64,000 bases of DNA, taken from NCBI RefSeq assembly GCF_030651835.1, contig NZ_JAUSBX010000125.1, positions 46,732 to 110,731 of the forward strand. Direction: 5' to 3'. Positions 1-64,000 of the stretch are shown piece by piece. The first letter of the stretch is position 1, and each line of letters opens with the position of its first letter. Below the pieces are notes generated by a model. The model was not told the origin of the DNA, made no database searches, and saw nothing but the letters and a program-made list of their open reading frames with translations. The stretch is from Methylicorpusculum sp. Lineage in GTDB: Bacteria > Pseudomonadota > Gammaproteobacteria > Methylococcales > Methylomonadaceae. A program made the translations under genes and the position numbers.

Positions 1-165
1 GGCGTGTTTCATTTCATCTATCGATTCGTGATATTCCTTTTCGTTCAGTTTAGAAAAGCCCCAGTTTTTGTACATGCGGGCATGCAAAAAGTACTGATTG
101 ATAGCGGTCAGTTCGTTTTCAAGTGCTTTGTTGAGAAATTCTATAACTTTTGGATCGCCTTTCAT
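1..165 (-). CDS. bfr: Bacterioferritin, N-terminal 55 residues (gene cut by window edge)
   Basis: Reading leftward from an ATG at 165, the frame is open to the first base and gives a protein starting [20 protein letters not shown]. This is the opening helix of bacterioferritin, the 24-subunit iron store that oxidises Fe(II) at a di-iron centre. Glu18, Glu51 and His54 fall where the ferroxidase ligands lie, and Met52 where the haem-binding Met lies. The C-terminal two thirds are outside the window. It lies downstream of bfd on the same strand, with a 185-base gap that holds an imperfect hairpin. Family assignment is firm; intactness of the rest cannot be judged. Confidence 0.93.
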
Positions 166-301
166 TGTTGCCTCATGGGTTTGTTAAACAGGTGCGCAAG
201 GGCAATAAGCCAGAAAAGGCTTTTATGTGAAGGGTGTAAGTAGCAGGCAAATTCCAGATAGGGATGATTTCCAGCAAACTTCAGCCATGCTCAATTGTTT
301 T

Positions 302-338
302 AAGACTACTACTTATCAGGAAGATAAATAGTAGTCTT
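302..338. other. Inverted repeat between bfd and bfr
   Basis: AAGACTACTA (302-311) is matched by its exact reverse complement at 329-338. The inner TTATC/GATAA arms extend the stem to about 16 bp with one mismatch and a short loop. No T-run follows on either strand, so it is not a standard terminator. It could be an RNA-processing or stabilising hairpin in the bfd-bfr message, or an operator for bfr. Confidence 0.5.
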
Positions 339-350
339 GCCCAATGCTTC

Positions 351-542
351 TTACGCTGTAGCCCACATTATAGGCGTTTGCGCGCGGTGTTCGTCAAGCA
401 ACTGTTTAACTTGCGGCGAACATTTGCCGCAAACAGTTCCGACCCCTAAACATTCATTCAGGTCTTTACGAGAACAATAGCCGTTGTTGATAGCCGATTT
501 TATTTGCTTGTCAGTGACCGCTTTACACACGCAAACATACAT
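351..542 (-). CDS. bfd: Bacterioferritin-associated ferredoxin Bfd
   Basis: A 63-residue [2Fe-2S] protein that donates electrons to bacterioferritin haem so that stored iron is released as Fe(II). The Cys spacing is typical of BFD domains: CVC near residues 4-6, then CGKC near residues 38-41. The ATG at 542 is preferred over longer in-frame starts because AGGAG lies just upstream and the product then begins MYVCVCKAV, as in the family. It sits upstream of bfr on the same strand and downstream of a Fur-box-like sequence, the expected iron-controlled arrangement. Confidence 0.93.
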   Translation of the reverse strand: MYVCVCKAVTDKQIKSAINNGYCSRKDLNECLGVGTVCGKCSPQVKQLLDEHRAQTPIMWATA

Positions 543-572
543 TGTGAATCTCCTGGAATTGCTTGTTATGTT

Positions 573-591
573 AATAATAACAATTCTCATT
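573..591 (-). promoter_or_regulatory. Fur-box-like operator upstream of bfd
   Basis: Read on the minus strand the site is AATGAGAATTGTTATTATT, about 16 of 19 matches to a consensus-like Fur box (AATGAGAATgATTATCATT). It lies about 30 bases ahead of the bfd start codon, in promoter position. Bfd is commonly repressed by iron-loaded Fur, so the placement makes sense. The call rests on sequence match only. Confidence 0.6.
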
Positions 592-848
592 AGAAAGTAA
601 AGTTGTTTTTAGTCTCTTTTGTGATGAGGTGTGAGTAATCCGATGTTTCTTATCAAATTCAGGCTTTGAAAACCAACTAACAATCCAATAAACAAGCGGC
701 TATCGTACTTAAGCGCTCAACATAACTGATTCAGCACTCAGAATGGGCAAGGTGGTATTCACCTGTCATAAAAGGATCAATCGCCATGGTTGCCTCAATA
801 AAAATCCCTGAATGACATAAACATTTTAATTACGCTTGAATACTGGCG

Positions 849-2804
849 ATGTTCCTGCGTACACTTCTCCCTTTTTGTGGCAAGCCTGTAATTAGAGTGA
901 TCGAACTGGAAGCATTTTTTGGTAGTGATGGGCCGCTGGCTAAAGTCATTAAAGGTTATAAGCCACGTGCTGCGCAAATCGAAATGGCGTTAGCCATTGC
1001 CGAATCGATTGAACTAAAGAAGGACTTGATAGCGGAAGCCGGTACCGGCACCGGCAAAACATTTGCCTATCTGATCCCGGCTATTTTATCGGGTAAAAAA
1101 TCCATCATTTCCACCGGGACGAAAAATCTGCAAGATCAGTTGTTTTTCAACGATCTGCCTGTTATTCGCCAGGCTGTTACAGTGCCTTTTGTTGCGGCAT
1201 TATTAAAAGGAAGAAGCAATTATCTTTGTACATTTAGGCTTGATAATTCACTCAATTCAGCTCTGGGTTTCAGTAAAGAAGACGCCTCGGCATTGACAAA
1301 AATTCAGTCATGGGCAAAACGAACGCAATCCGGTGATATTGCAGAAATGCCGGATGTGAGTGAAGCTAATCCCGTATGGCCTTTGGCAACGTCTACGGCA
1401 GACAATTGTCTGGGGATCGATTGCCCTGACTATGAACAATGCTTTCTGGTTAAAGCCAGAAAAAAGGCCCAGGAGTCGGATATTCTGGTAGTTAATCATC
1501 ACCTGCTTTGCGCTGACTGGTCGATACGGGAGATTGGTTTTGGCGAGTTATTGCCAGATGCTGAACTGGTAGTGATTGACGAAGCGCATCAATTGGCGGA
1601 TACCGCCTCCAATTTTTTGGGTATTTCATTCGGTGCCAGACAATTAGACGATTTAGCAAAGGATGCGTTGGTTGAATATTTTAAAGATGCTACCGATATG
1701 CCCGATTTACGGACGGCTTGCGAAGAACTGGATCTTCAGATAAAAGCGGCGCGATTGGCATTTGGGCTGGAGTTGAAAAAAGGGGATTGGCAGGATATTG
1801 AAAATAATCAGGCTATCTGTGAGGCACTGGCAGTATTAGGTCAAAAACTGAAATTCCTGCAGGATCAGTTGGATCTGGCTTCAGTTAAAACCAAAACACT
1901 GGAAGGCTGTTTCAAAAGGGCTCAGGAGTTGAACGAGCAATTCAAGCTCATCATGCAGGACCATGATGGAAAATGGATTCGCTGGTATGAAACGCATAAA
2001 AAAACCTTCACGCTTAGCCGGACGCCGCTGGATATTGCCTCTGAGTTTCGCGCCTTCATGAAGCTCCATCCTGCTACCTGGATTTTTACTTCTGCAACGC
2101 TCAGTGTGGCCAATAAATTCGATCATTTTTCCCGCAGTCTGGGACTCACCGAGCCGAGCTGTCAGAGTTGGGAAAGTCCGTTTGACTATGCCAACCAATC
2201 CTTGTTTTATCATCCCAAGGGCTTGCCGCAGCCATCCACGCCCAATTTTACTGAGCGTATCGTTGAATTTGCATTACCCGTTTTGGAAGCCAGTAAAGGT
2301 AGAGCTTTTTTTCTATTTACCAGTTACCGTGCACTGAATCAAGCGGCGGAGCTGTTGGCTGGCAAGATGCCTTATCCATTGCTGGTTCAGGGAACCCGGC
2401 CCAAAGGGCTGTTGTTGGAGGAATTTAAACAAGCGGGTAATGCGGTTTTATTAGGTACTTCCAGTTTTTGGGAGGGTGTCGATGTCAGAGGCGATGCTTT
2501 ATCCTGTGTGATTATTGATAAACTGCCGTTCGCATCTCCCGGCGATCCGGTTCTAAAAGCCAGGCTGGCGTCAATGGAACGGCAAGGCCGCAACGCATTT
2601 TTCGAGCACCAAATTCCTGCTGCAGCGATTTCTTTACGGCAAGGGGTAGGTCGTCTGATTAGGGATGTGGATGATAAGGGGGTGCTGATGGTGTGTGATC
2701 CCCGGCTTTTAAAGCGCTCATACGGGCAGATTTTTCTCGACAGCGTACCGCCGATGCGGCGGACCCGGGATATTGAAGATGTGAAAGCTTTTTTTTCAAG
2801 ATGA
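849..2804 (+). CDS. yoaA: ATP-dependent DNA helicase, YoaA/DinG (XPD-like) family
   Basis: A 651-residue superfamily 2 helicase. Walker A AEAGTGTGKT lies at residues 62-71 and the DEAH box at 244-247. Four cysteines at 127, 187, 192 and 198 have the spacing of the XPD/DinG iron-sulphur domain. Such enzymes unwind DNA 5'-3' and act in repair. The C-terminal helicase half includes GTSSFWEGVDVRGD and a QGVGRLIR motif. The ATG at 849 adds a short unusual leader; a GTG at 897 (product starting VIELEAFFG) is an alternative start and looks more family-like. Neither has a clear ribosome site. YoaA fits better than DinG from the compact length, but the two are hard to separate by eye. Confidence 0.88.
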   Translation: MFLRTLLPFCGKPVIRVIELEAFFGSDGPLAKVIKGYKPRAAQIEMALAIAESIELKKDLIAEAGTGTGKTFAYLIPAILSGKKSIISTGTKNLQDQLFFNDLPVIRQAVTVPFVAALLKGRSNYLCTFRLDNSLNSALGFSKEDASALTKIQSWAKRTQSGDIAEMPDVSEANPVWPLATSTADNCLGIDCPDYEQCFLVKARKKAQESDILVVNHHLLCADWSIREIGFGELLPDAELVVIDEAHQLADTASNFLGISFGARQLDDLAKDALVEYFKDATDMPDLRTACEELDLQIKAARLAFGLELKKGDWQDIENNQAICEALAVLGQKLKFLQDQLDLASVKTKTLEGCFKRAQELNEQFKLIMQDHDGKWIRWYETHKKTFTLSRTPLDIASEFRAFMKLHPATWIFTSATLSVANKFDHFSRSLGLTEPSCQSWESPFDYANQSLFYHPKGLPQPSTPNFTERIVEFALPVLEASKGRAFFLFTSYRALNQAAELLAGKMPYPLLVQGTRPKGLLLEEFKQAGNAVLLGTSSFWEGVDVRGDALSCVIIDKLPFASPGDPVLKARLASMERQGRNAFFEHQIPAAAISLRQGVGRLIRDVDDKGVLMVCDPRLLKRSYGQIFLDSVPPMRRTRDIEDVKAFFSR

Positions 2805-2813
2805 GAATACGTG

Positions 2814-3497
2814 ATGAAATTACTTGCAGTTGAAACGGCAACTGAAGCCTGTTCTGCCGCTTTGTTTATTAATGGGGAAATCCGGGAGCACTTCGAATTA
2901 GCGCCCAGAACCCATACGCAACGCATTTTGCCAATGATCGAGGCACTGATGACCGAGGCTGATTTACGTCCTCAACAATTGGATGCTGTCGCATTCGGAT
3001 GCGGTCCGGGGTCTTTTACCGGGGTTAGGATTGCAACGGGTGTCATTCACGGCATTGCCTTTGGTGCGGATTTGCCTGTTGTGCCGATTTCCACGCTGGC
3101 TGCTTTAGCGCAGGATGCGTTTGATTCTACGAATGAATCCGTGATTTTTAGCGCCATCGACGCACGGTTAAGCGAAATTTTTTGGGCGGTTTATCAGCGT
3201 GACGCAAACGGCTTTGCTGAATTGGTAGGTAAAGAAAACGTGATACCTGCCGATCTAGCTGACGCTTGTCATCAAAAAGGTATCGGAGTGGGCAGTGCCT
3301 GGCGTGTTTACTCCGAGGTCTTGCTGGCTAAATTAACGCAGAGCGTTATCTCTTTTGATGCGGATCGTTTGCCGCGAGCTGCCGCTGTGGCTTCATTGGG
3401 CGTGCAGGGCATGCTTGCCGGAAGAGCTGTTTCGGTTGAAGTAGCGATGCCCGTTTATCTAAGAGATAAAGTCGCAAAGAAAGAATCTGAGCGATAA
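2814..3497 (+). CDS. tsaB: tRNA threonylcarbamoyladenosine biosynthesis protein TsaB
   Basis: A 227-residue ASKHA-fold protein starting MKLLAVETATEACSAALF, with the family motif GCGPGSFTGVRI. TsaB partners TsaD and TsaE to place the threonylcarbamoyl group on A37 of ANN-decoding tRNAs. The ATG at 2814 follows an in-frame GTG at 2811; the ATG gives the usual N-terminus. It begins 9 bases after the helicase gene, so the two are probably co-transcribed, the yoaA-tsaB order also known from enterobacteria. A second t6A-related paralogue (YciO) follows immediately. Confidence 0.94.
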   Translation: MKLLAVETATEACSAALFINGEIREHFELAPRTHTQRILPMIEALMTEADLRPQQLDAVAFGCGPGSFTGVRIATGVIHGIAFGADLPVVPISTLAALAQDAFDSTNESVIFSAIDARLSEIFWAVYQRDANGFAELVGKENVIPADLADACHQKGIGVGSAWRVYSEVLLAKLTQSVISFDADRLPRAAAVASLGVQGMLAGRAVSVEVAMPVYLRDKVAKKESER

Positions 3498-3541
3498 TGA
3501 GGTATAATGTGCGGTTTTTGAATTGGCGAAATTAAAACGTC

Positions 3542-4165
3542 ATGGCTCAGTTTTTTCAAATACATCCCGAAACACCCCAAGCACGTTTAATTGTGAGAGC
3601 TGTCGATATTATTCACAGCGGTGGTGTTATCGTTTATCCAACTGACTCATCTTACGCAATCGCCTGTCACATGGACGATAAACATGCGCTGGACAGGATT
3701 CGCAGGATCCGTCAGTTAGATGATAAACATAACTTTACTTTGGTCTGTAAAGATCTGACACAAATTTCTACGTTTGCGAAAATCAGTAATGATGCGCACC
3801 GCTTAATCAAAGCGCTGACGCCTGGGGCATTCACCTTTATCCTGGATGCCACCCGTGAGGTGCCGCGCCGCTTGCAACATCCCAAGAAGAAAACCATAGG
3901 TATTCGTATTCCCAATAATGCAATAGCAAGACAGTTAGTTGAAAACCTCAATGAGCCTCTGTTCAGTTCGACACTGGTCTTGCCGGGTGAAGAGGATGCG
4001 ATGATTGATCCTTACGAAATCAGAGAGCGGCTGGAACACGAGGTCGATCTGGTTATTGATGGAGGTGTCGTTAAGTACGAACCTACGACCATCATCTCCT
4101 TTTCTGGGCAGACTGCTGAAATTATCAGGCAGGGTAAAGGCCTGGCGCCCATGTTGGAAAAATAG
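3542..4165 (+). CDS. yciO: YciO/YrdC (TsaC-like) family protein
   Basis: A 207-residue Sua5/YciO/YrdC-fold protein. The sequence (starting MAQFFQIHPETPQARLI, with YPTDSSYAIAC and a long RIRQLDDKHNFTL stretch) tracks E. coli YciO more closely than TsaC. The fold makes threonylcarbamoyl-AMP in TsaC; the exact role of YciO is less settled. It lies 44 bases downstream of tsaB, and a TATAAT-like hexamer at 3503-3508 may give it its own promoter. If the genome lacks a separate tsaC, this protein could supply that activity. Confidence 0.88.
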   Translation: MAQFFQIHPETPQARLIVRAVDIIHSGGVIVYPTDSSYAIACHMDDKHALDRIRRIRQLDDKHNFTLVCKDLTQISTFAKISNDAHRLIKALTPGAFTFILDATREVPRRLQHPKKKTIGIRIPNNAIARQLVENLNEPLFSSTLVLPGEEDAMIDPYEIRERLEHEVDLVIDGGVVKYEPTTIISFSGQTAEIIRQGKGLAPMLEK

Positions 4166-4182
4166 AAGAGATTACCGTCATG

Positions 4183-4833
4183 ATGAACGAATTAAGTATG
4201 GTGCAGCGGTTTGTCGTTTGGGTTTTGCCGGTCGTCTTTGCGATTACCGTGCATGAGGTTGCTCATGGCTGGATGGCAAAAAAATACGGTGATAACACGG
4301 CTTTTTTGCAAGGCCGTTTAACGTTAAATCCTATAAAGCATATCGACTGGCTGGGCACTGTCATAATCCCCGGTATATTACTATTGACATTTACAGGATT
4401 TATATTCGGTTGGGCAAAACCGGTTCCGGTAGACGCCAGGAATTTTAAAAATCCAAAACAAAACATGGCTATTGTTGCTCTGGCTGGCCCGGTATCGAAT
4501 ATACTGATGGCTACAGGCTGGGCGTTATTGGCAAGGCTGGGCGTCATGCTAAATATGGACTTTGTGTCGCTGCCGCTGATCTACACCGGAATAGCCGGCA
4601 TCACGATCAATCTGGTATTGGCATTGCTCAATCTGCTGCCGATACCACCGCTGGACGGAAGCCGGATTTTGACAGGCTTGTTGCCGAACCGGTGGGCCTG
4701 GTATTACAACAGTCTAGAGCGGTTCGGCTTCATCATTCTTATTGTGTTGATGTATACCGGCGTTTTGCAGCTGGTGCTTGGATACCCGATGTTTGTTATC
4801 CAAAAGTTATTTTTTGATTTGGCCGGGTTGTAA
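4183..4833 (+). CDS. Site-2-protease-family (M50) membrane protein
   Basis: A 216-residue multi-pass membrane protein with the zinc-protease motif HEVAH (residues 24-28) and a C-terminal NLLPIPPLDGSRI, the LDG motif that supplies the third zinc ligand in M50 peptidases. No PDZ domain is present, so this is the short YwhC/Rv-like class rather than RseP. Substrate unknown. An ATG at 4180 directly precedes the chosen ATG. It follows yciO by 14-17 bases and leads into scpAB, a common order in gammaproteobacteria. Confidence 0.9.
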   Translation: MNELSMVQRFVVWVLPVVFAITVHEVAHGWMAKKYGDNTAFLQGRLTLNPIKHIDWLGTVIIPGILLLTFTGFIFGWAKPVPVDARNFKNPKQNMAIVALAGPVSNILMATGWALLARLGVMLNMDFVSLPLIYTGIAGITINLVLALLNLLPIPPLDGSRILTGLLPNRWAWYYNSLERFGFIILIVLMYTGVLQLVLGYPMFVIQKLFFDLAGL

Positions 4834-4897
4834 TGCATTCATTGATACGACAATCAGATGCTTATTCAAATGCCAATAGTCACTTTTGTTAAATGTA

Positions 4898-5722
4898 ATG
4901 GAGCAAACCGACACTTTAAATTCCCACGGTCATAGTGATCTGCTGGCCTCAGTCGGTGGTGCGCCGTTTGTCGATTGGCCTGAAGATTTATATATTCCTC
5001 CTGATGCCTTACAAGTTTTTCTCGATGCATTTGAAGGTCCGCTGGACTTGTTGTTATATTTGATCAGACGGCAGAATCTGGACATTCTAAATATTCCAAT
5101 TGCTCAAATTACCCGTCAGTACATTACTTACATTGATATGATGAGCAATCTTCAGCTTGAATTGGCTGCAGAATATTTGGTTATGGCTGCCGTTCTGGCG
5201 GAAATCAAGTCGCGGATGTTATTGCCCCGTCAGTCTGAAGAAGACAATGAAGAGAGTGATCCCCGAGCTTTTTTAATTCGTAAGTTGCAAGAGTATGAAT
5301 GTATTAAAAAAGCGTCAGAGGAAATTGACCAGTTACCCCGGTTGGAGCGAGACTTGTTCGAAATTGAAGTAGATGCGTCACAGATCTCAGTAAACAAGCC
5401 TTTGCCGGAGGTCGCTTTAAAAGAGATGTTGCTGGCGTTTCAAGATGTCTTAAAGCGTGCAGAACAATTGAGCCATCATCAAATCGTCAAAGAACCACTC
5501 TCGGTGAGGGAGCGGATGACATCGATTCTGGATAGTCTAAATGAAATGAAAAGTCTTGTCTTTACGCAGCTTTTCGGGCGATTCGAAGGGCGTCACGGCG
5601 TTGTCGTTTCTTTTTTGGCCATTTTGGAGCTCAGCAAAGAAGGTCTGATTGATATTATTCAGCCCGAGCCTTTTGATGCGGTGCACATAAAATTACGTTC
5701 TGCAGTTTCAGTTCAGCAATAA
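4898..5722 (+). CDS. scpA: Segregation and condensation protein A (ScpA)
   Basis: A 274-residue kleisin. The FEGPLDLLLYLIRRQNLDIL block near the N-terminus is diagnostic. ScpA bridges the heads of an SMC dimer and, with ScpB, forms the condensin that organises newly replicated DNA. The ATG at 4898 gives a conventional start; an in-frame TTG at 4886 would add four residues, and neither has a strong ribosome site. It is followed after 10 bases by scpB. Confidence 0.95.
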   Translation: MEQTDTLNSHGHSDLLASVGGAPFVDWPEDLYIPPDALQVFLDAFEGPLDLLLYLIRRQNLDILNIPIAQITRQYITYIDMMSNLQLELAAEYLVMAAVLAEIKSRMLLPRQSEEDNEESDPRAFLIRKLQEYECIKKASEEIDQLPRLERDLFEIEVDASQISVNKPLPEVALKEMLLAFQDVLKRAEQLSHHQIVKEPLSVRERMTSILDSLNEMKSLVFTQLFGRFEGRHGVVVSFLAILELSKEGLIDIIQPEPFDAVHIKLRSAVSVQQ

Positions 5723-5732
5723 TCAGATTCCT

Positions 5733-6398
5733 ATGGAGTTAAAGCGCATCATCGAAGCGTTATTGTTTGCCTCAAACAAGGCTATGTCAGTCAAGCAATT
5801 GCAACAGGTTTTTCCTGAACTGGAGCAACCGGAGCCAGCCGATATCGAAGCGGCGGTGGAATTATTGGTTGATGATTATGCCCATCGGGCGATTGAATTA
5901 AAAAAGGTGGCCAGCGGCTATCGTTTTCAGGTTAAAGCGGATGTTTCACCCTGGGTGGGACGTTTATTTGAAGAGAAGCCGCCCAAATATTCTCGCGCTC
6001 TACTGGAAACATTGGCTATTATCGCCTACCGTCAACCCGTTACGCGCGGTGATATTGAGGATATACGGGGGGTCTCAGTCAGTTCTAATATCATCAAAAC
6101 GCTCTTGGAAAGAGAATGGGTCAGAGTCGTTGCCCATAAAGAAATTCCGGGGCGGCCTGCTTTATTCGGAACCACAAAACAATTTTTGGATTATTTTAAT
6201 TTAGCTGCATTAAGTGAATTGCCGACCCTACAGGAAATGGCGGATTTAAATTCTTTAGCAGAACACGATCAACATCTCTTACAGGTAAACAGTGAACAAC
6301 AAGAAGCCAACCCACAGCAAAGCACAAACAACGAAGCCTCGACCGAAGCCGTCGAAACACAAACCGGTATTGTCGGCGCCAAAAGCGCCATCGGCTAA
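5733..6398 (+). CDS. scpB: Segregation and condensation protein B (ScpB)
   Basis: A 221-residue protein with two winged-helix domains (about residues 1-75 and 90-155). The family signature ETLAIIAYRQPVTRGDIEDI lies in the second. ScpB dimers bind ScpA in the SMC complex. The last ~35 residues are a polar Gln/Asn/Thr-rich tail whose coding DNA is shared, in another frame, with the start of rluB (107-base overlap). Confidence 0.95.
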   Translation: MELKRIIEALLFASNKAMSVKQLQQVFPELEQPEPADIEAAVELLVDDYAHRAIELKKVASGYRFQVKADVSPWVGRLFEEKPPKYSRALLETLAIIAYRQPVTRGDIEDIRGVSVSSNIIKTLLEREWVRVVAHKEIPGRPALFGTTKQFLDYFNLAALSELPTLQEMADLNSLAEHDQHLLQVNSEQQEANPQQSTNNEASTEAVETQTGIVGAKSAIG

Positions 6399-7245
6399 TT
6401 TGCCGGTTGGAGACGAACGTATTTCTAAGGTGCTGGCTCGCGGAGGCGTGGGTTCAAGAAGGGAAATTGAGCGATGGATTGATGAAGGTCGTTTGATGCT
6501 CAATGGTGTGATGGTTAAGCAGGGTGACAAACTGCAACCTGGTGATCATCTGCAATTGAATGGCCGCATCATTCACTGGCAGCGCTATGCCCAACAAACT
6601 ACCCGGATTTTAATCTACCACAAGCCTACCGGCGAAGTAGTTACCCGTCGTGATCCCGAAGGCCGGCCCGTTATTTTTACCCAATTGCCCAAATTACAAA
6701 CAGGCCGCTGGATCGCTGTCGGGCGTCTGGATATCAATACGTCAGGACTGCTGCTGGTGACCAACAACGGTGAATTGGCCAACCGCATGATGCATCCTTC
6801 CTCCGAGTTGGAGCGGGAGTATGCGGTGCGTATCTTGGGTGATGTTGACGAGGTGGTATTTGAAAAATTAAAAAAAGGAGTGGAGCTGGAAGATGGCATC
6901 GCTCGTTTTAATGATATCAAATTTCAGGGTGGCGAAGGCGCCAACAAGTGGTATCACGTGGTTGTGACGGAAGGTCGTAACCGCTTGGTACGGCGTTTAT
7001 GGGAATCACAAAACGTAACGGTGAGCCGGTTGATTAGGATACGGTATGGCGCTATCGCAATGCCGGATGGACTTAAAGCTCATTCCTTTTATGAAATGAC
7101 AATGGATGAGCTGAATGACTTGCTTGATTCAGTGGGCTTATCTAAAGAGAGGGCCATTGACCAAAGCCCCTCTTACGATAAAACACGGAAAAAGGAAAAT
7201 AGACCCATTGTGACATCAAAAGGTAAAAGCAAAACCCGTTTTTAA
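6292..7245 (+). CDS. rluB: 23S rRNA pseudouridine synthase RluB
   Basis: A 317-residue protein: a basic, low-complexity N-terminus (about 1-38), an S4 domain starting ERISKVLARGGVGSRREIE, then the RsuA/RluB catalytic domain. The catalytic Asp lies in GRLDINTSGLLLVTNNG. RluB makes pseudouridine 2605 of 23S rRNA. The frame opens with GTG at 6292, inside scpB. A TTG at 6401, just past the scpB stop, would give a protein without the basic tail. A Lys/Arg-rich C-terminus follows the domain. A strong hairpin terminator lies 50 bases downstream. Confidence 0.92.
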   Translation: MNNKKPTHSKAQTTKPRPKPSKHKPVLSAPKAPSANLPVGDERISKVLARGGVGSRREIERWIDEGRLMLNGVMVKQGDKLQPGDHLQLNGRIIHWQRYAQQTTRILIYHKPTGEVVTRRDPEGRPVIFTQLPKLQTGRWIAVGRLDINTSGLLLVTNNGELANRMMHPSSELEREYAVRILGDVDEVVFEKLKKGVELEDGIARFNDIKFQGGEGANKWYHVVVTEGRNRLVRRLWESQNVTVSRLIRIRYGAIAMPDGLKAHSFYEMTMDELNDLLDSVGLSKERAIDQSPSYDKTRKKENRPIVTSKGKSKTRF

Positions 7246-7295
7246 AGTGGATGTTCCTGTACTGATTTCGGGTTTCCTGGACGATTTATTAGGCT

Positions 7296-7329
7296 ATCGC
7301 TTCTCTCTTGAAGCAGAGAAGCGATTTTT
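7296..7329 (+). terminator. Terminator after rluB
   Basis: An 11-bp perfect stem, ATCGCTTCTCT (7296-7306) with AGAGAAGCGAT (7315-7325), is followed by TTTT. It closes the run of rightward genes from the helicase to rluB and may also serve the converging diguanylate cyclase gene. Confidence 0.85.
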
Positions 7330-7334
7330 GATCA

Positions 7335-8219
7335 TCAACGCATAACCACCCGGTTTCTGCCAAGTTTTTTCGCGGTATACATCGCTTCATCGGCGCGACT
7401 GACCAGTTGTTCTGCGTGATCATCACTGCGTAAATGACTGATTCCTAAACTTGCCGTCAGTTTTAAGGTGTCCATGTCAAAGGCCAACGTATGATTTTCA
7501 ATATTGCTGCGAATGCGCTCTGCTAATAATGCGGCGCCTTCCTTGTCGGTATCACTGAGTAAAATGACAAATTCTTCACCGCCATATCGATAAAGGATAT
7601 CGCTGCCCCGAATGCTCTCTTTAATCCATTTTGCAACCGCTACCAGTGCGGAATCTCCACATTGATGACCGTAGATGTCATTGACTCGTTTAAAGTGATC
7701 AATGTCTAAAAAAATGACCGCTAAATCTAAATGATTGCGATGGGCCAATTGGATTTCTCTTTTCAGGCATTCATTAAACGAAGTTCTATTGCGAGTGTTG
7801 GTTAGTGGATCATTGAAGGCCATGTCGATGGCTTGATGATAGAGTGTTGCGTTTTTTAATGGATAAATTAAGCAGCACAGCAACGATTCCAATAAATCCA
7901 TTTCCTTGGGGTCAAATTTCTGACGGCGCATGAATTTGAGTTCGCCCAACTGTTGTTCCTCTACTTTCAGCGCATATGAACAGGAATTGCGAGTTATAAT
8001 GCCGTTTTTGATCGCAATGCCGAATTCGTTGTTGAAATATTCGAAGCCGCTGTGAGGAATCAGGCTTTGAATTTTTTCGCTGAAAATGGTAACCAATTGG
8101 TTAAACTCGAGACTCGTTTGTAACGCGCTGCTGAGATCGTAATGGTGCAGATTGACTGCTTTTGAGGCTTCAAAAGTTACGTTGCTGACTAAGGCTAAAT
8201 TGGCGACTTTGTTGGACAT
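7335..8219 (-). CDS. Diguanylate cyclase with N-terminal sensor-like region
   Basis: A 294-residue protein. The GGDEF domain (about 135-294) carries the active-site GGEEF at 213-217, the metal-binding Asp in LDIDHFK near 172, and the product-inhibition site RxxD (RGSD, 204-207) five residues ahead of GGEEF. It should therefore make cyclic di-GMP from two GTP with feedback inhibition. The first ~130 residues have no membrane helix and may be a divergent cytosolic GAF-like sensor. The ATG at 8219 has AAGAGGT upstream. It is transcribed away from the sdh cluster. A c-di-GMP riboswitch candidate occurs at 49.4 kb. Confidence 0.92.
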   Translation of the reverse strand: MSNKVANLALVSNVTFEASKAVNLHHYDLSSALQTSLEFNQLVTIFSEKIQSLIPHSGFEYFNNEFGIAIKNGIITRNSCSYALKVEEQQLGELKFMRRQKFDPKEMDLLESLLCCLIYPLKNATLYHQAIDMAFNDPLTNTRNRTSFNECLKREIQLAHRNHLDLAVIFLDIDHFKRVNDIYGHQCGDSALVAVAKWIKESIRGSDILYRYGGEEFVILLSDTDKEGAALLAERIRSNIENHTLAFDMDTLKLTASLGISHLRSDDHAEQLVSRADEAMYTAKKLGRNRVVMR

Positions 8220-8686
8220 GATAGACCTCTTGCTCTAAGACTTTAACTTGTCTTGTCTAAAGCGAGTAACGTGCCATAATTTAAATGCATTGTATAAACA
8301 ATGCATTAGGTGTTTTCTTATGGCTGCTAACTGGTCTTGGTCAAAAATTTGTCGCCATTCATGCGGCAAATTTTTGCCGTTGCCCCCCTGATTGTACGCT
8401 CTCTTGTCATTCAGGTGAAACACGCACTTGGTATAATTCAGTCATATTGATAAAAGCGACTTCGCTCTTGAATCCGGTTTGTGTTATCAACGTGGAATTG
8501 GTGAAGGATCTACTTATCATTGCACAAACGGATGATCCTCGGCACTTGTTCAACCCAATTCCGGAATAGCAAGGTGGTGCTAATAGTTTATAAAGCATTT
8601 ACTCGTCTTATTAGAGATAGATCCGAGTAAAATGGTTTTAGTCGTTTAGGGCCAGGACTCTGGCTATTGAAATTCAGGAGATAAAT
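8220..8686. other. 467-base divergent intergenic region with hairpin
   Basis: No convincing gene. An inverted repeat at 8343-8375 (AAAAATTTG and CAAATTTTT arms with inner CGC/GCG) could end transcription or stabilise an RNA end. The region must hold promoters for the minus-strand cyclase gene and the plus-strand sdhAF4-like gene, but no unambiguous -35/-10 pair stands out. Confidence 0.4.
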
Positions 8687-8854
8687 ATGAAAGAACTTTC
8701 TGAAACAGAGAAAAGCATCAATGAAGCAGAGGAATTATCTGACTCAATCAACACGACTGACCCGGTTAATGTCGAAGAAATCGGAGGACGGAATGGTCCG
8801 GAGCCAACCCGTTTTGGCGATTGGGAAAAAAAAGGACGATGCATAGACTTTTAA
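8687..8854 (+). CDS. sdhAF4: Succinate dehydrogenase assembly factor 4-like protein (DUF1674)
   Basis: A 55-residue protein starting MKELSETEKSINEAEELSD and ending in the DUF1674 hallmark GPEPTRFGDWEKKGRCIDF. AGGAG lies 6 bases before the ATG at 8687. In mitochondria the family member SDHAF4/Sdh8 binds the flavinylated SDHA subunit and helps it assemble with SDHB; bacterial members are assumed to do the same. It stands 638 bases in front of sdhCDAB on the same strand, which supports the assignment. The N-terminal half is acidic and probably disordered. Notably the same operon ends with SdhE, an unrelated flavinylation factor. Confidence 0.9.
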   Translation: MKELSETEKSINEAEELSDSINTTDPVNVEEIGGRNGPEPTRFGDWEKKGRCIDF

Positions 8855-9492
8855 TCAGAGTTAGGTTGGTTTTCTTGAAATGCCTTGCGTCAACAAGCCT
8901 GGATTATTTCGTCAACCGCTTCTCTTAGAGTTGATTTTGTCAAGATCCTCTATCAGCTAATAAGTCCATCTCAATCAGAATTGTGGTTTATTTTTAGATA
9001 AAAATGACACAAAACGCGGATAATGGCTTCATTAGGTGCGAATTTTGAAATAGTCGGCACTCAAAAGGTGCGTCTACTAAACTTTAAGGCTTTGTCGCAA
9101 CCTGTCATGCTTTTATTTTTGCCTGTCTTTACTATTTAAATCACGGGGTTACTTTAGCTTTAAGGGTGAGGCGATATTTTTGGCAATATTTGTGCATGCT
9201 GATACCTATCAAACCCTGCGCTCTTAAATTAAAACCGGATTTGCTGGTCCTCATAAGAATTTTATGTGCTGAGCAGTACAGAAATTACTGAGAAATTATC
9301 GATTTCAAGTTTTCTAAGCTTTACAGGACGCTATCAAATTAATGGATTATTTTTCCAGCAGAGAATTTTAAAGATGAATGGATGCTATTTGAGTTTTTAA
9401 CTAAATTTTTTCGGCGGGTTGTTTTATAAACCACAAAAACAGTGATTGTATAAAACGGTCGTTTTTTTAACTTAAGCCATTCGGAATTGGAT
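8855..9492. other. 638-base gap between sdhAF4 and sdhC
   Basis: AT-rich, with no credible coding frame on either strand and no clear riboswitch. It probably holds the main sdhCDABE promoter and a long leader. A partial symmetric element around 9173-9200 (GATATTTTTGGCAATATTTG) is visible but unassigned. Confidence 0.4.
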
Positions 9493-9867
9493 ATGAATCA
9501 CAACAACAGACCTTTATCACCCCATCTTCAAGTTTACAGGCTACCTCTGACCGGCATAGTGTCCATCACTCATCGGATGACCGGTGTCATGCTGTCGTTT
9601 GGGTTGTTCCTGTTTGTTTATTTAGTTTCATCCATAGCCGGCGGATCTGATTCTTATGCATCAATGCAGGAGGTCATGGATATATGGCTATTTCGTTTGA
9701 TGTATTGGGGCTTCATTTATGCCTTGTTTTTTCATTTGGTACACGGTGTGCGCCATTTGATTTGGGACATGGGCAAAACGTATGAAAAAGAAAATCTGGA
9801 CAGTCTGGCTATTAAAGAACTGATCATTTCTTTTTCTTTGACCTTATTTACTTTCATTTTTGTTTGA
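9493..9867 (+). CDS. sdhC: Succinate dehydrogenase cytochrome b556 subunit
   Basis: A 124-residue membrane anchor starting MNHNNRPLSPHLQVYRLPLT; PLSPHLQVYR and SITHRMTG are SdhC signatures. Three transmembrane helices are visible, and HLVHGVRHLIWD contains the His expected to ligate haem b. It anchors SdhAB and helps form the ubiquinone site. An in-frame TTG at 9487 precedes the ATG at 9493. First gene of the tightly packed sdhCDABE set. Confidence 0.95.
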   Translation: MNHNNRPLSPHLQVYRLPLTGIVSITHRMTGVMLSFGLFLFVYLVSSIAGGSDSYASMQEVMDIWLFRLMYWGFIYALFFHLVHGVRHLIWDMGKTYEKENLDSLAIKELIISFSLTLFTFIFV

Positions 9868-9880
9868 TAGGCTGTTAATT

Positions 9881-10261
9881 ATGGATTTTAGAACCCCTTT
9901 ATCAAAGGTTAAAGGTCTGGGCTCTGCAAAGTCCGGCACTTCACATTGGTGGTTGCAGCGAGTGACAGCCGTAGCGCTGGTCCCGTTGTCATACTGGTTA
10001 GTAATATTGCTCGATATGACTTTAAATGCCCCTTATCAAGAAACAGTAGCATGGATGAATGAGCCTTTTCACTCGGTGTGCATCATTGCCTGGGTTCTGG
10101 CTGTTTTCTATCATTCGGCACTGGGTTTGCAAGTTGTGATTGAAGATTACGTGTCCCAGGAAGGCATCAAAATCGTTGCTGTCTGGTCCGTCAATTTGGT
10201 TTTCCTGTTGTTTGCATTGGCCGCATTGATAGCCGTTTTTAAAATTATATTGGTAGGGTAA
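9881..10261 (+). CDS. sdhD: Succinate dehydrogenase membrane anchor subunit
   Basis: A 126-residue three-helix membrane protein starting MDFRTPLSKVKGLGSAKSGT, with the SdhD motif HWWLQRVTAVAL and YHSALGLQVVIEDYV. It completes the haem b and quinone site with SdhC. The ATG at 9881 is chosen over an upstream in-frame TTG because it gives the normal N-terminus. It starts 13 bases after sdhC and ends 3 bases before sdhA. Confidence 0.95.
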   Translation: MDFRTPLSKVKGLGSAKSGTSHWWLQRVTAVALVPLSYWLVILLDMTLNAPYQETVAWMNEPFHSVCIIAWVLAVFYHSALGLQVVIEDYVSQEGIKIVAVWSVNLVFLLFALAALIAVFKIILVG

Positions 10262-10264
10262 ATC

Positions 10265-12049
10265 ATGTCAGGAAGTTACAAAATAATTGAGCATTCTCAC
10301 GATGTCGTTGTTGTTGGGGCAGGAGGCGCTGGACTTAGAGCAACATTTGGCATGGTTGAAAAAGGGTTGAAAACAGCCTGTATTTCCAAAGTTTTTCCTA
10401 CTCGCAGTCATACCGTTGCCGCTCAGGGAGGCATCAGTGCTGCGCTCGGCAATATGGGTGAAGATGATTGGCGATTTCACATGTATGACACCGTCAAAGG
10501 ATCTGACTGGTTAGGCGATCAGGATGCTATCGAATACATGTGCCGCGAAGCAATACCCGCCATTATTGAGTTGGAACATTACGGGGTGCCGTTTTCACGG
10601 ACTCCGGAAGGTAAAATCTACCAGCGCGCATTTGGCGGGATGACGACGCATTATGGTAAAGGTCAGGCTCAGCGCACTTGTGCAGCGGCCGATGTGACCG
10701 GTCATGCGATTTTGCATACGCTGTATCAGCAAGCGCTAAAGCACAATGCCGAATTCTTTGTCGAATACATCGCACTCGATTTGATTATGGAAGGTGATGA
10801 ATGCCGGGGTGTGCTGACCTGGTGTTTGGAAGACGGCCAATTGCATTTGTTTAAAGGCCACATGACGGTTCTGGCAACCGGTGGTTTTGGGCGAAGCTTT
10901 TTTTCCTGTACCTCTGCGCACACTGTAACCGGTGATGGTAATGCCATGGTGTTGCGTGCCGGTTTGCCGCTGCAGGATATGGAATTTATTCAGTTTCATC
11001 CTACCGGCATTTATGGTTCGGGCTGTTTGATTACTGAAGGCGTGAGAGGTGAGGGTGGGTATCTGACCAACTCAGAGGGGGAGCGTTTTATGGAGCGCTA
11101 CGCGCCTTCTGCCAAAGATTTGGCATCGCGGGATGTGGTCAGTCGGGCAATGACGATTGAGATCAATGAAGGCCGTGGCGTAGGCCCGTTAAAAGACCAT
11201 ATTTATCTGCATATTGAGCATCTGGATCCGGCTATCATCTATGAACGTTTGCCCGGTATCGCTGAAACGGCACGTATTTTTGCCGGTGTTGATGTGACTA
11301 AACAGCCCATTCCAGTACTGCCTACAGTTCATTACAACATGGGCGGTATTCCCACCAACTATAAGGCCGAAGTGGTTACCTTAAAAGAAGGCAATCCTGA
11401 TCACATTGTGCCCGGTTTGATGGCCATAGGTGAAGCGGCCTGTGTATCGGTTCATGGTGCTAATCGATTGGGTTCCAACTCCTTGCTTGACTTAGTGGTA
11501 TTTGGCCGTTCTGCAGCCATCCGTTGTGCTGAATTAGTCAAACCCGGCTCGTCCCACAAGCCGCTGGCCAAAAATGCTTGCGATAAAGCGATAGAGCGGT
11601 TCGATAAAATTCGTAATGCCAATGGTAGTCTCGCTACTTCTGAAATCCGTTTGAACATGCAAAAATCCATGCAAACGAAAGCCGCCGTATTTAGAACCGG
11701 GGCAACGCTGGAAGAAGGTGCCAGGCAGATCGCAGAAATACGCGCTACGTTTGAAGATGTCAAAGTCTCCGACAAATCGATGATTTGGAATACCGATCTG
11801 GTGGAGACATTGGAACTGGATAATTTGTTGGCGCAAGCCTCCGTCACGATTAACGCAGCGGCTAATAGAAAAGAAAGCCGTGGAGGACATGCGAGGGAAG
11901 ATTTTTCTAAACGAGATGATGCAAACTGGATGAAACATACACTGACGTGGCTGAATGACGATAAAGTCACAATCGACTACAGGCCGGTTCATATGTACAC
12001 ATTATCTGACGAAGTTGACGTCATTCCACCTAAAGAGAGGGTTTACTAA
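10265..12049 (+). CDS. sdhA: Succinate dehydrogenase flavoprotein subunit
   Basis: A 594-residue flavoprotein oxidising succinate to fumarate. The Rossmann motif [12 protein letters not shown] lies near residues 14-26. The covalent FAD-attachment His is His49 in [32 protein letters not shown] holds substrate-site and catalytic residues. Full length for the family. Its TAA stop overlaps the sdhB ATG by one base, implying translational coupling. Flavinylation of His49 is the step helped by SdhE, and assembly of the flavinylated subunit the step helped by SdhAF4, both encoded nearby. Confidence 0.97.
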
Positions 12050-12834
12050 TGGTAGAATTTACGCTGCCCAAAAATTCAGTCATAAAAGAAGGTAAAACCT
12101 TCAAAGCCGCACCAGGGGTGACCAATATCCGCCGGTTTGAAGTGTATCGCTGGGATCCGGATAGTGGTGAGAATCCCCGTATCGATATTTATGAAATCGA
12201 CATGGACACCTGTGGACCCATGGTGCTGGATGCCATACTGAAAATCAAGAATGAAATCGACAGCACATTGACCTTCCGGCGCTCATGCCGTGAAGGGGTT
12301 TGCGGATCGTGTGCGATGACCGTCAATGGTAAGAATACGCTGGCGTGTACTAAAGCAATCAGCGATTATCCCGATACCGTCAAAATATTTCCTTTGCCGC
12401 ATATGTCAGTGGTCAAAGATCTGGTGCCTGATATGACGCACTTCTTTGCTCAATATGCGTCCATCAAACCGTGGATAGAAACCCAAACGCCACCGCCGGC
12501 AGATTCCGAAAGACTGCAAAGCAAAGAGGACCGGGCCAAGCTTGATGGGCTATATGAATGCGTGCTTTGCGCTTGTTGCTCGACCAGTTGTCCAAGTTAC
12601 TGGTGGAATAGTGATCGTTATTTAGGGCCTGCTATTTTGTTACAGGCTTATCGGTGGATTGTCGATAGCCGTGATGAGAATACCGGTGAACGTCTGGACG
12701 AGTTGGAAGATCCTTTCAAGTTGTATCGTTGTCATACGATTATGAATTGTACCGATACTTGCCCCAAAGGATTGAACCCGGCTAAAGCGATTGCGGAAAC
12801 CAAAAAGCTGCTGACTCAAAGAAAGCTGGGCTGA
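12049..12834 (+). CDS. sdhB: Succinate dehydrogenase iron-sulphur subunit
   Basis: A 261-residue three-cluster protein. The [2Fe-2S] site is CREGVCGSC plus a downstream Cys. [12 protein letters not shown] gives the [4Fe-4S] ligands and [14 protein letters not shown] the [3Fe-4S] ligands. It passes electrons from FAD in SdhA to quinone. It is about 20 residues longer than the E. coli protein, through an N-terminal extension and a linker rich in Pro. The TGATG junction overlaps sdhE by one base. Confidence 0.96.
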
Positions 12835-13076
12835 TGGCTAATCTCAGTCAACTGCGGTGGCAATGCCGCCGCGGCACACTGGAATTGGATTTAATGTTAA
12901 TGCGTTATCTGGAGGCCTCTTACGAAGGCGCGTCTCCAGACGAACAAACGTGGTTTGTTCAATTATTGACGTTAGAAGATAATGTCTTGATGCCGTTATT
13001 GATGGGTGAGCAGCAAGCAGAAATTGAAAGCTTGAGGTTTATCGTTAAAAAAATTCGTTCTGTGTCGCCTAGTTAG
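12834..13076 (+). CDS. sdhE: FAD assembly factor SdhE
   Basis: An 80-residue protein of the SdhE/CptB family. The conserved RRGTLELD (near residues 12-19) contains the RGxxE motif known to contact SdhA during covalent FAD attachment. Its start overlaps the sdhB stop. In many gammaproteobacteria sdhE lies elsewhere; here it closes the sdh operon. A 10-bp-stem terminator follows. Confidence 0.93.
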   Translation: MANLSQLRWQCRRGTLELDLMLMRYLEASYEGASPDEQTWFVQLLTLEDNVLMPLLMGEQQAEIESLRFIVKKIRSVSPS

Positions 13077-13152
13077 TCAGTCTGTCCCTTGATGTTCGCG
13101 GTTATTCAACCGGAATTACATTTCCAAATCACTGCTTTAATTATTGATGAAT

Positions 13153-13182
13153 CACTTCCCCAAATCAAAACGGGGAAGTGAC
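13153..13182. terminator. Bidirectional terminator between sdhE and the FlgO-like gene
   Basis: TCACTTCCCC (13153-13162) pairs perfectly with GGGGAAGTGA (13173-13182). It lies between two converging genes. The flanking T-richness is modest (CTTATTATT on the plus strand). Confidence 0.7.
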
Positions 13183-13194
13183 TTATTATTGCGT

Positions 13195-13824
13195 TTATTC
13201 TAACGGCTCAAATTCTGATTTTGATTCGTCAGTATCCGCTTTTTCGGCTTCTGCCGGCTTATTTACTTCCTTTTCGACTTTTTCTATTTTCTTTGGCTTG
13301 AGCAGGTTTTTGACATCAGGCCCCATTGCGACTGATAAATCAGAAGTTGAGATAAAGTGCCCGGTTTCTATATCAACCACTCTTAATGAAATATAGGCAT
13401 GTTCTTTACCTGGCGCGAATACGCCGATAATGAGAGCGCTGGCGCCCACTTTGTTCAAATCGGCTTTGGTCGCATCGGAAAGATGTAAAATGCCGCTGTC
13501 ATTTTTCACGAAGATTTCAGTAGGCAATTCCATTCCCATGATCTGATAACCTGACCGGTGTAAAGCTGAAGAAATCTGCTCGGATATAATTCTGCCGAAT
13601 GACAGGGTCTGGCCTAAATCATCGGTATTGACCAATGAATTAATCACTACAAGACTGCCGCGCGGTAATGGCTGTCTCAGATTTTTGATTAAATCCTGAA
13701 CGGCATCGTAACTGACTTCAACTAAATCATCATCGTCAACTTCATCGGAATAATACATAGGCCCGCATCCTGAAAGAGCGAGCGAGGCTAAAAACAATAA
13801 AGTGATTGTTTGGGATCTGATCAT
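13195..13824 (-). CDS. FlgO-family lipoprotein
   Basis: A 209-residue protein with a lipoprotein signal peptide: MIRSQTITLLFLASLALSGC, lipid-attachment Cys at residue 20. It then has a FlgO-type domain (about 45-170) and an acidic/Lys-rich disordered tail. FlgO-like proteins are outer-membrane lipoproteins, some needed for flagellar rotation. No flagellar gene is near, so a motility role cannot be inferred from context. Start supported by AGGAG 7 bases upstream. Confidence 0.75.
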   Translation of the reverse strand: MIRSQTITLLFLASLALSGCGPMYYSDEVDDDDLVEVSYDAVQDLIKNLRQPLPRGSLVVINSLVNTDDLGQTLSFGRIISEQISSALHRSGYQIMGMELPTEIFVKNDSGILHLSDATKADLNKVGASALIIGVFAPGKEHAYISLRVVDIETGHFISTSDLSVAMGPDVKNLLKPKKIEKVEKEVNKPAEAEKADTDESKSEFEPLE

Positions 13825-14035
13825 ATAAACGTCTCCTGGAAATTAAGCGGCAAGTTCAGCCTATATTATAGATGGCGCTATAAGGATTTAAGCTGAACTT
13901 TTTAGTATTTATGCTGAAAATATTCAGATTTGTGAGTTGATGCAGCGAGATTGCTTTATTGTTGGTAAGGTGCCGGTTAAGCCGGATAGTTTGGAACAAA
14001 CAATAACTTATTGTTTAAATATAATTTTTTCAAAA

Positions 14036-14239
14036 TTAAAACCAGCTGAACTTTGAATTAAGAAAGTAAATGATTGAAAACAGGGTGAGTTCAAAAAAGG
14101 CGAGTAACCAGAAATAAAATACAAAAAAAATGACTCTAATTTGCTTTTCTTCCTGTTTTTTACCTCTGGCTAATAGCAATCCACCCAAAAATGCGAGCAG
14201 CAGCATTGCTATCAAGCCAATGATGACAGGATTGTTCAT
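14036..14239 (-). CDS. Small two-helix membrane protein downstream of ftsK
   Basis: A 67-residue protein starting MNNPVIIGLIAMLLLAFLGG. It has two predicted membrane helices (about 5-24 and 36-60) separated by a charged RGKKQEEKQIR segment. It begins 2 bases after the ftsK stop on the same strand, so it is likely co-translated with ftsK. I do not recognise the family. The tight coupling and coherent topology argue for a real gene. Confidence 0.55.
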   Translation of the reverse strand: MNNPVIIGLIAMLLLAFLGGLLLARGKKQEEKQIRVIFFVFYFWLLAFFELTLFSIIYFLNSKFSWF

Positions 14240-14241
14240 GG

Positions 14242-16521
14242 TTAGTCTTTAGGTGGAGGCGGGGCTAAAACCTCTCTTGAGCCATTTGTTTCGGCTGAAC
14301 TGACAATGCCGGCCGATTCCATGTCTTCAATCATTCGTGCAGCCCTGTTATAGCCTACTTTAAAGCGTCTTTGAACGCTGGATATTGAGGCTTTACGGGA
14401 TTCTGTGACAAACATGACCGCTTCGTCGTAAAGGGGGTCTGTTTCGCTATCGTCACTCGTGTTTCCGCCGAAACCGTCGCTGCTATCGGATTTTTCCTGA
14501 GTAATTTCTTCAAGATAATTAGCAGGCCCTGTTTTTTTCAAGAATTCAACGACACGGTGGACTTCATGATCATCGACAAATGCGCCATGCGCTCTGATCG
14601 GGATGCTGGTGCCGGAAGGCAGAAAGAGCATGTCACCATTGCCTAAAAGGGTTTCAGCCCCACCTTGATCCAGAATGGTACGGGAATCGATACGTGAAGA
14701 AACCTGGAACGAAATACGAGTTGGCACGTTTGCTTTAATCAAGCCCGTCAAGACATCGACTGAGGGCCGTTGTGTCGCCAGAATCAAATGGATGCCGGCA
14801 GCCCGTGCTTTTTGGGCGAGTCTTGCAATCAACTCCTCAACTTTTTTGCCGACAATCATCATCATGTCTGCCAGTTCATCGATCACAATAACAATGCTGG
14901 GCAACGTAGTCAGCGTCGGGAATTCCTCGCCATCTTCTAAAGGTCTTTCCAAAACGAAGAACGGATCACGGATGGTTTCTCCCTTTTCGGCGGTGTCATT
15001 GATCAGTTGATTAAAACCGGCCAGATTGCGCACTCCCATTTTAGACATCAGTTTATAGCGTCGTTCCATCTCGCCCACCGCCCAACGAAGCGAATTACTG
15101 GCTTCTTTCATATCGGTAACGACCGGGGTCAGCAAATGTGGGATGCCATCGTACACCGACAATTCCAGCATTTTCGGGTCGATCATGATCATTCGGACGT
15201 CTTGAGGCGTCGACTTATAGAGCAGACTGAGGATCATGGTATTGATTGCGACCGATTTTCCGGAGCCGGTGGTGCCGGCAACCAAAGCATGAGGCATTTT
15301 GCCGAGATCCGCTACTACCGGAATGCCCGAGATATCTTTTCCCAATGCTAAGGTCAGTGCGGACTTGGCTTTCTCAAATCCGTTGGAGGCTAATAATTCC
15401 TTCAGGTTGACTATTTCGCGTTCTTGATTGGGAATCTCAAGACCTATGACAGATTTGCCGGGAATGATTTCGACAATTCGGACACTGGAGACAGATAAGG
15501 CTCTGGCCAAATCTTTCGACAAACTGCTGATGCGGCTTACTTTTACGCCTGCGGCCGGTTGTAACTCAAATCGGGTAATAACAGGACCTGGATGAACCGC
15601 AACGACCTCAACAACCACGTTAAAGTCTTGGAGGATATCTTCAACCAGGCGAGACATTTCCTCCAGTTCGCTTTGGGTATAGCCTTTCACGCGCGTATCG
15701 CGTTCATCCAGTAAATCTAAAGTAGGCAATTGTCCTGAGCTGACTTTTGAAAGGTCGACTCGAATGGCTTGCTTCGACGAGGGTTTAGGTTTGTTTTCAA
15801 AGATTGGTTCAGGTTGAAAAACGGAAGGAGCCGTCTTTTTACGTGCTTTGGTGTCAGGTTTTTGGGTTTGCGCGGGTGACGCTTCTTCGTTATGGGTTTC
15901 GGGTGCAAACTCGTCATGAGTCAGTTTTAATAATTGCCGGGTCAAAAAACGGCAAAACAACAAAGAGTATTTACCTACATCATCGATAACTTTTAACCAG
16001 GATACACCGGTAAATAAGGTGATTCCTGCCAATAAAACCGCCAGTGATAATAATGTTGCACCGGAGTCACCGACTATTACAACCAAAGAATCGCCAATTT
16101 CCTGGCCCAGAATGCCGCCGGTATTTCGAGGTAATTCAATAGGCGCTCTCAACAGATGAAGATAAAGTAACGCGGTTCCGGATAAGGTGGTGGCAATAAA
16201 GCCAAGCCATCTGAGGCTTAATATGAATTTACCATTGTTCGATTGGCCCTGGGTATACACCAAGCAGCCATGCCAGCCAATCATGACAGGGAAAAGGTAA
16301 GCCATGATGCCAAACAAGCTCAGACAGAAATCCGAAAGCCATGCGCCCACCATGCCGCCCGCGTTGACTATCGCTTGCCCCGATCCGCTATGAGACCATC
16401 CTGAATCCTCGTTGCTGAAAGTAACCAGGGAAATTAAAAAAAACACTGCTACTGTGGATAAGCCCAGCAATGCTATTTCTCGTAATCCACGAATTGTTTT
16501 TTCTTCTATCACGGCAGACAT
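14242..16521 (-). CDS. ftsK: DNA translocase FtsK
   Basis: A 759-residue protein: four or five N-terminal membrane helices (to about residue 170), a Pro/Lys-rich linker, then the alpha/beta RecA-like motor with Walker A GTTGSGKS and Walker [13 protein letters not shown], and a C-terminal gamma winged helix that reads KOPS sites. It pumps DNA at the septum and activates XerCD at dif. The linker is short compared with the E. coli protein, as in most non-enteric bacteria. The ATG at 16521 (product [12 protein letters not shown]) is preferred to an upstream ATG at 16554. It is divergent from trxB. Confidence 0.96.
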
Positions 16522-17832
<1,311 letters not shown>

Positions 17833-17906
17833 AAGGGATTGGGCTGTGAATTTGTCTGTATTACCCGTAACTTGAAATCATGAAGATCAATGTGTGACAA
17901 GTGACC

Positions 17907-18602
17907 ATGCAACTGGCTGTTCTTGATCCCCTAAACGACAGCGAGCCGTTTCCGCCCGCTTTCCTTGCCTTGCCGGAACCGAATGGGTTACTGGCCGTGG
18001 GTGGTTGCTTGTCGCCCATACGGTTGGTCAATGCGTATAGACAAGGTATTTTTCCCTGGTACAACCCGGGCGAACCGATTCTTTGGTGGTCGCCCGACCC
18101 TCGTCTGGTTCTCTTTCCGGAAAAGTTGATTGTTTCGCGAAGTCTCGCTAAAAGGCTGCGTAAAGGTGATTATGTTGTGACCTATGATCAAGCGTTTGAT
18201 CAGGTTATGGGGGGTTGTGCAGAGCCCAGGGCTCATGAGTCCGGCACCTGGATTACCGATGAAATCAAAGAAGCTTATCGTGATTTGCATCATCTGGGTG
18301 TTGCTCATTCGGTAGAGGCCTGGTGCAACGGAGAATTGACAGGAGGCCTATACGGCGTTGCTATTGGACAGGTTTTTTTTGGCGAATCGATGTTTCATAC
18401 GCGAACGGATGCGTCCAAAGTCGCTTTTGCCTTTATTGTTGAAAAGCTCAGGCAATGGAATTATCGGTTGATTGATTGTCAGGTCAAAACGCACCACCTG
18501 CTCAGTTTAGGTGCAGAGGAAATTGACCGGGAGGAATTCATTGGTTATTTACACCAGTTTTGTGAAGTTGAGCCAAGGCCTGATGCCTGGCAAGCGCCAT
18601 GA
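17907..18602 (+). CDS. aat: Leucyl/phenylalanyl-tRNA-protein transferase
   Basis: A 231-residue enzyme that adds Leu or Phe to proteins with N-terminal Lys or Arg, marking them for ClpS/ClpAP. Motifs [22 protein letters not shown] and [17 protein letters not shown] are characteristic. The ATG at 17907 is the better of two adjacent starts (in-frame GTG at 17901). It overlaps ate by four bases (ATGA), and infA, clpA and clpS lie 3-7 kb downstream, so the whole N-degron pathway is encoded in this stretch. Confidence 0.96.
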
Positions 18603-19315
18603 CTAGCATCAATCTTTATGTGTCTGGTGAATATCCCTGCGGTTACCTTGAAAATCATACTGCACGCTCTGCTTTTGTGCATCCTTCCGAGGCTATCAAC
18701 ACCGTACTGTATTCAGATTTAATTGCACTGGGGTTTCGCCGAAGCGGTGACAACATTTACAGGCCGAATTGCACATCTTGTAATGCGTGTATTCCAACAC
18801 GGCTCAAGGTGCCTGAATTTCTGCCCACTCGTAGCCAAAAGCGTTGTATTGCGCGTAACCAAAAGACCGAGGTTGTCATCAGGCCGGATCAATTCGATGT
18901 CGGTCAGTTTGCCTTGTACAAGCGTTATTTAGCCAGCAGGCATAACGAACACGGTAATGAGGAACTGGAGGCGGATGATTTTATGGGCTTTCTCGGCAGT
19001 CATTGGGGTGATACGCATTTTGTCGAATTTCGTAATGAGGGCACTTTATTTGCGGTAGCTGTTGTCGATCAAGTTGAAAATGGCTTGTCCGCGGTCTATA
19101 CGTTTTTTGATCCGGATTTTTCTGATTACAGTCCCGGGGTTTATGCTGTTCTTTGGCAAATTGAGCACGCCAGGCAGTTAAAGCTGGATTGGCTTTACCT
19201 CGGGTTTTGGATAAAACAGTGCCAAAAAATGGCTTATAAAAGTAATTACCAGCCATTACAGTTGTTCAATGGCAAACAATGGGTCGATTACCCGGGTGAG
19301 CATGAGGCTGTTTGA
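18599..19315 (+). CDS. bpt: Aspartate/glutamate leucyltransferase (Bpt/Ate family)
   Basis: A 238-residue bacterial arginyltransferase homologue. Bacterial members (Bpt) transfer Leu to N-terminal Asp or Glu. The N-terminal Cys cluster CTSCNACIP is conserved. [27 protein letters not shown] catalytic region and [19 protein letters not shown] close the family match. Translationally coupled to aat. A fragment of the dispersed inverted-repeat family begins right at its stop codon. Confidence 0.94.
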
Positions 19316-19366
19316 GTGGGTTTTCAAGCCCAAAATGAGGCTGAAAATATCAAGCTGGGAATGGCT
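19313..19366. repeat. Dispersed inverted-repeat family, partial copy
   Basis: The block ending CAAGCTGGGAATGGCT matches the right half of the copies at 30326, 34593, 38598 and 54304, including the CCCAAAATGA-GGCTGAAAATAT core. It starts at the ate stop codon and has no recognisable left arm. Confidence 0.65.
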
Positions 19367-19457
19367 GAGATTTTGCGAGTTTGTACAGTATTCAATTTTC
19401 TCGTTATATAATTGTTTGAAATACTTTAAGTTACAGTTTTGAAAAGGAAAACAATCA

Positions 19458-20474
19458 GTGAAATCAAAAACCGCCATTTTGCTTTTAAATTTGGGAACCC
19501 CTGATAGTCCGAGCCGCTGGGATGTGGGAAGCTATTTGAGTCAGTTTTTAAATGACCCGCGAGTGATTGATATTCCGTGGTTAGCCAGAAAAATTCTGGT
19601 TAATTGTATTATTGTGCCGTTTCGCTCCGGCAGTTCCTCCAAGCTTTACAAAGCAATTTGGGACAAAGAATATGGCTCACCATTACTGAAACACACGGTT
19701 GACCTGCAAAATAAGCTGCAAAAAGTGGTGGGTGGCGACATCAAAGTTGAGATGGCTATGCGTTACAAAAATCCAAGTATGGATTCGGTGCTGGAACGCA
19801 TGCGTAAAGAGGGTTATCACAAAATTATCGTTTTTCCGTTATTTCCACAATATGCATCCAGCAGTACAGGCAGTGCGTTACAGCGGTTTATGGAAATCGT
19901 TAGCCGGTGGTGGGTGATTCCTGAGATTAAAATTATTTCTCAGTATTTTGATAACGATGACTTTATCAATTGTATTGTTAACCGAGGTAAAAAATACGAT
20001 CTTAATCAATATGACCACATTATCTTCAGCTACCATGGTTTACCTGAAAGGCAGGTTGACAAGGTCTATAATGACGGTTACTTATGTAAGGATCATGATT
20101 GCGAAGAGAGTTTAACGGAGTCTAATTATTACTGTTATAAAGCGGCTTGTTACCAAACCACAAAGGCCGTGGTTGAAAAGCTGGGTATACCCGAAGATAA
20201 ATATACCCTGAGCTTTCAAAGCCGATTGGATAATAAGTGGTTAACGCCTTTCAGTGATAAAGTCATCGAAGAGCTGGCGGTGAAAGGTGCTAAAAAATTA
20301 CTGGTTTTTTCTCCGGCATTTACTGCCGATTGCCTGGAAACTGTTTACGAAATCGGGACTGAATACCAGGAGATATTTCATAAACACGGTGGGGAGAAGA
20401 TACAGCTGGTGGAAAGTTTAAACAGTGGCGACGACTGGGTTGAAACCATTAAAAAAATAGCGCTTTCAGCTTAG
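19458..20474 (+). CDS. hemH: Ferrochelatase
   Basis: A 338-residue enzyme inserting Fe(II) into protoporphyrin IX, the last step of protohaem synthesis. Signatures: LLLNLGTPDSP at the N-terminus, FSYHGLPERQ with the catalytic His, and FTADCLETVYEI with the catalytic Glu. It starts with GTG at 19458, with AAAGGAAAAC upstream. It is a stand-alone gene between the ate repeat fragment and a MITE-like element. Confidence 0.95.
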   Translation: MKSKTAILLLNLGTPDSPSRWDVGSYLSQFLNDPRVIDIPWLARKILVNCIIVPFRSGSSSKLYKAIWDKEYGSPLLKHTVDLQNKLQKVVGGDIKVEMAMRYKNPSMDSVLERMRKEGYHKIIVFPLFPQYASSSTGSALQRFMEIVSRWWVIPEIKIISQYFDNDDFINCIVNRGKKYDLNQYDHIIFSYHGLPERQVDKVYNDGYLCKDHDCEESLTESNYYCYKAACYQTTKAVVEKLGIPEDKYTLSFQSRLDNKWLTPFSDKVIEELAVKGAKKLLVFSPAFTADCLETVYEIGTEYQEIFHKHGGEKIQLVESLNSGDDWVETIKKIALSA

Positions 20475-20510
20475 AGCATTGTTTTTGAGGCTAAATGAAT
20501 TGTTTTAGGC

Positions 20511-20682
20511 TTAATTCTACTTTGTCAGATTACATACAAACTCGTCATCCTCGCCGGGAAGCGGGGATCCAGTGCCAGGGACGGTAAGCTTAAATCCATC
20601 CATGGAGCCTGGATTCCGGCAATCCCTGCCGGAATGACGATTCTGAATTGTGCGTTCATTGAATGTGACAAAGTAGAATTAA
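20511..20682. mobile_element. MITE-like element with perfect 17-bp terminal inverted repeats
   Basis: TTAATTCTACTTTGTCA (20511-20527) is exactly inverted at 20666-20682, bounding 172 bases with no coding capacity. Inside is a second long palindrome: a CGTCATCCTCGCCGGGAAGC arm near 20542 and its partner near 20610-20640. The interior resembles the GTCATTCC...GGAATGAC-type repeats scattered in many proteobacterial genomes. Nature as a non-autonomous transposable element is inferred. Confidence 0.75.
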
Positions 20683-20746
20683 ATAAAAGCACGCAATTCA
20701 TTTTTTGAAAGAATCCAAATTATTTTTTATATAAGGTTGATCCGGC

Positions 20747-21532
20747 ATGAAATTAAAATCTACTTCATCATTATTGATAGGCGGCGCCCTTTTCTTGATG
20801 TCTTTTCAAGTGCTGTCAGAGCCTTCTCAACAAGTCTCTTTACTTGAAGAGTTTCATGCTTTAGCGCCTGGTGCCATAGCTGATTTGGGTTTCGAATTGC
20901 CTATAAATGATGATGGCGTGGAAGGATCTGCTGTCAAGGTCACAGTCGGCCTTCTTCCAAAGGATCAAATATCGTTTAAATACAGATTGTTGACTAACGA
21001 GGATGTTTCAGTTCCTGACGAAATATTCAACGATTATGGTTATGTGACCTTAAGTGGTGGAGTTCAGGTGTTGGATTATGTGGGGAATTTCTTATCTGGA
21101 ACGCAATATTTTGATTTTACTGAGGGTTCTGAGGGTACCTCTGAATTTCCAAAATACACGAACGAGAAATCAGTTTCATGGGTGCTGCCGGATGATTTTA
21201 CTGAAGGCCTTTATGACTTGGGTTTAGGAATTGTTGATATAGTGGATGCTGATTTTAGTTCAGCCATTTTACTTTATGACGTCATGCTAAAACGCAATGG
21301 GGAGTCAATGTACTTTGATTTTGGAAATGACGATCATAAACAAAACGTCCATTTTCAAATGATAGGCGATGTCAGATTTATTCAAAACAACTTTGGTTTT
21401 GAAACGTCTTCTGGGTACGCTTCTCTGCTGATTACAACGACGCCTGATTTTGTTCCTGTTCCCGGTGCAATGCTTTTGATGGGAACAGGATTGTTAGGTT
21501 TGATAGCTTATGGTCGAAAAAAAGCAGCATAG
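20747..21532 (+). CDS. Secreted PEP-CTERM (VPxPA-type) sorting-domain protein
   Basis: A 261-residue protein with a Sec signal peptide (residues 1-24, cleavage near VLS-EP). A beta-rich acidic middle of unknown function follows. The C-terminal sorting signal has VPVPGAMLLMGTGLLGLIAY and a final GRKKAA: motif, hydrophobic helix, basic tail. Such proteins are processed by exosortase and linked to exopolysaccharide or the cell surface. No exosortase lies in this window. It stands alone between the MITE and infA. Confidence 0.85.
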   Translation: MKLKSTSSLLIGGALFLMSFQVLSEPSQQVSLLEEFHALAPGAIADLGFELPINDDGVEGSAVKVTVGLLPKDQISFKYRLLTNEDVSVPDEIFNDYGYVTLSGGVQVLDYVGNFLSGTQYFDFTEGSEGTSEFPKYTNEKSVSWVLPDDFTEGLYDLGLGIVDIVDADFSSAILLYDVMLKRNGESMYFDFGNDDHKQNVHFQMIGDVRFIQNNFGFETSSGYASLLITTTPDFVPVPGAMLLMGTGLLGLIAYGRKKAA

Positions 21533-21639
21533 GCATTCTGTAAGAATCACGAGCATCTCCGTTGATCAAGCATATGTAGCTATTAAAACCACTGAGGCTG
21601 TGGTATGATTCGCGGCTTTAAAATGCTTGGAAAAGGTAG

Positions 21640-21858
21640 ATGTCAAAAGAAGATCAAATTGAAATGGAAGGTAAGGTTGTAGAAACCCTTCCGAATACGA
21701 TGTTTAGAGTAGAGCTTGAAAACGGCCATATTGTAACGGCCCACATTTCCGGAAAAATGCGTAAGCATTACATCAGAATTTTAACAGGTGATAAGGTTAA
21801 AGTTGAAATGACGCCTTATGATTTGAGCAAAGGAAGAATAACATTCCGCATGCGCTGA
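21640..21858 (+). CDS. infA: Translation initiation factor IF-1
   Basis: A 72-residue OB-fold protein, near-identical in pattern to E. coli IF-1 (starts [20 protein letters not shown], ends RITFRMR). It binds the 30S A site during initiation. It converges on clpA with a hairpin between, the same clpA-infA-aat neighbourhood as in E. coli. Confidence 0.98.
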
Positions 21859-21882
21859 TTCCCGTCTTTCATTCGACGGGAA
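21859..21882. terminator. Hairpin between infA and clpA
   Basis: TTCCCGTC (21859-21866) pairs with GACGGGAA (21875-21882), overlapping a second small GAAAGC/GCTTTC hairpin. It starts at the infA stop codon and separates two converging genes. No strong T-run on the plus strand. Confidence 0.55.
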
Positions 21883-21898
21883 AGCGCAGCTTTCTATC

Positions 21899-24169
21899 TT
21901 AACTTCTCTCTGATATAGCGAGTTCTTTGCTTTCTATTGAGAACGCAAGTTCATTGTTTTCCACAAAAATGCGGACGTGTCCGCCTTTCACCAGTTTGCC
22001 GAAGAGTAGATCATTTGCTAACGGCTTCTTGATTTTTTCTTGAATAAGTCTGGCCATGGGTCTTGCACCCATTTTGGGGTCGCATCCGTTTTCGGCAAGC
22101 CATAATCTGGCGTCTGTATCTAGCATCAGCGTGACATTTTTTTCAGTCAAGATCGCTTCAAGTTCAAAAATAAACTTGTCGACGACGTGACCTACGATAG
22201 AAATGTCCAGCGGTTTAAATTGAATGATGGCATCCAGCCGGTTTCTAAACTCTGGAGAGAACATTTTTTCTATCGCTTTCAAGCTGTCGGTCGCATGGTC
22301 TTGATGAGTAAAGCCTATCGATGCCCGGCTGCCTTCTGATGCGCCTGCATTCGTAGTCATCACCAGGATGATGTTGCGAAAATCAGCCCGGCGGCCGTTG
22401 TTGTCAGTCAGCGTGCCGTGATCCATCACCTGCAGTAACAGGTTGAATACATCGGGGTGTGCTTTCTCAAGCTCATCAAGCAATAATACGGCATGAGGAT
22501 GCTTGTTAACCTGTTCGGTCAATAAGCCGCCCTGATCGAAACCCACATAGCCGGGAGGCGCGCCAATCAATCTTGAAACGGTATGCCTTTCCATGTATTC
22601 GGACATATCAAAACGGATCAATTCAACACCAAGCACTTTTGCCAATTGGCGGGTGACTTCTGTTTTACCTACCCCTGTAGGTCCTGAAAACAGGAAAGAA
22701 CCGATCGTCTTTTGAGTGTCACGCAGTCCGGCGCGCGATAGTTTGATCGCAGACGCCAGCGCAGAGATGGCTTCATCCTGACCAAAAACCAGCATCTTGA
22801 GATTTTTTTCTAATGCTTCAAGTTTTTCAACATCACTGGAAGAGACAGACTTGGCGGGTACGCGCGCAATTTTCGAAACGATGTCCTCGATTTCAAGGGT
22901 ATCAATAATTTGTTTGCGCTCTGATGCCGGAAGTAATCGCTGTTTTGCACCTGCTTCGTCAATCACGTCAATGGCTTTGTCAGGCAGTTGGCGGTCAGTA
23001 ATGTAGCGGTCTGACAGTTCGGCCGCCAAGCGAAGGGCTTCGTGAGAATATTTGATATCGTGATGTTCTTCAAAACGTGATTTTAAGCCTTTCAAAATCA
23101 ACACAGTATCTTCAACGGTAGGTTCTACCACGTCAATTTTCTGGAAGCGGCGAGCCAAGGCGTGATCTTTTTCAAAGATGCCGCGATATTCTTTGTACGT
23201 TGTTGAGCCAATGCAGCGCAACTGACCCGATGCGAGCACCGGTTTAATGAGGTTGGAAGCATCCATGACGCCACCTGAAGCTGAGCCTGCTCCAATTATG
23301 GTATGTATTTCATCAATAAAAAGAATAGCTTCAGGCTGTTTTTTCAATTGATTGATCAGTCCTTTCAGACGTTTTTCAAAATCGCCTCGGTACTTGGTGC
23401 CCGCAACTAAAGCGCCCAGATCAAGTGAATAAATTGTGCAGCCGTTCAGGACCTCGGGGACTTGTTCTTCGACAATCCGTTTGGCAAGCCCTTCAGCTAT
23501 TGCTGTTTTGCCTACGCCCGCCTCACCGACCAGTAAGGGATTGTTTTTGCGTCTTCGGCACAGAACCTGAATGGTGCGCTCAACTTCAATTTCTCGCCCT
23601 ATCAAAGGGTCAATATTGCCGCGTCTGGCTTCTTCATTAAGATTAGTAGCGTATTTATCCAGCGGACTTTCTGACGATTCAGAAATGCTGCTGGGCATAT
23701 CGGACTCGCCATCGGCTTCATTTTCATTATCCGAGTCAAGTTTGGAAACGCCATGAGCAAGATAGTTGACGACATCCAGCCGGGAAATGTTATGTTTGTT
23801 CAGCAGATAAACCGCATGAGAGTCCTGTTCACTGAACAGGGCTACAAACAAATTGGCCCCCGTAACTTCTTTTTTGTCAGTCGCCTGAACATGAAAAACG
23901 GCCCGTTGCAGAACTCGCTGAAAACCCAGTGTCGGTTGAGTTTCTCGTTGAATGCCTTCAGGAATCAAAGAAATTGTTTCATCGATATACTGATTCAATT
24001 CTTTCTGAAGTTTAGGGATATCGCAGCCGCAAGCTTTTAAAACCGGCCTTGCTGTTGAATTGTCGAGCAATCCCAGCAGCAAATGTTCAACCGTTATGAA
24101 CTCATGACGTTTGTCATGGGCATTTTTAAATGCGTTATTAAGCGTGACCTCTAGCTCTTTACTTAACAT
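21899..24169 (-). CDS. clpA: ATP-dependent Clp protease ATP-binding subunit ClpA
   Basis: A 756-residue class I AAA+ unfoldase: N-terminal Clp repeat domain (1-150), first AAA+ module with Walker A GEAGVGKT, second with GPTGVGKT, and a ClpP-binding loop in the C-terminal module. It lacks the long coiled coil of ClpB. It unfolds substrates, including N-degron proteins delivered by ClpS, into ClpP. Starts 12 bases downstream of clpS on the same strand. Confidence 0.96.
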
Positions 24170-24181
24170 AATTTCTCCGCC

Positions 24182-24505
24182 CTACGCTTTTTCCATTGAA
24201 CACATCAAAGGGTGCTGATGATCCCTCGAGTATTTATTGACCATGTGAACTTTTGTTTCTGCGACATCTTTGGAATAAGTCCCGCAGACGCCAACGCCCT
24301 GGATATGAACTTGAAGCATGACCTGGGTCGCCTTTTCAAGTGACATGTTGAAAAATTCCATCAAAATCTCTACGACAAAATCCATAGGGGTAAAATCATC
24401 ATTTAAGAGAATGACTTTATACAACGGGGGTTTTTTCAGTTGAGGCTTTGCCTCCTGAGTTGCCAACCCGACATCGCTATCTCGTGATGGAATTAAATCA
24501 GACAT
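24182..24505 (-). CDS. clpS: ATP-dependent Clp protease adaptor ClpS
   Basis: A 107-residue adaptor. The disordered N-terminus (about 1-25) is followed by the core [20 protein letters not shown], whose residues form the N-degron pocket. It hands proteins with N-terminal Leu, Phe, Tyr or Trp to ClpAP. It is the first gene of a clpS-clpA pair; aat and ate that create such N-termini lie 5 kb away. Confidence 0.96.
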
Positions 24506-24644
24506 ACATTTGAATACAGTCTAAAACAAAGTGAGTTCGACATAGAGTTTAACATAATGATTACAAGTGTAAATTTCAATCTTTAACCACATAACTTTAG
24601 TAAATGAAGTACAATGGCCGCCCCAAAATTCAGAGTATGAATGA

Positions 24645-25100
24645 ATGGTTTGGAAACCCCACGTTACTGTTGCCGCAATCGTAGAAGAAGACAATCGCTT
24701 TCTTCTCGTTGAGGAGGAAACCTCAAAAGGGCTGGCATTTAATCAACCGGCTGGCCATTTGGAAAAAGGCGAGGATTTAATCGCCGCTGTCAAACGTGAA
24801 GTCCATGAGGAAACCGGTTGGCTCTTTGAGCCGGAAAATCTGGTTGCAGTTCAATTGTGGAGCAGAAATTCTGATTATCCAACATTTTTGCGAGTGTGTT
24901 TTTCAGGTAAAGTTCATTCTTTTGATCCTTCTGCGACCTTAGATGACGGAATTGTTGCAACGCATTGGCTGACTAAAGCTGAGCTTGAGAAGTTGGGCCG
25001 TTTGCGCAGTCCCTTGGTGATGATTTGTATTGATGAGTACCTCCAAGGTCAAAAATTTCCCTTATCCATAACACAAAACTTTCTAGATCTGGATTTATGA
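24645..25100 (+). CDS. nudJ: NUDIX hydrolase, NudJ type
   Basis: A 151-residue NUDIX protein starting [20 protein letters not shown], a typical NudJ opening. The Nudix box is [20 protein letters not shown], carrying the catalytic REVHEE. E. coli NudJ hydrolyses nucleoside tri- and diphosphates and HMP-PP. Four-base overlap (ATGA) with mnmA, the conserved nudJ-mnmA order. Confidence 0.93.
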
Positions 25101-26197
25101 GCAAGAAAATTATCGTCGGTATGTCAGGAGGGGTTGATTCTTCCGTGACTGCGCTCATCCTGCTCGAACAAGGCCATGATGTGACCGGCTTGTTCATGAA
25201 AAACTGGGAAGAGGACGATGGTACCGAATACTGCACGGCAATGGAAGATTTGGCTGACGCTCAGCAAGTCTGCGATAAACTGGGTATTCCTCTTAAAACT
25301 GTCAATTTCGCCAGTGAATATTGGGACGAAGTATTCGAGGTGTTTTTATCCGAGTTTGAAGCCGGACGCACGCCTAATCCCGATATTCTGTGTAATAAGC
25401 ATGTCAAGTTTAAAGCCTTTCTGGATTATGCGCTGGATGATTTGGGTGCCGATTATATTGCGACAGGCCATTATGCGAGGGTAAGGGAGGACAACGGCCA
25501 CTTCTCTCTGCTGAAAGGCCTGGATCCCAACAAAGAGCAGAGCTATTTTCTTTATACGTTGGGGCAGCCTCAACTGGCCCGGACGCTCTTTCCCATCGGC
25601 CATCTTCACAAGCCCGAGATTCGGACCATGGCTATAAAAGCCGGTTTCGATAACGCAAAAAAGAAAGACAGCACCGGTATTTGTTTTATTGGCGAACGTA
25701 AATTCAAGGAGTTTTTGCAGCGGTATTTGCCTACTCAGCCCGGTGATATGCGCACACCTGACGGTAAATTCATCGCCAAACACCAAGGTCTGATGTATTA
25801 CACGCTGGGCCAGCGTCAGGGTTTGGGGATTGGTGGTGTAAAAGATGCGCCGGACGAACCCTGGTATGTTCTGGAAAAAGATTTAACGAATAATGTTTTG
25901 ATTGTCGGTCAGGGTCATGACCATCCGTTAATGCTGCATAATACGCTGCTGGCAACAAAAATGGATTGGTGCAGCAATACCCCTTTGGTCGGATCATTAA
26001 AATGCCGGGCAAAAACCCGGTATCGTCAAGCCGACCAGGACTGCCTGGTAACACAGTTGAGTGATGACCGCTATCAGGTTCAATTTGATCAGCCTCAAAG
26101 AGCCATAACACCCGGACAGTCGGTGGTTTTTTATCAGGACGAAACGTGTTTGGGCGGCGGCATCATAGAATCGCGAGCCAACACGGATATAAAATAA
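25097..26197 (+). CDS. mnmA: tRNA-specific 2-thiouridylase MnmA
   Basis: A 366-residue enzyme installing the 2-thio group of U34 in Lys, Glu and Gln tRNAs. The PP-loop is [11 protein letters not shown] near the N-terminus; catalytic Cys lie in [12 protein letters not shown] and [13 protein letters not shown]. It is coupled to nudJ. In E. coli hflD follows; here purB comes next after 168 bases and hflD is absent. Confidence 0.96.
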
Positions 26198-26362
26198 GGG
26201 TAACTACTCGCCCGCCTCGAATTGAGGGTATAGATAATTGATTTAAAAGGATGTGTGAATTCGTCCGGGCAGCTTTAAATCATTGGCATACCGTTTGTCT
26301 TGAGTTTGTCGGCTGACTTATTCGGTGGCTCTGATACTTTTTAAAAACTTTTTTGGACCTAA

Positions 26363-27730
<1,368 letters not shown>

Positions 27731-27808
27731 GTTGTATCCCAATGAAACCTTGATTTCTCTGAAAATGGATGTTCAGAGAAACTGTCTTTCGCTTAGTCTC
27801 TAAGCGCA

Positions 27809-29038
27809 GTGCTTAACCTCATTTGGGTTGGTTTTTTTCTCTTTTCTTTTATTGCCGCGTTAATCCGGTTTTATATAGGTGGCGATGATACTGTTTTCGC
27901 TGCCATCATGGCCTCATTGTTCAGTCAGTCCAAAGCGGCATTCGAAATTGCGTTAGGGCTTACCGGTGTGCTTACCTTGTGGTTAGGCATCATGAAAATA
28001 GGAGAGCAGAGCGGCTTTATACAATTGATCACCCAGGGCCTGACGCCGTTGTTTCGAAAGCTGATGCCCGAAATTCCGGATAACCATCCGGCATTGGGTG
28101 CGATGATCATGAATCTCTCGGCTAATGCGTTGGGGCTTGATAATGCCGCAACGCCGTTGGGCATCAAAGCCATGCACGAATTGCAAACGTTGAACCCGAA
28201 TCCCGATACGGCGAGTAATGCGCAAATCATTTTTTTGGTGATCAATACCTCTGCCGTGACCTTGTTTCCAGTCACGATTTTTACCTACCGCGCACAACTG
28301 GGCGCGGCCAATCCCACCGATGTGTTCATCCCTATTTTGATTGCGACCTATTTTTCAACCTTGATAGGATTTTTAGCGGTTGCTGCTATTCAGAAAATTA
28401 ATGTATTCGATAAAGTCATTTTGGCTTATTTGGGAGGATTTACGGCGTTTGTGGGTTTGCTGTCAGCCTATTTTTTCCGGCTTGAGCAGGCGCAAATGCT
28501 GGCCCAATCCGCATTGCTGAGTAATGTGACGGTATTTTCCTTAATCATCGCGTTTATTGTTGGCGCGCTTTACCGGCGAGTCGATGTCTACAGCACTTTT
28601 ATTGAAGGAGCCAAAGAGGGCTTTCAAATTGCGGTAGGCATAATCCCTTATCTGGTGGCCATGCTGGTGGCGATAGGCGTATTTCGTGCCAGCGGGGCAT
28701 TGGAGTGGATAGCGGATGGCGTAAAATTTGTTGTGCGCTTATGGGCTTTGGATGATCGTTTTGTCGACGCGTTACCGACCGGTTTAATGAAGCCTTTCAG
28801 TGGCAGCGGCTCCCGTGCCATGATGATTGACACCATGCAAACGCTGGGCGCCGATTCATTTGCCGGTCGCTTGTCCTGTATCGTACAAGGCAGTACTGAA
28901 ACGACGTTTTATGTGTTGGCGGTTTATTTTGGCGCGGTCGGCATCAAACATATTCGTCATGCGGCGGCTTGTGGGATAATTGCCGACTTCGCAGGCTTGC
29001 TAGCCTCAATTTTTGTTGCTTATTGGTTTTTTGCATAA
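27809..29038 (+). CDS. Nucleoside-recognition (Gate) domain membrane protein, SpmA-SpmB fusion type
   Basis: A 409-residue protein with about ten membrane helices. The first half matches SpmA (MNLSANALGLDNAATPLGIK) and the second SpmB (GSGSRAMMIDTMQTLGADSF and VQGSTETTFYVLAVYFGAVG). In Bacillus the two halves are separate spore-maturation genes. In gammaproteobacteria the fused form occurs without sporulation and its substrate is unknown. Starts with GTG at 27809; its last base overlaps the mtaB start. Confidence 0.85.
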   Translation: MLNLIWVGFFLFSFIAALIRFYIGGDDTVFAAIMASLFSQSKAAFEIALGLTGVLTLWLGIMKIGEQSGFIQLITQGLTPLFRKLMPEIPDNHPALGAMIMNLSANALGLDNAATPLGIKAMHELQTLNPNPDTASNAQIIFLVINTSAVTLFPVTIFTYRAQLGAANPTDVFIPILIATYFSTLIGFLAVAAIQKINVFDKVILAYLGGFTAFVGLLSAYFFRLEQAQMLAQSALLSNVTVFSLIIAFIVGALYRRVDVYSTFIEGAKEGFQIAVGIIPYLVAMLVAIGVFRASGALEWIADGVKFVVRLWALDDRFVDALPTGLMKPFSGSGSRAMMIDTMQTLGADSFAGRLSCIVQGSTETTFYVLAVYFGAVGIKHIRHAAACGIIADFAGLLASIFVAYWFFA

Positions 29039-30327
29039 TGTTAGTTCATCTCAAAACACTCGGTTGCCGCTTGAACGAAGCCGAGTTGGAATCCTGGGCG
29101 CAAGGCTTTCAAAAGACGGGTCATCAAGTAACCCGACAAGCCGAAGCGGCCGATTTGATCGTCATCAATTCCTGTGCTGTAACCCAGGATGCGTCTCGTA
29201 AATCGCGCAATCTGATTCGTCGCATCCACCGTGAGAATCCCACCGCAAAACTGGTCGTTAGCGGCTGTTATGCCAGTTTGAACCGAGAAGAAGCGGAAGA
29301 ACTGATGGGCGTGGATCTGGTCATCGGCAACCAGGACAAAGATCAGCTGGTTGAAAAAACGCTGGCTGAGCTGAATATGGACAGTATGCCGGTGATGTCG
29401 GCCGAACCCGGAGAAATGTCGCTGTTTGCCCGCGGCAGGCAACGGGCGTTTATCAAAGTACAGGACGGTTGCCGGTATCGTTGCACGTTTTGTATCGTTA
29501 CCGTTGCCAGAGGCGAGGAGAGCAGCCGCCCGATTGCCGACGTGCTGGAAGAAATCAACAATCTGACGCGCCAAAATATTCAGGAGATTGTCTTGACCGG
29601 CGTTCATCTGGGTGGCTATGGCCACGATCGCGGTTCGGATTTGGTTGAGCTGATAAAGACGGTTTTGGCGGAAACTGACGTTCAGCGTCTGCGTTTAGGT
29701 TCATTGGAACCTTGGGAATTGTCTGAGGAGTTTTTCGAGCTGTTTAAAAATCCACGGGTCATGCCACATTTGCATCTACCCCTGCAAAGCGGCTCCGATA
29801 CGGTGCTTAGACGAATGGCCCGACGCTGTAAAACCGAGGAATTTGTCGCAATTGTAAAGCGTTTAAGAGATCAAGTGCCGGATTTTAATATTACCACTGA
29901 CATTATTGTAGGGTTTCCCGGAGAAACGGAGCAGGAGTGGGAGGAAAGCTTCAACTTTATCAAGCAAACCGGTTTTGGTCATATTCATATTTTTACCTAT
30001 TCAAAGCGCGAGGGTACCAAAGCCGCCACCTTGCCCAATCCAGTGCCGGCCGACATCAAAAAGCTGCGTAGTCAGCAATTGCATGGTCTAGCCAATGCAC
30101 TGAAGGCTGAGTTTTTTTCGGCCAATCTGGGTAAAACTGCACCGGTGCTCTGGGAAGGTTACAGTGAGGATTTGGGTGATGGCAGAAAAAGAGTGTTCGG
30201 CTATTCGCCCAATTACATGCGCGTAGCTTGTGAAGTGGGTACTGAACAGCTGCTTGAAAACTGCATTATTGATACCGTTTTGGATGAAACCAATGAAGAC
30301 TTTATAGCGGGAAGGCTTCTTATTTAG
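29038..30327 (+). CDS. mtaB: tRNA t6A37 methylthiotransferase MtaB
   Basis: A 429-residue radical-SAM enzyme. The N-terminal UPF0004 domain begins MLVHLKTLGCRLNEAELES. The radical-SAM site GCRYRCTFC has the CxxxCxxC spacing. It turns t6A37 into ms2t6A, so it acts on the product of the TsaB-dependent pathway encoded at 2.8 kb. Starts at the ATG overlapping the upstream stop (TAATG); a longer frame from 28969 lacks the family N-terminus. Its stop codon abuts a dispersed repeat. Confidence 0.93.
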   Translation: MLVHLKTLGCRLNEAELESWAQGFQKTGHQVTRQAEAADLIVINSCAVTQDASRKSRNLIRRIHRENPTAKLVVSGCYASLNREEAEELMGVDLVIGNQDKDQLVEKTLAELNMDSMPVMSAEPGEMSLFARGRQRAFIKVQDGCRYRCTFCIVTVARGEESSRPIADVLEEINNLTRQNIQEIVLTGVHLGGYGHDRGSDLVELIKTVLAETDVQRLRLGSLEPWELSEEFFELFKNPRVMPHLHLPLQSGSDTVLRRMARRCKTEEFVAIVKRLRDQVPDFNITTDIIVGFPGETEQEWEESFNFIKQTGFGHIHIFTYSKREGTKAATLPNPVPADIKKLRSQQLHGLANALKAEFFSANLGKTAPVLWEGYSEDLGDGRKRVFGYSPNYMRVACEVGTEQLLENCIIDTVLDETNEDFIAGRLLI

Positions 30328-30464
30328 TAACTCTCGCTAGCTTGGAATAGAGGGTGTCGGCAGCAGGGATGCTGCTGTCAATCCCCCATGGAAGGGTTTA
30401 CGGCGTTCCTCAAAAGGCTTTTCCCTGCCCAAAATGACGCCGAAAAGATCAAACTGAGAATTGC
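30326..30464. repeat. Dispersed inverted-repeat family, copy abutting mtaB stop
   Basis: Begins AGTAACTCTC inside the mtaB stop codon and ends AAACTGAGAATTGC, giving imperfect terminal inverted repeats. The interior holds GGCAGCAGGGATG, CCATGGAAGGGTTT and CCTGCCCAAAATGACGC, shared nearly word for word with the copy at 54304-54463. Confidence 0.7.
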
Positions 30465-30560
30465 GGGTATTCATGCATCCTTTGAAATCAAGCACCTACA
30501 TCCAGTAAAATGGGAGTTGTGAGCCGATACCTTTTTAAAGCCAAAGCCGGAAAATAGATC

Positions 30561-31106
30561 ATGAAAAAAGTTCTGAAAAAGCTGAGCGACTTAATTCTGG
30601 CATTCTGGATTTTGCTCTACGTTATCTTTGAGGAGCTGGTTTGGGATCTGGTTGCAAAGCCCATTTATCAATATCTTCGTGGCCTCAAACTGCTGTATGC
30701 GGTAGAAATCAAGGTAAAAAGCCTCGAGCCGCTGACGCTGCTGATTTTATTTTTAGTTTTGTTTTTTCTGGTTGAAGGTCTGGGTATTCTGGCTTTAAGT
30801 CTGATAGCACAAGGAAACCCCCTCGTAGGTATCGCCTTGTACATTGCCAAGCTGCCAATTGCTGCATTCACGTTTTGGTTATTTCGTGTTTCCAAAGAGA
30901 TATTAATGGCATTTGCCTGGTTTAAGTATAGCTATGAGCGACTTGATTACTTTATTGACGTCATCAAAGCCAGTCAATTTCACCAACGTATTGTTGCCAC
31001 GGTAAATCGCTTTAAAGTTTGGGTAAAAGCGCAGCTGGGCGGGATCAAGCAAAGGTTGGGTATTGCGGTTGAAACGCTGAAAAAATCGATGAGGGCTTTG
31101 CAATAA
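30561..31106 (+). CDS. Conserved-looking membrane protein of unknown function
   Basis: A 181-residue protein starting MKKVLKKLSDLILAFWILLY. The middle has two clear membrane helices (about 57-80 and 90-112), with an amphipathic or membrane-skirting N-terminal segment. The C-terminal third is basic and probably cytoplasmic. I do not recognise a family. It lies alone between the repeat and rpoH, with ordinary codon use. Confidence 0.6.
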   Translation: MKKVLKKLSDLILAFWILLYVIFEELVWDLVAKPIYQYLRGLKLLYAVEIKVKSLEPLTLLILFLVLFFLVEGLGILALSLIAQGNPLVGIALYIAKLPIAAFTFWLFRVSKEILMAFAWFKYSYERLDYFIDVIKASQFHQRIVATVNRFKVWVKAQLGGIKQRLGIAVETLKKSMRALQ

Positions 31107-31199
31107 CAAGCCCTATTTGCCGGATTAAAAGCCATGCGGGTGATTTTTTCGGTTCGCTATTCAACCTGTCAGGGAACTTTTTTTCTCAAAATGGGCCTA

Positions 31200-31229
31200 T
31201 TGCAATAAATTATTAGCACTCATTTATAT
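31200..31229 (+). promoter_or_regulatory. Putative sigma-70 promoter of rpoH overlapping CIRCE
   Basis: TTGCAA (31200-31205) and TTATAT (31224-31229), 18 bases apart, resemble -35 and -10 elements. The -10 falls inside the CIRCE spacer, so HrcA bound there would block the promoter directly. Confidence 0.5.
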
Positions 31230-31239
31230 CGAGTGCTAA
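31213..31239. promoter_or_regulatory. CIRCE element (HrcA operator) upstream of rpoH
   Basis: TTAGCACTC (31213-31221), nine bases, GAGTGCTAA (31231-31239): an exact match to the CIRCE consensus. It ends 31 bases before the rpoH ATG. HrcA represses chaperone operons from this site in many bacteria. Confidence 0.95.
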
Positions 31240-31270
31240 AATTCCTGCAAACCAAATTAGAGGGGAAATC

Positions 31271-32134
31271 ATGAGCAACGCATTAGCAATCACATTGCCA
31301 ACGAACTTATCCGTTGGGTCATTTGATTCTTATCTCAATGCTGTCAGTCAAATGCCGATATTGACGCCTGAATATGAGCGTGAATTGGCCTTGCGTTACA
31401 GAGATAACGGCGATCTTGAAGCCGCGCGTGAGCTCGTATTATACAATCTAAGATTCGTCGTCCATGTCGCCCGAGGCTATAGCGGCTATGGATTACCGTT
31501 GCCGGATATCATTCAGGAAGGCAATGTCGGTTTGATGAAAGCGGTCAAACGCTTTGATCCGGATGTGGGGGTCAGACTGGTCTCGTTTGCCGTGCACTGG
31601 ATCCGAGCGGAAATTCATGAATTCGTGATCAAAAATTGGCGCATCGTCAAAGTGGCGACCACCAAAGCGCAACGCAAGCTGTTTTTTAATCTGCGCAAAT
31701 CAAAAGAGCGTTTGGGTTGGCTTTCCAATGAAGAAGCCAAAGCAGTAGCTAAAGACTTGGGCGTTGATTTAAAGACCGTCTACGAAATGGAAAAGCGTTT
31801 GGATGGCAACGATGTCGCATTAGATATGCCGCATGACGATTCCAGCGACGAAAGCTATTCGGCGCCCATCAGTTACCTTGAACAACACAACGCAGATCCG
31901 TCAACTTTGCTGGAAAATGCCGAATGGCAGGATCATGAGGAAGATAAATTGTCTCAGGCCATGGCCGACCTTGACGAACGCAGTCTGGATATTGTTAACA
32001 GCCGCTGGTTATCTGAAGAAAAGGCGACCTTGCACGAACTGGCCGATCGCTATAACGTATCGGCAGAAAGAATCAGGCAGTTGGAAAAAAATGCAATGAA
32101 CAAACTCAAAGCTGCTTTTGTATTGGCGGCTTAA
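31271..32134 (+). CDS. rpoH: Heat-shock sigma factor RpoH (sigma-32)
   Basis: A 287-residue sigma factor. Region 2 includes [37 protein letters not shown]; an RpoH-box-like stretch is [15 protein letters not shown]; region 4 ends [18 protein letters not shown]. It directs transcription of chaperones and proteases (ClpA and FtsH genes lie in this window). Start supported by GAGGGG upstream. The CIRCE operator makes it likely that rpoH itself is under HrcA control, unlike E. coli. Confidence 0.97.
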
Positions 32135-32199
32135 TTCGGGTTAATCGCATCCCCAGATTAAAGCTCTGACTCGACAGTGCCGAGTCAGAGCGCTCTTTT

Positions 32200-32775
32200 T
32201 TACAAGTTCTCCAGCTGTTTGACGGCATCATGCCGGAAACAATCAACGGTATGGTCGTTGACCATACCCACGGCCTGCATGAAGGCATAACAAATCGTTG
32301 TGCCTACAAACTTAAATCCCTGTTTTTTCAAAGTCTTGCTCATTACGTCTGAAACAGGGGTATGAGCCGGAACTTCAGCGGCATTCTGCCATTGATTTTG
32401 TTGCGTTTCTCCGCTGGTAAAATGCCAGATAAAGCGATCAAAACTCCCGTATTTTGCTTGGACTTCTAAAAAAGCTTGAGCATTAGTGATGGCGGAATTT
32501 ATTTTGAGCCGATTTCGAATAATTGCCGGGTTGGCGAGCAGAGCGGCAACTTTATCGGTGTTGTAGGCGGCAATCTGTTCTGCGTCAAACTGATCAAACG
32601 CGGCTCGATAGCCGTCGCGCTTTTTCAAAATGGTTGACCAACTAAGACCTGCTTGTGCGCCCTCTAAAATTAAAAATTCAAATAAAATACGATCATCGTG
32701 AACAGGGACTCCCCATTCATGGTCGTGGTAATGCATTTCCAATTCGGACGCACACGCCCAGCTGCATCTGTTCAT
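32200..32775 (-). CDS. tag: DNA-3-methyladenine glycosylase I
   Basis: A 191-residue enzyme removing 3-methyladenine from DNA. CSWACASELEMHYHDHEWGVP gives the N-terminal Cys and His zinc ligands, LEGAQAGLSW has the catalytic-site Glu, and the C-terminal NDHTVDCFRH gives the remaining His and Cys ligands. The ATG at 32775 is chosen; a TTG lies just upstream. It converges on rpoH. Confidence 0.96.
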   Translation of the reverse strand: MNRCSWACASELEMHYHDHEWGVPVHDDRILFEFLILEGAQAGLSWSTILKKRDGYRAAFDQFDAEQIAAYNTDKVAALLANPAIIRNRLKINSAITNAQAFLEVQAKYGSFDRFIWHFTSGETQQNQWQNAAEVPAHTPVSDVMSKTLKKQGFKFVGTTICYAFMQAVGMVNDHTVDCFRHDAVKQLENL

Positions 32776-32805
32776 CAAGAATGGCTCTAACTGATGAATA
32801 GCGGA

Positions 32806-33195
32806 TTAAAGGGCATACGCAAGGATGGCGATGCCAACCCAGACAAACCCAATAGTCGTGATTGCAAAACTCAGTGCGGTGTAAACTTTCCAGACCGGTT
32901 TTTCCCAAAAGTGGGTATCAAAGGCAGCAATCACAAATACCCCCGGGTTAGTCATCCCGCCAATCACGACACACCAGCACGCTAAAATAGGTAGAGGTAT
33001 TTTGATCGCATAAAATGCCAGACAAAACAATGCCATTAAAACAAAGTCCACATGAGCCCTGATCAAGGTTTTGTAATCTTTTAAAAAAACGCCATCAATG
33101 CCTTGGATTGGAAACCATTTGGCAAAGGTCATCAGCCAAGCCGATGCCAAAACTGCAAACATCATGATAACCGCCCCAATTAATAATATTTCCAT
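32806..33195 (-). CDS. Four-helix membrane protein of unknown function
   Basis: A 129-residue protein with four predicted membrane helices. A RAHVD segment near residue 47 and GGMTNPG near residue 80 are reminiscent of small isomerase/mutase-type membrane proteins, but the resemblance is too weak to name a function. It ends 30 bases upstream of tag on the same strand, so the two may be co-transcribed. Confidence 0.6.
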   Translation of the reverse strand: MEILLIGAVIMMFAVLASAWLMTFAKWFPIQGIDGVFLKDYKTLIRAHVDFVLMALFCLAFYAIKIPLPILACWCVVIGGMTNPGVFVIAAFDTHFWEKPVWKVYTALSFAITTIGFVWVGIAILAYAL

Positions 33196-33287
33196 TGTTC
33201 TTTTCTCACAAAATGAATTATTCGGGCATTATAAATTCGTAGGGGGTCTGTAGTCTGTTAATTTTTTAAGCTGAACAGGACTCAACT

Positions 33288-33407
33288 ATGCTAGATATAC
33301 TGCAGTGTTTCAGCATTACTGACTTGCGCAGACATTGGAATCACATTCACTTTTTGTTAGAGGAAGATTTTAACGAGTTGAATAGTGAGAATGTCGCTAA
33401 TGAGTAG
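33288..33407 (+). CDS. Short 39-residue frame, possible truncated CsbD-like protein
   Basis: ATG at 33288 to TAG at 33405-33407 gives a 39-residue frame beginning MLDILQCFSITDLRRHWNHI. The WNHIHFLLEEDFNEL part loosely resembles the CsbD stress-protein pattern (W..ik..lkekf..Lt..d). AGGA precedes the start. The stop codon lies in the first bases of a REP-like hairpin, so the gene may have been cut short by that element. Could be spurious. Confidence 0.3.
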   Translation: MLDILQCFSITDLRRHWNHIHFLLEEDFNELNSENVANE

Positions 33408-33484
33408 GATGGGCAAAGGAGGTACGACGTGCCCATCAATACCTACCGTTATTGATGGGCACGCTATCGCTTTGCCCATCCTAC
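33404..33484. repeat. REP-like long hairpin
   Basis: GTAGGATGGGCAAAG (33404-33418) is inverted exactly at 33470-33484, and GTGCCCATCAATA pairs with TATTGATGGGCAC inside. The result is a roughly 80-base foldback. Similar TAGGATGGGCAAA...TTTGCCCATCCTA units are common extragenic repeats in gammaproteobacteria. Confidence 0.85.
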
Positions 33485-33548
33485 GCTATGGAGCCCATCG
33501 CGCATTTTCTTGACGGAGATTGATCTTCAGGCACGGATCATCTTTGTT

Positions 33549-34487
33549 TCAGGCTGCTTGCTGTTGTATTTCGTCCGCGAAAATACTTTGACTGACGTTG
33601 TCAATCAAGTCTGCAAATACTTGATTGTCCTCGCTGGCTTCCACTTCGTCGGCATTGTCATTTAATAACAGGCCGATTTCTGCAAACAAGTCTTTAAAAG
33701 TCTGTTGAGGCTCAGACATCGCTTGCAGGCTAAGCTGAGCGTCGGACAACATGGTTTTTATCTTATCCAGAAAATCACTCGCTTGAGTCAATAAATCAGT
33801 ATTGATGGATTTTTCCGGCATCAGCGTTTGCTGATAAGCGGCCACGGCCTGAACTGATTTTTGCCGATTCAGATCCATTGAAAACCCGGCAATTTGCTGA
33901 TTGTCAAAGCCAAGTTTCATCGCGTGTTTCATGGCGGCCTTATCGTTGCCGTTAAAAAAGGCATGACTGACTTTGTGCATTTTGTTCATCAAATCTTCTA
34001 ATGATTTTTGTTCGTTTTCATTTAACTCGCCTTCAATACTGATGTTGAAATTACTGCTAAACGAATAACTTTCCTGGTATCCGCTTATGCTTGTATCTTT
34101 ATTAGACATATTGAAAGCGCTGCGGCTACCGGATTCTGCCTGACTAAAGTTGATGGTGACAATATCGCCTTCCTGCGTTTCTATCTGTATCTGAGCGGAA
34201 CGGCTGGATTGCATGGCAATGCCCTGAAATGACATATCAGTCGCGGCTCTTCTTGGACCGGATTCCAGTTGATTGCTTCCTTTCAAGGTTGATGGGTAGG
34301 TTTTTTCAATATTGGCAGTCAACTGATTTAATATCAGTTCGCTGCCTTTTAGTGGCTTTTCTCTGATATTGGTTGGCTTCTGCTCAGTGTCAATTAGCCG
34401 TTCCCTGCCATGACGCGGCATATGTGAACGGCCGAATCCGTTCAAATCAAATTTTGGAAGGGATGAATTTAATGAAGGACTAAACAT
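33549..34487 (-). CDS. Hypothetical protein, possibly DUF5610-like
   Basis: A 312-residue soluble protein starting MFSPSLNSSLPKFDLNGFGR. The N-terminal third is polar and basic. A beta-like segment (IQIETQEGDIVTINFSQAES) follows, then an alpha-helical C-terminal half (about 165-312) rich in Gln and Met. No signal peptide. The middle resembles DUF5610-type proteins, but I am not sure. The ATG at 34487 (GGTG upstream) is preferred to an upstream frame extension. Likely monocistronic. Confidence 0.6.
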   Translation of the reverse strand: MFSPSLNSSLPKFDLNGFGRSHMPRHGRERLIDTEQKPTNIREKPLKGSELILNQLTANIEKTYPSTLKGSNQLESGPRRAATDMSFQGIAMQSSRSAQIQIETQEGDIVTINFSQAESGSRSAFNMSNKDTSISGYQESYSFSSNFNISIEGELNENEQKSLEDLMNKMHKVSHAFFNGNDKAAMKHAMKLGFDNQQIAGFSMDLNRQKSVQAVAAYQQTLMPEKSINTDLLTQASDFLDKIKTMLSDAQLSLQAMSEPQQTFKDLFAEIGLLLNDNADEVEASEDNQVFADLIDNVSQSIFADEIQQQAA

Positions 34488-34592
34488 GACGACACCATTG
34501 AAATAAATGCAACGTTGATTATGTGATCGGCATCTCATTAAAAAACTTTAATGAAAATTTAATTCATTTGCTTAAAAATCAGTCCAAAGAGC

Positions 34593-34725
34593 AGCAATTC
34601 TCAGTTTGATCTTTTCGGCGTCATTTTAGGCTGGGAAAAGCCTTTTGAGGAACGCCGTACAGCGTTCCTCAAAAGGCTTACGTCACCTCTTAAAACTACA
34701 TTAAAAGTTCAAACTGAGAATTGTT
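34593..34725. repeat. Dispersed inverted-repeat family, copy with 18-bp internal stem
   Basis: AGCAATTCTCAGTTTGA at the left is matched by TCAAACTGAGAATTG at the right. The interior contains a perfect 18-bp stem (34638-34655 with 34662-34679) around a 6-base loop. The left arm shares CTTTTCGGCGTCATTTTAGG with the reversed core of the other copies. Confidence 0.8.
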
Positions 34726-34834
34726 ACGTACGTCCTGAGTTTGGTTAAGGGTAAGCGGATTTAGGCTATGCAGAGTAATGACTGTCTATGCGCGTTGTGA
34801 ACCAGTCCTTAAAAGCGTATGCAGGCGATTATTT

Positions 34835-36433
34835 TCAGCGTTTAAACTGCTTGACGAGTTCATTAAGCCGGTCAGCCAATTTCACCAGATCGTTGCTGGC
34901 AGCATTGGTTAGTTCGGCATCTTTCTCGGTTTTTTCCGTCAGGCGTTTGATAGTGGCGACACTGCGACTCACATTTTGCGCAACCTGGCTTTGGTTGTCG
35001 GCAATGCCGGACATGTGGGCATTCAGTTCCCGGATCTGTGATACACGTTCTGCAATCAACGTTAATTCCTTATCGGCGGATTGGACTTGAGAGCGGCGTT
35101 GTTCGGCGCTTTGTTTGGCATTATCCATTACCGCTACCGCATCTTTTGCTTCCCGTTGTAATTGCGCGATGATTTTTTCGATTTCTTCGGTCGCTTTGTG
35201 CGAGCGGTTAGCTAAAGTTCTGACTTCGTCGGCTACTACAGCAAATCCTCGCCCTTGTTCGCCGGCGCGCGCCGCCTCGATTGCGGCATTGAGTGCCAAT
35301 AAGTTAGTTTGTTCGGCCAAACCTTTAATCACATCCAATACTGAGCCTACGCCTTTACTTTTTTCATCCAGGCGGCGAATCACATCCGATGCCAGTTCAA
35401 TTTCAGTCACCAGACCATAAATACCATCAATTGCATTTTTAGTGGTGGCGGCGCCATTGGCAGCCTGGCGATCGGCATTGATTGATGCTTGGGAAGCGCC
35501 TTCCGCACCCGAACGGACTTCGCGCACCGATGCTTCGAGTTGTGACAAGGCTTGTTGTACCGATTCGGTTTCATAATGCTGTTGTTTTGCCGCCAGGCTG
35601 GTTTGTTTGGCGACACCGGAAATCTTGGTCGTGGCTTGGCTTAGCAGCATGCTTGTTTTAGAAACCTGGTTAAGGCTGTTGGAAAAATTGGCCAGCATAG
35701 AATTGAACGATGTGCTGAGTTGGCCGATTTCGTCATCAGAATGTATCGCCAGTCGTCTTTGCAGGTCCGATTCTTGGCTGATCTGGTTCATGGTATTGCG
35801 TATTTCGCCTAGCGGGTTAACAACAATTTTTCTCATCATCAGCGTGATCAGTATCATTCCGGCAACGAATAGACCGGCTGCAATGGTACTGGCGATGATC
35901 AAATCCTGATTGATTTTGGCATGCAGATTAGTCAGTGAATACGAAATCCGGACCGCACCCAGCACGGTGCCTTCCTGAACCGCATGGCACGTCAGGCAGT
36001 TTGTGCCTTTGAAGTTGCTGCTGGCGATAACCGGTTCGAGAATAGTAATGAAATCGCTATTGGTGAGTTCGGTGATCACTTCGCCCGCCAGTGCTCTATG
36101 ATCCAGATCATCGACAGGCAGTTGTTCTGGTGAACCGGAACCGAAGGAGTCGATGATGCTTTTGCCTCGAATCAAACGTATTTCGGTGATGTCTTCGTGT
36201 GATTGGATTTTTTCGCGCAGAAACCGGCTTTGAGCCATGGATCCTGATAGCATCATGGCATTGAGACCGTCGAAATAGCTGTTGGCAGAATCTCGGGCTT
36301 TTTCGGTAGCTAGGCTTTGGACCATCTGCTTTTGCCGGTCAGTCATGAAGAGAAGGCTGACCGACATCAGGAGCAGGACAACACTGGCGAGACTCAACAG
36401 AATTTTGGTTTGGATGGAACGGGTGTTTTCCAT
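34835..36433 (-). CDS. Methyl-accepting chemotaxis protein with periplasmic haem-c motif
   Basis: A 532-residue receptor. Membrane helices lie at about 10-29 and 178-200; the periplasmic domain is between them; a HAMP domain follows (about 200-255); the signalling hairpin tip [20 protein letters not shown] lies near residue 370. Within the periplasmic domain CLTCH (146-150) is a CxxCH haem-c attachment motif. Haem-c receptors in Geobacter sense redox or gaseous ligands. The rest of the sensor domain resembles the DUF3365/Tll0287-like fold, where a single haem binds. No che genes nearby. Confidence 0.92.
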
Positions 36434-36716
36434 TTAGGCTCACTTTAAATGCGAAGGGTATATGCGAATGAGCTCATAGCCGCCAGTGAGAGTCAAGTCA
36501 CCTTCGCCAAAGCGAACATTAAGTTTGACTTAAGAATAATACATATTGGTTTAAGTGCTTATTCTTTCACTTAACCCGCATGATTGAGGTAATAAATGAT
36601 AGGGCAGGAGGTCGCTGTGAAGCTCTGCAAGCCGGATGGATGTGCCTTGCGCAAAATCCATCCAGCAGAATTTTAAGTCGCCAAAGAAAGGTTTGAATGG
36701 CTAAAAACGATGATTC

Positions 36717-38288
36717 TTAACCTTTCTTTTCCAAATGTCGCATCTCTACCGGCGAAACTCTCCCTTTTGAGGAAACCTTGTCATACACTTCATCGAAAGC
36801 TTGCCGGCAATAAGGCAATCGCCCCCGCAACAGGTCATAGCCGGTATGATCGAACATCATCCTGAAATCCTCACGGCTCATCGTGGTTCGCGCATATAAA
36901 GCTTGATAACCCTGATGGTCGATGACGAATTTTTCAAGTAACGGCAGTGCTGTGGCGTTATCAAACCCCTGTTTGCTGGGCGTACCGTAGGCGCCGATAT
37001 CTACGTAGAGCTCTTCTTTGGCCCCTTCGGCGGTTCTGAACGGATGGACAAAACCAGGTTGTCCCCCATTATCTTTGATCGCCATCGGTGAAAGCCATAG
37101 AGGATATAACAGGAAGTGCTCGTCGAAATAGTCAATGGACTGTTTGAGATACCGGATCGGCATCAGCATATCCTGAACCACATGATGTTTTTCCCTGAGC
37201 CGCCGGGTGGTTTGTGTTTCTGTGTATTTCAATAATTCGATACGAGGAGGCAAGGCCCAGCCCAGCAATGCCCTGAATAAGGGATAATTTCCGAACGAAA
37301 TGATTTCTTCCATGGCCCAGAAATAGCCACGGGTATGGCGATGAAAATAATCACGCACCGGTAAATATTCAACACCTTCGATTTTTTGCTCCAGATAAGT
37401 TTGGACATGCTTGTAAAACCAGGGTTTATACCATCGGCCTATAGCGTTTAGAGATCCATCCGCAGCGACGGCATCGGCAAATGTGCCGGTCATGATCACC
37501 GCCTTATCGCGGCTATAAACCAAACCTTCCACAAAATCATTGTTGTCGGTATCGCGGCAGGCTTGTTCGAAAACGCTGACCATCGCATCAAGGTTATAAA
37601 CCGGCTGATAGTGAATCCGGATATATTTTTTGACCGGAATGATTTTCAACTCGGCGGCCACCAGAAAGCCCAAAGTGCCATGACTCCATGGAATCTGATA
37701 AAAAAGTTCGGCATTTTCCGAAGGACTGCATTTGACCAATTTCCCTTCTGCGGTGACGATTTCGAAGGATTCACAAATATGCTGAAATAACCCGTATTTA
37801 TGGCTGCTGGTTTCCACGCCGAAGCCCATAATCAAACCGCCTACTGTCAAGCTATCCAGTTCCGGCACAACAGGGAGCGTCCAGCCTTTTGATATCAAGC
37901 TGCGCGAAATCTGGCCCATGGTCGCCAGCGGTTCCACTCTCAAAATTCGGCGTTGTTCGTCGATAGCAAGGATATCGTACATTCCAATATCGATTTTCCG
38001 GTGCGTAAGCTTGTATTTAGGCACCAGCTCGCTCATGGTTTTCCAGCCCGACCTTGCCGTGCATAGTTTTTGTTCTGCTCCCCGGTTTTTCCAGTCCTCG
38101 ATTTGCCGGATAACGGCCTCGACTCTGGCGTCATGTTTGGCGGGGGCGCTGTTGAGGCGAAAAGAAATCCAGTTAAGAACGCTAATGTAGGCGCTATAGA
38201 CGGCTGAAATGGGCAACAGGAAAATAGTGGCGAATATGCCCCGATAGTGAGTCAGTATGTGCTCGAATAGCAGCTCGATTTTTGGCAT
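36717..38288 (-). CDS. Delta24-sterol reductase (DHCR24)-like FAD oxidoreductase
   Basis: A 523-residue protein with a membrane-spanning N-terminus (about 16-40) and an FAD_binding_4 domain. It follows vertebrate DHCR24 closely over its whole length: RVEPLATMGQISR, GWTLPVVPELDSLTVGGLIM, SSHKYGLFQHICESFEIV, PWSHGTLGFLVAAELKIIP, and YDKV near the end. DHCR24 reduces the C24-25 double bond of sterol side chains with NADPH. No other sterol gene lies in the window, so the substrate could differ. A few gammaproteobacterial methanotrophs do make sterols. Flanked by repeat-rich spacers. Confidence 0.85.
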   Translation of the reverse strand: MPKIELLFEHILTHYRGIFATIFLLPISAVYSAYISVLNWISFRLNSAPAKHDARVEAVIRQIEDWKNRGAEQKLCTARSGWKTMSELVPKYKLTHRKIDIGMYDILAIDEQRRILRVEPLATMGQISRSLISKGWTLPVVPELDSLTVGGLIMGFGVETSSHKYGLFQHICESFEIVTAEGKLVKCSPSENAELFYQIPWSHGTLGFLVAAELKIIPVKKYIRIHYQPVYNLDAMVSVFEQACRDTDNNDFVEGLVYSRDKAVIMTGTFADAVAADGSLNAIGRWYKPWFYKHVQTYLEQKIEGVEYLPVRDYFHRHTRGYFWAMEEIISFGNYPLFRALLGWALPPRIELLKYTETQTTRRLREKHHVVQDMLMPIRYLKQSIDYFDEHFLLYPLWLSPMAIKDNGGQPGFVHPFRTAEGAKEELYVDIGAYGTPSKQGFDNATALPLLEKFVIDHQGYQALYARTTMSREDFRMMFDHTGYDLLRGRLPYCRQAFDEVYDKVSSKGRVSPVEMRHLEKKG

Positions 38289-38597
38289 TGGAATGGTCCT
38301 AATGTAGAAACTTGAATTTTATAACCCCCTCAACTGACGAGTTTTTAGCTTTTCTTCAGTGGTCGCAAAAAGCCGCATAGCAAGCTATGTGTTTATTTAT
38401 TCACCTTGAAGAAGGGCACAATCCTGTGCCAGAAAATAAGTCATTTGATCCAGTTTCTTAATAAACACCCGTTAAAAAAAGGTGGGTTTGAATGGGAGAC
38501 TAAGCGTCCGGAGTCGCATTGATTGAAAGATGCGCGTTAAAAAAGGCAGCATTTTAATGGAACGTTTGAATCCGGTTCAAGGTGACATTTAAAAACC
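38289..38597. other. 309-base spacer upstream of the DHCR24-like gene
   Basis: AT-rich, no convincing coding frame. Expected to hold the promoter of the reductase gene. It ends at a dispersed inverted-repeat copy. Confidence 0.35.
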
Positions 38598-38737
38598 AGC
38601 AATTCCCAGGTTGATATTTTTAGCGCGTTTTGATCTGAGAAAAGCCATTCGAGAAACGTCGAAACCCCTTCCATGGAGCTTGCCGACATCTTCAAAAGCT
38701 TTCCCGGCCCATGTTTTCCTTCACATTGAGAGTTGCT
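38598..38737. repeat. Dispersed inverted-repeat family copy
   Basis: Left end AGCAATTCCCAGGTTGA; right end TCACATTGAGAGTTGCT, its imperfect inverse. The interior has CCTTCCATGG and GCCGACATC, the reverse of the CCATGGAAGG and GATGCCGGC found in the 54304 copy, so this copy is inverted relative to that one. Confidence 0.75.
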
Positions 38738-38756
38738 ATTCAAAAAAAGTGCCACA

Positions 38757-39254
38757 TCACTTTTCCAAACAACGATTAAACGCATATTTAAAGTGAAATA
38801 GGGTCATCGCTATTGGAAATATCAGAAAGTGTTCGATCATAAACAGGCTGCCAATCGAAAGTGCCATGATTGCCAGCGTTACCAATAGGTTATAGTGTTG
38901 CGCTTTATGCATGATGCTCAGTGTTTGCTCGTCAATCGCCTGCCGTTGATTGATAAACACTAAAAATACAAAAGCAGACATTAGCGCCAGATAAAATGGA
39001 AATAAATAAAACATGGGTACATCGTGTTGAAATTCTGAATGCCAGTCGGCAAACCAGACCAAAACAGTGGCGCTGGCAAAACCATCATGCCAGTCAATTT
39101 GCGGGATTTTATTAATGAGTAGACCCAAGCCGGATAAGGCCATTAAGCTAGCGCCGATATAAATCGTTTCCGGCAGTATCAGATAGCCAACCAGAGGATT
39201 CTCATTAACGGTGAGATAGCCCAGGGACAAGCAAAGCAATATAAAAATTGGCAT
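38757..39254 (-). CDS. Hypothetical multi-pass membrane protein
   Basis: A 165-residue protein starting MPIFILLCLSLGYLTVNENP with about five hydrophobic helices. An ADWHSEFQHDVPMFYLFPF segment lies between helices two and three. I do not recognise a family. Its stop codon is 20 bases from the neighbouring repeat. Located next to the DnaA-box cluster. Confidence 0.55.
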   Translation of the reverse strand: MPIFILLCLSLGYLTVNENPLVGYLILPETIYIGASLMALSGLGLLINKIPQIDWHDGFASATVLVWFADWHSEFQHDVPMFYLFPFYLALMSAFVFLVFINQRQAIDEQTLSIMHKAQHYNLLVTLAIMALSIGSLFMIEHFLIFPIAMTLFHFKYAFNRCLEK

Positions 39255-39768
39255 AAGCGTTGACGTATGTTTGATTTGAAAAAAAGTCGGAGTCGATTAG
39301 TGCGTTCAACTGCATTATGACAGCCTATTCACTTACTTTGAAAAGTCCAGACTAAAAAACAGGTTGACGATTCTGAATTTTAGAATGTTCTTATGCACAG
39401 AATGATCAATGGATTGAAATTTAATGATTGCATGGAAGTCTGTCTGTATTAAAAAGTCAATGACAATTTGTAACTTATTGAAATTAAATGGTAAATTGTT
39501 ATTGTATAAAAAGTCGACAAGTTAACTCATGGCCTTTATAAATGGGGTTCTGAAGGAGTTAATCTGAGTTTATACACAGAGTTATCCACAGGAATTGTGG
39601 AAAAAGCGCCAGGTGTTTGATTGTAAAAACGGCATCCGTATGTCAAGCGTTATTGTCGAAATTTTATTGAAATATTGTCGGGTTTTAATCGCCTCGTTAT
39701 GCAACCAAAATGACCGCCAAATTCATCAGCATGTCTGTTGTGATTACAGATATTTTTGACTGATGGTT
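39255..39768. promoter_or_regulatory. AT-rich gap with three consensus DnaA boxes
   Basis: TTATGCACA (39391-39399), TTATACACA (39570-39578) and TTATCCACA (39582-39590) all match TTATNCACA exactly, on the same strand. The last two are 12 bases apart start to start. An AT-rich stretch (about 39440-39530) separates the first box from the pair. No coding frame is apparent. Could be a DnaA-controlled promoter, a DnaA-titrating site, or a replication-related locus. Confidence 0.65.
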
Positions 39769-40527
39769 CTACTTAATCCGGTCTATATCCAGCTTTGTCA
39801 GCCATTGCTTAATTTGATCGCAGAGCCAGCCAGGATCGTCCAGAGGCAAATCATGTCCGGCTGTTGGATGAACAATAATATCGCTGTGTAAGGCACTGGC
39901 CAGAGCGGTGTTACAGCTGAAATCGACCAGCTGGTCTGTTTGGGACGCAGCGATTAACACCGGTTGAACGGTGGGTTGGGTCCATCTGAAAGAGGCTGCA
40001 GATTTAAGTTGGCGCAGCGTATTGACTTGAGAAACCGGGTGTTCTTCTTGCCATGCCTGCCATTGCTTCAATAATTCAGCGTCTTGCTGATGATGACGGG
40101 AGGTCAAGTTCAGATACAGTTGTTCTCGCTGCTTAATGTCCAGACGGACCGGTTTAAACAGTGCCGGATAGGTCTGCCAGCGTAAGCGTTGATAAAACGG
40201 TGATAAGGGACTGGCGCTGGCATTGATTAATATTCCACTGGCAATATCTTCCGGAAATCGGATCATCCAATCCAATGTGATCATGCCGCCCATGGAAAGC
40301 CCGATAATGTCCATAGGTCCGGTGATGGTCAGTTGGCTACGCAGTGATTGAGTCATGGCCTCTATGCTCAAAGGGCTGGTTTGTTGCCATAACGGGCCAT
40401 TGCCGGGAATATCGGGGGTTAGAATAGGTCGGCCTGGAAATGATTTGGCCAGGTATTCGGTGAAATCACCCCAGTATCGGCTCTCCCTGGCTAATCCTCT
40501 CAACAATAGAAAAGGTCTGTTTGTCAT
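39769..40527 (-). CDS. Alpha/beta-hydrolase
   Basis: A 252-residue hydrolase starting MTNRPFLLLRGLARESRYWG. The nucleophile elbow is GLSMGG (Ser near residue 98); an acid is expected after QTDQLVDFSC and the His is in TAGHDLPLDDPGW near the C-terminus. The substrate is not identifiable. The oxyanion-type LRGLARESRYWG differs from the usual HG motif. Divergent from the carbinolamine dehydratase gene. Confidence 0.85.
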   Translation of the reverse strand: MTNRPFLLLRGLARESRYWGDFTEYLAKSFPGRPILTPDIPGNGPLWQQTSPLSIEAMTQSLRSQLTITGPMDIIGLSMGGMITLDWMIRFPEDIASGILINASASPLSPFYQRLRWQTYPALFKPVRLDIKQREQLYLNLTSRHHQQDAELLKQWQAWQEEHPVSQVNTLRQLKSAASFRWTQPTVQPVLIAASQTDQLVDFSCNTALASALHSDIIVHPTAGHDLPLDDPGWLCDQIKQWLTKLDIDRIK

Positions 40528-40760
40528 ATTTTGTGCTCCATGTTAGGGAGGGCGGGGCATGTATAACTTTAGGATGAAAATTGCCCATTAAAGTGAAAAC
40601 TTGCAAGGCTTTTTTTTAAAAGCAGGCATCAGATTGAAATAATGGGTTAAAACCGACAGGCAATAATAATGATCAGCAGTAAAGTACTTTCCCGTTTGAG
40701 TAAAAGCTGATAGCTTTACAGGCCTATTGATTTTCTATTCACTTGGTTTAGGAGCTTACG

Positions 40761-41147
40761 ATGAGTTGGAGAGAACGCAAACATGAAGAAGTTTATTCAG
40801 ATCAAGAGGTACAAAAACGCATAGAGGATGAATTGCCGCACTGGTATCTGGAAAATGGCTGGATTCGCCGTAAATATAAAACCAGTGGCTGGAAATCAAC
40901 GCTGATGGTAGTCAATACGGTTGGACATCTGGCAGAAGCGGCGTTTCATCATCCGGATTTGACCGTGTCTTATGCTTTTGTGATTGTAAAGCTCATGAAT
41001 CATGCGGCAAAGGGCATTACCAATAAGGATTTTGAATTGGCGAGAAAAATTGAAGACGTGATTATGTGGCAACCGGGAAAAGAGGAGGTTTCGAGTCTTG
41101 AGGGAACGCCTGATGATCCTCGCTTTAAGTACTTAAAATACGATTAA
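40761..41147 (+). CDS. Pterin-4a-carbinolamine dehydratase
   Basis: A 128-residue PCD/DCoH-fold protein. EAAFHHPDLTVSYAFVIVKL carries the catalytic His-His-Pro-Asp segment, followed by HAAKGITNKDFELA. It dehydrates 4a-hydroxytetrahydropterin. No aromatic amino-acid hydroxylase is nearby, so it may serve another pterin process. It is longer at both ends than minimal PCDs (~100 residues). Confidence 0.88.
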   Translation: MSWRERKHEEVYSDQEVQKRIEDELPHWYLENGWIRRKYKTSGWKSTLMVVNTVGHLAEAAFHHPDLTVSYAFVIVKLMNHAAKGITNKDFELARKIEDVIMWQPGKEEVSSLEGTPDDPRFKYLKYD

Positions 41148-41204
41148 TTAAAACGGTAATCACCCTGCATAACCCGTTGAGTATTGATACCAAGAAATTT
41201 CACT

Positions 41205-42173
41205 ATGGACTCCCACAAGCATAATCTCAGTCATTGGCGGCATGAGCACGATTTTTTACATTTTAATGCCAAAGGAGAAAGACGTACCCGGCTAGTGCTG
41301 GTCTTGACTGCCTTGACCATGATTGTGGAAATTGTAGCCGGGCTCAGCTTCAACTCCATGGCTTTATTGGCAGACGGCTGGCATATGGGAACGCATGTTG
41401 CCGCGTTTATGATCACCATCTTTGCCTATCGGTACAGCCGTATTCATGCGCATGATCAAACATTTGCCTTTAGTCCGGCCAAGGTTGGCGTATTAGGCGG
41501 CTTTGCCAGTTCCATCGCGCTCGCTGTGGTTGCCGTCATTATGATGATCGAGTCCATTCAGCGATTTTTGGATCCTTTTGATATCCGTTTTGACGAAGCT
41601 ATTTTGGTCGCATCGTTCGGCTTGTTAATCAATGTGATTTCCGCCATTTTGTTGAAGGATGGTCACCATCATCACGGCCATGATCATGCACGGGATCACG
41701 ATCACAACCCAGGCAAGGATCACCATCATCATGACCACAATTTAAAAGCCGCCTATCTGCATGTTTTAGCGGACGCTTTGACCTCGATTCTCGCGATTAT
41801 TGCTCTGGTTGCCGGTAAATACTACGGTTGGGTTGGTCTGGATCCTTTGATGGGCCTTGTCGGAGCGGCCGTCATTCTGGTTTGGGCGTATTCGTTGATT
41901 AAAGAGACGGGGCCTGTCCTGGTCGATGAAAGTATTGATGATGCCTACAAAAGAAAAGTCATAGAAGCGATAGAAAGAAAGGCAGGTAATCGGGTGACCG
42001 ATCTTCATATCTGGAGGATGAGTTCTGGGCATTATGCGATGATCATGGCTATTGTGACGCGCTATCCCAAATCTCCGACTTACTACAAGAAATTATTGAG
42101 TAAATTTCACAAGCTGGATCACATGACGATTGAAATCAACCTCTGCAAAGGTGATCAATGTTTGCCTGATTAG
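41205..42173 (+). CDS. dmeF: Cation diffusion facilitator, DmeF-like Co/Ni/Zn efflux protein
   Basis: A 322-residue CDF transporter with six membrane helices. The first half has LLADGWHMGTHVAAF (metal-site Asp/His), the second HVLADALTSILAII. A His-rich cytoplasmic loop (about 155-185, with HHHHGHDH and HHHHDH runs) lies between helices four and five. The N-terminal SHKHNLSHWRHEHDF is typical of DmeF. It expels divalent metals in exchange for protons. ATG at 41205 chosen over an upstream TTG. Followed by a repeat-rich gap. Confidence 0.9.
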   Translation: MDSHKHNLSHWRHEHDFLHFNAKGERRTRLVLVLTALTMIVEIVAGLSFNSMALLADGWHMGTHVAAFMITIFAYRYSRIHAHDQTFAFSPAKVGVLGGFASSIALAVVAVIMMIESIQRFLDPFDIRFDEAILVASFGLLINVISAILLKDGHHHHGHDHARDHDHNPGKDHHHHDHNLKAAYLHVLADALTSILAIIALVAGKYYGWVGLDPLMGLVGAAVILVWAYSLIKETGPVLVDESIDDAYKRKVIEAIERKAGNRVTDLHIWRMSSGHYAMIMAIVTRYPKSPTYYKKLLSKFHKLDHMTIEINLCKGDQCLPD

Positions 42174-42195
42174 CATCCGTTAAGTTAAACGTATC

Positions 42196-42260
42196 TTGTA
42201 GGAGTGGGTTATGCCCGCGATTTAACCAGATTAGGTCGCGGGCATTGGCCACTTCTACAA
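42196..42260. repeat. REP-like hairpin after the CDF gene
   Basis: TTGTAGGAGTGGGTTATGCC pairs with its near-perfect inverse ending CCACTTCTACAA; ATGCCCGCGA and TCGCGGGCAT close the inner stem. A bidirectional terminator or REP-type element. Confidence 0.8.
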
Positions 42261-42296
42261 TACTGCCCATCAATTCATTGCGATGACCTTAACTTA

Positions 42297-42480
42297 AGGC
42301 ATTGTTCGTGTTAGTAGTTGAAAGTACATTAACACCGTCATTCCGGTATGGATTGTCGGAACCATTAGGCCGGGTAAGCGAATCCTTGTAATCAGGAGGT
42401 CAAAGTCCGATGCTATCCATGCCTTTTGGACCCAGGCAGCCGAGTCGGGGCGATACCAACTATTTACGTGAACAATGCCT
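42297..42480. repeat. Possible MITE-like element with ~14-bp inverted ends
   Basis: AGGCATTGTTCGTG (42297-42310) is inverted at 42467-42480 as CGTGAACAATGCCT, with 12 of 14 positions matching (11 consecutive). A GTGTTA/TAACAC hairpin and a fragment of a CGTCATTCCGG-type repeat lie inside. No coding capacity. Confidence 0.45.
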
Positions 42481-42493
42481 AATTTAACTGCGT

Positions 42494-42575
42494 TGGTTCT
42501 GGAGGAGATAATATTTCTGGCTGGATTAAACGGTCAATGAGACCCGCTTTGTGCTTAGGATTTAAGCCAAAAAAC
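42494..42575 (+). repeat. 82-bp repeat, left copy
   Basis: GGTTCTGGAGGAGATAAT through CCAAAAAAC matches the sequence at 47963-48045 in the same orientation at about 85% identity, including an identical CTGGATTAAACGGTCAAT core. On the minus strand both copies encode related LIDRLIQ-containing peptides, so this may be the end of a decayed transposase or other gene. Confidence 0.7.
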
Positions 42576-42966
42576 ATGCAGAAGGTCAATGTCAATCGCC
42601 AAGCTGTTCGTACTGAGTGTGTCGAAGAACAAGAAAACAGCATAAAGGTAGTGCTTAACCAGCAAACGATGAAACCTGAAATGTGCGGAATGAGTTACTT
42701 GGCACACAGCCCTATCACTCGTGCTGGCGATGGTGATCAATTAGCTTTTATCGGTTTGTTCGTGGATTTCTACTTGAACATTGGGTAACTCGGCGGTATT
42801 TTGGTTTTGCGTTTGATCCATTGGTATTCAAAGAACAGTGGTGTTTTTCCGGCATTTTATATCAGGCTTCGTTTTCGGTTTTCTGGCATTCTATATGTTG
42901 TGGTCTCCACGGGAAATCTGGACGAGCCCTAATTTATCAAGTTATTTTTTCTCGAAGACATTGCCA
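42576..42966. other. Gene-free stretch downstream of the histidine kinase
   Basis: 391 bases with no gene I can support. A plus-strand frame from 42537 to 42788 is open, but its product matches nothing I know and overlaps the repeat. Confidence 0.35.
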
Positions 42967-44364
42967 TTAGCGAGCCAACGGAAATCTGAAAATAAAAACA
43001 GCTCCGCCTCCATCGTTATTGGTCATTTCGATATGCCCGCCATGACCGCATGCAATGGCTTGTGAAAGCGCCAAACCAAGACCCGCTCCGGCAACATGGG
43101 TCGTTGAAGCAATCGAACCACGGTAAAATCTCTCAAAGATTCGTTGCTGTTCATCCTGCTCGATACCCGGTCCGTTATCGGAGACGCTGAGTTCCCCCAA
43201 GTTTTCAGTAAGTGCCAAATGCACCGAAATGCGGCCACCCTTTGGGGAAAATTTCACAGCATTATCCAGTAAATTGGTCAAGATTAGGTCAACCGATCCA
43301 TAAGCCATATTGGTAAAGATCTGAGGCACCGATTCTACGATGATTTGCACATCGCGCTTTTCGGCCATCGACTGGATACGCTTTATTGTCGCTTCGATAA
43401 TCCTATTTATACAAATCGTTTCTCTCGAGTCGCGTTCCAGGCCGGCATCCATGCGAGCAAGGACCAACAGTTCCTCGACAATCAAGGTCAATCGTTCAAC
43501 TTCATCCATGCAGGATTGTAAGGTTTCTTGATATTCCGGCGCATCGCGGGGACGGCGTAAACTGATTTCAAGCTCCGTGCGCAACCGTGATAGCGGCGAA
43601 CGCAATTCGTGAGAAGCATCAGCGGTGAATCGACGTTGTACTTCAAAGCTACGTTCGATGCGATCGAGCATTTCATTCAAGGTGTCGACTAATTTTCCGA
43701 TCTCGTCGCGACTTCCCGGATGCGGTAAGCGTTCGCTCAAATTGGCTTCATTGATGTACTTAGCTCGTTGAACGATATTTTCAATCGCCTGGAATGCCTT
43801 GCGGGTCAACGATACCCCGACACAGCCGACTGCTACGAGTAAACCGAGCGTCATCATCATGAAAAGCAGGTTGGCGACATTCAATAAATTGTGAACATCG
43901 TCCAGCGATCCGGCAACTTGAACAATTACGGGAGTATCCAACCGATCGATCGGCATCGAGACCATACGCACAGGTTCGTCGCCAAACGAGAACAGTGTTT
44001 CAAAGACAGTTTCCTTGCTCGCGAGCATTGACAGTAGGTTTATCGGTGCCGGTAATTGCGTACTCCCTAAGTTAGCGCTCTGGGCCAGCACCTTTCCCTC
44101 TCTATCGATGACCTGTATCAGGCGGTCGATACGAGCAAAAGAGAGTCTGTCGGAATCCGACAAAATGTCGTTAAACTTGATGTGCGGGTGCAGACTTGAC
44201 GTCAACACCGCTGCTTCCGTTTCAGCGACAGCCAACAAAGCCGCATCGAGTTGATTATGCACTGCTCGGGAGAGCATCCAGTAAGCGGAAAAGCCACAGC
44301 TTGCCAGGATAACGACGATAACGACCAGGTGACTCAAGATGAGTCGCGTCCTAAATTTAAGCAT
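42967..44364 (-). CDS. Sensor histidine kinase
   Basis: A 465-residue two-component kinase with membrane helices at about 8-30 and 163-185, a periplasmic sensor between them, HAMP (about 185-238), HisKA with phospho-acceptor His252 in ASHELRSPLSR, and HATPase motifs (N box NLLDNAVKF, DNGPGI, GAGLGLALSQ). It belongs to the QseC/CzcS-like class. Its start overlaps the response regulator's end by 8 bases. The ligand is unknown; neighbours suggest a divalent metal. Confidence 0.93.
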   Translation of the reverse strand: MLKFRTRLILSHLVVIVVILASCGFSAYWMLSRAVHNQLDAALLAVAETEAAVLTSSLHPHIKFNDILSDSDRLSFARIDRLIQVIDREGKVLAQSANLGSTQLPAPINLLSMLASKETVFETLFSFGDEPVRMVSMPIDRLDTPVIVQVAGSLDDVHNLLNVANLLFMMMTLGLLVAVGCVGVSLTRKAFQAIENIVQRAKYINEANLSERLPHPGSRDEIGKLVDTLNEMLDRIERSFEVQRRFTADASHELRSPLSRLRTELEISLRRPRDAPEYQETLQSCMDEVERLTLIVEELLVLARMDAGLERDSRETICINRIIEATIKRIQSMAEKRDVQIIVESVPQIFTNMAYGSVDLILTNLLDNAVKFSPKGGRISVHLALTENLGELSVSDNGPGIEQDEQQRIFERFYRGSIASTTHVAGAGLGLALSQAIACGHGGHIEMTNNDGGGAVFIFRFPLAR

Positions 44365-45043
44365 CGTCGGTATCGCTTGTTGTCAGTCGAAATCCACGGC
44401 CGCGTATCGTGTGAATGAGTTGCGTATTGCCCGGACGATCGATTTTCCGGCGCAAATTTCGAATATGGGCGTCTATCAGATTGTCCAGACCGATATGTTC
44501 GTTGTTCCAAAGCGATTCGGCAATATTGTTTCGGCTTACCACTCTTCCAGCGCGACGCATCAATATTTCCAGAATGGCATATTCCTTTTGGGTCAAAGTG
44601 ATAATTAACTCGCCCCTAGTCGCCCGATGCGATTGCATGTCCAAGGTAAGGTCTGCAACCTTAAGGCTAGTCTGTCGACTAATGTCCGAACGGCGCAATA
44701 AGGCGCGGGTTCTCGCCAAAAGTTCTTCGTACGCAAACGGTTTAATCAAGTAATCGTCAGCGCCTGCGTTGAGCCCTTCGACCCGGTCTTGCAATGCATC
44801 GCGCGCGGTGAGCATCAAAATCGGTAAGCGTTCGCCTTGTTGCCGAAGCTCTTCACACCAAGCAACACCCGACTTGCCCGGCAAAAACCAATCCAAAATG
44901 ATCAAACGATACTCCTGCATGCACAGGTACTGTTCGGCTTCCTCTACCGAGTATGCCGGATCGACTGCAAAACCTTCTTCGGCTAGGCCGCGTACTAAAA
45001 GACCGGACGCTTTTCTATCGTCTTCAACCAATAAAATACTCAT
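44357..45043 (-). CDS. OmpR-family response regulator
   Basis: A 228-residue regulator: receiver domain (1-115) with acidic pocket EDD, phospho-acceptor Asp51 in LIILDWFLPG, and Lys in YLIKPF; then a winged helix (about 125-222) ending RNLRRKID-GNTQLIHTIRGRGFRL. First gene of the pair with the histidine kinase. It is divergent from mgtE across 306 bases, which places a candidate target promoter next door. Confidence 0.94.
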   Translation of the reverse strand: MSILLVEDDRKASGLLVRGLAEEGFAVDPAYSVEEAEQYLCMQEYRLIILDWFLPGKSGVAWCEELRQQGERLPILMLTARDALQDRVEGLNAGADDYLIKPFAYEELLARTRALLRRSDISRQTSLKVADLTLDMQSHRATRGELIITLTQKEYAILEILMRRAGRVVSRNNIAESLWNNEHIGLDNLIDAHIRNLRRKIDRPGNTQLIHTIRGRGFRLTTSDTDDA

Positions 45044-45235
45044 TCGATAATCGTCATTTTGGCGTTATTGATCCGCTCAGCTTGATTTCAAAAACCGATT
45101 AACAGTTTACCCTGTGTCATTTAGTAGAGGGTAATTCTGAAGAAAAATTCAGGATTGGCAGGCTTGTAGATTGCTATCATAAGACAAGTTCAATTCAAAG
45201 AATCTTCAATGGAAAGCCATAGTCGATATTTCAAA
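45044..45235. promoter_or_regulatory. Divergent promoter region between response regulator and mgtE
   Basis: AT-rich, with no gene. Probable promoters for the two-component operon and mgtE; no direct repeats strong enough to name a binding site. Confidence 0.4.
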
Positions 45236-45335
45236 CAACAACTCAATCAACTGAGCGTGATTCGTTTGCCTACTGTCAGAAACGCCTCTTAAACGAGGCG
45301 TTCTTCTGCTCCCGTGCATGCGAATTGACGCATGC
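45236..45335 (+). promoter_or_regulatory. Structured leader of mgtE with successive hairpins
   Basis: Three hairpins precede the mgtE ribosome site: CTCA/CTGAG (around 45242-45254), AACGCCTC-TTAAAC-GAGGCGTT (45281-45302) and GCATGCG-AATTGA-CGCATGC (45316-45335). AGGAG follows at 45339-45343. The last stem is 3 bases from the Shine-Dalgarno, so folding could modulate translation. It does not match the M-box magnesium riboswitch pattern. Confidence 0.5.
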
Positions 45336-45349
45336 TTTAGGAGAAAGTC

Positions 45350-46699
45350 ATGACATCCGCTATTGTGCACCCTGCTTTGCGCCGCGCAGTCAATCGCAAC
45401 GATATCGAACAACTTCGTGGATTTTTGGAAGACTTTCATGAAGCCGATATTGCCGATATATTGCAAGAAGAATCGACGGCAGGCGCTTGTGAGATAGTGT
45501 CTTATCTATCCCCCGATCGACGCGCCGCAGTATTCGGTCATTTGCCTCCTTTCTGGCAGGAAAAAATGGTTGCTGAACTTTCCGATCAAGATCTGTCTGG
45601 CTTACTCAAAGATATCGATGCCGACGAAGGCGCCGATCTGCTTCATGTTATCCCCCAAGAAAGACACGCCAGCATACTGCGTTTGGTTGCCCGTAAAACA
45701 CGCGAAGATTTACTCAAACTGGCGAAACATAAAGAGGGAACGGTCGGCGCTATCATGACTTGCGATTATGTCACGGTTTCAGCCCAAATGACTATGGCAG
45801 AGGCGCTCGACAACGTTCGTAAGACAGCACCAAATGCTGAGATGATTTATCAAGTCTATGTGGTCGATTCCAAACATCGTTTAAACGGTACGATATCGCT
45901 GCGAGAGTTGATTCTTAATCTTCCGAAAGCGGTGGTCAAGGATATCATGACCACCGAACTGGTTAGTATTGGCGTGTTTTCGAAGCAGGAAGAGGCCGCC
46001 AAAATGATCAGCCGTTACGATTTATTGGCTCTACCCGTTGTCGATGATGATAAACATTTGGTCGGCATCGTCACTTACGATGATGCCATGGATGTTGCAG
46101 AGCAAGAAGCGACTGAAGATATGCACAAAGCAGCAACGATTAGCCCTGTAAGCAATCTGCGTCACGCCAGCTTATTGACCCTTTATCGTAAGCGGATTGT
46201 TTGGTTATTAGTATTAGTCTTCGGTAACTTGTTCTCAGGTGCAGGCATCGCTTATTTCGAAGATACAATCGCCGCTTATGTTGTGTTGGTATTTTTTCTG
46301 CCTTTATTAGTCGACAGTGGGGGTAATGCAGGCTCTCAAGCTGCAACACTGGTAATCAGAAGCTTGGCAACCAACGATATTCATTTGAAAGACTGGGGGC
46401 GCATGTTAGGCCGTGAAATTATTGTCGCTCTTAGTTTGGGTCTTACAATGGCTGTCGCGGTGTCTTTGATCGGTTTTCATCGAGGAGGAGCCGACATAGC
46501 TCTGATTGTAGCACTGAGCATGCTCGGTTGCGTTCTGGTCGGTAGCCTAGTGGGCTTGTCGTTACCTTTCCTATTGACACGAATTGGTTTAGATCCGGCT
46601 ACTGCCAGCGCTCCCTTGGTAACAACCGTCGCTGACGCCGTAGGAGTTGTTATTTATTTTTGGATCGCCACATCGATATTACCTATACCGGCATCTTAA
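45350..46699 (+). CDS. mgtE: Magnesium transporter MgtE
   Basis: A 449-residue Mg2+ channel-transporter: N-terminal helical superhelix domain (about 10-130), two CBS domains (about 130-255), then five membrane helices with the signature FLPLLVDSGGNAGSQAATLV. The CBS region closes the pore when cytosolic Mg2+ is high. It is flanked by a two-component system and an outer-membrane-type gene within a repeat-bracketed block. Confidence 0.96.
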   Translation: MTSAIVHPALRRAVNRNDIEQLRGFLEDFHEADIADILQEESTAGACEIVSYLSPDRRAAVFGHLPPFWQEKMVAELSDQDLSGLLKDIDADEGADLLHVIPQERHASILRLVARKTREDLLKLAKHKEGTVGAIMTCDYVTVSAQMTMAEALDNVRKTAPNAEMIYQVYVVDSKHRLNGTISLRELILNLPKAVVKDIMTTELVSIGVFSKQEEAAKMISRYDLLALPVVDDDKHLVGIVTYDDAMDVAEQEATEDMHKAATISPVSNLRHASLLTLYRKRIVWLLVLVFGNLFSGAGIAYFEDTIAAYVVLVFFLPLLVDSGGNAGSQAATLVIRSLATNDIHLKDWGRMLGREIIVALSLGLTMAVAVSLIGFHRGGADIALIVALSMLGCVLVGSLVGLSLPFLLTRIGLDPATASAPLVTTVADAVGVVIYFWIATSILPIPAS

Positions 46700-46798
46700 T
46701 CGCTTTAATTCTTTTCTAAATAAATCCCTTTATGAATGTGCTGTATCGCAAGAAACAGCTACGTCTTTAATTTTTTATCGCTATTTTGGAGAAATGCC

Positions 46799-47677
46799 AT
46801 GAAATTGCTCAATCTTATTGAAAATAGTAAAAATAGATATGTTTTGAATGGTAAATCCTATTTGTTTGCCACGGCCTTGAGCCTGATTGCCGATGAAGCG
46901 GCGGCGGTACGTCCTTTCGTAACCGATGATGCGCGAATTACCGATGAAGGCCAAATCGAAGCCGAAACTTGGCTTGAAACAGGCTATGTCAACGGTGTTT
47001 GGTCCCCTTTTCCGGCATACAATATCATGATAGGCACATCGGTCAACCAGTGGTTGGAGCTGATTGCTGGTGTAGGTGTCGGACGCGATAGCGATGATGA
47101 ACTGACCTATTCCAATCCCGCCTTTCAAACCAAAATATTGTTCAATAAAGCGCAAATCGACAGCATAATGCCAGGATTCGCGCTTGGTGCCGGCGCGACA
47201 TTCGACACTGGGCGTGGAGATATGCATGATGTTGGCAGTAATTATTACATCATCGGCATGTCGACTTGGCGTTTTGCCGGTGATAAATTGATCTTGCATA
47301 CCAACTATGGTGCTCGGATAGATAGAGAGCGGGGCGGCCCGCAGCGAATCACGCCTTATTGGGGAATCGGTTACGATTTGGAAGCCTTTCATCCGGAAGT
47401 TCGTTTGATCGGCGAAGTATTTGCCGGCGACCCTTTGATTTTGAATGCACCCAAGTACGCGTCGCAGTTTGGCATGCGCTGGTTACCTACCGATCACTTG
47501 AATTTCGATGTTACCTTCGGTTTACAACCCGAATTGGACGATTGGCGTAATGAAACGGGCCGACTGGAGTTTGCCGGTCAAATAGGCATTAGAATGTTGT
47601 TTGATGTTTTCACGCAGGGAGGAAAACCGGGGCGCGCGGACGGTGCGGATGGCTTATTTGGTAATCCAGGTTATTAA
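46799..47677 (+). CDS. Outer-membrane-type beta-barrel protein of unknown function
   Basis: A 292-residue protein. The first ~38 residues contain a long polar start, then a hydrophobic LFATALSLIADEAAA stretch that may be a signal peptide. The mature start is RPFVTDDARITDEGQIEAET, seen in uncharacterised outer-membrane barrels sometimes annotated transporter or hypothetical. Alternating beta-strand patterns and a C-terminal IGIRMLFDVFTQ fit a barrel. GGAG precedes the ATG at 46799. It lies 99 bases after mgtE, probably in one transcript. Confidence 0.7.
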   Translation: MKLLNLIENSKNRYVLNGKSYLFATALSLIADEAAAVRPFVTDDARITDEGQIEAETWLETGYVNGVWSPFPAYNIMIGTSVNQWLELIAGVGVGRDSDDELTYSNPAFQTKILFNKAQIDSIMPGFALGAGATFDTGRGDMHDVGSNYYIIGMSTWRFAGDKLILHTNYGARIDRERGGPQRITPYWGIGYDLEAFHPEVRLIGEVFAGDPLILNAPKYASQFGMRWLPTDHLNFDVTFGLQPELDDWRNETGRLEFAGQIGIRMLFDVFTQGGKPGRADGADGLFGNPGY

Positions 47678-47962
47678 ACTCGAGTTTGGCTGACAATAGT
47701 GGTGCAATGACAGCTTTAAAAAGCACAGGCCAGGGAGCGCCTTGTTGTGAATCGATGAAAAAAATTCCCAGCCCGTGCGTGTGTTTGCCTGATTTGATCC
47801 TGACCTCGTCACCGATGAGTAATCAGGTTCCTTTCGTTTCCACAGTGCGTGCGGCTTTACAAGTTGCCAACGCAGCCGTGGCCAGTCAATCTTTTCTTTA
47901 AAAAAACGTTGTAGCTTCCGGAAACTGCCACCTTTTGCCGTTCAGCGGGATATGCCCAGCAT
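47678..47962. other. Gap after the outer-membrane-type gene
   Basis: 285 bases. A 71-residue frame at 47686-47901 contains CCES and PCVC Cys pairs but has no ribosome site and no family I recognise, so it is left uncalled. The 82-bp repeat follows. Confidence 0.3.
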
Positions 47963-48045
47963 TGGTCCTCGAGGAGATAATCTTTCTGACTGGATTAAAC
48001 GGTCAATCAGACTTGCTTCGTGCTAAGTATTTAATCCAAAAAAAC
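47963..48045 (+). repeat. 82-bp repeat, right copy
   Basis: Same sequence and orientation as 42494-42575; the shared core is GAGGAGATAAT and CTGGATTAAACGGTCAAT. Together the copies bracket 5.4 kb carrying the two-component system, mgtE and the barrel protein. Confidence 0.7.
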
Positions 48046-48109
48046 TTCCTGAAGTCACACCGCCACTCTGCAAGCAGTTTGTGCTGAGCTTTTAGAGGCA
48101 TGCAGGCAT

Positions 48110-49126
48110 TTAATCGATATCAAGGACCTCAGCAGCTTCATCAGCCATGAAACCATGCACTGCTTTAGTCGGATGTATGCCATCCCAAAACAAATAGGTA
48201 TCAGGTTTCTTGCAGGCAAAAGGCGGCTTATTTGGCGTTACGCAGGCTCGATCAATTGTGGTGATGCCATAATTACTCGGATTGGCGATAATATTATTCA
48301 ACAAGGCATAAAGATCCAGCGTCCTTATATCAGCATCAGGCAGGCCAAAATTTAAACCGACCTGCAACAGGGCCAGTGCGTCGTTGAAGCCCCCGGCTAG
48401 AAGATTTGCTGAATTTGCGATATTAAGGTCAGGGTATAAATAATTCAGGGTTTGGATAGCGGGTGTTTGTCCTATGGCAGGGACATTAACCAATAAAAAT
48501 TTTCTGGCCCCTCTGAAATATAGCGATTGAATAGTAGTGTTAATTTGGTCAATCGCTTCGGTGATAATGGCCACTGGGTCTTGAGATACCAAAGCATCAC
48601 GGACATCATTTCCTCCCATTTCAATCACCACGAGCGCATTGGCCGATGTTGTAGTGAAGTCAGCCAGATACTCATCCAATTGGTTTGCCAGATTAAAACG
48701 GCACGGATATTCGGATGCCCTGGCGCCTCCGACTGCATAATTGCTGGCTTTTAATCCGGGGTTTCTTAATGCCGGACGAACATTGCCTGATAATCCCCGG
48801 CCGCGTGCCAGTTGTTCTATCCAGGTGGCACCATTGGTTACATGATGGCCGCCTCTGGCGTAAGTGCCATCCGGGATTACCAATTCGTCCAATGAATCAT
48901 AAGGCGGTACGTTGGCCGGGGTACCCACCTCGCAGCTTTCGTCAAATCCAAAAGCATAAGGGTCGGACAGCAAGACGAAGCCATTTCCCGGGTCGCTTAA
49001 GCTGGTTCCGAAAACCACGATTCTGTCGAACGGTTTCTCCTGTGCAAATGAAGCAAATGATAGGGCCAGACATGAAACTAATAATGTCAGGGTTCTGTTA
49101 ATGTACGACCAATTTATAGCTTTCAT
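48110..49126 (-). CDS. Secreted GDSL/SGNH-family esterase
   Basis: A 338-residue secreted hydrolase. The signal peptide covers residues 1-28 (hydrophobic LTLLVSCLALSFASFA). Block I is FGTSLSD with catalytic Ser42, block III is MGGNDVRDAL, and block V is DGIHPTKAVHG with catalytic Asp and His. It resembles the phospholipase/lecithinase type but lacks an autotransporter barrel. The ATG at 49126 has AGAGG upstream and gives the signal peptide at the N-terminus; an upstream GTG/ATG extension is less likely. It lies downstream of a riboswitch-terminator, so c-di-GMP probably controls it. Confidence 0.9.
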   Translation of the reverse strand: MKAINWSYINRTLTLLVSCLALSFASFAQEKPFDRIVVFGTSLSDPGNGFVLLSDPYAFGFDESCEVGTPANVPPYDSLDELVIPDGTYARGGHHVTNGATWIEQLARGRGLSGNVRPALRNPGLKASNYAVGGARASEYPCRFNLANQLDEYLADFTTTSANALVVIEMGGNDVRDALVSQDPVAIITEAIDQINTTIQSLYFRGARKFLLVNVPAIGQTPAIQTLNYLYPDLNIANSANLLAGGFNDALALLQVGLNFGLPDADIRTLDLYALLNNIIANPSNYGITTIDRACVTPNKPPFACKKPDTYLFWDGIHPTKAVHGFMADEAAEVLDID

Positions 49127-49366
49127 ATAAACCTCTTCTTTATTATTGTTATTAATAAGTACGGTGGTTTTTTGATGCAATTATTCCTTGCTGATTTTTT
49201 TTCTTATTCAGTGTGGGTTAGGGTTGTATGTATTTCGCAACCCAACAATTTAGGCCATGGTCTTGCCCTTTTGGCTATCACCAACCACAACCTACAAGGT
49301 GCATCACTATTGTTTTGTTGCTCCGGTGAATAGTTACGGTGATTTGTTCTTATTCAAAATTAGGGC

Positions 49367-49427
49367 AAAAAAAAGCCGGACTGCCCCATGCAACCTTGAC
49401 GAAGGTCACCTTCGGCAGTCCGGCTTT
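49367..49427 (-). terminator. Intrinsic terminator in the esterase leader (riboswitch expression platform)
   Basis: On the minus strand AAAGCCGGACTGCC (49427-49414) pairs perfectly with GGCAGTCCGGCTTT (49385-49372), followed by an 8-T run. It lies 240 bases before the esterase start, so it would stop transcription early. Its 5' arm is shared with the aptamer's 3' end. Confidence 0.88.
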
Positions 49428-49487
49428 CCTATGGTCAGGATCCGCGACTTTCTGTCCCTATTTTACAATAGGTTTGGCGTTGTTATT
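49408..49487 (-). ncRNA. Cyclic-di-GMP-I (GEMM) riboswitch aptamer upstream of GDSL esterase
   Basis: Minus-strand reading gives GCCAAACC, a stem CCTATT/AATAGG closed by a GTAA (GNRA) tetraloop, then GGGACAGAAAGTC, a TCCT/AGGA stem and AGCCGGACTGCCG. This follows the GEMM order: GCAAACC, stem with GNRA loop, GGGACGCAAAGCC, second stem, AGCCGGGTTGCCG. The 3' AGCCGGACTGCC is the 5' arm of the terminator, so ligand binding would be expected to disrupt termination (an ON switch). Direction of control is inferred. Confidence 0.75.
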
Positions 49488-49754
49488 TTTGATAACTAGA
49501 CCATAAAAATATTGGATTTTCAATAGAACAAATAAATCAAAATGTTTCTATGCCATCTGATGAAAACCTGAGTTCTCAATCCTGTGCTTCTTAATCTGCT
49601 CCAGAGATAGGGTTTGTTTTGTCAAAGGTGCTTTAAATCAAAGGTTTTTAGATACATTGTTTCCTTAAATTACAGCCAATAAGCATGTCAGACGAAAATT
49701 GTTAATGAATTTATACGGATAATCTCGTAAAATTTGACAGATTTTTATATTTTC

Positions 49755-49786
49755 AAACGGGATGTGCCGATTGGCTCATCCCGTTT
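49755..49786 (+). promoter_or_regulatory. Hairpin in the carA leader
   Basis: AAACGGGATG (49755-49764) pairs perfectly with CATCCCGTTT (49777-49786), 22 bases before the carA start and 10 bases before its GAGGTGA ribosome site. The T-run after it is short (TTTT in CGTTTTGC). It could be an attenuator or a translation-modulating stem for carAB. Confidence 0.5.
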
Positions 49787-49808
49787 TGCACATTTGAGGT
49801 GACTGATT

Positions 49809-50942
49809 TTGAGTAATCCTGCATTACTGGTATTGGAGGACGGGACTGTCTTTAAGGGGGCATCCATTGGTATCGATGGTTGCTCAACGGGAGAAGTAGT
49901 TTTTAATACATCGTTAACGGGTTATCAGGAAATCCTGAGCGATCCGTCATATGCAAGGCAAATAGTGACATTGACGTACCCGCATGTGGGTAATGTGGGT
50001 ACCAATGCCGAAGACAACGAGTCTGCTCAAGTATTCGCCAGCGGTTTGGTGATCAGGGATTTACCTCTTTTAGCCAGTAACTGGCGAAGCGAAAAAACAT
50101 TACAACGTTACTTAATCGATAATCATGTTGTTGCCATTGCCGATATTGATACCCGCAAGTTAACTCGGTTGCTGCGCGATAAAGGGGCTCAAAATGGCTG
50201 CATCATCGCCGGCGAAACCGTTGATGAAGACGCGGCAAAGCAGGCAATCAGTCAGTTTCCAGGTTTAAAAGGCATGGATCTGGCCAAAGTCGTGAGTGTC
50301 GATCAATCCTATGAATGGCGGGAAGATATCTGGGCGCTGGAATCCGGTTACAGCCAACGCAGCGATCTGTCTTACCATGTGGTGGCGTACGATTTCGGGA
50401 TCAAGCGCAATATCTTGCGTTTACTGGTCAACCGGGGTTGTCGTGTCACGGTTGTGCCCGCTCAAACGCCTGCCGCTGAAGTATTGGCAATGAAACCGGA
50501 CGGTGTGTTTTTATCGAATGGCCCTGGCGATCCGGAGCCCTGCACTTATGCGATTGACGCCATCAAAACCATTCTTGACCGGAAAGTACCGGTATTCGGT
50601 ATTTGTTTGGGGCATCAGTTACTGGCACTGGCCAGCGGCGCGCAAACCGAAAAAATGAAATTTGGCCATCATGGCGCCAATCATCCGGTGCAGGAATTAG
50701 CAACAGGCAAGGTTATGATCAGCAGTCAAAACCATGGCTTTGCGGTTGATGAGGCCAGTCTTCCCGCGCATTTAAAACCCACTTTCAGATCACTTTTCGA
50801 CGGCAGTTTACAAGGCATAGAACGCACTGATTGCCCTGCCTTTGGCTTTCAGGGGCATCCTGAAGCCAGTCCGGGACCTCAAGATGTGGAATTTTTGTTC
50901 GATCGTTTCATCCAAATGATGAAACAGGCCTCTTCGCACTAA
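49809..50942 (+). CDS. carA: Carbamoyl-phosphate synthase small subunit
   Basis: A 377-residue glutamine amidotransferase subunit. The C-terminal class I GATase domain has the nucleophile Cys in [12 protein letters not shown] and the His/Glu in GHPEASPGP. It hydrolyses glutamine and channels ammonia to CarB for carbamoyl phosphate, shared by arginine and pyrimidine synthesis. It starts with TTG at 49809 after GAGGTGA. First gene of carAB. Confidence 0.96.
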
Positions 50943-50970
50943 ACCCCACGCAACAGACTTAATTAAAACA

Positions 50971-53900
50971 ATGCCAAAAAGAACTGACATTAAATCGATT
51001 TTATTACTAGGCGCGGGTCCCATTGTTATCGGACAGGCGTGTGAGTTTGATTATTCCGGCACACAAGCGTGTAAAGCGCTTCGAGAAGAAGGGTACCGGG
51101 TCATCTTGGTCAATTCCAATCCGGCAACCATCATGACCGACCCGGATATGGCCGATGTCACTTACATTGAGCCTATCGACTGGCAAACGGTGGAGAAAAT
51201 CATAGAAAAAGAGCGTCCGGATGCCGTATTGCCGACCATGGGCGGTCAGACCGCATTAAATTGCGCGCTGGCACTGGATAAGCACGGTGTTCTGGAAAAA
51301 TACGGTGTCGAAATGATTGGGGCTACGAAAGAAGCTATCAACATGGCAGAAGATCGTGAGTTATTCAATCAGGCGATGGGCCGTATCGGGCTTGAAGTGG
51401 CGAAATCTAAAACCGCACACAGTTTGGAAGAAGCTTTGGCTGCTCAGTTGGAAGTGGGTTATCCGACGGTTATCAGGCCTTCTTTTACCATGGGCGGCAG
51501 CGGCGGAGGGATTGCCTATAACAAGGAAGAGTTCCTGGAAATTTGCGAACGGGGACTTTATCTGTCGCCTACAAACGAATTGCTGATCGAAGAATCGGTG
51601 TTGGGCTGGAAAGAGTTCGAGATGGAAGTGGTGCGCGATTCCAAGGATAACTGCATCATTGTCTGTTCTATTGAAAACTTTGACCCTATGGGGGTTCATA
51701 CCGGCGATTCTATTACGGTTGCACCGGCCCAGACTTTAACCGATAAGGAATATCAGATTTTGCGGAATGTCTCGCTTGCAGTGCTGCGGGAGATAGGTGT
51801 CGACACCGGCGGTTCCAATGTTCAGGTTGCTATTAATCCTGAAGACGGGCGCATGGTGATCATCGAAATGAATCCACGAGTATCGCGTTCATCGGCGCTG
51901 GCCTCAAAAGCAACCGGTTTTCCGATTGCCAAAGTCGCTGCCAAATTGGCGGTTGGCTATACGCTGGACGAATTGAAAAATGAAATCACAGGTGGCGCAA
52001 CACCGGCGTCATTCGAGCCGTCCATTGATTATGTTGTTACCAAAATACCTCGATTTACGTTTGAAAAATTCCCCGATGCCGATGACCGTCTGACCACTCA
52101 AATGAAGTCGGTAGGTGAGGTCATGGCCATTGGCCGGACTTTTCAGGAGTCTTTACAGAAAGCTATTCGAGGTCTTGAAGTCGACAAAACCGGTCTGGAT
52201 GAAATCGTCGATTTAAATGCTGACGATGCATTGGAAAAAATTCAGCGCGAACTCAGGCATCCAGGCGCGCATCGGTTATGGTATCTAGCCGATGCATTTA
52301 GAAAGGGTATGACGCTGGAAGAGATTTTTTCAGCGTGCAAAATTGACCCCTGGTTTCTCGCGCAAGTTGAGGATTTGGTCATTGCTGAAAAATCTTTATC
52401 GGCCAAAACGCTGGCAACCATGGATGACGGTGAATTGTACAAGCTAAAAAGAAAAGGATTTTCAGATGCCAGAATTGCAAAATTATTGGGTGCCACCGAG
52501 TCGGAAGTGCGCAACGTGAGGCACAAAAAAAACATCCGTCCGGTTTATAAGCGAATCGATTCGTGCGCGGCCGAGTTTTCATCCGATACGGCCTACCTGT
52601 ATTCGACATACGAGGAAGAATGTGAGGCGCGTGTTACAGACAAAGAGAAAATAATTATTCTCGGTGGCGGGCCAAACCGGATCGGTCAGGGTATTGAATT
52701 TGATTATTGCTGTGTCCATGCTGCGTTGGCATTGCGTGAAGACGGTTACGAAACAATCATGATCAATTGTAATCCTGAAACCGTTTCTACCGATTTTGAT
52801 ACGTCAGATCGCTTGTATTTTGAGTCTTTGACCTTGGAGGATGTGCTGGAAATCATCCATCTGGAAAAACCGAAAGGTGTTATTGTTCAATTCGGCGGGC
52901 AGACGCCATTAAAGCTGGCTCGCGCACTTGAAGCTGCCGGCGCGCCGATAATAGGCACGTCGCCCGACTCCATCGATCTGGCTGAAGACAGAGAGCGCTT
53001 CCAAAAGTTACTGGAGCGATTGGGTTTGCGCCAGCCTCCGAATGCAACGGCGCGTTCGGTAGAACAAGCCATCAATTCAGCTCGTGAATTGGGGTATCCC
53101 TTGGTGGTCCGGCCTTCTTATGTCTTGGGCGGGCGAGCCATGGAAATCGTATTTAACGAAGAAGGTTTGCAGCGTTACATGAAAGAGGCGGTCAGTGTAT
53201 CCAATGACTCGCCTGTTTTGCTGGATCGCTTTCTTGATGATGCGGTGGAAATGGATGTCGATGCGATTTATGACGGAGAGCGCATTTTGATCGGCGGCTT
53301 AATGGAGCATATCGAGCAAGCCGGTGTGCATTCCGGTGATTCGGCGTGTTCACTTCCACCCTTCGATCTGGCCCCGGAGTTACAGGATCAGTTGCGCGAA
53401 CAGGTTGAAAAAATGGCGGAAGCCTTGGGTGTTATTGGCCTGATGAATACTCAGTTCGCCATTCAGGGTACCGATGTTTACGTGCTGGAGGTTAACCCTA
53501 GAGCCTCCAGAACAGCGCCTTTCGTATCCAAGGCGACGGGTTACCCGCTGGCGAAAATTGCAGCGCGCTGCATGGCCGGCAAAAGTCTGACAGAGCAGGG
53601 CGTCACTGAAGAACGTATCCCCAGCTATTTCTCTGTCAAAGAAGCTGTCTTTCCCTTCGTTAAATTTCCCGGTGTTGATCCTTTGCTGGGACCTGAAATG
53701 AAGTCCACCGGCGAAGTCATGGGAGTCGGAAAAACTTTTGGTGAAGCCTTTGCAAAATCGCAAAGGGCAGCCGGAGTGGATCTGAATCTAAGCGGTAAGG
53801 TGTTAATCAGTATTCGCGATGCAGACAAGCCTAAATTGCCGGAAATTGCCCGATTGTTAGTGGCAAAAAATTATGAGATTGTTGCGACCCGGGGTACGGC

Positions 53901-54189
53901 CAGAGTCATCAAGGAAGCGGGAATACCTTGTGAAGAGGTTTTTAAGGTCAACGAGGGACGGCCCAATACGGTTGACATGATAAAAAACGATCAGATTCAA
54001 TTGATTGTTAATACCACCGAAGGCAAAAAAGCCATTAACGATTCATTCACCATGCGGCGTGAAGCCTTGCAGCACCGTGTCGCTTATTATACGACAATGG
54101 CCGGTGCGAAAGCGGCGTGTTGTGCCTTGGGTGAATTGAGTGCCGGGAGTGTTTCCTGTCTTAAGGATTTACATAAGACTTTTGAATAA
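50971..54189 (+). CDS. carB: Carbamoyl-phosphate synthase large subunit
   Basis: A 1072-residue enzyme made of two homologous ATP-grasp halves (about 1-400 and 550-935), an oligomerisation domain between them, and a C-terminal MGS-like allosteric domain (about 935-1072). Both halves have full ATP-grasp motifs ([26 protein letters not shown]). It starts 28 bases after carA. Confidence 0.97.
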
Positions 54190-54303
54190 AGCGCGTCTTT
54201 GCATTATTGCTGAAGATGATCGATAAGTTAGGATCAGGCATCTGATAGCTTTGCCTTTTATTGGTTTTCATTGTGAAAGGCGGTTTGATTTTCAGGTTAT
54301 TTG

Positions 54304-54463
54304 AGCAATTCTCAATTTGAAGAAAAAAAGGGTCGGGAGGAAGCTTTTTGAGGATGCCGGCAGCAGGGATGCAGTTGTCAAGCCTCCATGGAAGGGTTTG
54401 CTTTCCTCGAAAGTCTTTTCCCTGCCCAACATGACGCTGAAAAATATCGAACTGGGAATTGCT
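54304..54463. repeat. Dispersed inverted-repeat family, full-length copy
   Basis: A 160-base element: left end AGCAATTCTCAATTTGA, right end TCGAACTGGGAATTGCT, imperfect inverse of each other. The interior has GCCGGCAGCAGGGATG and CTCCATGGAAGGGTTTG. It is the most complete copy and occupies much of the 362-base carB-greA gap. Confidence 0.8.
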
Positions 54464-54551
54464 GGGTTATTTGTTGTGTGTTTCTAAAATGATAATTCCG
54501 GTTTAAAGCAAAAAATAAAATCGGAACGAAATTGACTGGAGTTGTTTATAA

Positions 54552-55028
54552 ATGAATAAAGTACCACTGACTATTGTCGGAGCAGAAAAACTGCGTGCTG
54601 AATTAGAGGAATTGAAATCGGTTGTAAGACCAAGAATCATTGCTGCAATTTCGGATGCCAGGGCTCATGGTGACTTAAAGGAAAATGCCGAATACCATGC
54701 GGCCAGAGAGCAGCAAAGTTTTGCAGAAGGCCGGATTGCAGAAATTGAATCCAAGCTTTCAAATGCGCAAATCATTGATGTGACCAAGTTGGATGCGAAT
54801 GGCAAAGTTGTTTTTGGTGCAACTGTCGAGATTGAAGATGCCGATACCGGTAAAACAGTGGTTTATCAGATTGTCGGTGAAGATGAGGCCGATATAAAAG
54901 CAGGGCGCATTTCAATCGGCTCGCCCATTGCGAGAGCCATGATAGGCAAAGAAGCCGGTGATACGGTCATCGTCAAAGCACCAGGCGGGGATGTTGAGTA
55001 CGAAGTCATCTCCATTCAGTATATCTAG
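54552..55028 (+). CDS. greA: Transcription elongation factor GreA
   Basis: A 158-residue factor: N-terminal coiled coil (1-75) with the basic-acidic tip [20 protein letters not shown], and C-terminal FKBP-like domain with [17 protein letters not shown]. It rescues backtracked RNA polymerase by stimulating transcript cleavage. Position after carAB is conserved in gammaproteobacteria. Confidence 0.97.
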
Positions 55029-55070
55029 TCAGATGTGACAGGCGAGGGAATGTGATTCCCTCGCAAAGAC

Positions 55071-55337
55071 TTATTTTTTGGGATTTAAACGATAAATGAC
55101 CAAAATCTGCCCGATACTTTGAATAAAGTTCGCGCCGGTTCTAGTGCAGATGGATTCCTGAATACGAACGCGCTCTTCGCGTTCGGCGCGAATCTTGACT
55201 TTGATGAGTTCATGACTGTCTAAAGCGAGTTCGATTTCAGCCAGGACAGCTTCTGTTAATCCGGATTGACCTATCATAATGACAGGTTTCAAGCTGTGGG
55301 CTTGAGCCTTTAGCTTCTTTTTGTCGGCTGCGATCAC
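55071..55337 (-). CDS. yhbY: Ribosome assembly RNA-binding protein YhbY (CRM domain)
   Basis: An 88-residue CRM-domain protein; the GQSGLTEAVLAEIELALDSH segment holds the GxxG-like RNA-binding loop. Associates with pre-50S particles. The GTG at 55337 gives the family start (VIAADKKKLKAQ) with AAGGA upstream; longer ATG starts would add a non-conserved leader overlapping rlmE. Divergent from rlmE by 46 bases, the standard arrangement. Confidence 0.93.
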   Translation of the reverse strand: MIAADKKKLKAQAHSLKPVIMIGQSGLTEAVLAEIELALDSHELIKVKIRAEREERVRIQESICTRTGANFIQSIGQILVIYRLNPKK

Positions 55338-55383
55338 TCTTAATTCCTTCGTAAAAAAGGCGAAATAATACACGAATTCAACA

Positions 55384-56004
55384 ATGGCACGAAGCAAAAG
55401 CAGCAATCAGTGGTTACAGGAACATTTTCATGATGAATATGTCAAACTGGCTCAACAGCAAGGATGGCGCTCCAGAGCAGTGTTCAAGCTTATTGAAATT
55501 CAGGAGAAGGATCAACTGATCAAGCCTGGGATGAATGTCATTGACTTGGGCGCTGCTCCAGGCGGATGGTCTCAATATGCCAGGCAGATTCTTGGCAAGA
55601 AAAATAAAATTGTGGCTTTAGATATTTTGCCCATGACGCCGCTCGAAGGTGTTTCGTTTATTCAAGGTGATTTTCGCGAAGAGGCTGTTCTTGACCAGTT
55701 GCACGAAGTGCTGGAAGGTGCTCCTGTTAGTGTGGTCCTATCCGATATGGCGCCGAATATGAGCGGTAATAAAGGCGTTGACTTGCCCCGCGCAATTTAT
55801 TTGTGTGAATTGGCATTAGATACAGCCCGGACAGTGTTAATGCCCGGAGGCGGTTTTTTAGTCAAGGTTTTTCAGGGTGAGGGCTTTGATGAGTTCTATC
55901 GTGATGTGAGCAGTTCTTTCTCAAAGGTAGTGGTCAGAAAGCCAAAAGCCTCGCGGCCTCGCAGTAATGAAGTTTATATTTTGGCTAAAGGGTTTAAAAA
56001 ATGA
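55384..56004 (+). CDS. rlmE: 23S rRNA 2'-O-ribose methyltransferase RlmE
   Basis: A 206-residue SAM methyltransferase (FtsJ/RrmJ) making Um2552 of 23S rRNA. Motif I is [15 protein letters not shown], and the K-D-K-E tetrad is represented by Lys near 38, Asp in VVLSDMAPN, Lys in FLVKVFQGE and Glu in SNEVYIL. Followed by ftsH, as in E. coli, where both are heat-shock genes. Confidence 0.96.
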
Positions 56005-56081
56005 AATACAGAACCATATCATGTCTAGAGTCAAAATAATAAGATTGTCAACCAATAACGAGGGCCGGGAATGACTATTCC

Positions 56082-56090
56082 TGTTATAAT
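56082..56090 (+). promoter_or_regulatory. Extended -10 promoter candidate for ftsH
   Basis: TGTTATAAT is an extended -10 element (TGn-TATAAT) 49 bases before the ftsH start. No good -35 is seen, as is common with extended -10 promoters. Confidence 0.45.
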
Positions 56091-56138
56091 GCCAACGATT
56101 AATACAAAAGAGGACCGTTCCGGTCAGGGGCGAAAAGT

Positions 56139-58067
56139 TTGAACGATATGCTTAAAAATGTAATTTTGTGGGTTGTCATCGCTGTAGTGCTGATGTCAGT
56201 TTTCAATAACTTCGCGCCACAAGGAGCTAAAGGCGACGCCTCGCTGTCTTACACACAGTTTATACAAGCTGTAAAATCAGGGCAGGTCCAGCACGTTATC
56301 ATTGATGACCGTGTCATCAAAGGCAAAATGCAAAGCGGTGAACAATTTAGATCTTACGCCCCCAATGATCCCCACATGGTTGATGATCTTCTGGAAAACG
56401 GTGTTGAGGTTAAAGCCGTTCCGCCTGAGCAACCCTCTTTCCTGATGCAGTTATTGGTGTCATTCGGCCCGATTTTGCTGCTGATCGGTGTTTGGGTGTT
56501 TTTCATGCGCCAGATGCAGGGAGGCGGAGCCGGAGGTAAAGGTGCGCTTTCTTTTGGCAAAAGCAAAGCGAAAATGCTTGAGGAAAATCAGATTAAAGTC
56601 ACCTTTGCCGATGTTGCCGGGTGCGATGAAGCCAAGGAAGAAGTCAAAGAAATGGTCGACTTCCTCAAAGATCCGGCCAAATATCAGAAACTGGGCGGCA
56701 AAATTCCACGCGGCGCACTGATGGTCGGACCTCCGGGAACTGGAAAGACCTTGCTTGCCAGAGCGATTGCCGGTGAGGCAAAAGTGCCTTTTTTCAGTAT
56801 TTCCGGTTCCGATTTTGTAGAAATGTTTGTCGGTGTCGGCGCTTCGCGCGTTCGGGATATGTTTGAGCAGGCTAAGAAACATGCGCCATGCATCATATTT
56901 ATCGATGAAATCGATGCCGTTGGCAGGCAGCGTGGTGCCGGCTTGGGTGGTGGACATGATGAACGTGAGCAAACCTTGAATCAACTGCTCGTTGAAATGG
57001 ACGGCTTCGAAGGTAATGAAGGAATTATTGTCATTGCCGCAACCAATCGTCCGGACGTTTTGGACAAAGCTTTGCTCCGTCCAGGCCGATTTGATCGTCA
57101 GGTGACTGTGGGGCTGCCGGATGTGAAAGGCAGAGAGCAGATACTGAACGTGCACATGAAGAAAGTGCCTGCGTCAGACGATGTTAAAGTCAGATATATT
57201 GCTCAGGGCACGCCCGGTTTTTCAGGGGCCGATTTGGCCAATCTGGTGAATGAGGCCGCATTATTTGCCGCCAGGACCAATAAAAATACGGTCAGCATGG
57301 GCGACCTTGAAAGCGCAAAAGATAAGTTGATCATGGGTGCAGAACGCCGCTCCATGGTGATGAGTGAAAAAGAAAAACGTATGACGGCTTATCATGAAGC
57401 AGGTCACGCGATAGTTGGAAAGACTGTTCCTGAACATGATCCTGTTTATAAAGTCAGTATCATGCCGAGAGGTCGCGCTTTGGGTGTGACCATGTTCTTG
57501 CCTGAAGCCGATCAATACAGCGCCAGTAAATGTAAGCTGGACAGTATGATTTCCAGTCTTTTTGGCGGCCGTATTGCCGAGGATATGATTTTTGGCTGGG
57601 AGCAAGTCAGTACCGGCGCATCCAACGATATCGAAAGAGCCACAGAACTGGCAAGAAACATGGTTACCAAGTGGGGATTATCCCAGCGCTTGGGGCCTTT
57701 GGCCTACAGTGAAGAGGAAGGTGAGGTTTTTCTTGGCCGGTCCGTGACGCGTCATAAGTCAGTGTCCGAGGAAACGTCGCATACGATTGATGAGGAAATC
57801 AGGTCTATTATCGACAAGAACTATGCGAGAGCTGAAGAAATTCTGAAAGAGAATATCGACATTCTTCATTCAATGGCCGAAGCATTAATTAAATATGAAA
57901 CCATTGATAAGTATCAGATAGATGATTTGATGCAGCGCAAACCTGTGGGTCCGCCCAAAGGCTGGGGCGACTGGGGTCATCTGGACAAGGATGGGAAAGA
58001 AAGCCAAAGTTCCTCGACTGATAAACCCGCTGATTCAGTCGGCGATCCAGCCGAAGGAAGCCACTAA
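56139..58067 (+). CDS. ftsH: ATP-dependent zinc metalloprotease FtsH
   Basis: A 642-residue inner-membrane AAA+ protease with two membrane helices (about 5-25 and 100-120), Walker A GPPGTGKT, the second-region-of-homology Arg finger in RPGRFDRQV, and zinc motif HEAGH. It degrades misfolded membrane proteins and, in E. coli, sigma-32; rpoH is in this window. The TTG at 56139 has AGGGGCG about 10 bases upstream; an ATG at 56148 is an alternative. Confidence 0.96.
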
Positions 58068-58125
58068 AAAGGCAGTTTGTTGCAGTTAATTAAATAGCTG
58101 TCATTGAAAAAAGCTTGATCAAACA

Positions 58126-58160
58126 AAGGAGCGGTGATTATTTTCACGGCTCCTTTTTTG
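58126..58160 (+). terminator. Terminator after ftsH
   Basis: AAAGGAGC (58126-58133) pairs with GCTCCTTT, with inner GTGA/TCAC pairs, followed by a run of six T. It closes the rlmE-ftsH unit. folP, often found here, is absent before glmM. Confidence 0.88.
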
Positions 58161-58303
58161 TTTTATACGCCTCTCGATACTACAATTTCCTCAGTGTAAA
58201 CCTGTTCAAAATGCCTAGCTAAAGCGCAGTTGTGTCTTTCAGGATCAAGGTTTGTCGGGTTGCGATTTTTTAAAGATAATTTATTTCAGAATAGGCTTGA
58301 ACG

Positions 58304-59647
58304 ATGAAGGAAAAAAAATATTTTGGAACCGATGGAATTAGGGGCAAAGTGGGTGTGCCGCCAATTACAGCAGATTTCATGCTCAAGCTGGGCTGGGCGG
58401 CAGGACGCGTATTTGCGAACGAAGGTCATGGCTTTGTGCTGGTCGGCAAAGATACCCGCATTTCCGGATACATGTTTGAATCAGCGCTTGAAGCAGGCCT
58501 GACCGCCGCCGGAGTCGATACTCGGTTATTGGGCCCCATGCCCACGCCGGGTATTGCCTATTTGACCCGAACTTTAAGGGCTCAGGCGGGTATTGTAATC
58601 AGTGCTTCGCATAATCCTTACTACGATAACGGCATCAAGTTTTTTTCTGTTCAAGGCACCAAGTTGCCCGACGAAATAGAGAAAAAAATAGAAGGTTATA
58701 TAGATTCCCCGATGACTACAGTGGAGTCATCGGAACTAGGCAAAGCTAAAAGAGTGGACGATGCTGCCGGCCGTTATATCGAGTTTTGTAAAGGCACCAT
58801 ACCCACGTCTATGGATTTTAATGGCATGAGAATTGTCGTGGATTGCGCAAACGGAGCGACTTATCATATAGCCCCGCATGTGTTCAGCGAAGTCGGTGCG
58901 GAAGTTGTTTCAATCGGTGTCGATCCTGATGGCTTGAATATCAACGAAGAATGCGGCGCAACCAAGCCGGATAAACTCGTGGCGGCCGTTCAGGCCTACC
59001 GTGCCGATTTAGGTATAGCGCTGGATGGCGATGGCGATCGTTTGATCATGGTTGATCATAAAGGCGAGATCGTTGACGGTGACGAATTGATCTATATCAT
59101 TGCTAAGTCAAGGCTCAAAAGCGGACATTTAACAGGGCCCGTGATTGGGACTTTAATGACAAATCTGGGAATGGAGCACGCATTGAAAGACCTCAGTGTG
59201 CCCTTGTTTCGTGCTAATGTCGGAGATCGTTATGTCTTGGAAATGATGACGAATAAGCAAGGTATTTTGGGCGGTGAAAATTCCGGGCATATTATCTGTC
59301 TGGACAGGACGACGACAGGCGACGGGATTGTTGCAGCGCTTCAAGTGCTGGCTGAAATTCATGTTACCGGAAAATCATTACACGAGCTGAAATCAGGCAT
59401 GCAGAAATACCCTCAAGTATTGATCAATGTCAAAACCGCTGAAAAAATTAATCCTGATACCCACGAAGGCTTGCAGAAATCAGTCAAGGACGCTGAGAAG
59501 AAATTAGGTAATACCGGTCGTGTATTGCTGAGATCATCGGGGACTGAACCTTTGATTAGAGTGATGGTGGAAGGCAGCAATGAAACGCTGGTCAATGAAT
59601 TGGCACAGTATCTGGCTGATCAAGTTAGGAACGCAATCGGTGCTTGA
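58304..59647 (+). CDS. glmM: Phosphoglucosamine mutase
   Basis: A 447-residue alpha-D-phosphohexomutase converting glucosamine-6-P to glucosamine-1-P for peptidoglycan and LPS. The active Ser lies in [15 protein letters not shown], the Mg2+ loop is DGDGDR, sugar-binding GGENSGH and phosphate-binding [12 protein letters not shown] follow. Full length. Confidence 0.97.
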
Positions 59648-59700
59648 ATTAGTAAAGTTATGCATATATGATACCCAGCTTATTTTCGCCGGAGAGGAAA

Positions 59701-60450
59701 ATGCGTCGTAAACTAGTAGTTGGAAATTGGAAAATGAACGGTTCTAAAGAAATGACCGCGTCATTATGTAAATCCATAATTTCAGGATTAACTCAAACAG
59801 GAGCGGATATCGCGGTTTGTGTACCCTATGTTTATTTATCTGACGCTGCAAACGCGCTTAAGGGAACTCATCTTCAGCTGGGTTCACAAAACGTGGCAGA
59901 CCAGACATCAGGCGCTTATACCGGCGAAATTTCGGCAGCCATGCTTAAGGAATTTGATTGCACCTATGCAATCGTCGGCCATTCTGAACGCAGATCTTAC
60001 TATGGCGATTCCAACGAATCAGTGGCTGCGCGTTTTTGCCAGGCTCAAAAACAAGACATCCTGCCGATTTTATGTGTCGGTGAAACGCTTGAACAACGTG
60101 AAAATGATCAGACGTTCAGCGTGATTGACGAACAACTGGATGCAGTTCTGGCGGCAGCCGGCATTGAAGCATTTAAAAGTGCTGTAATTGCTTATGAACC
60201 CGTCTGGGCGATCGGTACCGGCAAAACGGCATCCGATGAGCAAGCACAAGAAGTTCACAAATACATTCGTGAACGCTTTGCCAAACAAAACCCTGAAATA
60301 GCCAGCAACTTGCAAATATTGTACGGTGGCAGCGTAAAAGCTGATAATGCCAAAGGTTTGTTCGCTATGGCTGATATTGATGGTGGTTTAATTGGCGGAG
60401 CTTCTTTGGATGCTGAAGGTTTCTTAAAGATTTATCAAGCGGCTAATTAA
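59701..60450 (+). CDS. tpiA: Triosephosphate isomerase
   Basis: A 249-residue TIM barrel. N-terminal GNWKMNGS carries Asn and Lys of the active site, IVGHSERR the catalytic His, AYEPVWAIGTG the catalytic Glu and loop 6. ATG at 59701 has GGAGAGG upstream; an upstream in-frame ATG at 59668 gives a non-family leader. Sits 5 bases before secG. Confidence 0.97.
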   Translation: MRRKLVVGNWKMNGSKEMTASLCKSIISGLTQTGADIAVCVPYVYLSDAANALKGTHLQLGSQNVADQTSGAYTGEISAAMLKEFDCTYAIVGHSERRSYYGDSNESVAARFCQAQKQDILPILCVGETLEQRENDQTFSVIDEQLDAVLAAAGIEAFKSAVIAYEPVWAIGTGKTASDEQAQEVHKYIRERFAKQNPEIASNLQILYGGSVKADNAKGLFAMADIDGGLIGGASLDAEGFLKIYQAAN

Positions 60451-60455
60451 TCGTT

Positions 60456-60824
60456 ATGTATCAAGCTATAATCGTTATTCATGTATTACTGGGCCTGGGT
60501 GTTATAGGCTTGGTTTTAATGCAACAAGGGAAAGGTGCGGACGCAGGTGCTGCTTTTGGTAGCGGCGCATCAGGCACTATTTTCGGAGCTCAGGGAGCCG
60601 CTTCCTTCTTATCAAGAACGACAGCGATCTTGGCGTCATTATTCTTTATCACCAGTTTAGGACTTGCTGTTTTAAGCGGTAAGACAACTGAAGTAAAAGA
60701 TCTGTTGGACATGCCCGAAGCAGAAATATCCGAAGTACCAAATCTAGGGCCTAAATCAGCAACTGATACTCCGGTTCCTGTTCCGGCTGAACAAAATCAA
60801 TTAGATGTACCGGCCTCTCAATAA
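60456..60824 (+). CDS. secG: Protein-export membrane protein SecG
   Basis: A 122-residue component of SecYEG with two membrane helices (about 2-22 and 52-72) and the family segment QQGKGADAGAAFGSGASGTIFG between. The C-terminal tail after residue 75 is Pro/Glu-rich and likely cytoplasmic. Followed directly by tRNA-Leu, as in most gammaproteobacteria. Confidence 0.96.
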   Translation: MYQAIIVIHVLLGLGVIGLVLMQQGKGADAGAAFGSGASGTIFGAQGAASFLSRTTAILASLFFITSLGLAVLSGKTTEVKDLLDMPEAEISEVPNLGPKSATDTPVPVPAEQNQLDVPASQ

Positions 60825-60851
60825 GCTGGTAATCCGCTAAACTGAATTCAA

Positions 60852-60936
60852 GCCGATGTGGTGAAATTGGTAGACACGCCATCTTGAGGGGGTGGTGACG
60901 CAAGTCGTGCCGGTTCAAGTCCGGCCATCGGCACCA
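60852..60936 (+). tRNA. tRNA-Leu (anticodon GAG)
   Basis: An 85-base gene. The acceptor stem pairs GCCGATG with CATCGGC, the anticodon loop TTGAGGG reads GAG, a variable arm typical of class II tRNA-Leu is present, TTCAAGT is in the T loop, and CCA is encoded. It decodes CUC/CUU. Its 3' side leads into accessory DNA. Confidence 0.96.
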
Positions 60937-60972
60937 ATCAGGGGTTTTTTTAACAAGCCCAAAGAAGTACAG

Positions 60973-61006
60973 AAACCCGCAAGTTGAAAGGCTTAGCGGG
61001 TTTTTT
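60973..61006 (+). terminator. Terminator after tRNA-Leu
   Basis: AAACCCGC (60973-60980) pairs with GCGGGTTT, ending in TTTTTT. It closes the secG-tRNA transcription unit. Confidence 0.88.
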
Positions 61007-61127
61007 ATTGTCCATAGAAAACGAACAGGGATGGCGCCCTGATGCAATAGAAAGGCAACTAGCCCATTAGGCTGATGCTGGCCCCATATTTACCTGAACA
61101 TCCAAACCGCAAATCCTAGAGACACCC

Positions 61128-63867
61128 ATGGCTTTATCCTGAAACGAAATCAAAGACCGCGCTCTAAAATTCTCCCGTGAATGGATAGATGAATCTTCGG
61201 AAGATGCCGAGGCAAAATCATTTTTAGATGCCTTTTTTAATGTGTTCGGCGTTCCCCGTAAGCGGGTTGTCACCTTTGAAAAACGCGTAAAAAACTCGAT
61301 GGCCGGGACGGTTACATTGATTTGCTGTGGAAAGGGATTTTACTTGTTGAGCATAAATCACGCGGCAAGGACTTATTAACCAAGCAAAGGACTATTTTCC
61401 CGGCCTCAAGGATAGAGATACGCCCCGATATATTCTGGTTTCCGACTTCGAGCGGTTCCGACTCTATGACCTTGAGGAAGACCAGCAACACGACTTCACC
61501 CTGAAAGAGTTTTACAAAAACATCCGGCTGTTTGGCTTCATCGCCGGGTATCAAACTACCTCTTTCAAGGAACAGGAAGCGGTTAATATCAAAGCTGCTG
61601 AGCGCATGGGGCGACTGCATGACAAGCTTAAGACCGTGGGCTATGAAGGTCACGAGTTGGAGGTGTATCTGGTACGGTTGCTGTTCTGCCTGTTCGCGGA
61701 AGACACCAGCATATTTGAACGTAGCCAGTTTCAAGAACTCATCGAACAAATTACGGCAGAAGACGGCCGCGACCTTGCTCAATGGTTGGCGAATCTATTT
61801 GAGGTGCTGAACACACCCCGCGATAAGCGGCTTAAATCGCTGGATGAACAGCTAGCTGCCTTCCCCTATGCCAACGGCAACCTTTACGCTGAACGGCTCA
61901 GCACGGCTTCCTTTGGCCGGGAGATGCGGGACATGCTGTTGGAAGCTTGCGCCCTCGATTGGAGCCTGATTTCTCCCGCCATATTCGGAGCGCTGTTTCA
62001 ATCCGTCATGGATAAAAAACAGCGCCGTGATTTGGGAGCGCATTACACCGGCGAGCAAAACATTCTCAAGCTCATTCGCCCCCTGTTTCTGGACGAATTG
62101 CGGGCAGAGTTTGAACGGGTCAAGACTAGCGCTAAAAAACTTTATGAGTTTCACCAGCGCCTCGCCAAGCTCAAGTTTTTCGACCCGGCTTGTGGTTGCG
62201 GCAACTTCCTTGTGATTGCTTACCGTGAATTACGCTTACTGGAGCTGGAGATTTTGCGCGTTCTCTATGGCCAGTCTCAGTCGCTTTCACTTGACGTCGG
62301 CGAGTTTAATATCCTGTGTGACGTTGACCAGTTTTACGGAATCGAGATTGAAGAGTTCCCGGCACAAATTGCGCAAACCGCGCTTTGGCTGATGGATCAT
62401 CAAATGAATATGCTCGTCTCGGAAGAGTTCGGCAGTTACTTTGTTCGTTTGCCGCTCAAAAAATCGGCAACTATCATGCACGGCAACGCTTTACAAGTAG
62501 ACTGGCGGGACGTGGTGAAACCCTCCGAGCTAACTTATATTCTTGGTAATCCGCCGTTTGTGGGTTACAGCTACCAGAGCAAGGAACAAAAAAATGATTG
62601 TGCGCGGGTTTTCCATGACGTTAAGAGCACGGGAGTACTAGATTTTGTCGCTGCGTGGTATCGCAAGACGGCGGACTATATGGCCGATAATCCAACCATA
62701 AAAGCCGCGTTTGTCTCTACCAATTCCATCACCCAAGGAGAACAGGTCAGTGTGTTGTGGTCGGACTTGCTGCGGCGCGGGGTGAAAATCCATTTTGCAC
62801 ACCGCACGTTTCAATGGTCGAGTGAAGCGCGGGGCAAGGCTGCCGTGCATTGCGTCATCATCGGCTTTGCCCTGCATGATGCGGCGGACAAGCGGATTTT
62901 TGACTATGAAACCTCGCAAGCTGAAGCCCACGAGGTCAAAGCTAAGAATATCAACCCGTATTTGGTGGATGCGCCTAGCGTATTACTCGAAAAACGCCGC
63001 AAACCATTGTGTGAAGGTGTGCCGGAAATGGCAAATGGTGGTAAACCTACCGATGGCGGCAACTTGCTGTTAAACGATGCTGAAAAAGCGGCCTTGTTAC
63101 AAGTTGAGCCGCAAGCGGCACACTGGATACGGCCTTTCTTGATGGGTGATGAGTTTATCAATTCCATTTCTCGCTGGTGTTTGTGGTTAAATGGCATTTC
63201 ACCTCACGAGTTACGAACCCTGCCGCATATAATGCACCGAGTGGAAGCTGTAAAAACCATGCGTTTAGCTAGCCCCAAGTTACCGACCCAAAAGCAGGCG
63301 GAAACTCCTTATTTGTTTGGAGAAATACGACAACCGACTTCACCGCGTTACTTAGCAATTCCAAAAGTTTCTTCAGAGCGTCGCCGCTTTATTCCGATTG
63401 GTTACCTTGATGCTGAAGTGGTGTGTGGTGATAAAATTTTCATCATATCGGATGAAAGCCTCTACAATTTTGGCATTTTAAACAGTACCCTTCACAACGC
63501 TTGGATGCGGAGCGTTTGCGGTCGCCTTAAAAGCGATTACAGTTATTCAAACACCATCGTTTACAACAATTTCCCCTGGCCGGAAAACGCGACCGAGAAG
63601 CAAAAGCTCAGCATCGAGGAGGCCGCGCAGGCCGTCCTTGATGCCCGCGCTAAATATCCCAACTCGTCCCTTGCTGACCTTTACAACCCGTTGACCATGC
63701 CCCCGGAATTGGTCAAGGCACACCACAAACTTGATTCAGTCGTTGACGCGGCTTACTCCAAGAAAAAGTTTTCCGGTGATAGTGATCGGGTGGCCTTCCT
63801 GTTTGAGCGATACCAGGAATTAATCGACGAAGGGAAAACAAAGCCGAGCCGTAAAAAATCTAATTAG
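61128..63867 (+). pseudogene. Decayed MmeI-like DNA methyltransferase (type IIG restriction-modification)
   Basis: The reading starts ATG GCT TTA TCC and meets TGA at 61140-61142 where Trp is expected (MALSWNEIKDRAL). The frame then reads NEIKDRALKFSREW onward to a six-A run at 61289-61294, where one base is missing. Family sequence (LDGRDGYIDLLWKGILLVEH) continues in the next frame. A further small deletion near 61370 shifts it to the frame of QAKDYFPGLKDRDTPRYILV. From there it is open to 63867 (753 residues from ATG 61606). The methyltransferase core is intact: FDPACGCGNFL (SAM motif I) and NPPF (catalytic). The lost N-terminus would hold the nuclease (PD-ExK) part, whose VEHKSRG motif is still visible. 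Restriction is therefore probably lost; methylation might survive if an internal start is used. Confidence 0.88.
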
Positions 63868-63959
63868 TGTCTGAAAGAAAACTCAATTTTTTATAATTTC
63901 GCCGTTGCTTTGATGACGATTTTCCGGGAATTTTGCCTTCAGATCGAACGCTCAGACAC
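63867..63959. repeat. Short inverted repeat downstream of the pseudogene
   Basis: GTGTCTGA (63867-63874) is inverted at 63952-63959 as TCAGACAC. It could bound a small element or be a remnant end. Too short to classify. Confidence 0.3.
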
Positions 63960-64000
63960 GCTGATTGCGTCTAATTGAGAAACATTCCTATTTGCGCCGA

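Follow-up and report, generated by a model that had tools for sequence, protein, structure and literature searches.

On the minus strand of the window, by which we mean the whole stretch of 64,000 nucleotides that was analysed, a gene for a hydrolase of the SGNH/GDSL type is preceded by a long leader that contains an RNA aptamer and an intrinsic terminator. The features of this region are listed below in the order in which they would be transcribed.

49495 to 49523, minus strand: possible promoter, TTGAAA, 17 nt, TCTAGT, ending 6 nt upstream of the aptamer (by eye; weak)
49411 to 49488, minus strand: c-di-GMP-I (GEMM-I) aptamer (RF01051, 56.2 bits, model positions 1-87)
49478, minus strand: G20-equivalent, ligand-contacting nucleotide, a G (RF01051 model column 11; G in 107 of 109 aptamers)
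49476 to 49477, minus strand: 5' side of P1b (CC), with a flipped C21-G46 pair and C22 opposite A45 (RF01051 alignment and core columns of 109 aptamers)
49457 to 49472, minus strand: P2 hairpin CCUAUU-GUAA-AAUAGG with a GNRA loop (fold and sequence)
49451 to 49453, minus strand: 3' side of P1b (A45 G46), then A47 (core columns; A47 is 49451, model column 38)
49442 to 49449, minus strand: 5' strand of P3, AGUCGCGG, its partner in the aptamer being 49417 to 49423 (96.7% of 671 cells paired in 96 copies)
49417 to 49423, minus strand: shared strand CCGGACU, predicted to be the 3' strand of P3 if ligand is bound and otherwise part of the terminator 5' arm (three-strand covariation)
49415, minus strand: C92-equivalent nucleotide, a C (RF01051 model column 83, numbering inferred)
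49414 to 49427, minus strand: terminator 5' arm, AAAGCCGGACUGCC (terminator search and sequence)
49390 to 49409, minus strand: nested hairpin within the terminator loop (fold; recurs in relatives)
49372 to 49385, minus strand: terminator 3' arm, GGCAGUCCGGCUUU (terminator search and sequence)
49367 to 49374, minus strand: U-tract of the terminator, 8 U (sequence)
49132 to 49136, minus strand: likely ribosome-binding site AGAGG (sequence; kept in the orthologous locus of genome G002)
48110 to 49126, minus strand: SGNH/GDSL hydrolase of 338 aa with a signal peptide-like start (PF00657, E 1.8e-23; alignment; PDB relatives)

The first-pass annotation had described the gene behind the leader as coding for a signal-peptide-bearing SGNH hydrolase, and this description is supported, with the signal peptide as a prediction: the protein matches PF00657, its N-terminus passes a signal-peptide rule of thumb, and the catalytic SGNH set (Ser42, Asn173, Asp315 and His318) is the same in all 10 sequences aligned, that of the window among them. 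Among proteins of solved structure, ChoE and a lysophospholipase A (PDB) are nearest in sequence, and the NCBIfam lysophospholipase models match below their cut-offs. The closest database protein, 96% identical, carries the name of a Methylicorpusculum MAG; as this genus belongs to Methylococcales, a methanotroph of the Gammaproteobacteria is the likely host. The gene begins 240 nt beyond the last U of the terminator, at 49126. It probably stands alone, since the nearest long open reading frame below it (46736-47677) lies on the opposite strand. Beyond the esterase gene and one open reading frame, the window carries a gene for an MgtE-type divalent cation transporter with CBS domains (45350-46699, plus strand), and a tRNA gene with a long variable arm is found at 60852-60933 (plus strand; RF00005).

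The aptamer was recognized with the RF01051 covariance model, a check that the first-pass annotation had called for. The match at 49411-49488 scores 56.2 bits against a gathering cut-off of 35 (E 2.6e-8 for the 64 kb window) and its alignment spans the full model. All parts of the GEMM-I pattern that had been noted by eye on the minus strand were found: AAACC, which is the 5' side of P2, the 6-bp stem with the GNRA loop GUAA, GGGAC..AAAG, the second stem (P3), and AGCCGGACTGCC. The P2 hairpin is thus GNRA-capped, and seven of seven P3 pairs are intact. In P1b the C21-G46 pair is formed, though flipped, and C22-A45 is unpaired, a mismatch that weakens the stem; no closing P1 helix was evident for the window's aptamer. 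The pocket nucleotides 20, 47 and 92 are numbered here in what we take to be the Vc2 numbering. Folding of the leader gave a z-score of -5.8 against 200 shuffles.

Downstream of AGCCGGACTGCC the leader continues with GGCAGTCCGGC and then 8 T. The terminator had been described as a 14-bp stem with an 8-T tail, which is correct when the AAA/UUU pairs are included. The stem then takes in three of the eight U, so that 11 pairs followed by 8 U can be read equally well. The loop of the terminator is not open but holds a second hairpin, which is paired in 74.2% of cells in an imperfect alignment of relatives. Upstream of the aptamer, the ortholog in genome G002 keeps the promoter-like stretch as TTGAAA..TCTATT. 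A scan for consensus promoters returned no promoter on the minus strand, the candidate at 49495-49523 being absent from its list.

The 3' strand of P3 (49417-49423) lies inside the terminator 5' arm (49414-49427), as had been proposed when the last aptamer segment was equated with that arm, and the aptamer and the terminator would therefore be mutually exclusive. The aptamer-forced fold has a predicted energy of -36.9 kcal/mol and the terminator-forced fold one of -50.3 kcal/mol, which favours the terminator by 13 kcal/mol at equilibrium. When minimum-energy folds are followed as the chain grows, P3 is kept up to the 109 nt step and lost at 112 nt, as the 3' arm of the terminator emerges. If the terminator wins at equilibrium, the switch must be decided during transcription, by timing. 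We consider it highly probable that this leader is a c-di-GMP-I riboswitch in which the last strand of the aptamer doubles as the terminator 5' arm, and in which c-di-GMP would block the terminator and allow read-through into the gene for an SGNH esterase that is predicted to be secreted, i.e. an ON switch. With c-di-GMP on the aptamer at the moment when the terminator 3' arm emerges, the shared strand would be held in P3, the terminator would be kept from forming, and the polymerase would read into the esterase gene; without ligand the same strand would serve as the terminator 5' arm and transcription would stop. It is likely that c-di-GMP is the ligand and that its binding wins the time needed for read-through. 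The enzyme may be exported and, in sessile growth, might have lipids or other esters as its substrates. The ON direction, which had been predicted from the sharing of the arm, gains support from the mutually exclusive helices in these folding models and from the covariation of the three strands.

The covariation was examined with a covariance model that describes the terminator state only and leaves P3 unpaired. It was built from nine copies and searched against 237 genomes of the window's GTDB family. Among the matches listed, those with E <=0.001 come from 115 of the 237 genomes and 22 of 29 genera, but the weaker ones fit the aptamer half only and include aptamers without an overlapping terminator (for example on contig G000:C54), so that 115/237 is an upper bound for the cassette of aptamer and terminator. 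The set of cassettes used below consists of the best of the terminator-state matches listed plus eight earlier loci, and is a part of all copies. When these 98 loci were rescored, 97 matches at E <=1e-9 could be aligned, 96 of them distinct (one identical row was counted once), and locus L066 gave none at this threshold. P3 formed no part of the model by which the 96 distinct copies were aligned; 96.7% of its cells are paired, and 62 double changes are seen where shuffles lead one to expect 16.6. For the terminator, on which the alignment was based, 87.8% of cells pair and double changes number 45, where shuffles give 10.3. Counted over pairs that show a double change, the excess is only moderate, 5 against 3.2 for P3 (reached by 31 of 500 shuffles) and 7 against 4.6 for the terminator (reached by 26 of 500). 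When the partner strand was slid by one to three columns, paired cells dropped to 12-40% for P3 and to 20-62% for the terminator. All these counts are of related sequences, not of independent events.

The copies, which came from 52 genomes and 15 genera, were then thinned to 60 that share less than 80% identity. In this set a swap of the shared base goes along with swaps of its two partners at five of seven positions: 66, 68, 69, 70 and 71. Written as P3 partner, shared base and terminator partner, the complete Watson-Crick triple swaps are GCG/AUA at position 71 (second state in three genera), UAU/CGC at 70 (two genera), CGC/UAU at 69 (five genera), CGC/UAU at 68 (two genera) and GCG/AUA at 66 (one genus). 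Cells that pair in both alternatives number 328 of 420; the 500 swapped-strand controls average 308 and reach at most 315. The margin is modest because most copies have the common state. A base that changes with both of its alternative partners is what a switch would predict, and not what would be expected of an aptamer followed by an unrelated terminator.

In a separate search, 109 GEMM-I aptamers were found in 23 of 61 genomes. Overlapping terminators with a score >=20 follow 13 of them; the window's is the best of these and the weakest, in genome G027, is probably spurious. The level expected by chance, from 50 dinucleotide shuffles of the downstream regions, averages 0.32 and does not exceed 2. 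This stricter count is used in place of a looser one, which gave 18 of 109 aptamers against 11.5% in a swapped control that mixes relatives. A class in which the ribosome-binding site would be sequestered gave no clear signal among the same aptamers (19/109, or 17%, against 12% in the swapped control), and our loose rule assigned no platform class to 72 of the 109.

The link between switch and esterase is shallow. Homologs of the hydrolase at E <=1e-60 are present in 11 of the 237 genomes, at 12 loci, and the switch before them is intact at four (G000, G002, one of the two copies in G168, and G178), decayed at two and absent at six. In the decayed switches, in G097 and G106 (loci L139 and L140), C replaces G20 and many terminator pairs are broken; both P1b pairs are lost in G097 and one in G106, and a terminator-like 3' end is partly kept. 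At the six loci no switch was found on the sense strand, with about 560 nt of upstream sequence examined in the case of G153. Genome G168, with one esterase copy behind a switch and one without, offers a natural comparison.

The ligand had earlier been left open between c-di-GMP and cGAMP because of the deviating core GGGACAGAAAG. This ground for doubt has to be revised: the two deviating letters belong to the 3' strand of P1b, a stem of 2 bp, in a variant common in the lineage, and nucleotides 20 and 92, which are reported to set ligand choice, are unaffected. Among the 109 aptamers, the window's included, pair 21-46 is C-G (flipped) in 90, G-C in 17 and another combination in 2, and pair 22-45 is C-G in 83, U-G in 12, U-A in 9, C-A in 4 and A-U in 1. 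Judged by these columns, P1b covaries and the flip is a habit of the lineage. Nucleotide 20 is G in 107 of the 109 and nucleotide 47 is A in 108, and the C92 column holds C in 101, U in 7 and A in 1; in all these core columns four cases with indels were placed by hand. G20, A47 and C92 of the window's aptamer point to c-di-GMP. Nucleotide 20 is nevertheless a guide and not proof, because the Bc2 riboswitch has an A where the G-alpha contact is predicted and is reported to answer to c-di-GMP all the same (PMC4933901).

A20 occurs in 2 of the 109 aptamers, L078 (G005) and L122 (G056), G being the rule in the family. Seven of the 109 combine G20 with U in the C92 column (two in L067, and one each in L080, L082, L088, L093 and L099), which might in principle give preference to a ligand with adenine on that side. 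The first-pass annotation had also pointed to a diguanylate cyclase with an inhibitory site at 7.3 kb. A GGDEF protein is indeed encoded at 7335-8219 (minus strand; PF00990, E 4e-49), with RGSD five residues before GGEEF (by eye), and it has the ordinary D signature; with 42 GGDEF matches in the genome, of which this is one, little weight attaches to a position 41 kb from the switch.

Sensing of 3',3'-cGAMP (GEMM-Ib), alone or together with c-di-GMP, would leave the antitermination unchanged, and we regard it as unlikely here. Some observations are in its favour. The contacts listed for the cGAMP aptamer 4YAZ, from Geobacter, have C15 beside A14, the equivalent of nucleotide 20, and by our own mapping the flipped C21-G46 pair is probably present in 4YAZ as well and is thus probably compatible with both ligands; A20 occurs in 9 of the 96 cassette copies of relatives. 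Against it, in the 42 GGDEF domains of the genome, the place that we take to be that of the Hypr signature residue (Ser in cGAMP-making GGDEF enzymes) is occupied by D in 41, N in one and S in none, as judged by eye from a draft assembly of 159 contigs; this count concerns GGDEF enzymes, not CD-NTases. One Geobacter switch is reported to respond to both cyclic dinucleotides, and in the cGAMP aptamer of Gmet_0970 a single A20G change was enough for c-di-GMP selection (PMC6456294). The window has G at this position (49478), and with G20 and no Hypr signature among the 42 domains cGAMP sensing was set aside as the main reading. Lower still we place membership of the variant class c-di-GMP-I-GGC (RF03167), which has the same overall fold as the window's aptamer and was proposed as a class with a possibly altered ligand. 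In a permissive search RF03167 gives the window a better E-value than RF01051 does (3e-11 over 181 nt), and among the six other aptamers of the genome it does so for five. The window nevertheless scores 49.7 bits against a gathering cut-off of 59, and the consensus of the class, GACGCGAAG, has G47 where the window (49451), like 108 of the 109 aptamers, has A47. Both points led us to reject the assignment, the score alone not being decisive, since a paralog with A47 (L037, 7540-7618) passes the RF03167 cut-off with 66.6 bits.

The remaining alternative is that a once working switch has decayed, so that the terminator attenuates constitutively and the aptamer is irrelevant. The C22-A45 mismatch in the window's aptamer would fit such a course, as would the clearly decayed copies before the esterase homologs of G097 and G106, but the mismatch recurs in 18 of the 96 distinct cassette copies, and all P3 pairs and the terminator are intact in the window. 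Moreover, only 2 of 78 positions of the aptamer differ from the G002 ortholog, while much of the adjoining leader on both sides is more divergent. We therefore think decay very improbable, to about the same degree as the variant class, and retain the c-di-GMP ON switch. The cassette copies that carry A20, the cGAMP-type letter, are L214, L232, L240, L248, L249, L254, L275, L278 and L280, some of which look decayed, and the sole aptamer of the 109 with G47, the letter of the c-di-GMP-I-GGC class, is L109 (G027:C112:54395-54476).

The window's genome has seven RF01051 matches above the cut-off, the window's own included. The genes behind them code for a subtilase, a large exoprotein (given this name by eye and truncated at the end of the locus), three proteins with PEP-CTERM-like tails, a protein of 139 aa and the window's hydrolase; one of the three tails passes its NCBIfam cut-off and the other two fall below. 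Across the 109 aptamers, our rule assigned a downstream open reading frame to 106 (three being without). By a rule of our own, 90 of these 106 have what looks like a signal peptide, and a PEP-CTERM-like tail closes 54 of them. The corresponding figures are 11/44 and 0/44 for control open reading frames of the window, 7/54 and 0/54 for those in GGDEF loci, and intermediate, 22/62 and 8/62, for other open reading frames in riboswitch loci. Of the 97 cassettes, 89 have a downstream open reading frame by the same rule and eight do not; 60 of the 89 look signal peptide-bearing, and a PEP-CTERM-like end is found in 5 of the 43 that are complete. The clientele of the cassette thus differs from that of the terminator-free aptamers, given 5/43 as against 54/106 behind the 109 aptamers, and the idea of PEP-CTERM proteins as its main targets was discarded on the same figures. 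Pfam matches were obtained for 6 of 10 cassette proteins scanned, and comprise RCC1, NHL, FG-GAP and PD40 repeats, a di-haem peroxidase and DUF11. A wider reading, which we offer tentatively and to which we give somewhat less than an even chance, is that a single cassette of GEMM-I aptamer and long terminator with nested hairpin has multiplied across the methanotroph family before genes for secreted repeat proteins, peroxidases and this esterase. One rise in c-di-GMP might then switch on a secretion and cell-surface programme by antitermination, beside terminator-free sister aptamers on PEP-CTERM proteins.

Systems of this kind are known. In Bc2 of Bacillus thuringiensis c-di-GMP is reported to raise read-through, making it an ON switch by antitermination (PMC4933901). 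As in the window, a GEMM-I aptamer is followed by an intrinsic terminator, and the Bc2 gene codes for a surface protein; Bc2 differs in having A at the place of G20, in its Gram-positive host and in controlling a collagen adhesin rather than an esterase, and the two are likened by their layout, not by terminator sequence (PMC4933901). In GSU1761 (pgcA) of Geobacter the ligand is described as favouring an antiterminator, again an ON switch (PMC6456294). The GEMM-Ib cGAMP switches of Geobacter share with the window's switch their occurrence in many copies per genome before genes of exported proteins and, probably, the flipped C21-G46 pair, but they combine A20 with cGAMP, whereas the window has G20, a genome in which no Hypr-type GGDEF was found, and a hydrolase as target (PMC6456294). 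A further case is Methylophaga nitratireducenticrescens GP59, a methanol user, for which seven c-di-GMP riboswitches are reported, four of them beside PEP-CTERM or VPLPA-CTERM genes; of these four, three were higher in biofilm and one in planktonic cells (PMC12530212). The window's genome likewise has seven switches, three of which precede proteins with PEP-CTERM-like tails; unlike the window, the available text on GP59 describes no overlapping terminator or esterase (PMC12530212). Among the best matches listed from open-licence papers, none treats the window's switch, its esterase or the family-wide cassette. The kind of system is thus already known, and the three-strand covariation and the family-wide cassette are new, as is, within this analysis, the narrowing of the ligand question toward c-di-GMP as the probable ligand.

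The locus places an esterase under predicted direct control by c-di-GMP at the RNA level, in bacteria that are likely methane oxidisers, judging by the names of their closest database relatives. The approximately 100 natural variants of the cassette, in which one RNA strand appears to coevolve with two partners, would make ready material for testing how switching proceeds during transcription. A single second messenger would link many of the group's secreted and surface proteins, which extends what was reported for PEP-CTERM genes in Methylophaga (PMC12530212).

Two further arrangements of aptamers were noticed. At five loci of genome G003 (L058, L059, L061, L063 and L068), five closely similar aptamers have the unusual start GCCAACUC; their downstream open reading frames, readable in three of the five, differ, which suggests recent copying of the leader. 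At L107 (G027:C100:18268-21158), four riboswitches lie within less than 3 kb, each before its own gene for a short PEP-CTERM-like protein.
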